DNA from: Antedon bifida
Lineage: Eukaryota > Echinodermata > Crinoidea > Comatulida > Antedonidae
NCBI GenBank assembly: GCA_963402885.1
Contig: OY727096.1
Location: forward strand, 21,123,820 to 21,187,819
DNA length: 64,000 bases
Reading direction: 5' to 3'
Position numbers and translations under genes: made by a program. This document shows positions 1 through 64,000 of the stretch, piece after piece; within the stretch, counting starts at the first letter, position 1; the number at the start of each line of letters is the position of its first letter. The notes under the pieces were generated by a model. That model saw nothing but the letters and a program-made list of their open reading frames with translations, was not told the origin of the DNA and searched no databases.

Positions 1-1240
1 CACTATTGACGACGACGTGGAGTAGGAGGCGTTTAAACCTTTTAGTTAAATCATTTTTTAATATCATAAATATCGCAATAAATCTGATACATGAATTTAT
101 TCATATTTTTCTACGCACAGAGATGAAATGTATTTTCATATTTCTATTTGTACTTTCGATACAAAAATGTAAGACTTGTGTATGCGTTAAGTGACGATTA
201 ATGCCAACCATTTAACAGTCTCTTAAGTGGACACTTCTAATTAGACTTGACATGTATAACTATTTATAATTACATATATATGTACTACTGTAAAATGAAA
301 TTGTAATAATAATAATATATTTTTAAGCAAAATGTTTCGGTGTTTGTCGTCGGTTTGTCTTTCTGTAATTAAGATTATTTTGTAGAAAAATCCAAATACT
401 AAAAATAGTTATTATCACTGACAGAAGATAATTGATTTTTTTTTAAATCACTGTTCGTAATATTGTAACCATTAAAATCGTAGGCTTATTGTCATTATAA
501 GACAAACATCGAAAATGAGTTTTAATTGAAAATTATTCAATAAAGATTATTTTGTAGAAAAATCCAAATACTAAAAATAGTTAGTCCTATTATCATTGAC
601 AAAAGATAATTGATTTTTTTTTAATCATTCGTATTATTGTAAACATTAATATCGTAGGCTTATTGATAATTATAAGATAAACATCGAAAATGAGAATATA
701 GTTTAATTGAATATTGTTATTCAAACATATTTAGCCTGATGGTCTGTATGTCTGTCTGTCTCTCATTTGACATGTTATTAACACATTGTCATACTCTGCG
801 ATCGCAAATCTGAAGTCGTCAAGGATATTAAGCAGAATTCTCCAGGCTATCAGCAGATAGCTGTATAATCTCAATAAGTCAAATTTGCATTTTCTGAGAA
901 GATTACAATTCATGACTATGATTGGATTATCAATAATAATTGCTAAAAATTACATAAAATAATTGTTATGGTAATCAAGCTATTTCATGATACGATACTT
1001 ATATTTAACGGTAATTGGTTGTTTGTATGTTTTTCGTTTTGATCATTTATATCGCTTTACAAAGAACGATTTCAAACCAAACTTCCAACATAATATCAGT
1101 CAATCTAAACTTTACCAACCAAATCAGTTAACCACATCCAGCCAACCGATTGGGTAACCGATTCATGCAAACAACCAATCAACTGCCTAGAAAGCAAAAC
1201 AATTAACTAACCATTTACTAACCAACCGAGTGACCAATTA
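1..1240. other. AT-rich non-coding stretch with a tandem duplication
   Basis: No gene can be supported here. Positions about 371-542 and 543-716 are an imperfect direct duplication with a period of 172 bp; both halves carry GATTATTTTGTAGAAAAATC and a later ATCGTAGGCTTATTG. From about 1080 to 1240 the DNA is a degenerate AACCAA/CAACC-rich simple sequence. Confidence 0.5.
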
Positions 1241-1492
1241 CTAACCTACAAGCGAGAAACCAGTTAAATCTGAAACATCCAGATAGTCTGATGACTTTCC
1301 CGCCTCGGCTGCTTTGCTTATATCTCGGATTGCTTTCCTCCAGTCCTGTATGTTTTCTGCTATTCTCCGAATCGTTTCTATATCTTTTATGCTATTGATC
1401 CTAGGGGGGAGTGCAGCTGATGATTGTTTATGAAGGGTGATCAGGTCGTTCGATAGAGTTACATCAGTAAAACTAGATAAACTAAATCGCAA
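1241..1492 (-). CDS. hypothetical terminal exon, unrecognised
   Basis: An 83-codon open frame ending in TAG at 1243-1241. It has a balanced, protein-like composition, with a charged helical stretch (KDIETIRRIAENIQDWRKAI) and an acidic end (SSDYLDVSDLTGF). A possible acceptor TTTATCTAG lies just inside the frame, so the true exon may start near 1465 rather than at the ATG. Codon composition looks more coding than its surroundings. I do not recognise the family and see no partner exon nearby. It may be a real 3' exon, an old transposon fragment or chance. Confidence 0.25.
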   Translation of the reverse strand: MRFSLSSFTDVTLSNDLITLHKQSSAALPPRINSIKDIETIRRIAENIQDWRKAIRDISKAAEAGKSSDYLDVSDLTGFSLVG

Positions 1493-1521
1493 ACCGTATT
1501 AACCACCATTGGAGGTTCCTA

Positions 1522-1557
1522 ACCAGGGAGTTGTAATTACTATTACAACTCCCTGGT
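1522..1557. repeat. perfect 16-bp-stem hairpin
   Basis: ACCAGGGAGTTGTAAT (1522-1537) is followed by the loop TACT and its exact complement at 1542-1557. No T-run follows, and this is a eukaryotic context, so it is not read as a terminator. It could be the core of a small fold-back repeat. Confidence 0.7.
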
Positions 1558-2057
1558 ATAACATAGTCGGTTTAGCCATACCATGGTTTAGCCACGGAGA
1601 AAGGTAATAAGCATACTTTATTTCCATGGTATAGCCGCTACATTTCGTTTAACCGTTTCAGCAACGGTAAAACAACAACAATGTGAATCTCGTGAATTAC
1701 AGCGAGAATAGTTCAAAACGAACTAGTTGTAGAATACTGTATATTATAATAATTTATTTGAAGTTTGCTCTGGCCAGAAGAGTCGTTGTTTATCGTTCCA
1801 TGGAGAGTTACAATAATAACAGCCATATATACGATCGAATACGTATTATTGATGATCAGGCAATCATATTTTGGTAGATAGTGCGCAAGGACCGAAATTT
1901 GTGTGGGTATTCATACGATAAACAAAGAAACAAAGTATAATAATAAAGATTAATAAATAAAACGAGCATAAAAGCCGAGTATGTAAACTTGTTATGGCAA
2001 AAGCGTACTGAAAAAGATGCATAATAGGCTAACATGCAATGCTTGCTGCATACTTAA

Positions 2058-2215
2058 AGCTCTGTCTACACTATCAAAGTGTATGTGACAAAAAAGTGTG
2101 ATGTGCCCAAATATTGTAGCGATATGCCCAATTATGTGATATGACATCCTCGTGTCCATATATGGACACATCACATTTTTTTTGTCACACAAAATGTGAT
2201 AGTATAGACAGAGCT
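2058..2215. mobile_element. palindromic MITE, copy 1
   Basis: Begins AGCTCTGTCTACACTATCAA and ends with the inverted copy. Both flanks are TAA (2055-2057, 2216-2218), consistent with a 3-bp target duplication. The interior carries the family's near-palindromic GTGATGTGCCC...GGACACATCAC segment. Confidence 0.85.
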
Positions 2216-2593
2216 TAAAAGGCACGTACGTGTTCGTACGTAGGGCAAATCTATTGCGAGATAAATTATCGGGAATTGTAATTTGAAAATTATGCGACTA
2301 ACGATTAAAAGTGAAAACAAATTTGATTAAAGGTGTGTGAAATTATAATAGTCTCAAATGAACGTAAAAGGTTATATGTGAAACGGTTTTGAAATAAATG
2401 TGAAAATTAATATATAGCAATCGCGATTTATTTCTATTGCTTGACAGCTTCGATGAACAGCTCATTAGGTATCAGTGCTACGTCATCATTCGATGCTCCT
2501 CAGGGGTAGTGCACTGAAATGCAATAGTATATATCAATTTATAACGCGATCTTTTGCAATAAGTTAATCAAGCAATATTTGGTATGTGCTTAA

Positions 2594-2863
2594 AGCTCTG
2601 TCTACACTATAAAACTAGTTAGACAAAAATATATGTGCCCATATATGGACATGAAGATATCATATCACTACCATATTTGGGCATCACTACCATATTTGAG
2701 CACATCACTGCACACTTTTTGTGTGTTTTAGTCGCGTGTAAACGCGACTCTACAGCTCACTATGTCGGTCGGTTGGTAAACACTAACTCAAATTTGAGCA
2801 TGCGACAGCAGCCATATTGTATAATATGGCCTTGTTTTTTAGTTTGATAGTGTAGACAGAGTT
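2594..2863. mobile_element. palindromic MITE, copy 2, enlarged
   Basis: Same termini as the family but about 270 bp long. An insertion containing GTCGCGTGTAAACGCGAC, itself a short hairpin, sits between the interior and the right terminus. Flanks are TAA on the left and TTA on the right. Confidence 0.75.
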
Positions 2864-3158
2864 TTACATCGTACTTTTTATAAAGGTACGAAGAGACACT
2901 GTGCGCAGTGCCACTTATGGAATCGCTCAGAATGCCATTCTTTATTCGGTATACTCAGCTTTGAAAAAAAAATGTAAATGCACAACGCTGAAATATTGAG
3001 GCAGGCAGCATACATTTACCAAAGTGACGTTAATCACCGTAAACTGTTCCATATTCTGTGAACTCATCGCACATTGCTGTTGTTGACTAAATCAAATAGT
3101 AAATATCTAGTTTTGAACGAATTTAAATTTAAACTTCTTTTTCGTTTTTGATTTACAG

Positions 3159-3649
3159 ATCCGTCATATCCTCCGCTGTGGCAGCAATCACATCAGACGG
3201 GCTATTACCCGCCCCAGACGAACCAACAGATTTGCCAACCACCGATTTACCAACCAAACACTGGTCAATACCTGGCAAACCAGCCTGTGTACCCACCACC
3301 ACCACACACCGGTGGTCAGTACCACACTGACCAATTCCAGCAGATTGCTCCATATTCATCATCTGGCCTTCTTCAAGCAAATCAACCGATGAATATGGCA
3401 ACAAAAACTGCTGTAGTAGCTTACACGCATGGTCCGCCAGGTTCGGATCAACATACAATCAAAATGCAAAAGCAGCAGAACGAGTGGGTAGCCCTGGACA
3501 GCGTCTGTCCAACTTGTAGAACTGACTTAAAAGTGTCATATTCGGTTCTTGGAATTTGCTGTGCGGTTTTCTTTTTTCCTATGGGGTTGATATGTTGCCT
3601 CATGATGTCGAAACAGAGGTGTCCCTCGTGTGGAGCTATTTATAAGTAA
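3159..3649 (+). CDS. BRI3: BRI3-like membrane protein, last exon (5' exons not found)
   Basis: The exon follows the acceptor TTTACAG at 3152-3158 in phase 1 and runs open to TAA at 3647-3649. Seen: a Pro/Gln/Tyr-rich N-terminal part (PPLWQQ, GYYPPQ, VYPPPP), then a compact C-terminal domain with CPTC, a hydrophobic stretch (SVLGICCAVFFFPMGLICCL) and CPSCGAIYK at the very end. This paired CPxC / CPxCG arrangement around a membrane-inserted segment is that of brain protein I3, related to LITAF domains, which are Zn-binding and peripheral on endosomal or lysosomal membranes. The spacing and the exact C-terminus match BRI3 better than LITAF. The 5' exon with the start codon was not identified, so the feature is partial. 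The in-frame GTG at 3287 is only an internal valine. Confidence 0.8.
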
Positions 3650-3899
3650 AGACTCAAATCATGCTTCATTCTGGCGCACGTGTCACTAGCTGCTACATTA
3701 TTAAAACAATTAGGCTTTGTGTAAAAACATTGGAAATACTCCTCGATGTGCTATCATCATGTACGAATTGTGCTATACCAATGCGACGACTTTATAACAA
3801 AAATGTCAGGAATAACTAAGGGAGAAGAAAGGGAGAAACAAGACAGTCACATTGAAACAGTGACGTTCTGAATTGAACAAATGCATTATTTAATGTTGT

Positions 3900-4130
3900 T
3901 TGTTGTAACCAGTTGCGTAACAGCTATGATGAGCGCTCACTGGCTAAACCCAGGGCCCCAGAGTTTATGGGGAGCCCCTGAGCAGTGCCAAGAGGAAAAA
4001 TCAGGCATTCAAATATGTCGAAAAAGCTCAAAACGCCCGAGGTCTACAGCATTGGAGGGCCACAAAGGGTTCCTACACCAGGGGCCTCAGGCATCTGCGT
4101 TACGCCACTGGATGGAACAACAATAAACGA
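3900..4130 (+). repeat. dispersed repeat, copy 1 of 3
   Basis: Contains GCTCACTGGCTAAACCCAG followed by GGAGCCCCTGAGCAG and later a GCATCTGCGTTACGCCACTGG end. The same succession recurs at about 27525-27710 (+) and 40545-40690 (inverted). Short open frames here are side effects of the repeat. Family unknown to me. Confidence 0.6.
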
Positions 4131-4488
4131 ATACGAACGACATTATTTTACTGAGCTATTACGAAAAAACTCTTATCACCCAACTGATAATCATTATGCA
4201 ACATGATATCTCAAGATATGAAAGTAATAATAATAGTAATAACGGTACATTCTAAACATTATAATCTGTATTCTGTATACTTCTTTCACGTAAAGAATAT
4301 ATTATTATCGATTTTAACACTTGGAAATACAACATTTAGTACACCTTGTATCCGTCACAAAATAACATAAATCGATCATGAATATTTGTTACAGTTATTG
4401 TGTCTACTGCTATTAGGCCTAAGGTGAGTATAACAATGGTGTAGGTGATCAATGCTTGCTGTATGTTGCTGTCACTGAAAATACTAAA

Positions 4489-4690
4489 TGTAATAGCCCG
4501 CACCCTTGCGGGGTGTGTTATTTTTTCTCCTATGATGTTAAGGCAGAAGTCATGAATAATTCATGACTCACATTATAACATTAAGGGGTCGCTATATATT
4601 TGTTTATTCATAGAAAATAATGAGGGTCGTGAATTATTCATATTCTGCCTTAACCTAATAGGAAAAAATAATGCATCCGGGGTACATACT
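4489..4690. mobile_element. fold-back element (MITE candidate)
   Basis: Arms at about 4519-4570 (TTTTTTCTCCTATGATGTTA, AAGGCAGAAGTCATGAATAA) and 4625-4672 are imperfect inverted copies: the second arm carries TTATTCATATTCTGCCTTAA and then AATAGGAAAAAAT. This is a small non-autonomous element of unknown class. Confidence 0.55.
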
Positions 4691-4855
4691 TTCTGTGTTT
4701 ATTGTGGTTATTATATGCAAATTTAAGCCAATAATCAAATATACGGGATATACAATGGTTCTGAGTGAAAGAATAAGAGGACTTCCACGGCCGTCCGTCG
4801 ACTTAAAAACGTTCTTGCTGTGTGTCGTACGACGATGTGTATATAGCTAGCCTAA

Positions 4856-4996
4856 AGCTCTGTCTACATTATCAAACTGTATGTGACAAAAAAATGTGAT
4901 GTGCCCATAATATGGACATGATTATTTTATATCACTACCATATTTGGGCACATCACACTTTTTTTGTCAAACTAGTTTGATAGTGTAGACAGAGCT
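4856..4996. mobile_element. palindromic MITE, copy 3
   Basis: Family termini AGCTCTGTCTACATTATCAA and TTTGATAGTGTAGACAGAGC. Left flank TAA, right flank TTG. Confidence 0.85.
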
Positions 4997-4999
4997 TTG

Positions 5000-5290
5000 G
5001 GTTTGGAATTTCTGCGAACAAAATTAAATTGTTTTTATACGTCAATTTTAACGGACTTTGTTTTTATTTGTTTTTATTTAGTCGTTCAAAATAAAATCAT
5101 CATCAGTACGCTGAACCCGCAGTCGTGGGTTTGGGATTTTAGACTGCTGGTCGCTAACCTTTCACAAATCCACTGCAGATACACAACAGTACGGGAATCG
5201 CTCTTAGCAATCGCCTACTCTCCATTATAGATAACTGGCGTAGGCTGTTGTACAGTCCATTTTGTCATTGGTAAATAAATTAATTGAATT
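5000..5290 (+). repeat. probable LINE 3' end fragment
   Basis: Ends in a TAAATAAATTAATTGAATTG tail, the kind of short tandem tail that closes LINE copies. The upstream frame is degenerate. Weak call with no recognisable reverse transcriptase motif. Confidence 0.3.
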
Positions 5291-5564
5291 GAAATATGCC
5301 TGGCATAAGCTACGGTATTATTGTAACATAATGTCATTGATTTCCTTTTTTTGCACTATAATTCCGGTGGTCTTTGTTGTCATCGTAATGTATGTATATT
5401 CCATTATTTCTAATCACCAGCATTATTGTATACAGAGCGACACAAATTAGTATTTAATAATAATATACGGTAGGCCTATATAATGCTGCAATACACAATA
5501 AACTTTCTACAAAAATCTAATTGAAAATGTTAGGCACATCAGTAACGGCGTAATACGCATGAGA

Positions 5565-5745
5565 CGTACACACCAAACACACCCCCCCCCCCCCCCCCCC
5601 TTTCCCTTCTTTGGGACACCCCTTGTCGGGGAAATTTTCCTGTGAAACGAGCGAGAGCGATATATTTAAAACTATAGGGGACACCTCTTTTTCAAGAGAC
5701 ATTTTTTGTCACGTGGGTGTCCCGTTAATAGGGGTTACTACATTT
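5565..5745. repeat. C19 homopolymer and GGGGACACC-type repeat
   Basis: A run of 19 C at 5582-5600 is followed by motifs (GGGACACCCCTTG, GGGGACACCTC, GGTGTCCCGTTAATAGGGG) of the dispersed 'TTAATAGGGGTGTCCC' repeat that also appears at 22.6-23.4, 32.3-32.6, 38.6, 58.6 and 63.2 kb. Confidence 0.6.
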
Positions 5746-6037
5746 AATTGTGTTTCTCTGTTATGGACGTTTTTTTAAAATGAAATTCTATTATACCAGC
5801 ATGGTCAGATGCTAAAACTCCAGTTAAACGCTGCTTTAACCATTTGACTCAGTACTGAAAAATATTCCTATACAAGAATCAAGGGTCGCTACATAAAAAC
5901 ATTAACATAATGGTTATGTATAACACGATTTGTTCAAGAAGACTATGTGCATAATACTCAGTACTATAAGCAGCCAACAAGAAACTGATTCTACGATCGT
6001 TATATATAGGCCTACAGTTTAAAAACGTTGTTAGATA

Positions 6038-6317
6038 CAACTCTCCCAACACATTAACATAATTTTGTTAGATATATCGAAACAATCTACATAAGACTTA
6101 TATAATATAAGTACAATGCTTCAACGATAGGCAAGTAAGCAAAGTCACTACAACAGAAATAGATGCACAAAAATCTACAACTCTCCCAACACATTAACAT
6201 AATTTTGTTAGATATATCGAAACAATCTACATAAGACTTATATAATATAAGTACAATGCTTCAACGATAGGCAAGTAAGCAAAGTCACTACAACAGAAAT
6301 AGATGCACAAAAATCTA
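6038..6317. repeat. perfect tandem duplication, 2 x 140 bp
   Basis: The 140 bp that include CTCTCCCAACACATTAACAT at 6041 recur without a visible mismatch at 6181 and finish AGATGCACAAAAATCTACAA. The identity implies a very recent event, or an assembly duplication. Confidence 0.9.
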
Positions 6318-7195
6318 CAACAGTATCGCATCACATTATTTCATTGTATGGATACGTTTCGTGACAGTGATAAGAGAAACATAGATCAATGGTTTACAAC
6401 AAGACAAATTGATGGATTGGACAACGACACGAACTAGACAAGCACTGTAGCTAACATGACATTTATTTCAAATCCTAATCAACCGGATGTGACGTAGATA
6501 TTCCTCTTTGGTACAGAGATAGAAAGTAATTATTCTGAAGGCTTAATATCTTTCGTCTTGAATCTATATAAGACCTCGGTACATGGTGTGTAAATATTAT
6601 AGTATTATACTTGAATTTAAACGCGCATAAGGCCCTCTATGACGGACAGGCAAAAAGCAGGATTTAATGAATGAATAGACCTACAATTTAAAAATGTATA
6701 GGCTACACATGAAGGTATACTTCCATGGGCTACATTTATCACAAATAACGCAGATTTAAAACAAAATTGTAGATTAGCGGAATAATATAAAGAACACAAT
6801 TTAAAAGGCTATATTTAATTGATCATTTCAACTGATTAGTTAAACGTTCTTGTGATGTCAATTGTCGGCCGGGAATGTACTCGTTAGCTGCAGAATTGGA
6901 AAGACAATTAACACATTCAACATTAGTATAGTACACTACTTTAAATAGAGACCACATTTTATAATCAAAATTAGATATTTTGTTAAAGGAAGGAGGCATA
7001 ACCAAAGATGGTATAGCGGCGCTATATTATCTTTGGCAGTCTTTGTAGAGAGCGCGTATTAATTTATCCACACGCGCTTTAATTTAAATTAACGTCAAAG
7101 AATTTTCGCGCGCAATTTAAAAGGAGTTTATTCCACGCGGAGTCTTTTGGACCATTACATTTTTCTTATTGTCTATCTAATACACTTCATTAAAA
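6318..7195. promoter_or_regulatory. upstream region of the armadillo-like gene
   Basis: No coding frame seen. A perfect interrupted palindrome, TATAGCGGCGCTATA, lies at about 7012-7026, followed by GCGCGTATT and an ACGCGCTTT-containing stretch before the ATG at 7196. The CpG-containing segment 7005-7140 differs from the AT-rich surroundings and is the likely promoter. Confidence 0.35.
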
Positions 7196-7954
7196 ATGTT
7201 TAATTCCATGAAAAAAGTTGTTCAAAGTGTAGAGAAAACATGGCAGCATTTAGCTTCGCACGCCGAGCAAGGCAACACATGGGACAATGAAACCAACTTG
7301 TACAAACGTGGTATATTAATGAACGCTCAGATTCTTTCAGATAGAGTTGACGTTGAAACAAAAATTGAAGCGTTGAAAAAAATTGGACACTTAGCATACA
7401 CAGGTAGGCCAGCCTACAAAATATTCTCAAAGGAAACTAACCAAGGGGTTCAAATATTCATTCAAACTTTGTGACAACAAATACTAGGCCTAGTTCTAGA
7501 CGACACAACGGTTTTCATAGGAATAATGCAATATTTTAATTCTACAGGAGGACCTGAAGCATCGAAGAGTGCCGGAAAATCCATTCATCTCGTTCTCGAA
7601 ATACTGAACAACATTGAGAACCCACGAGCTCTACGCATACAAGCTGTGCGAAGTATCAGCGAGATCTGCAAGGGTCATAGGGACAATATCGACAGCTTCG
7701 TGAGAAACGGCGGGATTAGTTCCATCACAGAGAACCTAGAATCGACAACCGACCCACGGATGACCAGATGGTGCATTTATACCTTAGTGACGAGTAGTGT
7801 GAATAATTTAGCGATTCTTAGGGCGCTATCTGGTGTTCCAGATCTCCCTAAGCTACTGAGGAAAACGGTGGGTCTTTCTTGGAATGGTTGGGAATGTAAC
7901 TACGCCACGATTCTCTTGATATTGCTTGGTTACAAAGATGAAACTGATCAGTAA
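7196..7954 (+). CDS. armadillo-like helical protein, two exons, 204 aa
   Basis: Exon 1 is 7196-7403 and exon 2 is 7548-7954. The 144-bp intron has donor GTAGGC and acceptor TTCTACAG and joins in phase 1 to restore LAYTG-GPEASK. Together they give 615 nt with a TAA stop. The product is all-helical in appearance, with repeated units such as VETKIEALKKIGHLAYTG, NPRALRIQAVRSISEICKG and TRWCIYTLVTSSVNNLAILR, and a C-terminus GWECNYATILLILLGYKDE. It has no signal peptide or transmembrane segment. The helix-repeat pattern and the GW..NYA..L..LLG ending fit small armadillo-like helical-domain proteins, possibly ARMH2-like, but I am not sure of orthology. Without splicing, the first exon would run on to a 92-aa frame, which is less likely. 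Confidence 0.75.
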
Positions 7955-9209
7955 TCTTAAAACTTGTTACTAAGTCGAAGTTTCGACAAAATAAGTAGAA
8001 ACATTGCAACATTTTATAAATGGAAAATAGAAAAACTTGTACAGTAGCCCAGAGCTTCCCACAAAGAAAGATAGTGGTGTGAACATTGGATAAGTAGGTG
8101 AGGGGTTAGCCAATATTCCAATATTCAAACTAGGTATCGAATAATATAATTCTTCCTGGTCTTTAAAATTACATATACAAAAGGTATATAAACAAAAATC
8201 TACTGTGCAAATAATCTAAAGTTTAGAAACAAAAACAAATCTTTCTTATGAATAACTTTATTATGAACAAATCTCAGAGATTACAAGACCATAGAAGTGG
8301 TCATTTATATACATACTTTCTTGTACGTATGAATTCTGAAATCTAACAGTTAACAAAAGGCTTTAGGATTCATTGGGTTTTTATTGTAAGTACAGTATTT
8401 GAAGGTTTATTTTTTTTTTTTTATAAAAAATGAACATTACAGTAGGTTGGGTTATGACTTTTATAGTAAAATGATAGCAACTTCAAAACTCTATACTCAG
8501 AGCATTATTTTGAAATATCTTAAATTATGTAATATTCGCTTGTTTGATGTTTATCTTAACTCAGGTATGACACGCTATAAGCGCAAACATTTTTTTCTTA
8601 CGAATGTTAGCCGAATCGTCTAGAAAAAAGACTAATTACATGATCATATGAGAAAATGTATTGAATAATCCGTGTGTATTCTTACACTTGAGGGAAACAA
8701 TTGTGCAAAAAGTCTTTTTATCCTTCTTTAAACAAATCCTGAAATGTTGATCATTTTGATTAAGCATTTTGAATTACTCATATAATCTATCTTCATCTTT
8801 TTTAATATAAATTATGAAACACAATGGTTGAAAAAATAATATCTTTAATAAAATCTTACTATGGGCAATGAGGGAAATAAGCTATGAAAGATAAAGTGGA
8901 GAGATTGTCTCATGGGCTTCCATGCAATCTTTTTCCTAATCTTCTTAATTTTGCTTTTTATGAAAATGCGTCACGATCGTGATCATGAAAAAAGAACACT
9001 TATTCTGAAGAACCACACAGCATGAGAAATGCACATGTGACCTCCATGAACTTTAACCTTCAACCAATTAATTTATAATACATTAGATGTTATTTACATT
9101 GTACAAAATTAGTACAAATTATGTCAGTAGTGTTACTTTTCCATTTGTTGACCTTTCGATGAATTAGCGCGCTGGATATAAGCAGCTTTTTTATGAAGAT
9201 AAGTTTTTG
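7955..9209. other. intergenic, AT-rich, 3' UTRs of convergent genes
   Basis: Lies between the stop of the armadillo-like gene (+) and the stop of UBFD1 (-), so it should hold both 3' UTRs. Several AATAAA-like strings occur on both strands. No coding frame or repeat is convincing here. Confidence 0.4.
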
Positions 9210-12200
9210 TCAGAAGAAAGACTGCCATTTACCAAGAACTGCGTCTTTGATAGAATCCACATATTGTGCTGGTACCCAATATATCCAATATCTCGAGGCT
9301 TCAGTTGGGCCAAGCTGGAGGGCCTAAAAATAAGTTTATATATATTTGTTTCGGTTAGCTAGGCGATTTGCTGGTTTATTTGATCTCTTTCTTGATTTAA
9401 ATGTCGCTGTTTGTGTAATACACTACACAATGCATTCATGTATACAGTAATACTGTACTATAGGTTTGGTATAACCAGGCTGGCTATAAAGCTCTGTCTA
9501 CACTATCAAACTTTATGTGACAAAAAAATGTGATGTGCCCATATATGGACATGATGATGTCATATCACTACAATATTCAAGCATATCACACTAGTTTGAT
9601 AGTGTAGACAGAACTTAATACTGGTTACAACAAGCTATGCATAGCATCTGCGCTAATTTACATTGTATTTGACTGGAAAACCCATCTTGGTTTTTGTTGC
9701 GATACTCCCTATACTGGGATTGGGTGCCGGTAAAACCTGATATAAACAGCAGGCCCATAACTGCTGGAACATTAACATCTCTTCTGATATATCAAATAAA
9801 TTGTGTCTTTGTGTCTAATTCTGAATAATTTTTTTAATCCATTTCAACAAATCTTGCAATTAATTATTTTATTAATAAATTATAAATGCAAAATAGAGAT
9901 TTTAGAGAACTCACCAAAATATGATATTCTTCGTGGCCATCAATTGGTTCACTTACAACCTTCTTAATCGATTCCATCTTTAACTTTTCAGTTCTCTCTG
10001 AAATTGACATTTTTATAGTAAGTATAGAAAGTAATACAAGACAATATACAGGATTTTTACAGAGGGTTTCATTTCTCCACAAAAGGGGAAAAATTGTCAT
10101 TAGCTTGTTAGCCTATTAACCGTCACTTCTGGTGTCTTTTGCTGATAATAATAATAATAATGGAAATTTGTAAAGCGCAAGCATCCGTCTAAAAAAAGAC
10201 GCTCACTGCGCTACTGACAACAAAGAACATGAAAAAAGTTACAAATCTTAAAGACTACAAACATTACAAATACGCTACAAGTTTTCAGGATAAGACATGG
10301 TGAATAAATGAGACTTTAAGCTAGACTTGAATGTATATAATGTACTAGAGTTTTGAATATGATCTCTAATATGAAAAGGCCACTTTAGGAGGATTGTGAT
10401 GGATAAAGCATGGAACTACCATATAGTCCATGGTTAAAGTCTATGTTCTGTAGATATGATTTGAAATATGATACTTAATTTTAGGGTACACTTTTATTAA
10501 GCTCATTTCAAGCATTTATGTGTTTCCGTTTCACCTCTTTATTGACCCTTTTTCTGATTTCTTTATATTTTAACGATGATGAATAAAAAAAGAGGTCAGA
10601 CATGAAATCATACTGTAAACATCAAAATAAAAACAGCAAATAATACCTTTTGTCCCTAACCATAACTGGTCTAGTTCAAGTTTAAAAGTTAGCCGTACTT
10701 TTCCACCAGATTTGTTGAACATTCCTGATATTGGGAAATTTGGTAATGGTTCCTGCAAAGAAAGTAAAGATTGTAACTTTGTACTAAAATCATTTGGAAT
10801 GAGATAGAAGATTCAAGAACCAGGGACGGCATTTATTTTATCTTTTTGCTTAATTAAAGATAGAAAAGAGGTGCTTAAGTAAAAGATAGTCAAGAGGTGC
10901 TTAAGTGAAAAACTGGGGGTTTCACTTATCAAGCAGTTTCTTTTTATCTGATGAATAGGACTTCTAACATCTAAATATGTTAACATAAACATGCTATGTT
11001 ACTTTGAGTTTCAAATCAAGTTTTAAGATAATTTTTTGGGTTTTCTTGATAAGCACATTTAAAGATTTTGACTCCTTATGAAACGATACCTTTTTATTCT
11101 TGATTCCTGGCATGATATCCTCTGGTTTTCCTTTATCTAGAACCTTTTTATGAAGCTTTTGCCGACTTAATGGCTCTTTCGTGGTGCCTGCTGTAACACA
11201 AACAATACATTCTTTGGATTCAATGGATGTGTATAGATATATATGCAAATAGAGTTAATTAAGGTATTAATTTAAGGTGACTTTTTGTAAATTTAAAAAG
11301 TACTGTTAAAAAGGTACAATGCTTCAGCACACTTGGTGGTGAAGTGCACTCCAGAAATCTTCATTAATATTATTACTGAATTTAAGTAACATGAACAACC
11401 TACCAAATGACATAACAACCAACTTTAAATTTGCCTGTTATACATCTTAAAAATGCTCTTTTTTATAATTTACTTTAAAATTACTTTCTATATTGATACT
11501 GAAAATGTACAGAATATAATTAAACTCTTTTAAGTAACACAACATTGCATACCACCCAATGGAATAAGCTTCCTATTAATTTAAAAGAAATCAAACATTT
11601 TGTTCAATTTAAGAAAGAATTAAAGAATTATCTTTTACTTAAATATTAAACAATTATATTATACACTTGTTCTTATTATTTTTGTAACCAAGGGCCAACT
11701 GAGACAAGTTTACTTCTAGGTTGGTCCTCAATTTTATGCTCTGTATCATTTGTATGACATTTGATGAAATAAATGTTTGTTGAATTTACCTGTTTCTTGA
11801 ATAGGTACACCAGATGCTGTCGGAGTGGTTGTTACCGTCAACACATCCTTAAGTGTAGAACCAATCATCATCATCTTAGCACCCTTCGTGACCTTTGACT
11901 CTCGTAATGTCTGTTCGTCTTTCACCAACCCTTTGTACATTAATTTTTGCATAGCTGGCGGCACATCTAACAAATATAATTTGGTTTATTAATATCAAGT
12001 AAGGTTTATAGAGATCACCAAATATAATTGTATTGTGGGTCTTAAATTAGCAGTTTTTAACCAAGAGATACAGAATTTATATTTTATGTTTACCCAGACA
12101 ACAAAATTGTGATGTTATAATAGGGATTTTTCGGCCAAACATGCAAGATCTTCTAAACTTGTCATCGAATCGACATACGCTAAAGAAACTGCTAAACTAT

Positions 12201-12663
12201 GCTGTTAATTATGCAAATTAATAGAATGTTCACTTCATCTGTTAAATTAAGGTTTACTTGTTTGGCCAAAAACTCCCTCAAAATAATACTAAAAGAGAGA
12301 TGTCCTGATCTGTTTCCTGGACTAATCTTTGTTACCTGTTAAACTTTGAATTTTCTGTTTCAGCTGCGATATTTTAGCATCTAGTTCAAAGGTAATGTCA
12401 TAATTTTTCTTCATGTAAACAAGTTTAAAAGTAACAGTTTCTGATGGGACGTTGTCACCATCCTCATCTATTTTTTCATTTTGTGAATCAGTTTCTTTTT
12501 TTTCTGATGAATTATCTTCAATTTTTAAGGATTCGTTACTGGTGGTATCGACAGAAGAATGATTTTCTTTCACTCCAGGATCAATTTTGTCGCACGTCTC
12601 CATTGATTGAGTTATTTCTGTTTCTGTTGCAGCCGTCTCATCTGAATTTGTTGGTGCTTCCAT
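9210..12663 (-). CDS. UBFD1: ubiquitin family domain-containing protein 1, 6 exons, 302 aa
   Basis: Exons: 12663-12336, 11966-11790, 11190-11090, 10752-10647, 9997-9915, 9323-9210, for a total of 909 nt. Seen: an acidic Ser/Glu/Thr-rich N-terminus (about 80 aa), a ubiquitin-like fold across exons 1-2 (VTFKLVYMKKNYDITFELDA ... PPAMQKLMYKGLVKDEQTLR), then the conserved UBFD1 block RQKLHKKVLDKGKPEDIMPG, SGMFNKSGGKVRLTFKL, SEPIDGHEEYH and a C-terminus QLGPTEASRYWIYWVPAQYV ... GKWQSFF. The block order and 302-aa length match vertebrate UBFD1 (about 309 aa). The family is a poorly characterised ubiquitin-like protein linked to NF-kB signalling in mammals. Exon 3 has a NAGNAG acceptor (11195-11188), giving QETAGTT or QETGTT. 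The start is the only ATG before the acidic region. It shares its upstream region head to head with MSRB1. Confidence 0.95.
9490..9615. mobile_element. palindromic MITE, copy 4
   Basis: In UBFD1 intron 5. Family termini are flanked on both sides by TAA (9487-9489, 9616-9618). Confidence 0.85.
10145..10235 (-). repeat. SINE-tail-like fragment
   Basis: An ATAATAATAATAAT run followed by TTTGTAAAGCGCAAGC reads, on the minus strand, as the GCGCTTTACAAA...(ATT)n end of the SINE type found complete at 21.3 and 43.4 kb. It lies in UBFD1 intron 4. Confidence 0.4.
11548..11640 (+). pseudogene. LINE reverse-transcriptase ORF, 3'-end relic
   Basis: Plus-strand frame reads TTQWNKLPINLKEIKHFVQF, then KKELKNYLLLKY and a stop. 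'WN.LP..L......F...LK..LL' is the usual C-terminus of non-LTR retrotransposon ORF2. It is inserted antisense in UBFD1 intron 2 and only this last part is legible. Confidence 0.6.
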
Positions 12664-13597
12664 TGTTTTTATGTAGTTTTCCTAAGTAGAGTAAAATCAT
12701 ATTCATAAACATATTTCTTTTCTATAACAATAGCTTAAATTAGGCATAGGCTTAATTATACTAATGGTATACACATTGTCATTGATTTTACCTATAAAAA
12801 ATATTTTTAATTGTGTATTCTTTGATTTAGATGTTTGATTTCTTTTTGTTTCTGTTCTATTATTTATTCACTTCCTTCCAAATAATGCTACGATTGATGT
12901 GTTCATGGTGTACGTTCGTTAGGCTGACGTGTAGCACTTTTGTCACGGATGGACTGGGCCTAGCCTCTATGGGTTAGCTAGGCCTAATAAATAGGTGTTA
13001 GGCCTAGGCACGGTAGTACTAGTAGGCCTAGGTCTAGTAGAAGTAGGCCTAGGCTAGGTCTGGCTCCGCCATAATACTGAGCCTACAATACCAAGTATTA
13101 TAGCCTAGGCCCTCCTCCTACTAGAAGAGAAAGCTTACTAATATTAATAAAATAATATTTTTATTTTCATAAAAGATAGGCCTAGTTTGGTTTAATCTTC
13201 TATGAATTAAGATGAAAATAACCTACTATCCGATTATTGCAACATCATTCAAAATCACTTTTTGAAAAAAAAATTTGGTCGCGAGAGAGAAAAAGGTAGA
13301 CATATATGGGATCCACGGGGAAAATTCGAGATTTTATCTACCGCCCTCTATTTACAAAATAATAATAATGTCGCCGCCGCGCGACGCACACACAACACGG
13401 CCTCTGCAACACGACGGCGGCGCGGCATACCCAAAGCAAAATTTAGCTCTTCTTTATTTTTGTAGAGGGCGCTAGTTGGCTCTGAAAAAACAAAACAATC
13501 AATCTGAATCCGGAAAACATTAAGAAGTAGTTAACCACAATAAAAACAACAATTTCGCGTTGTCATCACTATCTTTGCTATCGAATAATTGGTCAAG
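12664..13597. promoter_or_regulatory. shared UBFD1/MSRB1 upstream region
   Basis: The starts of UBFD1 (-) and MSRB1 (+) are 934 bp apart, head to head, so this should be a divergent promoter region. It carries many TAGGCCTA-type palindromes (about 12975-13045), a CpG-rich segment (13360-13435, GTCGCCGCCGCGCGACGC) and TAGAGGGCGCTAGT at about 13465, which resembles the CTCF core. Start sites cannot be placed from sequence alone. Confidence 0.5.
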
Positions 13598-14731
13598 ATG
13601 TCGTACTGTGGGTGGTTTTCTGGAGAAAAGTACAAAGACCATTTTAAAGATGGTAATTTGGACCCAAAATTTACTATTTTTTAGGCCTAGAGTAAGTAGA
13701 GTACTCTGCTACTGCTGGGCTGGCCTCTCTCCCAGGATAGGCCTGGCTAGGGCTAGATCAAAGAGAGTAAAACCAAAAGGCCCTGCCTCTCTATACTTAG
13801 GCGGAAGTAGTTGTTGTTCCTAGCTTTTAGCTAGTTTAGGTAGTAGAAGTAGGCCTAGTAGTAGTAGTCAAATTGTTTTTTTACAAACCAGGTCCAAGTC
13901 GTGTTTGACATCTCTTGCGTTTTGTTGTATCCGTAATATAGTAAACCCAAAAAAGTATTATTTAATGGGGTTTTTTTTCAAGGTATGTACACATGCTCAA
14001 AATGTGGCTATGAACTATTTGACAGCAAGAAGAAATACAAACACTCGTCACCTTGGCCTGCATTTACAGATACCATTCACACTGACAGTGTCTCCAAAAG
14101 AGAAGAAAGTAAGAATGCCTTGAAAGTAAGTCAACAAATATATTACTTTTTTAAGCGCTATTTCAGAGATATGTCCTGGAATTATATTTTACAATTTTTA
14201 ATTCTCTGTAAACCGATCAATGTTGTGATACCTTCCTATCGCTTCACAAAAGTTTGACCAAGAGATTTTTTTTGTGTAGGTATCCTGTGGAAAATGTGGT
14301 AATGGTTTGGGGCATGAGTTTCTTACCGATGGGCCTGATGGCAAATCACGCTTTTGAATATTCTCAGAGTCTTTGAAGTTTGTTGCTTTGAAGACTCAAG
14401 GTGAGTACTTTTTCATCTAACCTCTAAAAATTGTAGTCAAAATATACTCATGTTATTATATACTGTAAATATATAATTATAATATACTCATGCTATCAAC
14501 ATTACATAGTTACAAAGTTTCGAAGTTACACAGTGTGGATCTTCTCAGGGCTTTATTTGTTTTTATTGACTTCTTTTTTTTTTAGTGATGTTTATGATGA
14601 TTTTTGTATGTGCTTGTATTTTCTTCTTTGTTTTTTATATTGTAAATTGTTGAAATGAAATGCAATATTATTATATAATAACCATGTTTTTTCTTTAATT
14701 TCTAGAAAAGAATGGAGAGGTGCAGAGGTAG
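13598..14731 (+). CDS. MSRB1: methionine-R-sulfoxide reductase B1, selenoprotein, 4 exons, 114 aa
   Basis: Exons 13598-13652, 13983-14125, 14280-14400 and 14706-14731 total 345 nt. The product reduces methionine-R-sulfoxide in proteins, in cytosol and nucleus. Seen: resolving Cys4 (MSYCGW), zinc pairs C23/C26 (CSKC) and C69/C72 (CGKC), the HSSPWPAF motif, GLGHEF, and then GKSRF followed by an in-frame TGA at 14355-14357 and IFSESLKF. That TGA is exactly where MSRB1 carries selenocysteine (Sec92 here), and the frame continues through a good donor and acceptor to TAG at 14729-14731. Length matches the family (116 aa in human). A SECIS element lies downstream at about 15.24 kb. A standard ORF caller would truncate the protein at the TGA and lose the catalytic residue. 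Confidence 0.95.
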
Positions 14732-15221
14732 AAAGCCTTCAACTGACAATGTACGCATTCCCCTGGAGAAAACTAGTTGCCTCATCACAGATAGCACAAA
14801 ATATTTAGCTAATTAAAGATATATTGTTTCTCCCTTGTAAACATTTTGTTGTTGTTGAATATGCCATTTTAATGTCACATATTAGTTATTCACTTTGACA
14901 AAAAATAGTAGAATTGGCTGCCCGCCAATGGGTATTTAGTTACATTTAACCAATTATTTTGTCTTTTTCTAAGTGAAAACTTTTTTTTTCCTACAGAAGA
15001 GATTAACTTTATTAAAACTGCAAAATGGCATACTAATTTTATTAATCTTAATGTTTTTGGAAGACAATACATTTTTAACATTAAATGCAATTGATAGTAG
15101 TACTATTATCAAATATTTATTAAACATAGTATATTTCATGAGTTAACTATAAAACTAAGCACAAATACTTAAGTTTGCATTAAACCTCCAGGGAAGAGCA
15201 TATTTTAATGTTTTTGTAGCA

Positions 15222-15300
15222 TTACGGACCAAAGTATGACACGCTCAAGTTAAAGCCTTACATGGACGACTTGGAGAGTTGAGGTATCTGGCCATGCTAC
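15222..15300 (+). promoter_or_regulatory. SECIS element of MSRB1
   Basis: Core ATGAC at 15236-15240 and the opposing TGAG at 15280-15283 give the non-Watson-Crick GA/AG quartet. Eleven bases after the 5' core is the unpaired AAA (15252-15254) of the apical loop. Helix II pairs ACGCTCAAGT with ACTTGGAGAGT, with one G.A mismatch and one bulged G. All distances fit a eukaryotic SECIS, which recruits SBP2 and eEFSec to decode UGA as Sec. It sits in the 3' UTR, either in the last exon or in an exon after TTTTTGTAG (15210-15218). Confidence 0.9.
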
Positions 15301-15805
15301 TAGAACATCAAAATATCCTATTTATTTTATCTACTCAGTATATATATATCAAGGTACAATGTTTGCAATATTTTTATATGATAAGTTATATTGAAATGTT
15401 AGCAAAGATGTAATAAATGAATCATAATTAGGACTTAATGTAATTCAAAGTGAAGTAGTACTCAAAAATAAATAACAGACATTGTGTTCAAAGAGAGTGC
15501 GTTTTATTGATAGCAGTGCATGTTGGACCATTCTTTGATGTCGCCGCCTATGCAAATCCTTTGTCATCGTCGTCACGTCCATGCTCACATGTAACGACAC
15601 CTAAGTTTCCTCTTGACAACACAAGTGAGTTGACCAATCACAAAGGAAAATTCGGACGATCCATCGCGGTTTAATTGGTCAAATAATATACAGCGTTCGA
15701 GGGGAAACATTAAATGACATACCTGTTGACAAACCAAGCTTTAAATCAACTAGGTAAACGCAACAAAATCATTTTTTTCGGTTTGCCGTCAATTAATTGA
15801 TCAAA
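15301..15805. promoter_or_regulatory. end of MSRB1 3' UTR and upstream region of the tandem copy
   Basis: AATAAA-type signals occur at 15412 and about 15466. From 15530 a less AT-rich segment (GATGTCGCCGCC, CGTCGTCACGTCC) resembles the CpG part of the MSRB1 promoter. It is the likely promoter of the second copy, so the duplicated unit may include promoter sequence. Confidence 0.4.
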
Positions 15806-16970
15806 ATGTCGTTCGCTGGATGGGGTGGAGAAGTATACAAAGATCATTTTGAAGATGGTAATTTGGAGTTTAATTTGCTCTTTAACGACTGCAGATAGAA
15901 TTAAAGTAGGCTTAAGTTCCTTGGCAACATACCACTACAGTTATAGTACTAGAAGGTCGCAATTGGCTAGAGGTTAAGCCCCTAGTTAGTACTACCTAAG
16001 TTAGGCCTAGGGCCCATGCAACTTTGTAAAGCATTTAGTTAGTAAAAACTAGTACACATTTTAGCAATTTTCTTTTAATACCAAAAACCATATAGTAGAA
16101 CTGTAGAGTGCTGGCAAATTCCAAGTGCAATATTTTTCGCGCCGCGGCTCTAGCCAGCTATATGTCCCAAGAGAACATATTCATTAATAAGCTGTTTCAT
16201 AGCAGTAGCTTTAGTAGTATCTAAGGCCGACAGTTTTGCGAATTTGTAAACTCAACTATAATTTATAGGTCCCAGCTGCTGGACCCAAAAAACGTCTGGG
16301 CGTGAGTCACGTTGTCTCTAGAGGGTATTCAGTTGCATGCCTACAATACAGGTTGAGGTCACACACAAACAGGCTACAGCATATCTCCCCATATAACTCA
16401 TAAACATATTCATTATGTGCATATTATCGAGGGAGGCATAGACTAACCAAACCAGTAAACCAAGCTTGAAAAGGTTCAAACTGCTTCTTTTTTTTTGTCT
16501 TTGCAAGGTATCTACAAATGCTCAAAATGTAACAATGAGCTATTCGACAGCAAAGCGAAATATAAAGACTCATCAGCTTGGCCTGCATTTACAGAGACCA
16601 TCAACGCTGACAGCGTTTTCAAAAGAAAAAAAAGTCAGAATGAATTAAAGGCAAGTCAACAAACTGAATAGCAATATATTTATTGACTTTTTTTATTGAT
16701 AGCTGACATGTCAACTATGAAGCAATAGAACTTATATCTGCACATGCTTACAAACCAATCAGTGTTGTGATAGAATCCCATCTTAAAAATAGTCAGAAAA
16801 AGCAGGTTTGTGCAGAAAGTTTGGCCAAGAGATTTAAATTGTCTTTTTCTGTGTAGGTATCCTGTGGAAAATGTGGTAATGATCTGGGATCTGAAATTAT
16901 TGGCGGTGGTCCCGACGGCAAGTCACGCTTCCAAATATTCTCGTCATCTTTAAGCTTCATTCCTGCTTAA
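15806..16970 (+). CDS. MSRB1-like pseudoenzyme, Sec replaced by Gln, 3 coding exons, 102 aa
   Basis: Coding exons 15806-15857, 16508-16650 and 16857-16970 total 309 nt with TAA at 16968-16970. The same exon boundaries and phases as the neighbouring MSRB1 show tandem duplication. Zinc ligands are kept (CSKC at C22/C25, CGKC at C68/C71), as are WPAFTETI and PDGKSRF. The Sec codon is CAA (Gln91, 16932-16934). Resolving Cys4 is Ala4 (MSFAGW). The His of GLGHEF is Ser (DLGSEI), and HSSPW is DSSAW. With neither the catalytic nor the resolving residue it should not be a methionine sulfoxide reductase. The frame, splice sites and zinc knot are nevertheless intact, so it is not an obvious pseudogene. 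Intron 2 uses a GC donor (AAG|GCAAGT). A fourth, non-coding exon begins at 17079 and carries a SECIS. Confidence 0.85.
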
Positions 16971-17117
16971 GGTAAGCAGTTTCTCACTCACATGATCAAA
17001 ACCTCTAAAAATGTAATAGCTCTAAATATTCTCATATTATTTATTTCTCAGTCATGTTTTTTTTTCTTTAATTTCTAGAAATGAATAATGAAATGCAACA
17101 GTAAATAGCATGTTACA

Positions 17118-17196
17118 TTACGAACCAAAGTATGACACGCTCAAGTTAAAGCCTTAAATGGATGACTTGGAGAGTTGAGGTATCTGGCCATGCTAC
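17118..17196 (+). promoter_or_regulatory. SECIS element in the 3' UTR of the Sec-less copy
   Basis: Core ATGAC 17132-17136, apical AAA 17148-17150 and TGAG 17176-17179. All of the core, both helix II strands and most of the loop equal the MSRB1 SECIS; only a few loop or flank bases differ. It lies in the 3' UTR exon starting at 17079. No in-frame UGA exists for it to decode in this transcript. Confidence 0.85.
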
Positions 17197-17198
17197 TA

Positions 17199-17660
17199 GA
17201 ACATCAAAATATCCTACTTATTTAATTACTTTTCTTAGGACTACAGTATATATTTATTAAATAAAATCAGGGTACAAAGTTGAGAATTTGGCAATATTTT
17301 TATAGGGTATTCATATTGAGATATCAGGAATTTAAATTAATAGCATAATATTGAACATCAAAATGTCATATTTATTTTAATACTCTTCTTAGAATTACAG
17401 TATATATTTATTAAATAAAATCAGTGTAAAATGTTTAAAACTTAGCAATATTTTGTATACAATAGGATATTCATATTATTCAGATGTTATAGGAAAGATG
17501 CTGTTAAGATAAAAATTGCATTATTATAGCATAATATTGAACATCAAAATATCCTATTTAATAACTTACTCAGGGTCACAGTATTAAATAAAGGTACAAG
17601 GTCTTAGCAATATTTTTGTATGATACATTATTATGAGATGTTAGTAAGCATAGATGCAAT
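17199..17660 (+). repeat. three diverged copies of the MSRB1 3' flank
   Basis: AACATCAAAATATCCTATTT-like starts recur at about 17199, 17354 and 17538, each followed by TTATTAAATAAA and GCAATATTTTT. One unit also follows the SECIS of MSRB1 (15305). This is local tandem amplification of the poly(A)-signal region downstream of the second gene. Confidence 0.65.
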
Positions 17661-17877
17661 AAATTAATATTATTTTGACTTCTAAGTAAATTAGTACAGT
17701 ATTCAGTATTCCGAATCTAATTAATATGGTAAAGAAAATTACATTTTTGATCTGTTTTTTTAGTTAGTGAGGGTTGTTCTGGGAGTCTTGATGTGCAAAA
17801 TAAAGAAAACCAATACTGTATTGGACAAATTATAAATGTATATGTAAATTAATATTCCTAAATTTGGATACAGTTGT

Positions 17878-19774
17878 CTAGTTACTGGCATTAGTTTCTA
17901 GGTTTGGTTCACCAACGACATCCACAGCTTCCTCTTTTATAGTATTGACATCTTCCATTTTCTTCTCTGTTGTGGGTTCCTTTTGTTCTTCAGCTTCTTG
18001 CAATCCTTCACATTCATCCTGTTCAGCTTTTTCAGTCTTTATTTCTTCTGGTTTGCCATTACCAGAATAATCTTTTTCTCCACTATCTTTGTTTTTCTCT
18101 TTTTCTCCACTATCCTTGTTTTCTCCCGTTTCTCCATTACCTTTGCTTTCTTCTTTTTCTTCCTTCTTATCTTCAAGAACTTCAACAATGGAATGCAAGT
18201 TATACTTCCTAAATTTCTTGAAATCCTTGATAACGCTCATGCAACATACATTACGGATAACTTCCACAAGGATGACCAATTCCGGATTATCCATGTTTGC
18301 CCGATGATTCAAGTCTTCATTCCTGCGAATAATCCTATCCAAGATACCCATAATAGTCTTGCTTTTCATAGTAGTATTGATTCTTATTTTAATAACATAC
18401 ATATATGTTTTACATGAAAATTCAAAATGAGGTGCAACAATTTTGTCTGCAAGTTGCTCTAACTTTTCGTCGTAGGCTTTACACGTTCCGCTGACAGGGA
18501 GAAGACGAAGGATGGCGCGTGATTTTAACTTCTTTGTTTCTTGGAGATCACTGAGAATGTAATGGGCAAGCTCGCATGGATTTTCAATCTAGATAAAAAT
18601 AACATCATTTAAATTTGTTAATAATAGTCTGAATGAATCAAAACCCAGAAGACAAACCATGCAAGAGCAGTTTTTTAACCATGGAGCTATAAAATTCAAT
18701 CCTGTATCCATGAAGCGGTCGAGTTATGAACTAATATGCTTCAAGTGCATATCATCTCGTACTAAGTGAAAGCAGGTATCCAATTTGACCCAAAACATGG
18801 TGTCTTCTTATTGAACGAAAGCAAAGTGGAGAACACAACCATACGTCAAGAGACCATAGCAGTACCAACTGACTTCCACATGTATAGCAAATGTGTACTT
18901 ACATCAGCTTTAATAAACAACACATTGTTTGCATTAGTTTTTAACGCCTGGAATCTAAACTGCTTTCTCTCTTTTAGGCTTGATACTTCCTTTTTTAATG
19001 CCAAATCAAAATCTTCCTCATCATCATCACTTTCTTCTACAAAAAAAAGTTATGAATAAAGACAAATTAAGTTATGAATAAGAAGGAATGCAAGTACAGT
19101 ATAATAGAAAGGTTTTTCAAATTAATTAATTAAATTTCAGTATATCACCGGGCGGTTTAGAATTAATGTTCTTTGCCTGATTTGTTTATTATATATATTA
19201 TTATATTCCATAAATCAAAAAATGCAATTGTTTAAAATCTCTCCACTTTCTTGAACACATTACCCTAACCCAATCATCACTTTCTTCTATAAACAAAAAT
19301 AAAGTTATGAATGAGGAAAGTAAAGGAAGGCTAATGGGAAAAATTATTAATTGTAATTGTTTAAAATGTCTCCACTTTCTTAAACATCATTTACCCTAAT
19401 CCAATCAGCAGTTTCTATATGTATTTTGTGTTACTTAATACTCTACCCACAGAACTTATGCTCACTTTCAGCTGAGACAACAATCTTAGCTTCCAGTGAA
19501 TGAAGATAGATACAACCTGAAAGTTGTTTGAGATAAGACAAAACAAACAGCATATACCTTTTACAAAGCCTTGAACTGCTGGGCCATACATTTCATCAGC
19601 ATATTCATTTAAGAGTTGATACGCATCTTGTCTGCATTTAAACTCGTTGTAATTGCAGGTTATTATGAATCCTTTCATGCCAGCATCCAGCTCCTGCTCG
19701 GCATACTTGCCCTTCTTATGAGCAGACTTGATGTAGTAAGATTTTGGTCTTTTATTTGTCCTTTGTTTTGTCAT
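17878..19774 (-). CDS. THUMPD1: THUMP domain-containing protein 1, 3 exons, 353 aa
   Basis: Exons 19774-19558, 19036-18903 and 18588-17878 total 1062 nt. Known role: tRNA-binding adaptor for the NAT10 acetyltransferase in making ac4C12 on Ser and Leu tRNAs (yeast Tan1). Seen: basic N-terminus (KRPKSYY), GFIITCNYNEFKC ... LLNEYADEMYGP, the acidic EESDDDEEDFDLALKKEV, then the THUMP region across exons 2-3 (NNVLFIKADIENPCELAHYI, RAILRLLPVSGTCKAYDEKL) and the hallmark VEVIRNVCCMSVIKDFKKFR KYNL. A Lys/Glu-rich low-complexity tail ends at TAG (17880-17878). Length equals human THUMPD1 (353 aa), and ATG 19774 is the only start before the conserved N-terminal block. It is convergent with the MSRB1-like gene. 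Confidence 0.96.
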
Positions 19775-20589
19775 GTTTTAAATCTCTGTTGTTCAGATAC
19801 AGGCTATGAGAAAACACATTTATTTATGACAATACATTTTCATTCAGGTTATATATAGTGTCATAAGCGGAAAAATTATCCTTTATTTCGGAATTAACAC
19901 AATGGATGAACGCGCCTCTGAATGAAGGACATGAACTTTGACCGGATTGTTCTTCCCAATTAAAAAATAACTGGTTATTTTGTATCATAAGATGTATTAT
20001 CACTAAACCATATACAGTTACTAAAACACACACATAACTGTACAGTATAATACAAAAATAATAATTGCTTGAGCTATAAAATACCTAGTAATAATATCAA
20101 CTAAAAAAATCTATAAAGCATAATTAAACTAACATATTTAATGTTATACACCACTTTTTATTTACAAACATTAACATTTACAGCAGTTGGTGTACATCCC
20201 CCAAATAAAAATGGAACAGTCTGTAACGACAGAATGTTTCACCCTGTACACACATTATTTAATACTGAATCAGAACATTTTTAGTCTATAAATTTAAATA
20301 AAAATGTTTTAATTCCTTTCATTGATCCCTAATCTTAATAATGAATAACAGTTTAATTTATTGTTAGTCCAATAAAGTGTTCAATAATTAGTGTTATTGT
20401 ACAATAACAGATATTACAATTAATTAAAAACAAGATTTTAAAATTCATAACTGGAAATTAGTAGTTTATCAGTACACAATGTTTTAAATAATTGCTAATA
20501 GCGTCTCTTTCAAATCTTCATGAATAAAAAGACAGCCTTTCGGAATTCTACTGAGTTTTTTTCCCCGCCAAAAAGTAGTTCAAGTTGCA
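19775..20589. other. intergenic, AT-rich
   Basis: Holds the THUMPD1 upstream side and the 3' flank of FLYWCH-MULE gene A. No gene or clear repeat seen. Confidence 0.4.
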
Positions 20590-23500
20590 TTAGATTGGGA
20601 AGTCAAGAATGGTGCAGGATTCAAGGAGGTCTTCAATGCTTATCTTGTGTTTTAAATACTTCTTCCACAGTCTGAATAACTTTGCATGTTGCCATTGTTT
20701 CTAGGGGAAAAATACCAAAATAAATATTTAGGTTTAGAGAATTGAGTTGAAACCCTGGCACTAGATCAGGGTTGAACTCTGGACCTTTGGATATAAAGGC
20801 AAGCATATTAACTAGAAGTAGAGTAAGAACAGAACCAATCATATAGGAATATGCATAAATGCTTATTTATTTTGATTATTTAAATGAAAATGACAAATTC
20901 ATTTTTCTTATGGGCACGCATGATTTTTATATTATTTTGCCGGTTATCAATTATGTTATTGTAACTCCGCCTTTTTTAGGAGATAAATTGTTTTTGAAAG
21001 TTCTGATATTCTTTATTTGTTTGTTTTGTTGCTTACTTTCTTGATGTTAATTTTATCAAATTTGTTTGATGTATTAATTGAATTGAATTAAATTATTCTG
21101 ATCACTAACAATAACGCTGTACCGTTTCCTTACCTTTTTTAGACTACAGAGTTTCTCTTCAGATACTAATTTCCAATGCGCTGGTAGATCAAGCTTTGAT
21201 ATGCTGTCAAACTGACCAACTAATTCATACAAACCAGCCGTCTTCCCTATGAAACAAATAATAATAATAATATATGGTATTTATAAGGCACCCTTCCAAA
21301 ACCTTAATGAGGGGAGTGTGGCGCAGGGTTTGGATGTTGGACTACTGATCGTGAGACTGAGGTTCGAATCCAACTCTCGCCGCATTGCTTGTATCCTTAG
21401 GCAAGATACTTTACTTACGTTTGCCTCTCTCCACCAAGGTGTATAAATGGGTACCCGGTTAGATCAAGACACAACTTTGTGCTGATTACTAGCTGCATTA
21501 TGGGAGTATGTTTCCATACGTGTTTGTTCCAAAAAATGACTGGGGTAATAATGTTCAGCACTTAGAGAAGCTTGCTTGTAGAGCGCTATATAAGAATGAA
21601 CTATTATTATTATTATTATTAATACGTCATAAATATTTGTGAGCATGCAAACAGATAATGAGGCAATCTTACCATCTATGTGCTTTTCTATTTTCTTGTG
21701 CCATTCTTCAACATCGGTCTCTGTTCGTACAACTTGTTCAAAAACACTCCAATGATGTGGTCTCCAAAAAGCGTGTTTCACCCAGTTGCTTTCAACATGA
21801 CTAAATAGGCTTTGGCACTTTTTGTTTTTTTTCTGCAACCTGAATATGAAAACAACATAAATACTCTCTTGCATATAGAAGCATGGAGGTTCAATCAAAA
21901 ATAAAGAAATAATACCGGTAATAATTTGGTTTCACAGTAAATTCGCTGTTAGTGATAAAGTTTAGAAACTTTTCTCTGATCAGTCCATGTAAAGGACTTT
22001 GATCTTTGTAAAAGGACTTATATATACTGTAAATGCTAATGATGTTTGATTTTAAATTCCTTACCTAATTAAAGCATCTGGTATCTCCTCAGATGGCAAG
22101 TACACTAGAGCCATTATTTTCCTTGATAAACTAATTTCTGCCTCCTAAAATATATAAAAATTAAAAACAAGTTTTAATGCAGTAAAAACTTATCAGTATG
22201 ACATTCGTGTAATAAAGCAAGTAAATCAAACTTTCGTTTTTGTTGACTAGAATGGTGGCCATCACAGAAACACTTTATTCTTTTTTGTCATGTAAATTGT
22301 CTTATTGCGGTCCTCCATAAAATCAGCGTAAGCTGGGTGGAACCCATTCTCGAAAAATGGTGAAATAAACAACTGCCATCATACAAAAATAGTCATGGGG
22401 TTAAATTACTGACGTCTTTACGTCACGCACACTTACTAGTTTTGTTCTTGGCATTTTTTTCTTGATGTTCTTCATCCAATGGAATGCACAGCCTTGAATC
22501 AATACGTTGGGCATTGCAGACTGAAACGCCTTCCACAACGGAACATCAAAATCAAGCACAGCCTTTTTGACAGACTGTCTGTGTGGCAGAAGTTTAACAA
22601 GGTGTTCGAGAACCTGTCGGGTACAGAGTGTAGAACAACAAAATATTATGCTAATACAGTAAATCCCTCTTTTGGGACACACCTATTTAGGAGACACACC
22701 TATTAAACGTGAACATTCTCAATTGACACTTATAAACTTTTAGTGTCTGTGTATACATCTGCTTTTGTTTTATATATACTGTAGTTTAATATACTGCACA
22801 CAATGTTCCTATATGTTTGTGGAAATGAATTTAAATGACAAATGAGATGAAACATATTTTTTAACACTACAGCCACTATTAAATACTATTAAGAGGACAC
22901 TTTTTTTAATAGTGGTTCTACTGTAACTTTAAATACCCTTAAAGGGACACTGTGCTGGATTCAAAACGTGTCCCTTTAATAGTGGTTCTACTGTAACTTT
23001 AAATACTCTTAAGGGGAAACTGTGCTGGATTCAAAACGTGTCCCTTTAATAGTGGTTCTACTGTAACTTTAAATACTCTTAAAGGGACACTGTGCTGGAT
23101 TCAAAACGTGTCCCTTTAATAGTGGTTCTACTGTAACTTTAAATACTCTTAAAGGGACACTGTGCTGGATTCAAAACGTGTCCCTTTAATAGTGGTTCTA
23201 CTGTAACTTTAAATACTCTTAAAGGGACACTAAATAATGGTTCTACTGTAACTTTAAATACTCTTAAAGGGACACTGTGCTGGATTCAAAACATGTCCCT
23301 TTAATAGTGGTTCTACTGTAATTTAAATACAGTACTATTAAAGGGACACTTGTTGGGTTCAAAAAGTCTCCCTATAACAGGGGTTCTTCTGTAACTTTAT
23401 TGAAATAGTGAATTCAGTAATATAGTTTGCATTTCAAACTGTCTAGAATTACAACAAAAATCAGTTTGTTTGCGACACTCACCGCTTTATAGTCACGTTG

Positions 23501-26500
23501 TCGATGTTTTGACATCAAAACAAAAGCAAGTGGTATTAGAATCACTTCAAGTTCCAGGCGCACATATGTCTGGATTGATAAGACATGTGTAAAGGGATGT
23601 TGCACAAACTGTAGGATAAAACATAACAAAAATCATTTTATCATTCATAATTTTTAGAATGTGCACACTTTTTAAGTATAGTAAGAAAGGCAAGAACCTG
23701 ATAATGCTCAAAAAAAAAAAAGGAAAAAAAAGCCAGCACTTTTACCCCCAAACAGTAATAAAGTAGAGTGGTATTAAACATATTGCAGAGGCCTGGGATT
23801 TGAACAAAGGACCCTAGTATATAGGTAAGACAAGCAGTAAACCACCAAGCTACAACGCCACTAATCCTACATATACTGTACTTGCATTACAATATTTAAC
23901 CTACCTTGTTTGTGCAGTCAACCAACCAGATTTTAGTATCGGCCAAAATGGACAGTTGGTCATTTGAGGCCATTAGGATATGGCGGTCAGAATCACACTG
24001 TATATCGGCTTTAATGAAGTCTTGAGGCATGTAATGGTCATTTATCTAAAAAAGTAAAAATCAAATTAATGAATTAATTTATGTACCCTGTATGTAGAAA
24101 CAAGTAGAGAAAACAATAAGGACTAAATCTCTATCTACACTATCAAACAAGTTTGACAAAAAAGTGTGATGTGCTCCAATATGGTAGTGATATGACATCA
24201 TCGTGTCCATATATGGGAACATCACATTTTTTTGTCACAATTACCTTAAAATTTAAATTCTTTGGATTGTTAGGTCGTAACGTAGCCCTTGCTCTATTTG
24301 CAAGTCTTATCAACACTGGAGTGCTTGGCAGTCCTCCAGCCACAATTCCTGCATTGTAATATTTAGACACCACATCTCTAACTACCTTGCGAGCCGTATC
24401 ATTCATCATTAGCCTTGAACGCTCTTTGATCTGTAAAAACCGAATAACAAGAGTTAATATGTCCACTCCCGTTGAAATGAGATTTTTGAAGGAGATAGGT
24501 GTAAGAGAATACATTTTTTGATATTATTGATTTTATATTGTTGTTAAGCTCTGTCTACACCATCAAACTAGTCAAAGAGTGTGATCTGCCCAAATATCGT
24601 AGTGATATGACATCGTTGTGTCCATGGGCACATCACATTTGTTTTGTCACATAAAGTTTGATAGTGTAGACAGAGCTTAAGATATATATAAAATAGAATA
24701 TATTTATTAGTGCTACACTGAATGTGTAATACAGTACTATACTAATAAATACTAACACTAATTTAAGTAGTAAAAGAAATCATTGTATAGATGTACAGTA
24801 TAAAGATCTGAAAATTAAACAGATTTATATCATACCACAGTTATAATGTTAACTTTAGTAGACTAACACTACTGTAATTTAGGTAGTAACAAAAGAAATC
24901 ATTGTATAGATGTATAGACGTCTGACTATTAAACAGATTAAAGCATACCTCAGTTATAATGTTAACTTTAGTAATAGACTTTGGCTTGGGATCGTGATTG
25001 TGGCTTTGCTTTCCTTCCTTGAAGCCCTCTACTGTTTGCTTGATTGAAGCAGGACAACGGTTCACTTTATTCCGAACACTGCATTTCCAGGTAGTGGTAT
25101 TTTTTCCTTGAAGCTGTCAGTAAAAAAATGGTATGTCAATCTGTGTGTGTAACACCAGTGTTGACACTCCAGTATGTGTAACACCAGTGTTGACACTCCG
25201 GTATGTGTAACACCAGTGTTGACACTCCAGTATGTGTAACACCAGTGTTGACACTCCGGTATGTGTAACACCAGTGTTAACACTCCGGTATGTGTAACAC
25301 CAGTGTTGACACTCCAGTATTTGTAACACTAGTGTTGACACTCCGGTATGTGTAACACCAGTGTTGACACTCCGGTATGTGTGAAAAGGGCACCATACAA
25401 AATAGTTTCAAATTTAATATTAAAAGTTGAAACTCTTGTTAGTTGAAGTATTAATACATGAAAAGGCAATTTGCAAGCTTTAAATAAGTAATATACCGTA
25501 CCTTGACTGTAAATGAGAATCCTCTACTATCCAGAAGCAGACGCCCTCCACGCTTTGTTCCATTATCAGCAATCGTATAAACCGGACCGACAATGTCAGA
25601 CATATCAACGTCATTTCTACACAAAAGAACAATTAGAAATTAAAATATTTTATACACTTAACTCTCATAATTGAACTATCTGATAACCAGAATCGCAGGT
25701 TCCTAAATTCTTTACCATCAAAAACACATTTGAAATACTATAATTTTTGGACAACCATACGTATTAGGCCAGGCCAAGGGTATTAAAAGAGTTGACTGTA
25801 ATAATATTCATAAATGAAATAAACACTTACTGTAGGACTACTACTCCATCTGATAGAGAAATTGTTTCTTCAGCTGCAGGGTGTTCACTGAAAAGAAAGT
25901 TGCAAAAAATAGCTACAGTAGTTGATACAAGTATTGGACAACAGTGAAAAGAAAAAACTGAGAAGTTTTCTCAAAATAAAATGAAACAATTGTTACCCAA
26001 AAACTGACTTACAATCAAATTCCAAATTCCTTTTTTTGTACATATTTTGTGATATATTTTACTTTAATATTTAATTATCAATAAATTACAATAAAAATGT
26101 CAGAAAGTAACTGTCCATAAATAAAATCATTTTACCAACGGAAAAAAAAATCAATTAACTTACCTAACGATAGACATTGCTGCATTCCGAGTTTCTAAAA
26201 AGATATAAAAATATAATCATTACAATTATGTAAATGAGAGCTTTAAAACTAACCCAGTTAAGTCTCATACAAATCCATCTGAACTAGCCCACTGGCAAAG
26301 ATTACTAGTACCAGAGATATTTAGCAAAATTGATCAACACAACATAGTCTATACTTAAATTTTGTAATGCTAGTTTAGGTTTGGAAAATGGCATATTTGG
26401 CTGTGCAATTGTAACCTTATAAGTAAACGTTACTCTATAGAGGGCATTTAGGGTGAAACCTCGTGGGTGTTGAGGATGGAGAGACTCATGTTTTAGATTG

Positions 26501-29074
26501 ATGTTGGAACAACCCAATAATGTGTTGTAATTTTAGCTGAAGACTCTGTGTGATTGATTACCACCACAATATGATCATATGTTACACAATCTACAGTTAA
26601 GCTCTGTCTACACTATCAAACCTTATGTGACAAAAAAGTGCCCATATATGGACATGATGTCATATCTCTACCATCAAATATTTGGGCACATCACACTTTT
26701 TTTGTCAAACTAGTTTGATAGTGTAAACAGAGCTTTATCTACCTTTTATAAGCTGTAGCTCTTCTTGAATTGTTCTTACTTGAGGAGATTGAAGTTCTGA
26801 AAACAATAGCAAATACTTTCTGTAGTTATGTACTACTCTCAGTCACCAGTGTAGTATAATAGAGATATTATAAAATGTCTTTATGGTAGTATACATGAAA
26901 TGAACACAGTATTGGACAATGGATTGTGGCCTTTTAACTCAATTTATATTAAACCACCTACAGTTTTTTCGAATTGATGCTTGTCTTTGAGGTGTGGGAG
27001 TGCGATCACTCGACTGCACACTGATAAATTGCCTTCAAGGTGCGTGATTTACAGCCCACTTAAATTTTAGAATAAAGTATAAAGCTCTATCTACACTATC
27101 AAACTTTATATGACAAAAAAATGTGATGTGCCCTTATATGGACATGATGTCATATCACTACCATATTTGAGCATATTACTACCATATTTGGGCACATCAC
27201 ACTTTTTTTTGTCAACCTAATTTGATAGTGTAGACAGAGCTTAAGGCCTGTGATGCATGTTTTCTTACCTTTAATCATCTGTACATCTTGTTCAATAGGG
27301 CCTAGCTCCATGGGCAATGGCATTTCTGATTCTGAAAATAAGATAATGGAAAATCATTTACTGCAGCTTTATGAACAGCGAAAGTAAAAATTAAAACTAG
27401 GGTTTTGGACTCCCATTATATACAATTTCAGCCTCCTGCAGATTTCAAAATGATGTTCAGTTTTTACCAAACAGAAATGTATTGTTTTTAGAGAGGTACT
27501 GTAAATGAAGGGATTCCCAGTGGCGTAAGCGGCTATGAGTGCTCACTGGCTAAACCCAGGGGCTTATGGGGGCCCCTGAGCAGGGCCAAGAGGAAAAAAA
27601 TGGCATTAAAATATGTTGAAAAAGGCTAAATATATCTGAAGCCTCCAGCGTTGGAGGGAAACTTAGGGTTCTTAAACATCAGGCCTCTGCATTATGCCAC
27701 TGGGGATTCCCCTTACCTTTTTTACAATTTGTGGATTCAGCTTCTACATCTCCTGTAGCTTCTTCTTCCGATACATTCTTCTCCATCTTGGATTCCCACA
27801 AAATTCCACCTATCAAAAAAGACACTTAACCTGTATTTTACACAACATGAAATTTAGCTATTTAACACAAGAAATAAATAATAAAGACATACAGTAAACA
27901 GACAATTATATTCAAATCATAATTATGCATCCTTCGTGATAAGTTACATATTTCATTTATTTGACCAACAAACCACAATGTAAAATATACAGAGATTTGA
28001 ATTGATCAGTTGCTAAAGTAAACAAGATTACTATTAAAGAGTCAGCAGTCACATGATCTTAACAAATTAAATTTATAACTAGATTTAATTCGTCACTATG
28101 ACGAATTATAGGTTATATGCATTGATTAAAATAAAGATAATTGATTTGTAAAAGATATATTGATTGATTGATTTTCTCAGAATCTTTAATTATTTATAAT
28201 ATATGCTAGGATCTTACTAACGCAAATACAATAGCCGGTATCGCAATCCGATCAAAGATCCCTCTGCGTATAATGTCATAAACCACATTTGTTACATAAT
28301 AATAAAGACATAAGTTTTTTAATCTGTTATAATACTGCACGTTTTAAATTGTTTGCAATATTGTTGTTTTAATCTACCAAGCAAAGTGAATTTCCATTTT
28401 TATGGACAAATAAAATTTCTTGAATCTTGACATACTGTACAGTATTGGCTTGTAGCTTCGGCGGTATTGGCGTCCCATAGAAAATGATGTCGGCTTTTTT
28501 TATCACACACCAACTACAGCACCTACTACTATATTTACTACATACATACAGTAGTACTAACTATTACTACTGTATGACACTATTCATTTACTATACTTTA
28601 AGTCTGTATTAATACTTAATATTATTATAATAAACTAAAATTTTATTTAAAAATACACCATTTGATACAAATAGCCAAATTAACAATTGTTTTTAATGAC
28701 ATATTTGTTAATCACTCGGGTCAAAATGACCCGAGATGGGAGCGAAGCGACCCTGTACAATTGGCAAAACATAATGTGGCCGGTCGGGCTGTGCAATAAT
28801 GCCAAGCAGTATGTACAAACCGACCACGCCCGCGAAAATTGTTCAGGCAGCGCGTGGTGGGGAAGCCAATCCCGTGAAGGTTTTTAGTACGAATCGACTA
28901 AAATTGGTTCAAAATGACCATTTTTTAATACCTTTTGTTGTTTTCGACACTTTTTTTTCAGTCTAGATTCAATAGTCTTTAGATTGATAATAGTATCAAA
29001 AGCTACAACGGCATAAAAACGTTAAAAATAGTGCATACAAACTGTTTAGCTTTTCCCTTTAACTTACCATGCAT
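20590..29074 (-). CDS. FLYWCH zinc finger + MULE transposase-like protein, copy A, 16 coding exons, 561 aa
   Basis: Exons: 29074-29068, 27809-27717, 27331-27269, 26796-26743, 26194-26164, 25887-25831, 25616-25502, 25113-24949, 24430-24245, 24045-23905, 23608-23483, 22613-22437, 22144-22065, 21839-21673, 21246-21134, 20700-20590. They join in phase to 1686 nt. The first exon gives only ATG CAT G; if it is wrong, ATG at 27786 gives 551 aa. Seen: an acidic N-terminus, a FLYWCH finger (GRLLLDSRGFSFTV, TTWKC, NRCPA, SHNHD, about residues 120-190), then a MULE (Mutator) transposase core: VDCTNK (Asp300, replacing the usual DGTF), PLAFVLM, VLDFDVPLWK (Asp367) and QGCAFHW, and a later VRTETDVEEWHKK. 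The DDE Asp residues appear kept; the Glu is tentative. Many introns and no terminal inverted repeats at the gene ends suggest a host gene of transposase origin. Function unknown. Confidence 0.85.
20730..20815 (-). repeat. tRNA-head SINE relic
   Basis: Minus strand reads AATATGCTTGCCTTTATATC ... AGAGTTCAACCCTG, a B-box-like GGTTCAANNC region matching the copy at 63.04-63.15 kb. It sits in the last intron of gene A and is truncated. Confidence 0.45.
20940..21085 (+). repeat. probable LINE tail
   Basis: Ends TTAATTGAATTGAATTAAAT, a short-tandem tail typical of LINE 3' ends, as at 5.28 kb. It lies in an intron of gene A. Confidence 0.3.
21313..21625 (+). mobile_element. tRNA-derived SINE, copy 1
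   Basis: Pol III promoter head: A box in TGTGGCGCAGGGTTTGG, B box GGTTCGAATCC at 21361-21371. A conserved body follows (TATCCTTAGGCAAG, GTGTATAAATGGGTACC, TAGCTGCATTATGGGAGTAT), then a GCGCTATATAAG end and a (TTA)n tail. It shares the whole architecture with 43434-43735. It is inserted in an intron of gene A. Confidence 0.85.
22650..22730. repeat. GGGACACACCTATTTAGG-type dispersed repeat
   Basis: Two diverged units (TTTTGGGACACACCTATTTA, GGAGACACACCTATTAAAC) of the TAATAGGGGTGTCCC family, just upstream of the 70-bp minisatellite in the same intron. Confidence 0.4.
22885..23395. repeat. 70-bp minisatellite, about 7 copies
   Basis: Units start AAAGGGACACTGTGCTGGAT at 22941, 23011, 23081, 23151 and on, an exact 70-bp period; one unit is shortened at about 23221. 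Each contains GTGTCCCTTTAATAGTGGTT and TCTACTGTAAC. It lies in the intron between the exons coding DYKAV and LEHLV of gene A; the same intron of gene B holds a 17-bp satellite of the same core. Confidence 0.9.
23780..23872 (-). repeat. tRNA-head SINE fragment
   Basis: Minus strand: GTAGCTTGGTGGTTTACTGC (A-box-like) and TTTGTTCAAATCCC (B-box-like). Related to copies at 29.7 and 63.1 kb; intron of gene A. Confidence 0.5.
24127..24240. mobile_element. palindromic MITE, copy 5, right end lost at a splice donor
   Basis: The left terminus is intact except ATCTCTATCTACAC. The element stops at ...CACATTTTTTTGTCAC, five bases from the exon boundary at 24245 of gene A. On the minus strand the intron therefore begins GTAATTGTGACAAAAAAATG, i.e. 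the MITE starts right after the donor. Confidence 0.8.
24547..24677. mobile_element. palindromic MITE, copy 6
   Basis: Full termini, flanks TTA and TAA; in an intron of gene A. Confidence 0.85.
24740..24977. repeat. imperfect 119-bp tandem duplication over an exon end
   Basis: AAAAGAAATCATTGTATAGA occurs at 24772 and 24891, and CAGTTATAATGTTAACTTTA at 24838 and 24951. The right unit contains the 3' end of the second FLYWCH exon of gene A with its donor; the left unit is a decayed copy with its own GTATGA-like donor. Confidence 0.7.
25145..25382. repeat. 29-bp minisatellite, about 8 copies
   Basis: Unit GTAACACCAGTGTTGACACT CC..TATGT, period 29 (25151, 25180, 25209 ...). ACACCAGTGT is a near-palindrome. 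It begins about 30 bp from the acceptor of a FLYWCH exon of gene A. Open frames through it are repeat artefacts. Confidence 0.9.
26600..26734. mobile_element. palindromic MITE, copy 7, next to a splice donor
   Basis: Full termini with TTA on both sides. The right edge is eight bases from the exon end at 26743 of gene A, so the intron reads GTAGAT then the element's TAAAGCTCTG. Confidence 0.85.
27083..27241. mobile_element. palindromic MITE, copy 8
   Basis: Full termini with TAA on both sides; intron of gene A, 27 bases from the exon end at 27269. Confidence 0.85.
27525..27710 (+). repeat. dispersed repeat, copy 2 of 3
   Basis: GCTCACTGGCTAAACCCAGG ... GGCCCCTGAGCAGGG ... GGCCTCTGCATTATGCCACT follows the order seen at 3900-4130. 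In an intron of gene A. Confidence 0.6.
28086..28108 (-). mobile_element. Helitron-like 3' terminus (minus orientation)
   Basis: A 10-bp stem TAATTCGTCA/TGACGAATTA with a 3-base loop is followed on the minus strand by AATCTAGTT. A hairpin plus CTAG before T is the 3' end form of Helitrons. It matches the terminus at 55634-55664. Confidence 0.45.
28390..28435 (+). repeat. LINE-tail-like sequence
   Basis: GACAAATAAAATTTCTTGAA TCTTGA has the form of a LINE 3' tail; weak. Confidence 0.25.
28700..28890. repeat. GC-richer insert with CTCGGGTCA/TGACCCGAG hairpin
   Basis: Hairpin CTCGGGTCAAAATGACCCGAG starts at about 28716. The next 160 bp (GGGAGCGAAGCGACC, GGCCGGTCGGGC, ACCGACCACGCCCGCG) are clearly richer in G+C than the flanks. 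Probably a transposon end; the open frame across it is not convincing. It lies in the first intron of gene A. Confidence 0.4.
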
Positions 29075-29921
29075 AAAAAGAACTAGGCCTAACTCGACGA
29101 ATAAAGAAGATTGTATAGCGCCGCTCTCTACTACGCTATACGCGGGGGCGCTATAACCAACAATCTTTAGAATAAACTTCTGCGCATGTCTTAAAAACAT
29201 AAACAAACATCACACGTGTTTTTTAAAATTGTTGTTTTCTAAAATAAAAAAACAATAAAATACATTTACCATACTGTACTATTTAATACATACATCCCAC
29301 TGTTATAATTATGTATTTTCTTACAGTTTGATATTGATTAATATTGTTTTCATATTTGTACTTAAAAACTATATTTTAATTTATTCTTTTTTTAAAACTT
29401 GTTAAAGAAACATAACAATAATCATATAAACCTTTATTTGTGCTGCTTAAAAAAGTTTTATTTCAATAATGAATGTACAGTATTATACATTTGATTATTC
29501 TTTTCTTTACCCACATAGACAAAACCCTTCAACAGTGACAGATGATTCTTTTTTTTAACCATATTCAATGAGGGTGATCCATCCAGCAATTGCTGATCAT
29601 TAGGGACCCTCAGAAGTTCACAAGACAAACATATACACAAGATGCTCTACATAAACAAAATCTTATTACAAGTCTTTGGGAGTGGAGTTGTAATTTTGTC
29701 AAAAAAAATCCTGACATGTGACGGGACTTGAACCCAGGACTCTTGGAGTGGTAGCCAAGCATCATAACCACCAAGCCACAACTCCACTCCATTCTTCAAG
29801 AGACTTGTGTAAATCCATTGTCAACTCAGTATTGTATTCATTCATACAGTCAATGTATGCAAATGTCATGTTAAAAGGTAATACAGAATAATTAAAAAAT
29901 ATCTTTTGAGACGTGTTTCTT
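29075..29921. promoter_or_regulatory. gene A 5' region and gene B 3' flank
   Basis: 29075-29220 should hold the 5' UTR and promoter of gene A: TAGGCCTA at about 29092, TATAGCGCCGC at 29115 and GGGGGCGCTATAACC at 29145 resemble the palindrome upstream of the 7.2-kb gene. The rest is AT-rich and includes a SINE relic. Confidence 0.4.
29668..29795 (-). mobile_element. tRNA-derived SINE head
   Basis: Minus strand: GGAGTTGTGGCTTGGTGGTT (A box), then GAGTCCTGGGTTCAAGTCCC (B box) about 40 bases on. It lacks a cloverleaf acceptor stem, so it is a SINE, not a tRNA gene. Confidence 0.6.
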
Positions 29922-32900
29922 TCACGGTAACGGATAATCCAGGTACGTGCAGCCGTCTAAAAGTTCTTCCACAGTTATCTTGCTCTTCAAATATTTACGC
30001 CAGAGTCTAAATAACTCGTTGGGCTGAAAACGGTCCTATAAAAGTGAAAAAAATAATAATTAGAAGAACTAAAAATGCTACAGTATTAACTTTTGGGTGA
30101 CAGGGTAATGAAGTTAGAAAGGGAAGGAGAATTAGAATGGACAGGAGAAAGAAACTTTGAAAAGTGGCTAGCCAGAACAATACAAGAATACTGTTTTTAT
30201 TTCTTTTATTATAAGTGTGGTATTTTATAGACAATAATTCCTTCATCTTCATCTGACAATTGCAATAGGTATACATAAAAAAAATAAATAAATAAGCACA
30301 AAAAAACCTGGCAAAACAGTACCTGTGACCTTTGTACGGAATTCAATTTCCCTTCAGACACCAGTTTCCATTGTAGTGGTATATCAATCGATACTTTATG
30401 AAGTTGATCTACTAATTTGTACAAACCAACAGTCTCTAAAACAATAATAATGAGTGGTTATTAGGAATGCAGCCTACACAATGATTCACCCATATTGATT
30501 TTGGTGAATGTTTTGAGAAATTGACAACTAATTGGTCAATCCTTCTTACTTCTATCCAATAAATACATTTTTTAGTAGTAAGTTAAATCATCAAATCAAA
30601 GGATAGAAATTCTTTAAGCTCTGTCTACGCTATCAAACAAGTTTGACAAATAAAGTGTGATGTTCCCAATTATGGTAGTGATACACCCAAATATGGTAGT
30701 AGTATGACATCATCATGTCCATATATGGGCACATCACATTTTTTTGTCACATAAAGTTTTATAGTGTAGACAGAGCTTAAGTGCTTACCTACAAATGATA
30801 TTTAAGATATGATTGTTTTAAAAATATACAGCCAACAGCCAAATTGAAACATAATTTGAAACATTAAATTTGCCAAGAAGATTGTTTATTATATAATCTA
30901 AAGCAAAAAGCAATTTCAAATCTACCTTCTGCTTTATCCATTTTGTCTTGCCATCCCTCAACAGCCTCAGTTGTCCGTAAGACTCCGTCAAACGTACTCC
31001 AATCTTTTGGTTCCCAATAAGCATTATTAACCCATTGTTTACGAACATATTGAATAAGGCTTTGTGCAGCTGGACATTTCTTAGTATTTTTTTCTATTCT
31101 GTAAAACAACAAAAATTATAAAAAGTGCAGTTATGATTATGGTTGGTTTCCAGTAGGAAAAGTGTTTCATCTCTTGCTATGATTAAGTACATATTCTGAT
31201 TCTTCTAAAGGTCTATCTACACTATCAAACTTTATGTGACAAAAAATGTGATGTGCCCATATATGGACATCATGATGTCATATCACTACCATATTTGGGC
31301 ATATCACTGCCACATTTACCCACATCACACTTTTGTCAAATTAGTTTGATAGTGTAGACAGAGCTTTAAGAAGAATCAGAGTATGTAATAAAAGCACTGT
31401 AGCCGCAACTTTCGGAAAAAGACTTGGTTTTCTTTCTGCTTAAAAATAATAATAGCAGTTTTATATAGCGCCCAATACAATGTTTCTAAACGATTTACAC
31501 ACAAAAATGATCTATAAAATATCCTAAGTTGATCAAAAATAAAGACAAGCAGAGGAACCCTTTACACTGCTCCGTTCTCCGGCACTTTGAAGCTCCCGTA
31601 TGAGAGCTCGTCGGAACAGTATTCGCAGGAGCTCGAGTGAAAAATGCATCTCAGTGTTGAGAAAAAAACATGAAGAAATATTTTGCTTCTTACCTTGCAA
31701 GCGCTTCTTTTATTTCTTCAGGTGGCAAGTAAACTAACGCTAATACTTGTAATTGTATTGCCTTCAAAAAATTCAAATCAAAAGTTTATTATTATATTAC
31801 AGTAATGTATTTATTAACTCAAAATAATCAGCATTAAAAGCTTGTTCGGTCTTTCCACTGGACCACATACTATGTTGGGCTATGCACTCTCAAACAATTT
31901 AGCTAGTATTTCAGACTTGGTTTCGGATTGAGAGACACGGTGCAGTGGAGGGTCATCGACATCATCAAAGTATTGACTTCATCAATCTATCATTATGTCT
32001 TACAACAATTACTTACATCGTTAAGTGTTTTCTGTGATTTCTTTTGGACTTCTTGAATCCAATGGAAAGAGCACCCTTGAAGAGAAGTTCTTGGCATATT
32101 AGACCGGAACGCCTTCCATAATGGGATCTTTAAAGAAAGTATACATTTTCTGACACGATGCCGATGGGGGAGAATCTTAAGTAAAAGTTCTAAAACCTAA
32201 AAGAGAAAAAAAGTACAGAATAAAAAACATTTTTAATTTAATTTTATATTTTAATACACAAGGATATAAGAGTACAGTAGAGCCTCTATTACGTGGACAC
32301 CAACAAAGTGTCCCCTGAATATGAGTTGGCCATAATGTTAAAACATCATATATTTCCTCTCATTCGTTCTGTGGAAAAGTGTCCCTTTAATAGGGGTGTC
32401 CCTTTAATAGGGGTGTCCTCCTTAATAGGGGTGTCCCCTTAATAGGGGTGTCCCTTTAATAGGGGTGTCCCTTTAATAGGGGTGTCCCTTTAATAGGGGT
32501 GTCTCTTTAATAGGGGTGTCCCCTTTATAGGGGTGTCCCTTTAATAGGGGTGTCCCTTTAATAGGGGTGTCCCTTTAATAGGGGTGTCCCCTTAATAGAG
32601 ATGTCTCAAATGAAGGATTCTACTGTATTCTCATTTCTCCATAAGATATTTAGTTATTCACTAGCTATGTTCCTGTATACAGATACTATTAAACTATCCA
32701 TTGTTGGAAATAAATATAAATATGTATGTTGTAAACGCACAGATAGATACTTACAGAATTGTAATCACGCATTCGATTATTTGACATCAAAACAAAGGCC
32801 AATGGAATTGTGTGTAGATCACGTTGTAGACGAACAAATGTTTGTATTGTTAGAAGATGCGTGAAAGGTTTACGAACAAACTGTAAAAATGAAAGAATAA

Positions 32901-35900
32901 AGATTTTATTGGTAGTAAATATTAACATAAACAGGGCTTATTTTCTATTGGTTTTGATTAATGTTTTAATATTCAAAGTTGTAGTAGGGGAATGCCTAGA
33001 GCTGGACCTAAGCTTCCAAAGAGGAGTCACATAAATCAAAAGGCAAAAGAAACTATGAAATGGTCACAATTCTAAAGCTCTTTCTACACTTTCAAACTAG
33101 TTTGAGAAAAAATGTGTGATGTGTCCAAATATGGTGGTGGTATGGCCAAATATGATAGTGATATGACATCATGTCCATATATGGGCACATCACATTTTTG
33201 TTGTCACATAAAGTTTGATAGTGTAGACAGAGCTTAATAACACAACACAACTATACCTTATTGGTGCAGTCAACCAACCAGATTTTAGTATCAGCCAGGA
33301 TGGACAGTTGGTCTGTAGTGGCCATCAGGATATGGTGGTCAGCATCACATTGCATATCACCCTTAATGAAATCTTCTGGCATAAATTCTTCATTGATCTT
33401 CAGAAAAAAATGAATGATTACAAATTAATATAACTTTGCTAGACAACTTTGCATCTACTACTTCAAAATTTAAATTAGTAGACAAAAATTATTTAATTTC
33501 TAGATGATGAACGTTAAATATATTTCATAAGACCAGTTAAGATCGAATAAAGTGGTTTAAATAGAAACTGTAGCTTTGTTTTCTATTATTTATTATTAGT
33601 TTATGTAATTGTTTTTCTTTTTCGTATTTAATGTTATATCTTGGGGTGGGTCTTAAAGTCTTTCTGACTTATATGACCCTCCACACATGATTACTTCATT
33701 GTATTTATTATCCTGTATGTTATTATATTGTGGAAATAAATTAAATTAAAAATTGAAATAATATAAATGAAGAGGATAAAATTCTATTATGAGAAAAATA
33801 AATTCTACCTTGAAATTTAGGTTCTTCGGATGAGTTGGACGTAGAGTTTCCCGTGCTCTATTGGCAAGTCGTATCAGCGTTGCTGTAGAGGGCAACGTCT
33901 CAAGTAGTGTTTGGGAATCACAATGTTTACGTATTACATGAGCTACTATGTTTCGAGCAGGGTCCTTGATCTGCGATTTTGAGAGCCTTTTAATCTAGAA
34001 AAAAAGTTTAAAATAATGAATAAGCATTATGAAGCTCAGTTGTAAGCCCATGGTACTAATAATTATGGTGAAATTCACAAGCATCCAAATCAGCGCTAAT
34101 TTCAAAAATAGCATACTTTCCCCTATCTTTTCAACACTGAGAAAAGCAGAAAAATACACAAAACAACCATTCCCAATCTACTAAAGTTTATTCCATCCAG
34201 CTATGAGCTACTTAATTTAAATGATGATTTATTTAATAAATAAATAATCATTTCAACATCAAAATGTGTCAGCATCATAAAATACAATCAAATTACCTCT
34301 GTATAAATGTTAACTTTAGATATTGTTTTTGGTTTAGGCTCATGGCTGTGTTCTTTCTTGCCTATCCTAAATCCGTTTGGCATCTGCTTCACAGTTGCCA
34401 GACAACGCTTTGTCCTGTTACGCATTGAGCACCACCACCAAGTGCCTGTTTTCCCATCAAGCTGAAAACAAATAGAACATTTCAATTGAGGAACTTCATT
34501 TTGTTTCTTTGACAGCAATTCGAATCTGGTAGTAGTGAACGGTTTTCAATTCAATTTTTATTTTGTTTTAAAAAAAACAGGAATACAATAAAAAGTTAAA
34601 ATTACTGACAAAAAATGGAACTCAATAAAACCCTAAAATAGGTTGTAAGTACGAGTCCAGTTAAAAGAGGAAATATTAATAAAAAATGGTAAAATTAAAA
34701 ATAGCAGAATGTTAAAACAAGAAAACTATTAAATTTTGTAAAATGACGGATAAAACATTTAAAATTGTATAATAAGTTACATAGATTAATTCCTGAATGG
34801 TGTTACCACTGTAGTTAAGAACTACTATATCTCCTAGAAACTGGTTGCACCATACAAGTGTAGCCAAAGTGGGGCAAGCCTAGTGGCGGATTCAGAATAT
34901 TGAAATAGCGGGGGGCCCAGGTCCTAAAAATTGTAAAATGAAGGGCTGAGCTTAATTGGATGTCCTATCTTTTGCATTACAATTTGCAAAATTTAGGTGG
35001 GGGCTGGGGGCCTGGGCACGCACTTTAGATCCTCTCCTGAAGCCTTTATATATATCATGAACAAGAAGTGCATACTTTAACTGTGTATGAATAACCTCTG
35101 CTGTCCAAAAGCAGGCGACATCCACGCTGTGAGCCAGATTCAGCAACAGTAAAAACCACATCAGATTCAGTCTCTGGGGCTACTCCATCATTTCTGAATA
35201 ATGCAAATACACAGGTTATAGGAATCTGGAAATACATTTGTGAATATGTTTTCCACTATGGTTATGAGCCACTAGCAAGGACATTAAATTATTTTACTTA
35301 TGGTAGGATTTTAAAACTGTTTAAAATAAAAAAACCTACTGATTCAATTCTGGATCAGCACTTTCAATATTTGAAAGCAGACTGTCTGAAATGACAAAAG
35401 CATAATAATAAGCATTATATAATAGCACTAACTTAAAATGTGTATAATATCCCCTCAAACCGCATGATTGATACTCATGCTGTTCTGTCTGAGGGCACCT
35501 TTATTTCCACTTCTCTATGTCAGAACGGCAATATTTACTAAAAATGTGTTTTTTAGACAAATTTTTTTTTGATGAAACATTCAGAAAATCTCAACTGTAT
35601 TCACTATACATCACAATCAAGTGGCAGAGGTTGACATCATGAATCCATATTAGACGGTGCCTGTACATTGGATGGGTCCTCCTAAATACTGCCAATTTAA
35701 AGTGTTAATTTACAAAAATATGATAATGATATATAGTTCTAATAACATTTCCAACAATAAAACATCAATTTTAGTGCGATATAGACATTTTTGGTGTCTA
35801 TATCGCACTAAAATTGAGGTTTTTTTTTTATTGTTGGAAATGCTATTAGAAGTCTATATCATATTTCATTAAATTAACACTTTATATTGGCAGGTCTTGG

Positions 35901-36212
35901 TATTTAGGAGGACCTCATTGGACAGGGAACTTCTAGCTAGGGCCTAGTGCTAGAATAATAATGGAGGCTACAAGGAAGAACCAACAACAAGGGTACTATA
36001 AAGTTTAAATTGGATGAGAAATATCATGCAACACAGACAGGCTATGACAGCAGTAGAATTGAATTTATTTCAATTTAATTTTAGTAGAATTCCTTTATTA
36101 TACCTTTAATAATTTGCACATCTTTATCTAGACCATCATCTTCAGTGGGTGTACAGGTATATTCAATTTTAACTTTGTCTGCAGTTGATCCAACAGTGTC
36201 AGAGTTCTGCAT
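29922..36212 (-). CDS. FLYWCH zinc finger + MULE transposase-like protein, copy B, 12 coding exons, 512 aa
   Basis: Exons: 36212-36104, 35385-35340, 35193-35076, 34461-34297, 33994-33809, 33397-33257, 32880-32755, 32196-32017, 31761-31694, 31098-30926, 30435-30323, 30035-29922; total 1539 nt, stop TGA. From the FLYWCH exons onward every exon pairs with one in gene A at the same phase, and five (165, 186, 141, 126, 113 nt) have identical lengths, so the two are tandem duplicates. Seen: FLYWCH (CRLLLDSRGYSYTV, TWWWC, KRCLA, EHSHE), then VDCTNK (Asp251), PLAFVLM, QGCSFHW (Cys339, His342) and RTTEAVEGWQDKM. Where A has VLDFDVPLWK, B has ILSLKIPLWK, so the second catalytic Asp is lost. B is unlikely to catalyse transposition and may act as a DNA-binding protein. 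It ends LWRKYLKSKITVEELLDGCT YLDYPLP. Confidence 0.87.
30617..30777. mobile_element. palindromic MITE, copy 9
   Basis: Full termini, flanks TTA and TAA; intron of gene B. Confidence 0.85.
31209..31365. mobile_element. palindromic MITE, copy 10
   Basis: Left terminus AGGTCTATCTACACTATCAA, right canonical; flanks TAA and TTA; intron of gene B. Confidence 0.85.
31440..31690 (-). repeat. SINE-like fragment
   Basis: Begins AATAATAATAGCAGTTTTAT ATAGCGCCCA, i.e. the minus-strand (ATT)n and GCGC...TATATAA end seen in the SINEs, followed by a GC-richer body (CTCCGTTCTCCGGCACTTTG). In gene B. Confidence 0.4.
32371..32605. repeat. 17-bp minisatellite, about 14 copies
   Basis: Unit GTCCCTTTAATAGGGGT with few changes. 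It sits in the gene B intron that corresponds to the gene A intron with the 70-bp satellite, whose units share TCCCTTTAATAG.GGT. Confidence 0.92.
33076..33234. mobile_element. palindromic MITE, copy 11
   Basis: TAA on both sides; intron of gene B, 22 bases from the exon end at 33257. Confidence 0.85.
33560..33755 (+). repeat. LINE 3'-end-like fragment
   Basis: Ends GTGGAAATAAATTAAATTAA AA after a T-rich stretch with CTTATATGACCCTCC; tail form suggests a LINE. Weak. Confidence 0.3.
34870..35035. repeat. dispersed repeat with GGGGGCCCAGG motifs
   Basis: TAGTGGCGGATTCAGAATAT, GGGGGGCCCAGGTC and GGTGGGGGCTGGGGGCCTGG stand out from AT-rich intron sequence of gene B. Probable transposon relic, class unknown. 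Confidence 0.35.
35655..35935. mobile_element. long fold-back element in gene B intron 1
   Basis: Two arms of roughly 130 bp around a short loop at 35791-35798: inner pair TAGTGCGATATAGACA / TGTCTATATCGCACTA, then AACATTTCCAACAATAAAA / TTATTGTTGGAAATG, outer pair GGTCCTCCTAAATAC / GTATTTAGGAGGACC. Terminal CCTCCTAAATA is the likely inverted repeat of a MITE family different from the common one. Confidence 0.7.
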
Positions 36213-37451
36213 TGTTAATTGCACTAGCACACTTCCTTATAATAATAATAATAACTTTATTGACAAACACTTTTGGATCAGTGGCAACACACTCATTAGT
36301 GGTGCAGTCAACTTAAACTACATACAAATAAACATTATAAACCAAACATGTATGTATGTACACTCAACGATACATACATTGACATTAAATACAATAGTAA
36401 AACAAAACCACCAATGCAGTGGCTTTTCTTAACTTTTAACTTCAACTTTTTTTTTTTAGCAACAATGCAAATCTGATCTTTTTTCCCAGGCAACTTTTTT
36501 TCCTTTCTCTGTAGTAAAAATATTTTCATACATATCATACTACAGTATTTTTTGTTTGGCACAAATTGGTACGAATTGACCATTATATATTAAATGGATA
36601 GTGCGCCACCTTTCTCTTCCGCTAGAAATAGTAAAGGATTTCTATGCGCGTTAGAGGCTTAGGCCTAGTACCAGTCGACTATATTTTGGTACCAAGCGTC
36701 CAATAATTTTGTACTTTAACTATTATTATTGTACTACTATTTAACATACAAACAACATGTAAATATTGAAGCTCAAAATTATAATATTTTTGTGCTTTTT
36801 CAAAAATAATTAAAAAGTACTTGTTATGCCAAAAATGATCACCTACCCTTCTTTCTTAGTTAGGCCTAGTGTAGTCGATTCATTCTCTCCCCGGCGGCTT
36901 TGTGAGTGCTGCACTGCTGTGCCGCCACGCCGGCGGTGGTGCACGCGATTGATTCATAATCAAGGTTAAAAAGTGGAGGGCGCCACCATGCGATGGTGGT
37001 GTATAGAAAACTTATTCAGAATCGTACAAACATTTTTTGTGGCTATTACATTGTAAACAAATAAACACTGCTCAACTTGTTTTTTAGGCATTTTATTTCT
37101 TTTATACAGTGATCTGTAAAATTTCTCTACTATAGTCTTACAAAATCAAATTCAGGTGTTTTGTCTTTTTTTGGGGGGATTTCTACGTTAAGTCTGATAG
37201 TTAAATAAAGTCTTTCAAAACTAACTGATAAGAAATGATACACAATACTTTGATAGCTGATACAATGTAGGTAAAACATTTTATATTAGCCTAATTCACA
37301 AATAGTTTTAACTAAAATCTATTGCTTTTAAAGCAATGACAGACCAATGTGTGAGCAGGAGTCCAGGTCATAGGTCATTGTACATAAATTTGAGTTTGAA
37401 CACTCTCTTTAAAAAAAAGAGATTTGGGTGTAAATGAATTTGTTGATTGAT
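36213..37451. promoter_or_regulatory. gene B upstream region and EIF3L 3' flank
   Basis: 36230-36430 resembles a retroelement tail (AATAATAATAATAACTTTAT T). 36650-36970 holds TAGGCCTA (36660, 36865) and a CpG-rich CCGGCGGCTTTG...GCCGCCACGCCGGCGG, the likely gene B promoter. Below 37450 lies the EIF3L 3' UTR. Confidence 0.35.
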
Positions 37452-40400
37452 TCACTGTTGATGCAGAGACAATTCACTCTTTTTTAATGTTCGATTCATC
37501 TGAAAAGAAAAATAAATATAATATTATTAATTAATATAAATATGATATTAACAAAGCTTTGTACTAGGACAAAAATTTGAAACTGAATCAGGTTTCATAT
37601 CTATATATATGCACAATATAATGTGTGGTAAAGATAAACAGACCATTTAGGCAAACATCCTCTATACAGTAAAGCTCTGTCTACACTATCAAACTAGTTT
37701 GACAAAAAAAGTGTGATGTGCCCAAATATGGTAGTGATATGCCCAAATATACTAGTGATATGACATGTCATGTTTATATATGGGCACATCACATTTTTCT
37801 GTCACATAAAGTTTGATAGTGTAGACAGAGATTTAAGGAATAATTGAACAGAAATTGTGAATCTTATTGGAACATGAAGATTGAGGTATTCCTCATGAAA
37901 GTGTAATGCAGCAAGCCTTCTATTTATTTCTATATAATAGAAAAAATAAGAACACTTATAGCTGACCTCTTCTAACTTGTGGATCTGTCTGATGAAGAAA
38001 TCACCATAGCGAGCAGCAACCTTGGTATCAGCTATATGAATCATGTCCTAAGATGCAAGTAAAAAAACAACGTATAAAAGTATATATCCTATCATTTCAG
38101 ATTTGTAAGATACACTAGTACTTTTCTTATATTTATACTTAATTAAAGCAAGCCAAGATATGAGCATTGTAATTTCCGTTATATTGGATAATAAACATAA
38201 TCTGTATCATTTATATCAACAAACATAAACAGGCACAGAAAAAAATGTAAAACAATGAGGCAGGATTACCGAAATTAAAAAAACAAAATTACAATCGAGA
38301 GGCTATCCACTGTATGGCATCGTTTGAGTCACTCAAAATATTTAATTCTTATTTCGGTCATGATTGGAGAAACTTACCACATTTTAGAATTCTAGATTAA
38401 CTATTAATTATATATTAGTATTTCAATTTGCGATGACCAATAACCTACGACCTACCCATTACATGTGTCATGTAATTTGTCGTCGTCTGAGCCTAGAAAC
38501 CACCTAGGTTCAGGAAGCATGTCCCACATGACCCAACTTGTTCCTAGGTCATCGTAAATCAAAATTTCCCTATTCAACCATGAACAACAAGTTATTGACT
38601 TCAGACATACAGTAGGACTTCTATTAGGGGGACGCCTTCGGGACCTAAAAATATGGGGTTAAACGTCGAACCTCGTTCATAACGGAAAGTATCCCCTGCA
38701 TAGGAGTGTCTCAAAGAAACTGCATTGTAATAAAAACTTTTAAATTTCACCAAAAATAACCTGTGTAGATCAAAGTACAACTTACACCATCAACATAGAA
38801 ATCAACCTCGGATGCAGCTTGAAATTCACCATCAAGACCGCTGGATCCCTTTGTCCAGACCAAGTTCATCATTTTGTGCTGGAAAAAAAAAATCCAACAT
38901 AAAATAGCATCGAGGTAAGTGTAAAGAGTGAAATAATAATGTTGAAAACTAGCACATCTTCCTAAACAGTGTGATTCTGTGTGAAGGTGTTGACATTTGA
39001 ATTTAATACTAGTAGTAACAAATACCAATTTACAAACCTTGAAACATAAAAATTGTGTCCTGAACTCTTCTTCTGACTGAAAATTGAAAAAAAAATGATA
39101 CATTATACAACATTATATCACTCACATGTAAATACAACTTGTTATCCTTGTTGCTGTGATATCAGAAATATATCTTAAGCTCTGTCCACACTGTTTGACA
39201 AAAAAAGAGTGATATGCCCAAATATGGTAGTGATATAACATCATGTCCATATATGGGCACATCACTCACAAGTTTCTAGCTTAGACTTTAGCTTGTACAA
39301 ATGATCAAACATTTTAAAGTTTGAAAAACAGCTCCAAAAAAATATGAATCGGAATGTAAATAATCTTTACAACCACTTACCAAGTTAAGGAATGCTGCAA
39401 GTTTTGATATTGGCATTGTTGTATACAGCTTCAAGAAACTACACAAAAAAAAATGTTTGAAATTGATAAACAGATAACAAATTAAAATACAATAGAAATT
39501 ACATTAAGCTCTGTCTACACTATCACATTTTATGAGAAAAAAAAATGTGATGTGCCTATATATGGACATGATGATGTCATACCACTACTATATTTGGTCT
39601 TATCACATAAAGTTTGAGTGCAGACAGAGCATTACTCATTATTTTACAACTACCTATTGTTAAGACCGTACCTTCTAATTTCTGGAATCAGCAGTTGTTG
39701 TCGGACTTCTTCCAAGAAAACTTTTGTCTGCAGCATTGAGGGTTCCTTGTGGTAGTTGGCTAGTGGCACATCATAATTTGGTGGAACTGGTGACAGAAAT
39801 CTGGGAGCAGCAAACACGAAACACTCTTGGAATGCAGCGATGTCTCTAGATAAGAAAAGTTTATATAACTAATTTCAATGTTTCGTTAACCTTTTGTATT
39901 CAAGTTGTAGGGAATTTGTGTGTTATTAATTATCAAATGTTAACATAAACCACAGCAACAAATTTATTAATGAGCAACTTACCCTTTTTGCATACGGCCA
40001 TGTCGATCACCAACTTTATCACGCATCTGCATGTGAATACTTTCGTCGATTCGCATTGGATGAAGCGTCAGGCACATAGCAAGCAGAGTGTACATCTGCT
40101 CATTCATCTTCTTGATCTAAAAATAGAATATTATCCACAATATTATTGCATTAAAATTTACTTTACATGTGCTTAATCTTTGGTAATAGACTCTTGATCT
40201 AAAAATAGAATATTACCCACAGTACTGTTGCATTAATATTTAATATATATTTAACATATATATGTGCTTAATCTTTAGTAATTATACTACAGTAATTGTG
40301 TTGACAAAGTTCTTTGAGTATACTTACAAAGTCGGTCTGATAAGAAGTTGGTGGCAGCAGACGCATCGTTCTTTGTATGTAAAGCAGGATGTTAGCAAAG

Positions 40401-43400
40401 CTACGAATTGCGTCCTGATACCGGCGCATCATAAGGTACGCGAACCCCACGTAGTAGTACGTGGTAACTTGGCATGCTGGCACTCGTGAATACAAACTCT
40501 ACAAAGAGATAAGAAAAGTAAGAAACAAAATACAACAGCCCAAAGCAACAGTGGGGAAGAGGCCCCTGGTTTAGCACTCCTAAGGGATTCTCCAACGCTG
40601 GCTAGTTGCATTGGACTGCTCATGCTCTGGGGCACCTTAAGCTTTGGGGCCACTGGGTTTAGCCAGCGAGTCCTTATAGCTGTTACGATACACCAAGGTA
40701 ATCAATAAATATTCAATATCAAGGAAAGATTTGTTCAGATGTTTGCCTTACTCTGATGTAATTTTGTACTTTACACCAAGTACATTGAGAACCATTCAGT
40801 AACTCTCGGGATGGGACCCACGACCTCGAGATTACTAACCTGGCGTTCATACCTCTAGACCACCGAGCCTGCGCCGATGGTTAGAGTTGGATTTGAGCTC
40901 AAGTAAGCAGCGGGTACTGCACCAACACCAAGTCGTTATACAATTATCATTCATTATTATACAAAAACATACCTTTTTGTTCAACTCAATATTTTCAAGT
41001 GCCTTAATTGCTTGATAGTAGTCTCCTAGCAACGAGTGCAAACGAAGAAGACCAATGAGACTGAAGTATCCCAACATCTTGTAGAGTGGATTGCGTCCAA
41101 AGTCTCCAGCCACACTGTCTGGGTCACCTATATATATAAGAATATGTCAAACAAATGTAAATGACATGTCAACCCTCTATCATCAGCCACTAAAACAGTG
41201 GTTGATGGTTTTATTTATTTATTCTTTTCTATTTCACCTTATTTATAGACCCTAAGCAGTGTATGCTGACATACAATCAAGGGGCCCTCTTGAGTTATGA
41301 TAAGTGTCTGTGTGTGTGACAGTGACTGGTATATACTAGTACACCGGGGCAACTCCCTCCACTCGTCTCGAAAGATGTACTAGGTTCTTTAAAGTGCACA
41401 CGAGCCAGATGTGTACACTGGACCTACGGTTTATAGTCCTCATCCGAGAAGACTCGTTCTACCACCAGAACCATGGAGCAAGTGAGCCTCGAACACTTGC
41501 CGATGTTAATATGTGAAGGTATTACAGTTTCCTTGCCTTAACAGCTTAGCCACTTGCTCGCTTACATTATTGGGCAATACAGACCCAATTTACACCATGA
41601 AAGGACCTTTTTTAAAATCACTGATGCTCAATGCTGTTTAAAACTGTATTTTGAACATCTTGGAAAAGATTGCTATTTGTACCAGTACCAGCATGAATTG
41701 AAAGAAAATGTTTACATACCTTGTGTGGCATACACCTCTAGTTGTTGGTTGATATTTGATTTCTCAACAAGAGAGTGAAGTACGTTGAGGACGCTGTGTA
41801 CATTCCAGATCTATTTGAAATAAAACAAGTGTTTCTTTAAATTTAAATAGTGACATTTAATTATTTATACTAAGTTCAATGGCAAAAAATAAAGATAAAA
41901 TAAATAATAATTTTGAAAACAAATAAATTAACATCACATAAAACTTACTTTTGGATTCTGTTTTAAAATTTCAATTTCAGTGTCTGTTTTGTTGTTCAAT
42001 TTGGATCGATACTTGCTGAATTCTTGAAACTAATATATAAATAAAACACACTATTAGTTCACTGCATTTAGATTGCATAAAGATGTGTTTCGGCAAATTA
42101 AAACCAAATAACAAGCCTTATATTTGTTGACTTAAGCTCTGTCTACACTATCAAACTAGTTTGACAAAAAAAGATGTGCTCAAATATGGTATTGTTATGA
42201 CATCATCATGTCCATATATGGGCATATCACATTTTGATGTAACATAGAGTTTGATAGTGTAGTTTGACAAAATTCATTTTGTTTATTATATTTTCCAAAT
42301 TACTGTATGTATAAAGTGTTTAGCCATGGTAAATTATTTATTAGTTATTAGAAACTGAACCATGTATTTTACTTCCAAAGGAAAAAAAAAACTATTCATT
42401 TTGTATATCAGCAAAAAGGTCCTATTCAATCGGTTATTTCTCAACAACTACAGTTTAATTGGGCATGAGTGAATAATCCACTAGTTTACCTGGTAGATGA
42501 ATTCATCAATGATATCCCAAAGCCACTGATCTGGTATCTCCAATGGAACTGGACCTTCTGCATCTAAACACACAAAATAACACTATTGCAGTCAACACAC
42601 ATAAATGTGCTTTTTATATCTACTTATATTTCAAAATATAAATATATTTTTAATGAGATGTATTTGGTTGATAAATGAATTTTCCTCAGATTTCTGTCTT
42701 TAGGAGGAAGACAGCTAGGAAATAAACTAATTAGGTTAAAATATTATTGGGTTTTTAGTTTATTCAGTTAATGTCTACCTTCAATAGTTTAAGTCTAAAG
42801 CTCTGTCTATACACTATCAAACTTTATGTGACAACAAAAATGTGATGTGCCCATATATGGACATGATGATATATATTGGGCATATCACTACCAAATTTGG
42901 GTACATCACACTTTTTTTGTCAAACAAGTTTGATAGTGTAGATAGAGCTTTAGTGTTTACTTTACTTGTATGTATTTTGTATTTGACAAACTGATTAAAC
43001 TAACTAAATTACTTACTAAGTATGAAATTGAATAGGTTACAGTAGTTGTAGTAGGATTCGAACCGCTGTTCTTGTGTAAGACCACTCTGAATCCTAGCAT
43101 ACAGATGGCGGTAATACAGTTCCTTGTACAATATCATAAATACAATATCTGAAAAAAAAATAAAAATATGTTTTTACTGATACTACTTCAATTAAGAAAA
43201 TATTACAGTGCAAAGGTTAATATCAATTTTTTTTTAAACCAAGTCACATAGTAAAATAACACACCTTTCTCAACTAGTAGACTAACACTTTCTGGTAGTG
43301 GCCAGGGTTCTGTTTTGAAGTACCTCTCCGTCAATTTTGGATAACTAATTAAAAAGTAAACAACATTATTATTATATTATACAAGGACATGTAATCTGGA

Positions 43401-44744
43401 AATGAGATATTCTAATTAGTAATTGCTAATAAGTAAGGGCATGTAGCGTAGTGTGTTGGACGCTGGTTTACCGATCGTGAGGTCGTGGTTCGAATCCAAC
43501 TCTCACCGCATTGATTGTATCCTTAGGCAAGGCACTTTAATTACATTTGCCTCTCCTCACTCAGGTGTATAAATGGGTACCAAGTTAGATCAAGACACAA
43601 CTTTGCAGCGATTACTAGCTGCATTATGGGAGTATGTTTTCATAATGACCGGGGTAATAATGTTTGTAAAGTGCCTTTGAGCATGATTACTCATGAAAAG
43701 GGTGCTATATAAATGTGGTATTATTATTACTAATGCACAAAAGTCAAATTTCAATTTTTATATCTTTGTATTTTTATTGTTTACTTCTATATGTTCAAGT
43801 GCAGTATATAGAGAGCCATCTCGATAGTGCTTTGCACTCATGGCAATCCTCAGGGTGCTGCACCGCTGTCTTGTTTTATATGTTTTTGTGCCTGAAAATT
43901 GAATAAAATAAAATAAATTAAATTATTAAAAATCCAGAATTGCAATACTTACCTCGTTTCGTAACAGTTTCCAACTTCAAATATTTTAGCTTCCTTCATG
44001 CAACGCTGGAAGTGTAATATAAAGCTCCGAACCTCATCAGGAATGTGGTAATTTGGGTTGTTTGCGTGTTTCTCAAACTCTAAATCCTGCCTAGGATCAC
44101 CTACAGTAAACAGGAAATATTATTTAAAAACTGTTAATTACACTTAAATGTCTACCAAATTATTGTTATTGTTTACATATTCATTGTCTAGAAGAAGATA
44201 CTGTACTTACCAGAATGTCCTTCATACTGTCGCTCACCAGCGTCATATTCATAAGAATTATACTGAAATATAAATAAATTTTAAAGACTAGCCTAGAATA
44301 AATAATAAATTACATTGAATATTGATTGAGAAATTTCAATACTTAAATCAGAAAGTTGACTCCCTGCTTTTATTTAGTTTAGATATAATATTTTTAGTTT
44401 TTAAATAAAAATTTACAAGAGAAAAATATATATTCGTATATTATCATTATCATTCAATATTTTTATTTATTTTTAAAGTCCTTCGATGCAATTAATTAAT
44501 TAAAATCGAAGATTTAATGGTGTGGTGCGAAACGTCAGCAGCAGTAGCGCCCATTACGTCCTAGCTAGGCCTAGTGGCGGGGATCAACCTATTCCACTAC
44601 CCAATCCAAGCATTCCAGCACCCTCCTACCTATCCTGTAAACCGGCGGCTGTTAGTGTTAGGCCTAAAAGGGGCCTAGCCTACACAGAAAAAACAAGGTT
44701 TACACACTTACATCGTCAGCAAAATCATCATTTGGACCATACAT
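37452..44744 (-). CDS. EIF3L: eukaryotic translation initiation factor 3 subunit L, 17 exons, 547 aa
   Basis: Exons: 44744-44712, 44262-44211, 44100-43953, 43344-43265, 43148-43017, 42563-42490, 42029-41949, 41810-41720, 41127-40973, 40498-40328, 40116-39983, 39845-39672, 39438-39381, 39076-39038, 38878-38786, 38047-37967, 37499-37452; total 1644 nt. Non-core subunit of the eIF3 complex that loads the 40S subunit on mRNA. Seen: [140 protein letters not shown] and the PCI-type C-terminus ([34 protein letters not shown]). The tail is [18 protein letters not shown]. Length is close to human (564 aa); the N-terminus ([11 protein letters not shown]) is shorter. All 16 introns join in phase. Confidence 0.97.
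37673..37832. mobile_element. palindromic MITE, copy 12
   Basis: Full termini, right end GAGAT; flanks TAA and TTA; last intron of EIF3L. Confidence 0.85.
38610..38735. repeat. single copy of the GGGGAC/TAATAGGGG dispersed repeat
   Basis: CAGTAGGACTTCTATTAGGG GGACGCC ... GTATCCCCTGCATAGGAGTG repeats the CTGTA...TATTAGGGGG...GTGTC order of the satellite-founding repeat. EIF3L intron. Confidence 0.45.
39178..39267. mobile_element. palindromic MITE, copy 13, truncated
   Basis: Left terminus shortened (AGCTCTGTCCACACTGTTTG), right part lost after GGGCACATCAC. EIF3L intron. Confidence 0.75.
39507..39631. mobile_element. palindromic MITE, copy 14
   Basis: TTA on both sides; right terminus decayed (TTTGAGTGCAGACAGAGCA). 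EIF3L intron. Confidence 0.8.
40545..40690 (-). repeat. dispersed repeat, copy 3 of 3
   Basis: Inverted relative to 3900-4130: GAGGCCCCTGGTTTAGCACT ... CACTGGGTTTAGCCAGCGAG. EIF3L intron. Confidence 0.6.
40795..40890 (-). repeat. tRNA-head SINE fragment
   Basis: Minus strand: GGCTCGGTGGTCTAGAGGTA (A box) and GGTCGTGGGTCCCATCCC (B-box-like). EIF3L intron. Confidence 0.5.
41205..41570 (-). mobile_element. tRNA-derived SINE, second family
   Basis: Minus strand starts GTAAGCGAGCAAGTGGCTAA GC (A box) and carries AAGTGTTCGAGGCTC (B box) some 55 bases on. The body has GGTGGTAGAACGAGTCTTCT C and GTGCACTTTAAAGAACC, and the end is T-rich. Body differs from the 21.3/43.4-kb family. EIF3L intron. Confidence 0.6.
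42135..42261. mobile_element. palindromic MITE, copy 15, right terminus incomplete
   Basis: Left terminus canonical with TTA; right side ends TTTGATAGTGTAG and then unrelated sequence. EIF3L intron. Confidence 0.8.
42799..42949. mobile_element. palindromic MITE, copy 16
   Basis: AGCTCTGTCTATACACTATC and canonical right end; flanks TAA and TTA. EIF3L intron. Confidence 0.85.
43434..43735 (+). mobile_element. tRNA-derived SINE, copy 2
   Basis: A-box region GTAGCGTAGTGTGTTGG, B box GGTTCGAATCC at 43487-43497. The same body as 21313-21625 follows (TATCCTTAGGCAAGGCACTT, GTGTATAAATGGGTACC, TAGCTGCATTATGGGAGTAT), then GGGTGCTATATAAATG and (ATT)n. EIF3L intron 3. Confidence 0.87.
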
Positions 44745-44958
44745 CGTGCAACATAAACTTCTTTTTATTACTGTATTAAAATATTTTAGGATTTATCTCA
44801 AATAATCATAAAATTAACAACAATCTGTCAACAGAGAAAAAAATATTTATGGCACATGTGAATTTCGCCTGTGCGCAAACTCTGTGTGTGAATGATTGAT
44901 AAACAGAGCGCTCTCAACATTTAAAATAACATCGCGCTAACTCAAGACTATCTTTGCT

Positions 44959-45307
44959 TAAAGATGTATTGTCCCCCAAAAACATGAAAAATGAAAATTA
45001 ATTAAATCAGACTTTAAATATGTTATTTTGTGGTTTTAATCAAGTTAATCACTTCCATAGAAAAAAAAAAACGAAAAAAATCATGTTTTCACTTATAAAA
45101 TGACAAAATAAATGGTAAAATTCAACCAAAAATCCATTGGCTGGCAGCCAATTTGACCATTTTTTGTTTTAAATTTTTTTCAGGTAAATACATTTTTTTT
45201 CGATCCAATTTTTTGTCAAAGTGGATAACTATTATGTTACATTAAAATGGAATATTAAAAAAAAAAAATTTAAGAATTATTTTTTCAGGGGGACAATACA
45301 TCTTTAA
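44959..45307. mobile_element. non-autonomous DNA element with AAAGATGTATTGTCCCCC termini
   Basis: TAAAGATGTATTGTCCCCC at the left and GGGGGACAATACATCTTTA at the right are perfect inverted repeats of 19 bp enclosing about 310 bp without coding content. Flanks are GCT and ACT, so any target duplication is TA or TTAA. It is inserted about 215 bp upstream of the EIF3L start codon. Confidence 0.75.
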
Positions 45308-47028
45308 CTCAGCTGTTTTCCCGGTTCCATATAACATTTTGCATCTCCACATTTTTTTTTTTCGGTTACAAATACTTGATTTTTTTTCGTTACTATAGCC
45401 TAATATTGTTTTTATTTATTCGATATCTTTATTCATAGAGAGCAAGAAGCCATTTGTAAACGACAAACCGCGCAGCTTGGTAGGTGGTTTTCCCCCTTTT
45501 TCTTCGACGCGCAAATAGCTCAAAGCGCACGCACGCCACAATTATTTTCACCAATCACGACGCGTCGAGCATCAGAAGTGTCCCATGTGCAGCTTATACA
45601 CGTACGGAAGTAAGCATATGTCAATCACATTAAAAATGAAAGTACACAATTGTTTGATATAGTACACGTGTTTATTGCCAACAAGTAGTAGAAACATACA
45701 ATCTTGAATCTTACACTTTAGGCCTCGGTTTTTATATACCTCTGATACACCTTGCAGTTGCACACAATTGCATTACTAGGCCTATACAAGTTATGGTATT
45801 TTTCATTACATAATTACATTATGAATGTATTCTGTGTTTCCTCAGTAATAACCTAGTAGTAGATTAAAGTCACAAATTTCCGAATACATAAAACTACCAA
45901 AGAATTAAATTCTGACATCAGACACATACAAAAATAAATGATCATAAAACTTAATTTAACAAAACTTTTCTTTATCATGGTGTAATTTTTTGTTGCACTT
46001 TGTTCTCAAATATATTTGAATAACAGGATTATCTGATTTGACTAATCAAACTTTATGTCAAATTGTTGTAATGTGATATTCATTTGAGGGCAAGACTTTG
46101 TTTATAAACAAATACTCATTTAAAAATATGCATTTGCAATGCATCATGGTTGGCAGTGTAATTCAAATGAAAATATATAATTAACAAAATATTATTAAAA
46201 ATAAATACTATGAAACAAAAAACGTATTTAAGACGGATAAACATTGCATTCAAATAAAATTAAACAAAATACTGTACTCTTAAAATAATGCTTTTTGGCG
46301 CAAGATTACACATAAAAGTAAATTATGAAACACAATGGATGAAAAATGTGAACAAATTCTAACATAATAAACCAGCTTACTAAACATATCTGTTTAAAAC
46401 TGCTTTTTCAATGTTTCCAATTTCCAAAAAAAAAAACATATACATGTATACTCATTCAAAACCCATTTATAAACAATTTTCCAGACATAACATGTCTCCC
46501 TAAAGTACAAGAGGTACAAAAATAATGTTTACATTTCTAAAACAAGCATTATAGACACTTCTTGGTAAATAACAAAATGAGTGCAATAGTCGAGGTAGAT
46601 GCAAGATGTATGCATTTATACTACTTTACAGTACAGTAATCTTGCATTTGGTGCAGTAAGTATTCTACGAAAATGAAATCTATAAGTACAGTATTAAGGT
46701 GGGTTTATAAAACAGGAATAGTCTTTCACCTATAAATACAAAAATGCCAGCACCTGTACTCAGCCATCCATCCCTCCCCTACCAATTATCAAGAACCCTA
46801 ATCAAGTCTGATTTTTTTTTTTTTTTTTTTGGTTTCTGTAGCAATATTTTACGAAACGATAACTTTAGGTAACTACAAGAATATATATCTTTAATAATTT
46901 TCTTTTAAAAATATACTTTTTACATAATAAACCGTATAGCAATATTTTATTTCACGAAAGACGGCATAGTTTCTCAAATCTTGGTACATCTCCTCCCACA
47001 ATTCCCTTCACAAATAGTAGTAAATTTC

Positions 47029-47278
47029 ATTTCATAAATACATGTGATGTTAATTGAAGTAAACTAAAACTCTACACTATCAAACTGACCAAAAAGTGTG
47101 ATGTGCCCAAATATGGTGGTTATATTTCCAAATATGGTAGTAATATGACTTCATCATGTCCATATATGGGCACATCACATTTTTTTGTCAGTTTGATAGT
47201 GTAGAGTTTTAGTTTACTTCAATTAACATCACATGTATTTATGAAATTTATGAAAGTTTGAAAGTGTAGACAGAGCTT
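47029..47278. mobile_element. palindromic MITE, copy 17, with inverted duplication of its flank
   Basis: 47029-47089 and 47187-47247 are a perfect 61-bp inverted repeat made of 40 bp of host flank (ATTTCATAAATACATGTGAT ...) plus the left MITE end. A second, canonical right end (AGTGTAGACAGAGCT) follows at 47264-47278. In the GRB2 3' flank or UTR. Confidence 0.85.
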
Positions 47279-47458
47279 TATGTATAACAAATTTCTCCTG
47301 CTGTCATATTTTTCCTGATATCTTCAGTATTCACTTCATCTTTCTTTGTTTGTAATTTTTCAGGATACCAAAAATATTTTAAAAAAAGTTATGGTGCAAA
47401 GAAATGTAAAGTCTGACTCAATAGTTTCAGTTCTTCATTTACAATCGCTTTTGTCCTT

Positions 47459-53256
<5,798 letters not shown>

Positions 53257-56200
53257 ATGGCAAGTGAAAAGACAACGTGTGCAAGTTTGTACACTATAAA
53301 AACACAGTTTTTTAGCGTTATTTTAATAAAAGATCTTAAATTTCAGGTAGTGTCTGTGTCTATAATATCAACTCTTATATAGTGTATTAAATGATGCTAC
53401 TTTAAGAACATAAGATACATACAATAGCAGTGATAATTTCTAGGCTATATTAAGTGGTATCGTATGCCTGACTGAGTTGAATTTAGCAACGAAGGTCGTG
53501 GTGGTGATGATGTCAGATGTGTATGTGGACAAGAGGACCCAGTTTTATACCTCCACGAAGGACCTAAATACGTTGTAAATCTGCATTATTGAACAATGGA
53601 TTAGAACATTACAGTGATAATTCTATAAATAATATTTTTATTTTTGATTATGTAAATTAAATCAAATTTAAAATCAATTTATTTTAAAATTATTTTTTCA
53701 GGATGATGAGGGGCATTTTATTTTTGAAACCTTGGAAGAGCAAGCTGATCTATTAAACATGGTTAGGAATGAACTGCTTTTGTTTAAACACTACATATAT
53801 TTCTGAACTCAAATTTGTTTTGACGTGGTTGTGCTGCCATTGGCATTACTCACAAAAGGTGCAAATTCACATATGGATGAGATTTTTCAAACACTATTAT
53901 TTTTAAATTTTTTTCCAGACTGTTAGTAGTATCCTCTGTCAACAGTTTCCACCGTCATTATCTTACCAACAGTGTTTTGTGAAAGCAATTCTGAAAAAGG
54001 TAAAGTTTGTGATCATGAAAGGTTAGGTTAGGAAAGGTTGTTGCTTTATTATACTTTTCAATCAAAACAAAATTATTAGTTATCCGCTTGGTATACCAAG
54101 CGGATAACTCCTTGTAATTGTATGAGATCAATATTTTTTTTCTGTATTATTCTTCTTTCCTTCCTTCCTTTTTGTGAGTCGTGTTCCTCTAAAATGTGTA
54201 AACATAACATTTCATAACTTTGACAACATATGGGCATTTACGTGAAGTTGTGCACCTCCTATTTTTGAATGACGTCATAGTTGCGCAACGTGACTTATGC
54301 GCAATTTTATGAATTTCAATGATTGATCATAGATTAAAAACCAAAAGTCATTTAGTATTGACACTTTGACAAAATTTAAGTCATATCAGGGGCAAACTTT
54401 CTACGGATTAAAAATGGCATGTTTGACAAGAAGTTACGCGCGCACGCGCATTTAAAATTTCAAAATGCGCAAAATTAATTTCTAATCAACTTTTTACGCG
54501 TTTCTTGTCATTTTGAGCATGTCAAAAATTCCCACGGGCGCGCAATTTTTTATGCGCGCGGTGCGCACATAGCGTTGAAAACATATTTTTTTCTCTTGAA
54601 TTATATTTTTCAAGCCTTTCCCAGTGATTTTGAAAACAATTTAGACCTTTTCCAGTTTAAATAACGCCATACGAACACGTTGAATTAGACAATTCGTGCG
54701 CGTTTTTTATGAAAAAGCTTAAAAAATCGTCAAAATTATGTCTTTTTTTAAACAGTCATAGTTTCTAAAGTAAACCGTTAACCGTTTATTTTTATTACAA
54801 AATCTAGAAGTTGATGAGTTGTAGATATCGGATCATGCATCAATAAGGCTAAAAAAACATTGTGACGTCATCGTATGGCCACACGAATGTAAAATATAGG
54901 ATTTTTGTCTCTTTCGTTATTGCTCATCACATTCAATGGAGCGCATCGCGCTTATCTGTATTCCTTTTTCTCCTACATTTATATATTGTGTAGGTCAATC
55001 AACTTTCTTTAGCATGAGATAAAAATATTTTAATTTTTATGACGTCATCATGCCTACAAATTTTAATTACGTGGGTCATTAATTTCATCTTTACAGTAAA
55101 TTTTAATCTGTAATAGCTCGTAAGAATAAAATGTGATAATCACGATTAAAACGTTTTCTGGAAGCTATTGGATTGTAGATACGAATTCATGTAAACATTT
55201 TGCCAATCGGATGTTGTGACGTCATCATATGGCCAGTTGAATAAAAAAAGTCGTATTTTCATATTTTGCGTAATAGTTCATCACATTTAAAAGGGTGCGC
55301 ATCTATATTTTACGTATTCAAATTTCTTCTACACGTTAATATGTTGTTCCTGAGATAATTTCCTTCTGAAATTGCTATCTAAGTGTTTCATTTTGATACC
55401 GTCGCCATGTTAAAAATTGGAATAAATGGCGGGTCCCGTAATTTCACCTATTCTACACTGTATGTAATATGTATACAGCTTATACTGTTTGCATGTATAT
55501 ACTATATGACACAAAATTCAGCACTAACAGCATGTCATATTCTTCAGTTCTTGTCATAATGCCATAATCTTTATCTGTGTGCAATATTCCAATGTATGAC
55601 GTGCACGTGGCGTTTGTCGTGGTGCGGATAACTAACTCGTCAAAGTGACGAGTTTCATGTCTAGTTTTATATAGATTCATAGAGAGTTTGTGATAAAACA
55701 TTTAAAAAATATACATTATTAAATGTTTACAAATTTCAAGCCAAACTGCTATTTAAATATATTTTGACCTGTACACATTGATACTGTAGAACTCACTTCC
55801 TTTAACAATCAAAAGATACCTCAAAATATTATACACTACCATTGGTAACCAACTCCTGTTCATCATCCATTGTTGTACAGTAGTTGAATATATTGACACA
55901 GTTTTAACTTATCAACACATCTATATTTTAGTGTGAAGAAAATAACTTTGAAATCTGTGATGAACTTTATGAATCATATACAATGCTCATTGGAAGGTCA
56001 AATGAGGTCAGCGAAGTCTGTTACAAGACCTACTTTATAGTAAGTTTTCATTAATTTCTTATACCCTCAATGCAATTAAATATATTAATAGTTGTTGCCT
56101 CACTACAGCACACATGACTAACTGGCAGTGTGGATTCCAAATCAAAATCTATAACAATATAATATATAATATCTAACAACCTTTTTTTTTCAGTCACCAG

Positions 56201-57488
56201 ATGAGTGTATTACATTACAGGAATCAACTCAAATGATATCCCATGGGACAACAGGCCTGTGCACTTGGCAGGCAGCCAAGTATCTCACAGAATGGGCAAT
56301 AGAAAATAAACAAATACTAAAAGATAAGTAAGTCCCAAAGAAATATTAAGAAAAATTTTACATGTACCTTGTTTTTATTGGAAGCAAAGAAAACAAATAG
56401 TGTTTTGGTTAATTTATATGATATTTTTAGACATGTTTTAGAATTGGGAAGTGGTCTTGGATTAACCGGTCTAGTCATCAGTAAATTCTGTTGCCCATCA
56501 ACCTACACATTTACCGACTGTCATGAAAATGTACTAAGAACACTGAGGAAAAATGTAACATTAAACACTGTGCAAGAATCATCCAGTGAAAACGATTATT
56601 GTAACAAACAAAAATGTGGTAAAACAGAAAACGATGACAACTCATATTGCGAGTTTTCAGATACTGATGGCAGCATAACACGTATTAAACACTTGGATTG
56701 GGAAGAGTTCACCGAACAGGAAGTGAAAGATTTAGGGTCAGATGTGATATTAGCTTCTGGTAAGTACTGCAGTAACTCGTAAAAGTAGCTCCTTCTTTGT
56801 TGTTTACTCATTATATCCGTCAATTGTACTGCAGTAAAGCTCAGTCTACACTATCAAGCTAGTTTGACAAAAAATGTGTGACATGCCCAAATATGGTAGT
56901 GATATGACATCATCGTGTCCGTATAAGGGCACATCACATTTTGTTGTCACATAAAGTTTGATAGTGTAGTACAGTAGTAGTATAAAGTAGCTGGAGTCGT
57001 CTGTTGTTTGTTGTTATTTCCGTCAATAGTTACTTTAACTAACTTCCCTGTTGTAATATTAGATGTAGTTTATGATGACCGGTTACTTGAACCACTTGTA
57101 AAGGTTCTCTCATCTCTATTGTCATCATCATCTTCAGTCGCATATGTCTCGTCAACAATTAGAAATGATACAACATTCAGCAAATTCCTTGATGTTTTAG
57201 GTGAGTTTATTACTACCATAATTAAATAAGTTATTAATAAAGGTAAAATACATTATTATATATTAACTATTGATTACTGGTTTGACTATTGTTCATATAA
57301 GTAAAAAAAACTGAGTTATGATGTGTTGTTGTATGCACACTTAATTTGTTGTTGGGTAAATAATGATGTTCTTTTTCTTTTCAGATACAAAATCTATTTG
57401 TTGGCAGGAGGTAAAGAATGTACCAACACCAGTGTTTTATTATAATAAAGATGTTGCTATTAAATTACTGAAACTATCGAGTCAATGA
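53257..57488 (+). CDS. EEF2KMT: eEF2-lysine N-methyltransferase (FAM86), 8 exons, 347 aa
   Basis: Exons 53257-53346, 53702-53761, 53919-53999, 55932-56039, 56194-56327, 56431-56759, 57063-57200 and 57385-57488 total 1044 nt. The enzyme methylates a lysine of elongation factor 2 using SAM. Seen: FAM86-type N-terminal region (PSLSYQQCFVKAILKK, CDELYESY), then ECITLQESTQMISHGTTGLC TW, KYLTEWAIEN, SAM motif I VLELGSGLGLTGLVISKF, YTFTDCHENVL, and a split motif II VILAS-DVVYDDRLLEPLV. Between YTFTDC and motif II is a Ser/Asp/Asn-rich insertion (about residues 195-230). The C-terminus is FYYNKDVAIKLLKLSSQ. Length is near human (330 aa). Intron 3 holds a large repeat and intron 6 a MITE. Confidence 0.93.
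54078..55664 (+). mobile_element. 1.6-kb Helitron-like non-autonomous element
   Basis: Starts at a 32-bp perfect palindrome (54078-54109, half AGTTATCCGCTTGGTA). Ends with GCGGATAACT, a 9-bp-stem hairpin AACTCGTCA/TGACGAGTT (55634-55654) and TCATGTCTAG before T. Hairpin plus CTAG|T is the Helitron 3' end form. The interior has two diverged units of about 370 bp, each with TGTGACGTCATC..ATGGCCA and a CATCACATT. No protein frame. The left boundary is uncertain. It fills intron 3 of EEF2KMT. Confidence 0.55.
56838..56969. mobile_element. palindromic MITE, copy 21
   Basis: Left AGCTCAGTCTACACTATCAA; right terminus incomplete (GATAGTGTAGTACAG). EEF2KMT intron 6. Confidence 0.8.
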
Positions 57489-59600
57489 TGTAATGACAAA
57501 AATTGGGAGAAAATTGACTTAATGATAATACATGTCAAATAGTGTTCTTTTCATAATGATAAACACAACAATATAAAATGTAAAATAATTACATAACTTA
57601 ATATAGTAATTGGAAGTTACTCAGTATTAATATTATTTTTATAGTGCTTTACCATATTTATAGCCTATTTGATTAAGAAAATCCCAAAACTGTTATTCCC
57701 TGTATAATACATAATAATACCGTAAATCTTCTAATTGTAACCCTGGGTTATTGTTCTTGATTGTTTTTTAGAGTGGGTTATAGAATAGTGGGTTATCATT
57801 ATAGATTGACTTATAAGGTGGGTTACTATTAGTACCAGTTGGTTCCTTCTGAATTTGCAGACTTATAAATGAATTAAATGTAAGTTAATAAATACGTTGT
57901 AAATGACATTAGTTGTATTAGTGAATGTGTATTATTTATGTTTATGTAATAGAATACAGTACTGTGTATCTATTGTTTTATTAATAAATGTATATTACAG
58001 TACTGTACATGAATGTAACAAATGTATACAATATATTTACAGTATATATAAAACACGAAGCAATATAAACTATTTTTTAAATAAAGGGCCTTAAGCTCTG
58101 TCTACACTATCAAACTAGTTTGACAAAAAAAGTGTCCAAATATGGTAGTGATATGCTCAAATATGGTAGTGTCATCATGTCCATATATGGGCACATCACA
58201 TTTTTTGGTCAGATAAAGTTTGATAGTGTAGACAGAGCTTTAGTGATTTAAAAGCAAACCTGAAGGAGGTCTATCGATAATTAAACGACTAGAAAAGTTC
58301 CTACTCTCTAACACTCAATGTAGCTGCCTAAAGGTCAATTTAGACAGCATCGTACGACGTGGCTCAATGAAACGCCTAGACTCGTCAGTGCTGTCTGAGT
58401 TGAATCCAGACAAGACATGTCATCTTGAGATAGCATAGTTTTTAGGTTGTCGGGAGAAAATTAAACATGTTTAAATTTCTCCTGACGACGCTGTCTGAAT
58501 TGGCGATCTGTCAAATGTTACATTATATAACATATTCAATATAGTAGAAACACTACAGTAGAATCCCTATTAATGGGACACCTTCAGAAACCAAAGTTTT
58601 ACATAATAGTGGTGTTCCTTGAATTGGGGTACCTCTTGTTTGTTTCACCTTAATAGGGGCGTCACAGAAAAGGGGTTCTCCAATTCTTCTATTGAGAGTA
58701 AATAATTGCTGTCCAACTTAAAATCACCAATAACAAATTATTAACCTAGTATTGATTTTTTTGTTTAAATCATAACATTTATATAATTATTATATTTGCT
58801 ACTAAGGCACTATTACTGCTGCAGTAATTCTAACTTGCTGCAGTATGTACATAACTGCCTACTATGCATCACTTAGTTGTTGCTTAGGCCTACTACTTCC
58901 AGCAACTTGCTGCAGAAATAATATATAAAACTACTTTATATTATATTTTGCATTAAATGTATATATATAAAGAATATGTTCCCATCACAGTGAGATATTT
59001 GAACACCAGACATTACATTGGAATGTAAAATTAATTGAAAAATGTTAAAATGACATAATAATAAAATTCAATTAAAAAAAATGACAAACACATAAAATAT
59101 GAGGTGGAATGGTTAAAATAACAAAAGAAAAATATTAATTAATAAATAGTAGTGTAATAAAAAGTACATTTAAAAATGACAAACACATAAAATATAAGGT
59201 GGATAAAAGTGTTTAAATAATATACGAAAGCACACATACTGCAGGCAGCTGAATATAGAATACAGCAGATTTTGATGTCGAGATATTGCACCATCATTTA
59301 ATTACAATCAGCACACAATTCAAAAGAGGTTCAAGCTGCACTATTCGAGAGGAAATTGCAAAATAAATAAATTCAATAACAAAATTGCCATTCTCCAATA
59401 ATTAGCCTATGACCTGAGAATTTTGTCATACAAAGTATAATAATTATTCCATTCTAAATGTATTATACTGTTATATTGTTATTATATAAAGTTTGCTATA
59501 TTGTTCACTTTTTACACTATATTTTTTATCATAATGCAGTTAAAATTCCAGTTAAAGCAACAGGCTGTATATCTGTACAGGCAGTCAAATGTATGAATTA
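57489..59600. other. EEF2KMT 3' UTR and AT-rich intergenic DNA
   Basis: AATAAA strings occur at about 57890 and 58080. 58555-58690 carries one diverged copy of the GGGACACC/AATAGGGGCGTC repeat. 59085-59205 has two copies of AAATGACAAACACATAAAAT 85 bp apart. No gene seen. Confidence 0.4.
58094..58239. mobile_element. palindromic MITE, copy 22
   Basis: TTA on both sides and canonical termini. Confidence 0.87.
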
Positions 59601-59605
59601 AGCGA

Positions 59606-60122
59606 TGTGAACCAACTGTTATATGCGCACATGTGAACCAACCGAATACATGCGCACATGTGAACCAACCTGTTATAGGCGCACATGTGAACCAACCTGT
59701 TATAGACGCACATGTGAACCAACTTGTTATATGTGCACATGTGCACCAACTGGTTATATGCGCACATGTGAACCAACCTGTTATATGCGCACATGTGAAC
59801 CAACCTGTTATATGCGCACATGTGAACCAACCTGTTATATGCGCACATGTGAACCAACCTGTTACCTGCGCACATGTGAACCAACCTGTTACATGCGCAC
59901 ATGTCAACCAACCTGTTATAGGCGCACATGTGAACCAACCTGTTATATGCGCACATGTGAACCAACCTGTTATATGCACACATGTGAAACAACCTGTTAT
60001 AGAGCACATGTGAACAACCTGTTATATGTGCACATGTGAACAACCTGTTATATGCGCACATGTGAACCAACTTGTTATATTTGCACATGTGAACCAACTC
60101 GTTATATGCGCACATGTGAACC
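59606..60122. repeat. 27-bp minisatellite, about 19 copies
   Basis: Unit CCAACCTGTTATATGCGCAC ATGTGAA with scattered substitutions. Because 27 is a multiple of three and the unit has no stop in several frames, long frames appear on both strands; they are not genes. Each unit holds the palindromes TGCGCA and CACATGTG. Confidence 0.95.
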
Positions 60123-60662
60123 TTGCATTTTATATGGTTTAAAGATAGCAAGAGTTTGTATGTGCATAGTACTTGACTACTTCACCATTTTCCCTATTTA
60201 GTTAAATTTTTTTAATCTGCCATTGAAAATGTTTACCTATGACAAACTCTCACCACCTAATGAAAGACTATAGTTAGATATGCATGAGTGAAAGCATATC
60301 TATAATACTACTACTGTATAATAAACAAAGGCATGCGATATCACCAGTTGGTTCTTGTTACAGGAGCACATGTTAACCAAAATTATTTGCCGGTATATGC
60401 TTCCTCACAAACTTGAATGTGTAACTGTTGCAGTAGCCAAGTTTTCCTTGAGTATTTCACTTAACTCAATAAATATTAAAAGTACTTCCCTTAAATTAAA
60501 TTATTTAAATTTTAAGGGTAAACGTTTTTAGCCTAAGTGTGAATGGTGAATACGGCCATTAGATTCTCAAGTATATTTTTTAGAACTAATTCTGTGGCGT
60601 GTTACCGCATGCATTTGTTTATACTCATTCTTCAACCTTTAATAATACTAATGATAAGACAA

Positions 60663-63588
60663 TCATGCTTCATCCTCCCATGGAGTAATCAAGCTCTTCT
60701 TTGGTATCAAATGTTTTTCTGACAGTTTGGTGTTGATGACGTCGTTGCCATCTGGTACGTTGAGGGGGTAGTTTGGCTTTAAATAATTGTCCTTGCTTGG
60801 TTTGATTGGTTGCAGTGATTGAAATCTACGAATACAAAAAACATTAGAATCTGGTCAGAAACATGTGGAGAGGATGAATCTATTGATATACAATTACATA
60901 AATAGTAACCTCCACTCTTAAATAGTAACCAACACGGTTATTATTTATGTTAAGCTTACTATTATGAACTGCATACTCTAATAGTAACTCACCGTAAAAA
61001 TATAATTAAAAATGATATACCCACTGAGGGTGATTATTAGAAACTTTATGGTATTTTGTTTCAACATGCAAAAACTATTTAAGACAGAAATGGTGGTTAG
61101 CAAATTCGGAAAATTGAAGTCAAACTTAGAAAAAGTATGAAGGAATAAAGCAGTTGGCGAATTTAAAGTAATATCTAGAAATCTGCCGTAAATGTAAAAT
61201 AAAATATTTGAATTATTACTAATAATTTTAGGAATTATGATATTAATAAATATTACAATTAGTAAACCAAATGAAGAAAACATTTCAATTAAATGAAGCA
61301 AAGGTGATCATGCCAGCATTGAATACATACATCAGTATCAGTTGTATAATGAATTAATTAAAATATAAGGGTTAGTGTTCAATGCAGTGTACAATATAGT
61401 GTACAACATAATACATATACAAAGTAGTTATATACAGTATTAAGCTCTGTCTACACTATCAAACTTTATGTGACAACAAAATGTGATGTGCCCATATATG
61501 GACATGATGATGTCATATCACTACCATATTTGGGCATATCCCTATCATATTTGGGCATCAGTTTTTTTGTAAAACTAGTTTGATAGTGTAGACGGAGCTT
61601 TATGATATATTGTAACCCTTCTTATATGTTATTTTGTTATGTTATCTTGTCATGAAGACTTTGTTAGTACACCTGTTAAGCTACAAACCAAAATGGTATA
61701 TTTCTTTGCTATTTTTCATGAAAAGCCATGATTACAGTCAGGCAGGCCCAAATTTCTGATTTTCTGAATGCACTTTTTACTTTAAAATATTCTGGTTTTC
61801 AGTTTTGGGCAAGCTGACTGTACAGTAACTTTCAAAGGAAATGTTAATTTTGTTTAAATTGTTATGCCAGTGTCTCTAACAGTAAAGCTTGGTGAGGTTA
61901 AAACAAATCAGTCAATGTCAATTGAGGATTGTTACCTTGGATTTCTGACCGATATTGGTGAATATGATTTGGTTGATGCGGCCTTACGATGAAACCAGCT
62001 GTGAAAAATATCACATCTTGCTAACAAATTTACTGACAACAACATTACTTACAAGAAAAATCAAATTTATTAAAGTAAAATATAATTTTTCTAGGCTGTA
62101 ATGGGCTAGGCCACAAAGGCTTTCTTTTTTACTTTCTCAGGGTTGCTTTAAGGCATATCAAGAGGGTAAAAGTGGTCTAGCATTTTGTCTGAAATAAAAA
62201 AGATATTAATACCTTGTCATGTTCTTCACACCATCCTCCTTCCGTTGTTGCATGTACAAAGCATGGTTTGTATCTGTCAGGTTACCCGTACTTAATGAAT
62301 GTACAAGCATGTCACCATTTGGTTCACTGTCACTTTCAGTACTGCCACTACTTCCACGCCTTTTGGTTCCCACTGGGGTTATTTTGGGACGGAACCGTCC
62401 AAACAATCTGTAAAATATAATGTTACATGTGTATCACAAACCTCTGCTCGCCACGCAAACTTTTAAACAATATATTTAATTCTTAAAGTGGATTCTCACA
62501 ATAATGGATAATGAAAGCTGAAAACTCCCCCAAAACAAGGCTTTTCATCAGGTGTAAATGGTTCAAAATTATTTTTACCATAATCAAAACCACATTCAGC
62601 CCAACAGTGTATTGGAAGAGGTGAATGTATCAATTTTATGTCTATGTCTAACAATAAGTATGTGACATTTAAAAATTGAAAAAATAGCGAAAATTACTTT
62701 TTTTTCCCACTGCATTGTGAAGACATAGCAAGCAAGTTTTTGTATGCTTCTGACTTCAAAAATCGTGGGTAGCTATCTTTCTTCATTAGGATGAATATAT
62801 GCTTCTGTGCAGCTTCAAAGGAGAATCTGTTTGGCTTCTTCAGTGACTGATTTGTTAGTTGAACTGTTTGCCTGTCAACATTGATTTCACAAGGAGCACA
62901 TGGAGCCAGAAATTCTCTGTAAAGAAAAGAAAATTTGGGCGTTTAAAAAAAATTGTTTTATTTCATACGCATCCAACGGCGGATGGATAAACTATTTTAT
63001 AATTTATCGTGCTTATAAAGTCTCATTTGAGGCTTAGGGAGTGGAGTTGAGAGAGTTGTGAGTTACAACCCTGGCACTAGGTCAGGGTTGAACCCTGGAT
63101 CTTGGGATTGGAAGGCAAGAATGTTAACCACCAAGCTACAACTCCACTGGTATTAAATAACGCATACAATATACACAAGAACCTTCAGGAACACTTTCTC
63201 ATAAACAAATGTAGGGTAACACTACGACCCACCTCAATTCTGGGAACGCCCCTACTAAGGGGACATTTTCCTGAATGTGACCCCTATTAAGGGGACATTT
63301 CCCTTAATGTGACCCCTACTCTAGGGGTATCGACAGGTATCTATACAAGTATCTTTTTTATTTGTGAAAAAGATAACGGCTTACTCATATATTTCCTTCA
63401 CTTTCTCTGCAACCATTGATTGTGGTGCATATTTTAACTCCTCAAAAGCATTCCAAAATCGAATGTTCTCTTGACTGAACTCTTTCTTCAGAAAAAGTTC
63501 AAAATGATGTCGACCAGTCGCATCTTGTAGTAGATCACAAAGACTGATTGACCACCTCAACACTCGTCGTTCCGTAGGGATATCAACT
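60663..63588 (-). CDS. RGS protein of the R7 (RGS6/7/9/11) type, 3' five exons, partial
   Basis: Exons 63588-63385, 62916-62698, 62407-62213, 61998-61936 and 60825-60663, all joined in phase 2, stop TGA at 60665-60663. The 5' part lies beyond the right edge or in unrecognised exons. Known role: GTPase activation on G-alpha i/o, in R7 proteins with G-beta-5. Seen: the whole RGS domain: RRVLRWSISLCDLLQDATGR, FELFLKKEFSQENIRFWNAF EELK, EEFLAPCAPCEINVDRQT, FSFEAAQKHIFILMKKDSYP RFLKS. 'EFLAPCAP' and 'LMKKDSYPRFLKS' point to the RGS9/11 side of R7. After the domain come a basic GKKKLFGRFRPK stretch, a Ser/Thr-rich tail and the C-terminus KSLITPWEDEA. DEP and GGL domains are not in view, so the R7 call rests on the RGS domain. 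Confidence 0.88.
61443..61599. mobile_element. palindromic MITE, copy 23
   Basis: TTA on both sides; right end GTGTAGACGGAGCT. Intron of the RGS gene. Confidence 0.87.
63036..63152 (-). mobile_element. tRNA-derived SINE head
   Basis: Minus strand: AGTTGTAGCTTGGTGGTTAA C (A box), then CCAGGGTTCAACCCTGACC (B-box region). Same type as 29668-29795. Intron of the RGS gene. Confidence 0.55.
63225..63335. repeat. AAGGGGACATTT-type repeat, three units
   Basis: CCCCTACTAAGGGGACATTT, CCCCTATTAAGGGGACATTT and CCCCTACTCTAGGGG in series, a form of the dispersed TAATAGGGG/GTCCC repeat. Intron of the RGS gene. Confidence 0.6.
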
Positions 63589-63842
63589 CTGTCATTAAAA
63601 AGAAACATATATATATTATATATATATATAAATTTATTAATTCTTTCATTTGACTGGATTAAAGGGTTATCTACCATTTCAGGCATCATTCCTACTAAAC
63701 ACCACATGCACCACCCGCTATTATTGTGTTGTGTGTGTAGGACCATTTAGGCTAAGCAAGGCAAGTATTAACCAGATTATAAACAAAGTATAAAATCATA
63801 TTTATAGAATTTACAGTAATTTCTTCTAAAATTACAATAATA

Positions 63843-63983
63843 AGCTTTGTCTACACTATCAAACTAGTTTGACAAAAAGTGTGATGTGCCCAAATATGGT
63901 AGTAATATTACATCATCATGTCCATATATGGGCACATCACATTTTTTTGTTGTCACATAAAGTTTGATAGTGTAGACAAAGTT
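63843..63983. mobile_element. palindromic MITE, copy 24
   Basis: AGCTTTGTCTACACTATCAA and inverse GTGTAGACAAAGTT; the G-to-A change in both ends is mirrored. Right flank TTA. Confidence 0.85.
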
Positions 63984-64000
63984 TTATACATTATACTTTG

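Follow-up and report, generated by a model that had tools for sequence, protein, structure and literature searches.

A tandem MSRB1 duplicate in Antedon bifida with a replaced catalytic pocket, possibly retained as a zinc beta-tent protein

Antedon bifida carries two MSRB1 (selenoprotein R, SelR) genes side by side, the second of which encodes neither selenocysteine (Sec) at the catalytic position nor the resolving Cys and is still followed by a SECIS element. Does this second gene (copy 2) encode a catalytically dead protein that is held for some other role, or is it a gene in decay? A sequence-only reading of the window, by which we mean the whole stretch of 64,000 nucleotides analysed, had proposed that it is a pseudoenzyme that took on a new role. 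The contig that contains the window measures 34 Mb and the genome 315.6 Mb.

The MSRB1 locus and its two genes

The two MSRB1 genes are arranged head to tail between a ubiquitin-family gene and a THUMP-domain gene, both on the minus strand. A Pfam search of the whole genome gave four exon-sized matches at E <= 0.001, one in copy 1 and one in copy 2. The other two fall in an MsrB of the Cys form at another locus, with the sequences CGAHLGHVF and RYCINSASL. The features of the two copies are as follows.

13598..14731 (+), MSRB1 gene, copy 1, 114 amino acids, Pfam SelR 76.4 bits
13598-13652, 13983-14125, 14280-14400, 14706-14731 (+), coding exons of copy 1
14355-14357 (+), Sec codon TGA of copy 1
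14729-14731 (+), stop codon TAG of copy 1
15236..15282 (+), SECIS core of copy 1 (ATGA ... AAA apical ... TGA)
15806-16970 (+), coding span of copy 2, start codon to stop, 102 amino acids
15806..15857 (+), exon 1 of copy 2 (Cys4 to Ala)
16508..16650 (+), exon 2 of copy 2 (zinc Cys22 and Cys25; DSSAW for HSSPW)
16651..16652 (+), GC donor of copy 2 intron 2 (AAG/GCAAGT)
16857..16971 (+), exon 3 of copy 2 (zinc Cys68 and Cys71; GSEI for GHEF)
16932-16934 (+), former Sec codon of copy 2 in exon 3, CAA, Gln91
16968-16970 (+), stop codon TAA of copy 2 in exon 3
17079..17232 (+), last exon of copy 2, untranslated, to the end of the shared block; predicted by homology, and the true 3' end may differ
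17116..17232 (+), block common to both copies, matching 15220-15336
17132..17178 (+), SECIS core of copy 2 (ATGA at 17132 to TGA at 17178), with no in-frame TGA to serve

Copy 1 is an intact, normal selenoprotein gene. It departs from none of the 31 columns conserved at 95% among 119 outgroup rows (the 123 aligned rows minus both copies, P0006 and P0007). The genome gave 36 matches to the tRNA-Sec model, two of them above the cut-off of 47 bits, at 79.2 and 77.8 bits; in the control of this search, 5 of 14 genomes had a match above the cut-off. On finding this tRNA, we rejected the idea that the species has abandoned Sec, and since copy 1 is also intact, Sec use as such seems not to have been lost. 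A further 30 of the 36 matches, all below the cut-off (40-42 bits), lie outside the window at G000:C15:20910118-20917947, in tandem at a spacing of about 165 bp or its multiples, and this cluster is probably an ordinary tRNA gene array.

The three intron junctions of copy 2 and their phases are identical to those of copy 1, with intron lengths of 650/206/107 as compared with 330/154/305. A retrocopy was rejected because the introns are kept. The frame is open over 102 codons with no frameshift and no internal stop, in agreement with the earlier claim, and the product contains a SelR domain with two CxxC zinc motifs (Pfam SelR 64.8 bits). The sequence-only reading had also described the zinc cysteines and the exon structure as kept; this stands for the four cysteines, the junctions and the phases, but not for the gene as a whole, as intron 2 is of the GC-AG type and an early stop falls in exon 3, so that copy 2 lacks the C-terminal tail found in copy 1, and exon 4, which retains the old frame, is untranslated from copy 2. 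The donor of copy 1 intron 2 is AAA/GTAAGT, and thus the exon-end base is A in copy 1 and G in copy 2. The GC donor otherwise fits the donor consensus, and GC donors are described as being closer to the consensus in their remaining bases (PMC2490688). Because the TAA lies one base 5' of the last junction, nonsense-mediated decay of the transcript would not be expected.

Copy 2 is closest in identity to copy 1 (71%). In a tree built from 33 hand-chosen rows of the 123, in which a rough bootstrap leaves the branching not settled, the two copies share a fork with the proteins P0002 and P0003 (89/80), and copy 2 groups with these two instead of copy 1 (95/36, an unstarred fork). This non-sister placement may mean that the duplication is older than assumed or that the long branch of copy 2 is misplaced. 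No orthologue of copy 2 was found among 6 matches from 32 candidates, and no close orthologue of copy 1 in related crinoids among the matches listed (best 120 of 723); since those matches hold no near-identical copy 1 orthologue either, the absence of a copy 2 orthologue says little. The downstream THUMP-domain protein showed 87% identity to Antedon mediterranea and 69% (71% of length) to Anneissia japonica, the best two of its 184 matches, among the 120 listed.

The catalytic pocket and the zinc scaffold of copy 2

The replacements first described were all found. The Sec codon reads CAA (Gln91), the resolving Cys is Ala4, where 113 of the 123 aligned rows have Cys, HSSPW in exon 2 reads DSSAW, and GHEF reads GSEI, which makes copy 2 the sole row to replace this His (one further row has a gap). 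The damage is, however, wider than in the first observation, as the pocket is replaced beyond Sec and Cys4. Copy 2 departs from 5 of the 31 columns conserved at 95%, by H39D, P42A, H78S, F80I and D83G in copy 1 numbering, and C4A, A64E and Sec92Q are further replacements; few rows carry a residue in the Sec column, as most of these proteins end at TGA. The methionine sulfoxide site of MsrB is described as W73, R97, H111 and F113 of 3HCI together with the catalytic residue (PMC4287342). From the ends of the alignment, W43, H78 and F80 would correspond to 73, 111 and 113, and A64 is placed opposite Arg in MsrB3 alignments. Among the residues of this site, copy 2 retains only the Trp.

When the resolving Cys is included, the literature names six catalytic or ligand positions, and five of them are replaced, the pocket Trp being left. 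Among the other columns conserved at >=90% in the same 119 rows, 4 of 37 are replaced (Fisher p = 0.0007, a test that is partly post hoc because Sec, Cys4 and His had been flagged beforehand). The p value is 0.012 without Sec and Cys4 and 0.054 without Sec, Cys4 and A64. Four of the five replaced pocket codons differ from their copy 1 counterparts at two bases each. The sequence thus combines lost catalytic residues with kept fold residues, the combination looked for in an MSRB pseudoenzyme. Catalytic death of copy 2, one half of the original proposal, is well supported by the sequence. The other half, a new role, has indirect support from the contrast between pocket and scaffold, the open frame and the donor consensus. 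The protein would at most bind something, and its candidate ligands may be methionine-containing peptides, partners of MSRB1 or others.

The substitution rates were estimated from this genome alone. The pairwise comparison of the copies gave dN 0.18, dS 0.62 and dN/dS 0.29 (bootstrap 0.13-0.61). When the changes were divided in three ways, the dN/dS of the copy 2 branch was 0.60 at the share of the protein tree, 0.54 from polarised changes and 0.49 at a lower, freely chosen share (P = 0.15, 0.10 and 0.03, respectively, against 1). The value of about 0.5-0.6 is not clearly below 1. Copy 1 had a dN/dS of ~0.11 at the protein-tree share, and the end branches in the protein tree were 0.53 for copy 2 and 0.10 for copy 1. 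Neutral drift was simulated from copy 1 by uniform substitution without indels at seven lengths (0.03-0.31 per site), with 3000 runs each. At least five pocket changes together with at most seven scaffold changes appeared in no more than 0.13% of the runs at each length, and the observed scaffold changes are four. The frame was stop-free in 51%, 16% and 5% of the runs at 0.05, 0.15 and 0.31 substitutions per site, respectively, and a mean of 10.6 of the 37 scaffold columns was broken at 0.15. Pocket changes are too few after short drift, and long drift damages the scaffold and in most runs introduces a stop as well. It is the contrast between pocket and scaffold, not the rate, that suggests selection on the scaffold.

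The SECIS elements and the shared 3' block

The claim that a SECIS lies 3' of copy 2 with no UGA to serve was borne out. When both strands of the window were scanned with a home-made pattern, the SECIS of copy 2 scored highest (8.8), followed by that of copy 1 (7.8) and then by an unrelated site on the plus strand (7.6). Twenty shuffled plus strands, in which the base composition was kept in 300-base blocks but dinucleotides were not, gave 14 matches at >=7.5, so that the score alone proves little and the position in homologous 3' ends carries the case. The Rfam search returned no SECIS match and one chance-level SmY match. The folding energy is unremarkable (z -0.50 and -0.99 for copy 2, -0.90 and -0.09 for copy 1). 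The core and the apical helix are intact in copy 2 and slightly stronger than in copy 1 (-9.7 vs -8.6 kcal/mol), while the fold with flanks lacks the basal helix (-16.8 vs -19.9). Of 27 pairs in the copy 1 SECIS fold, three are broken in copy 2, all of them basal.

The shared block has 10 mismatches over 117 positions, 3 of them within the first 101 columns. Elsewhere the copies differ at 42% of synonymous sites and by 28% from exon 2 to exon 3, intron 2 included; the second value comes from alignments of chosen segments, as a global alignment of the locus misplaced exon 1 and the SECIS region. The longest identical run in the block is 53 nt, a length reached in 0 of 5000 shuffles, and the identity continues beyond the SECIS stem. 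In a DNA search of the genome, the block was found at two places only, namely the two copies, and its origin from a dispersed repeat was rejected on this ground. Gene conversion followed by slight decay is the best account of this alikeness and fits better than continued use, although lasting selection on the copy 2 SECIS is possible. Leftover SECIS elements are in print beside a GPx1 pseudogene (PMC3316567) and a Sec-less SelK (PMC2500217), and the copy 2 SECIS therefore needs no special role. Behind it, at 17199-17672, a segment is repeated about three times in tandem (17199-17300, 17353-17454 and about 17526-17672).

The distance from the former Sec codon to the SECIS is 90 nt in the predicted spliced mRNA of copy 2 vs 573 nt in copy 1. 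Mammalian distances are reported to range from 207 to 5207 (PMC3316567), and the minimum is quoted as 51-111 nt (PMC2901347, PMC3316567). It could be that the damage to copy 2 began with this short spacing.

Competing readings and related systems

The reading that we favour, at about an even chance, is that copy 2 arose by tandem duplication of MSRB1 and became a catalytically dead zinc beta-tent protein whose scaffold is still held. The order of events that we infer would begin with the tandem duplication. The 3' UTR of copy 2 would then have been shortened (or that of copy 1 lengthened), so that 90 nt came to separate the Sec codon and the SECIS, a distance within the quoted minimum range at which Sec insertion could be weakened. 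The TGA would next have been lost via Arg or a stop, and the rest of the pocket replaced while the scaffold stayed under selection. The SECIS of copy 2 would most likely be a non-working leftover that gene conversion from copy 1 has refreshed.

A quite possible but somewhat doubtful account is that copy 2 was long a working selenoprotein and has only recently lost selection, so that it is now drifting with a frame left open by luck and a SECIS that has not decayed. The branch dN/dS near 0.5-0.6 agrees with this, as do the early stop with loss of the C-terminal tail, the GC donor, the three broken basal SECIS pairs and the half of simulations that remain stop-free at 0.05 substitutions per site. 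There is also a precedent, as a conserved GPx1 pseudogene with its SECIS intact and SelW pseudogenes, with Ka/Ks hinting at selection, are described as judged non-functional as coding genes (PMC3316567). On the other hand, short drift does not account for the replacement of five of the six pocket codons, as four of the replaced codons differ from copy 1 at two bases each, and longer drift would break many of the 37 scaffold columns, of which only four are changed.

Two accounts in which the SECIS of copy 2 is itself maintained appear far less probable. Selection could keep it as part of a second 3' UTR if exons 1-3 of copy 1 were spliced to the last exon of copy 2, which we consider very unlikely. 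Such a transcript would be in frame past the Sec codon to a TAA, its tail EMNNEMQQ resembles EKNGEVQR of copy 1, and the SECIS block is near-identical despite the synonymous divergence; but copy 1 already has a SECIS and a last exon of its own, the identity exceeds the SECIS structure, and the basal pairs are lost in copy 2. It is likewise highly improbable that copy 2 is expressed and maintained by selection as a zinc beta-tent binding protein while its SECIS is kept as a working RNA element on a UGA-less mRNA; if so, it could for example bind the SECIS-binding protein and tune Sec insertion in copy 1. An assembly or sequencing artefact is hardly credible. No point in its favour was found beyond the single assembly on which the locus is based, and the 34 Mb contig, the unequal intron lengths, the divergence along the locus and the two base differences between CAA and TGA speak against it, in line with the earlier statement that CAA is no sequencing slip.

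Changes from Sec to Cys are well documented. Replacement by another residue in a duplicated selenoprotein gene is described for the selenophosphate synthetase paralogues SPS1, with Thr, Gly, Leu or Arg in different animals (PMC4561486). SPS1 is conserved across species in that account, whereas copy 2 is known from one genome, and the insect SPS1-UGA form is described as having no SECIS, while copy 2 has one (PMC4561486). The preferred reading, if true, would make MSRB1 the second family after SPS1 with a non-Cys replacement of Sec in a kept duplicate. It would also describe a methionine sulfoxide reductase paralogue in which Sec, the resolving Cys and the pocket were lost together with the zinc scaffold held. 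Searches of an open-access part of the literature gave nothing on an MSRB1 selenoprotein in echinoderms, regeneration work only for selenoprotein and crinoid, and no methionine sulfoxide reductase pseudoenzyme, the last as judged by title and start of abstract.

Copy 2 resembles MSRB1 in its sequence family, exon junctions and phases, SelR domain with two CxxC zinc motifs and 3' SECIS (the last by the home-made scan and homology, with basal pairs broken), but has neither Sec nor Cys at the catalytic position, lacks the N-terminal resolving Cys, and carries other residues for the pocket His and Phe. The CULT domain of cereblon, Yippee and Mis18 are described as sharing the beta-tent fold of MsrB, with a groove for ligands and, in most cases, a zinc site; CULT is described as needing no catalytic residue (PMC4287342). 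CULT has aromatics at the places of MsrB R97, H111 and F113, where copy 2, under the numbering deduced above, has Glu, Ser and Ile (PMC4287342), and copy 2 derives from MSRB1. If the preferred reading holds, copy 2 would represent an early step along the path by which, as the beta-tent fold suggests, a reductase could turn into a binding domain.

The human GPx1 pseudogene likewise has a SECIS beside a copy with no use for it, but contains a stop, unlike copy 2, whose frame is open and whose pocket is lost as a set; it also serves as a warning that an intact SECIS and a moderate Ka/Ks do not prove function (PMC3316567). The SelK gene of D. willistoni has a degenerate but recognisable SECIS and differs in continuing as a Sec-less protein (PMC2500217). 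Amphioxus Bf.SelP_a, of tandem origin, has two SECIS and no C-terminal Sec, but one Sec remains, and surplus SECIS are also reported in a deiodinase cluster (PMC3473315).

Several repeats were observed elsewhere in the window. A tandem duplication at 6036-6321 (2.0 copies of 140 bp, 100% alike) is either very recent or an assembly matter. In a 27-bp minisatellite at 59605-60122 (19.3 copies), two frames of the minus strand stay open, over 165 and 188 codons. Units of 19-21 bp resembling CATATCACTACCATATTTG, a likeness judged by eye, form short tandem arrays in both orientations.

2664, 27151, 31282, 33116, 37713, 47107, 61514 (either orientation), arrays of the CATATCACTACCATATTTG-like unit
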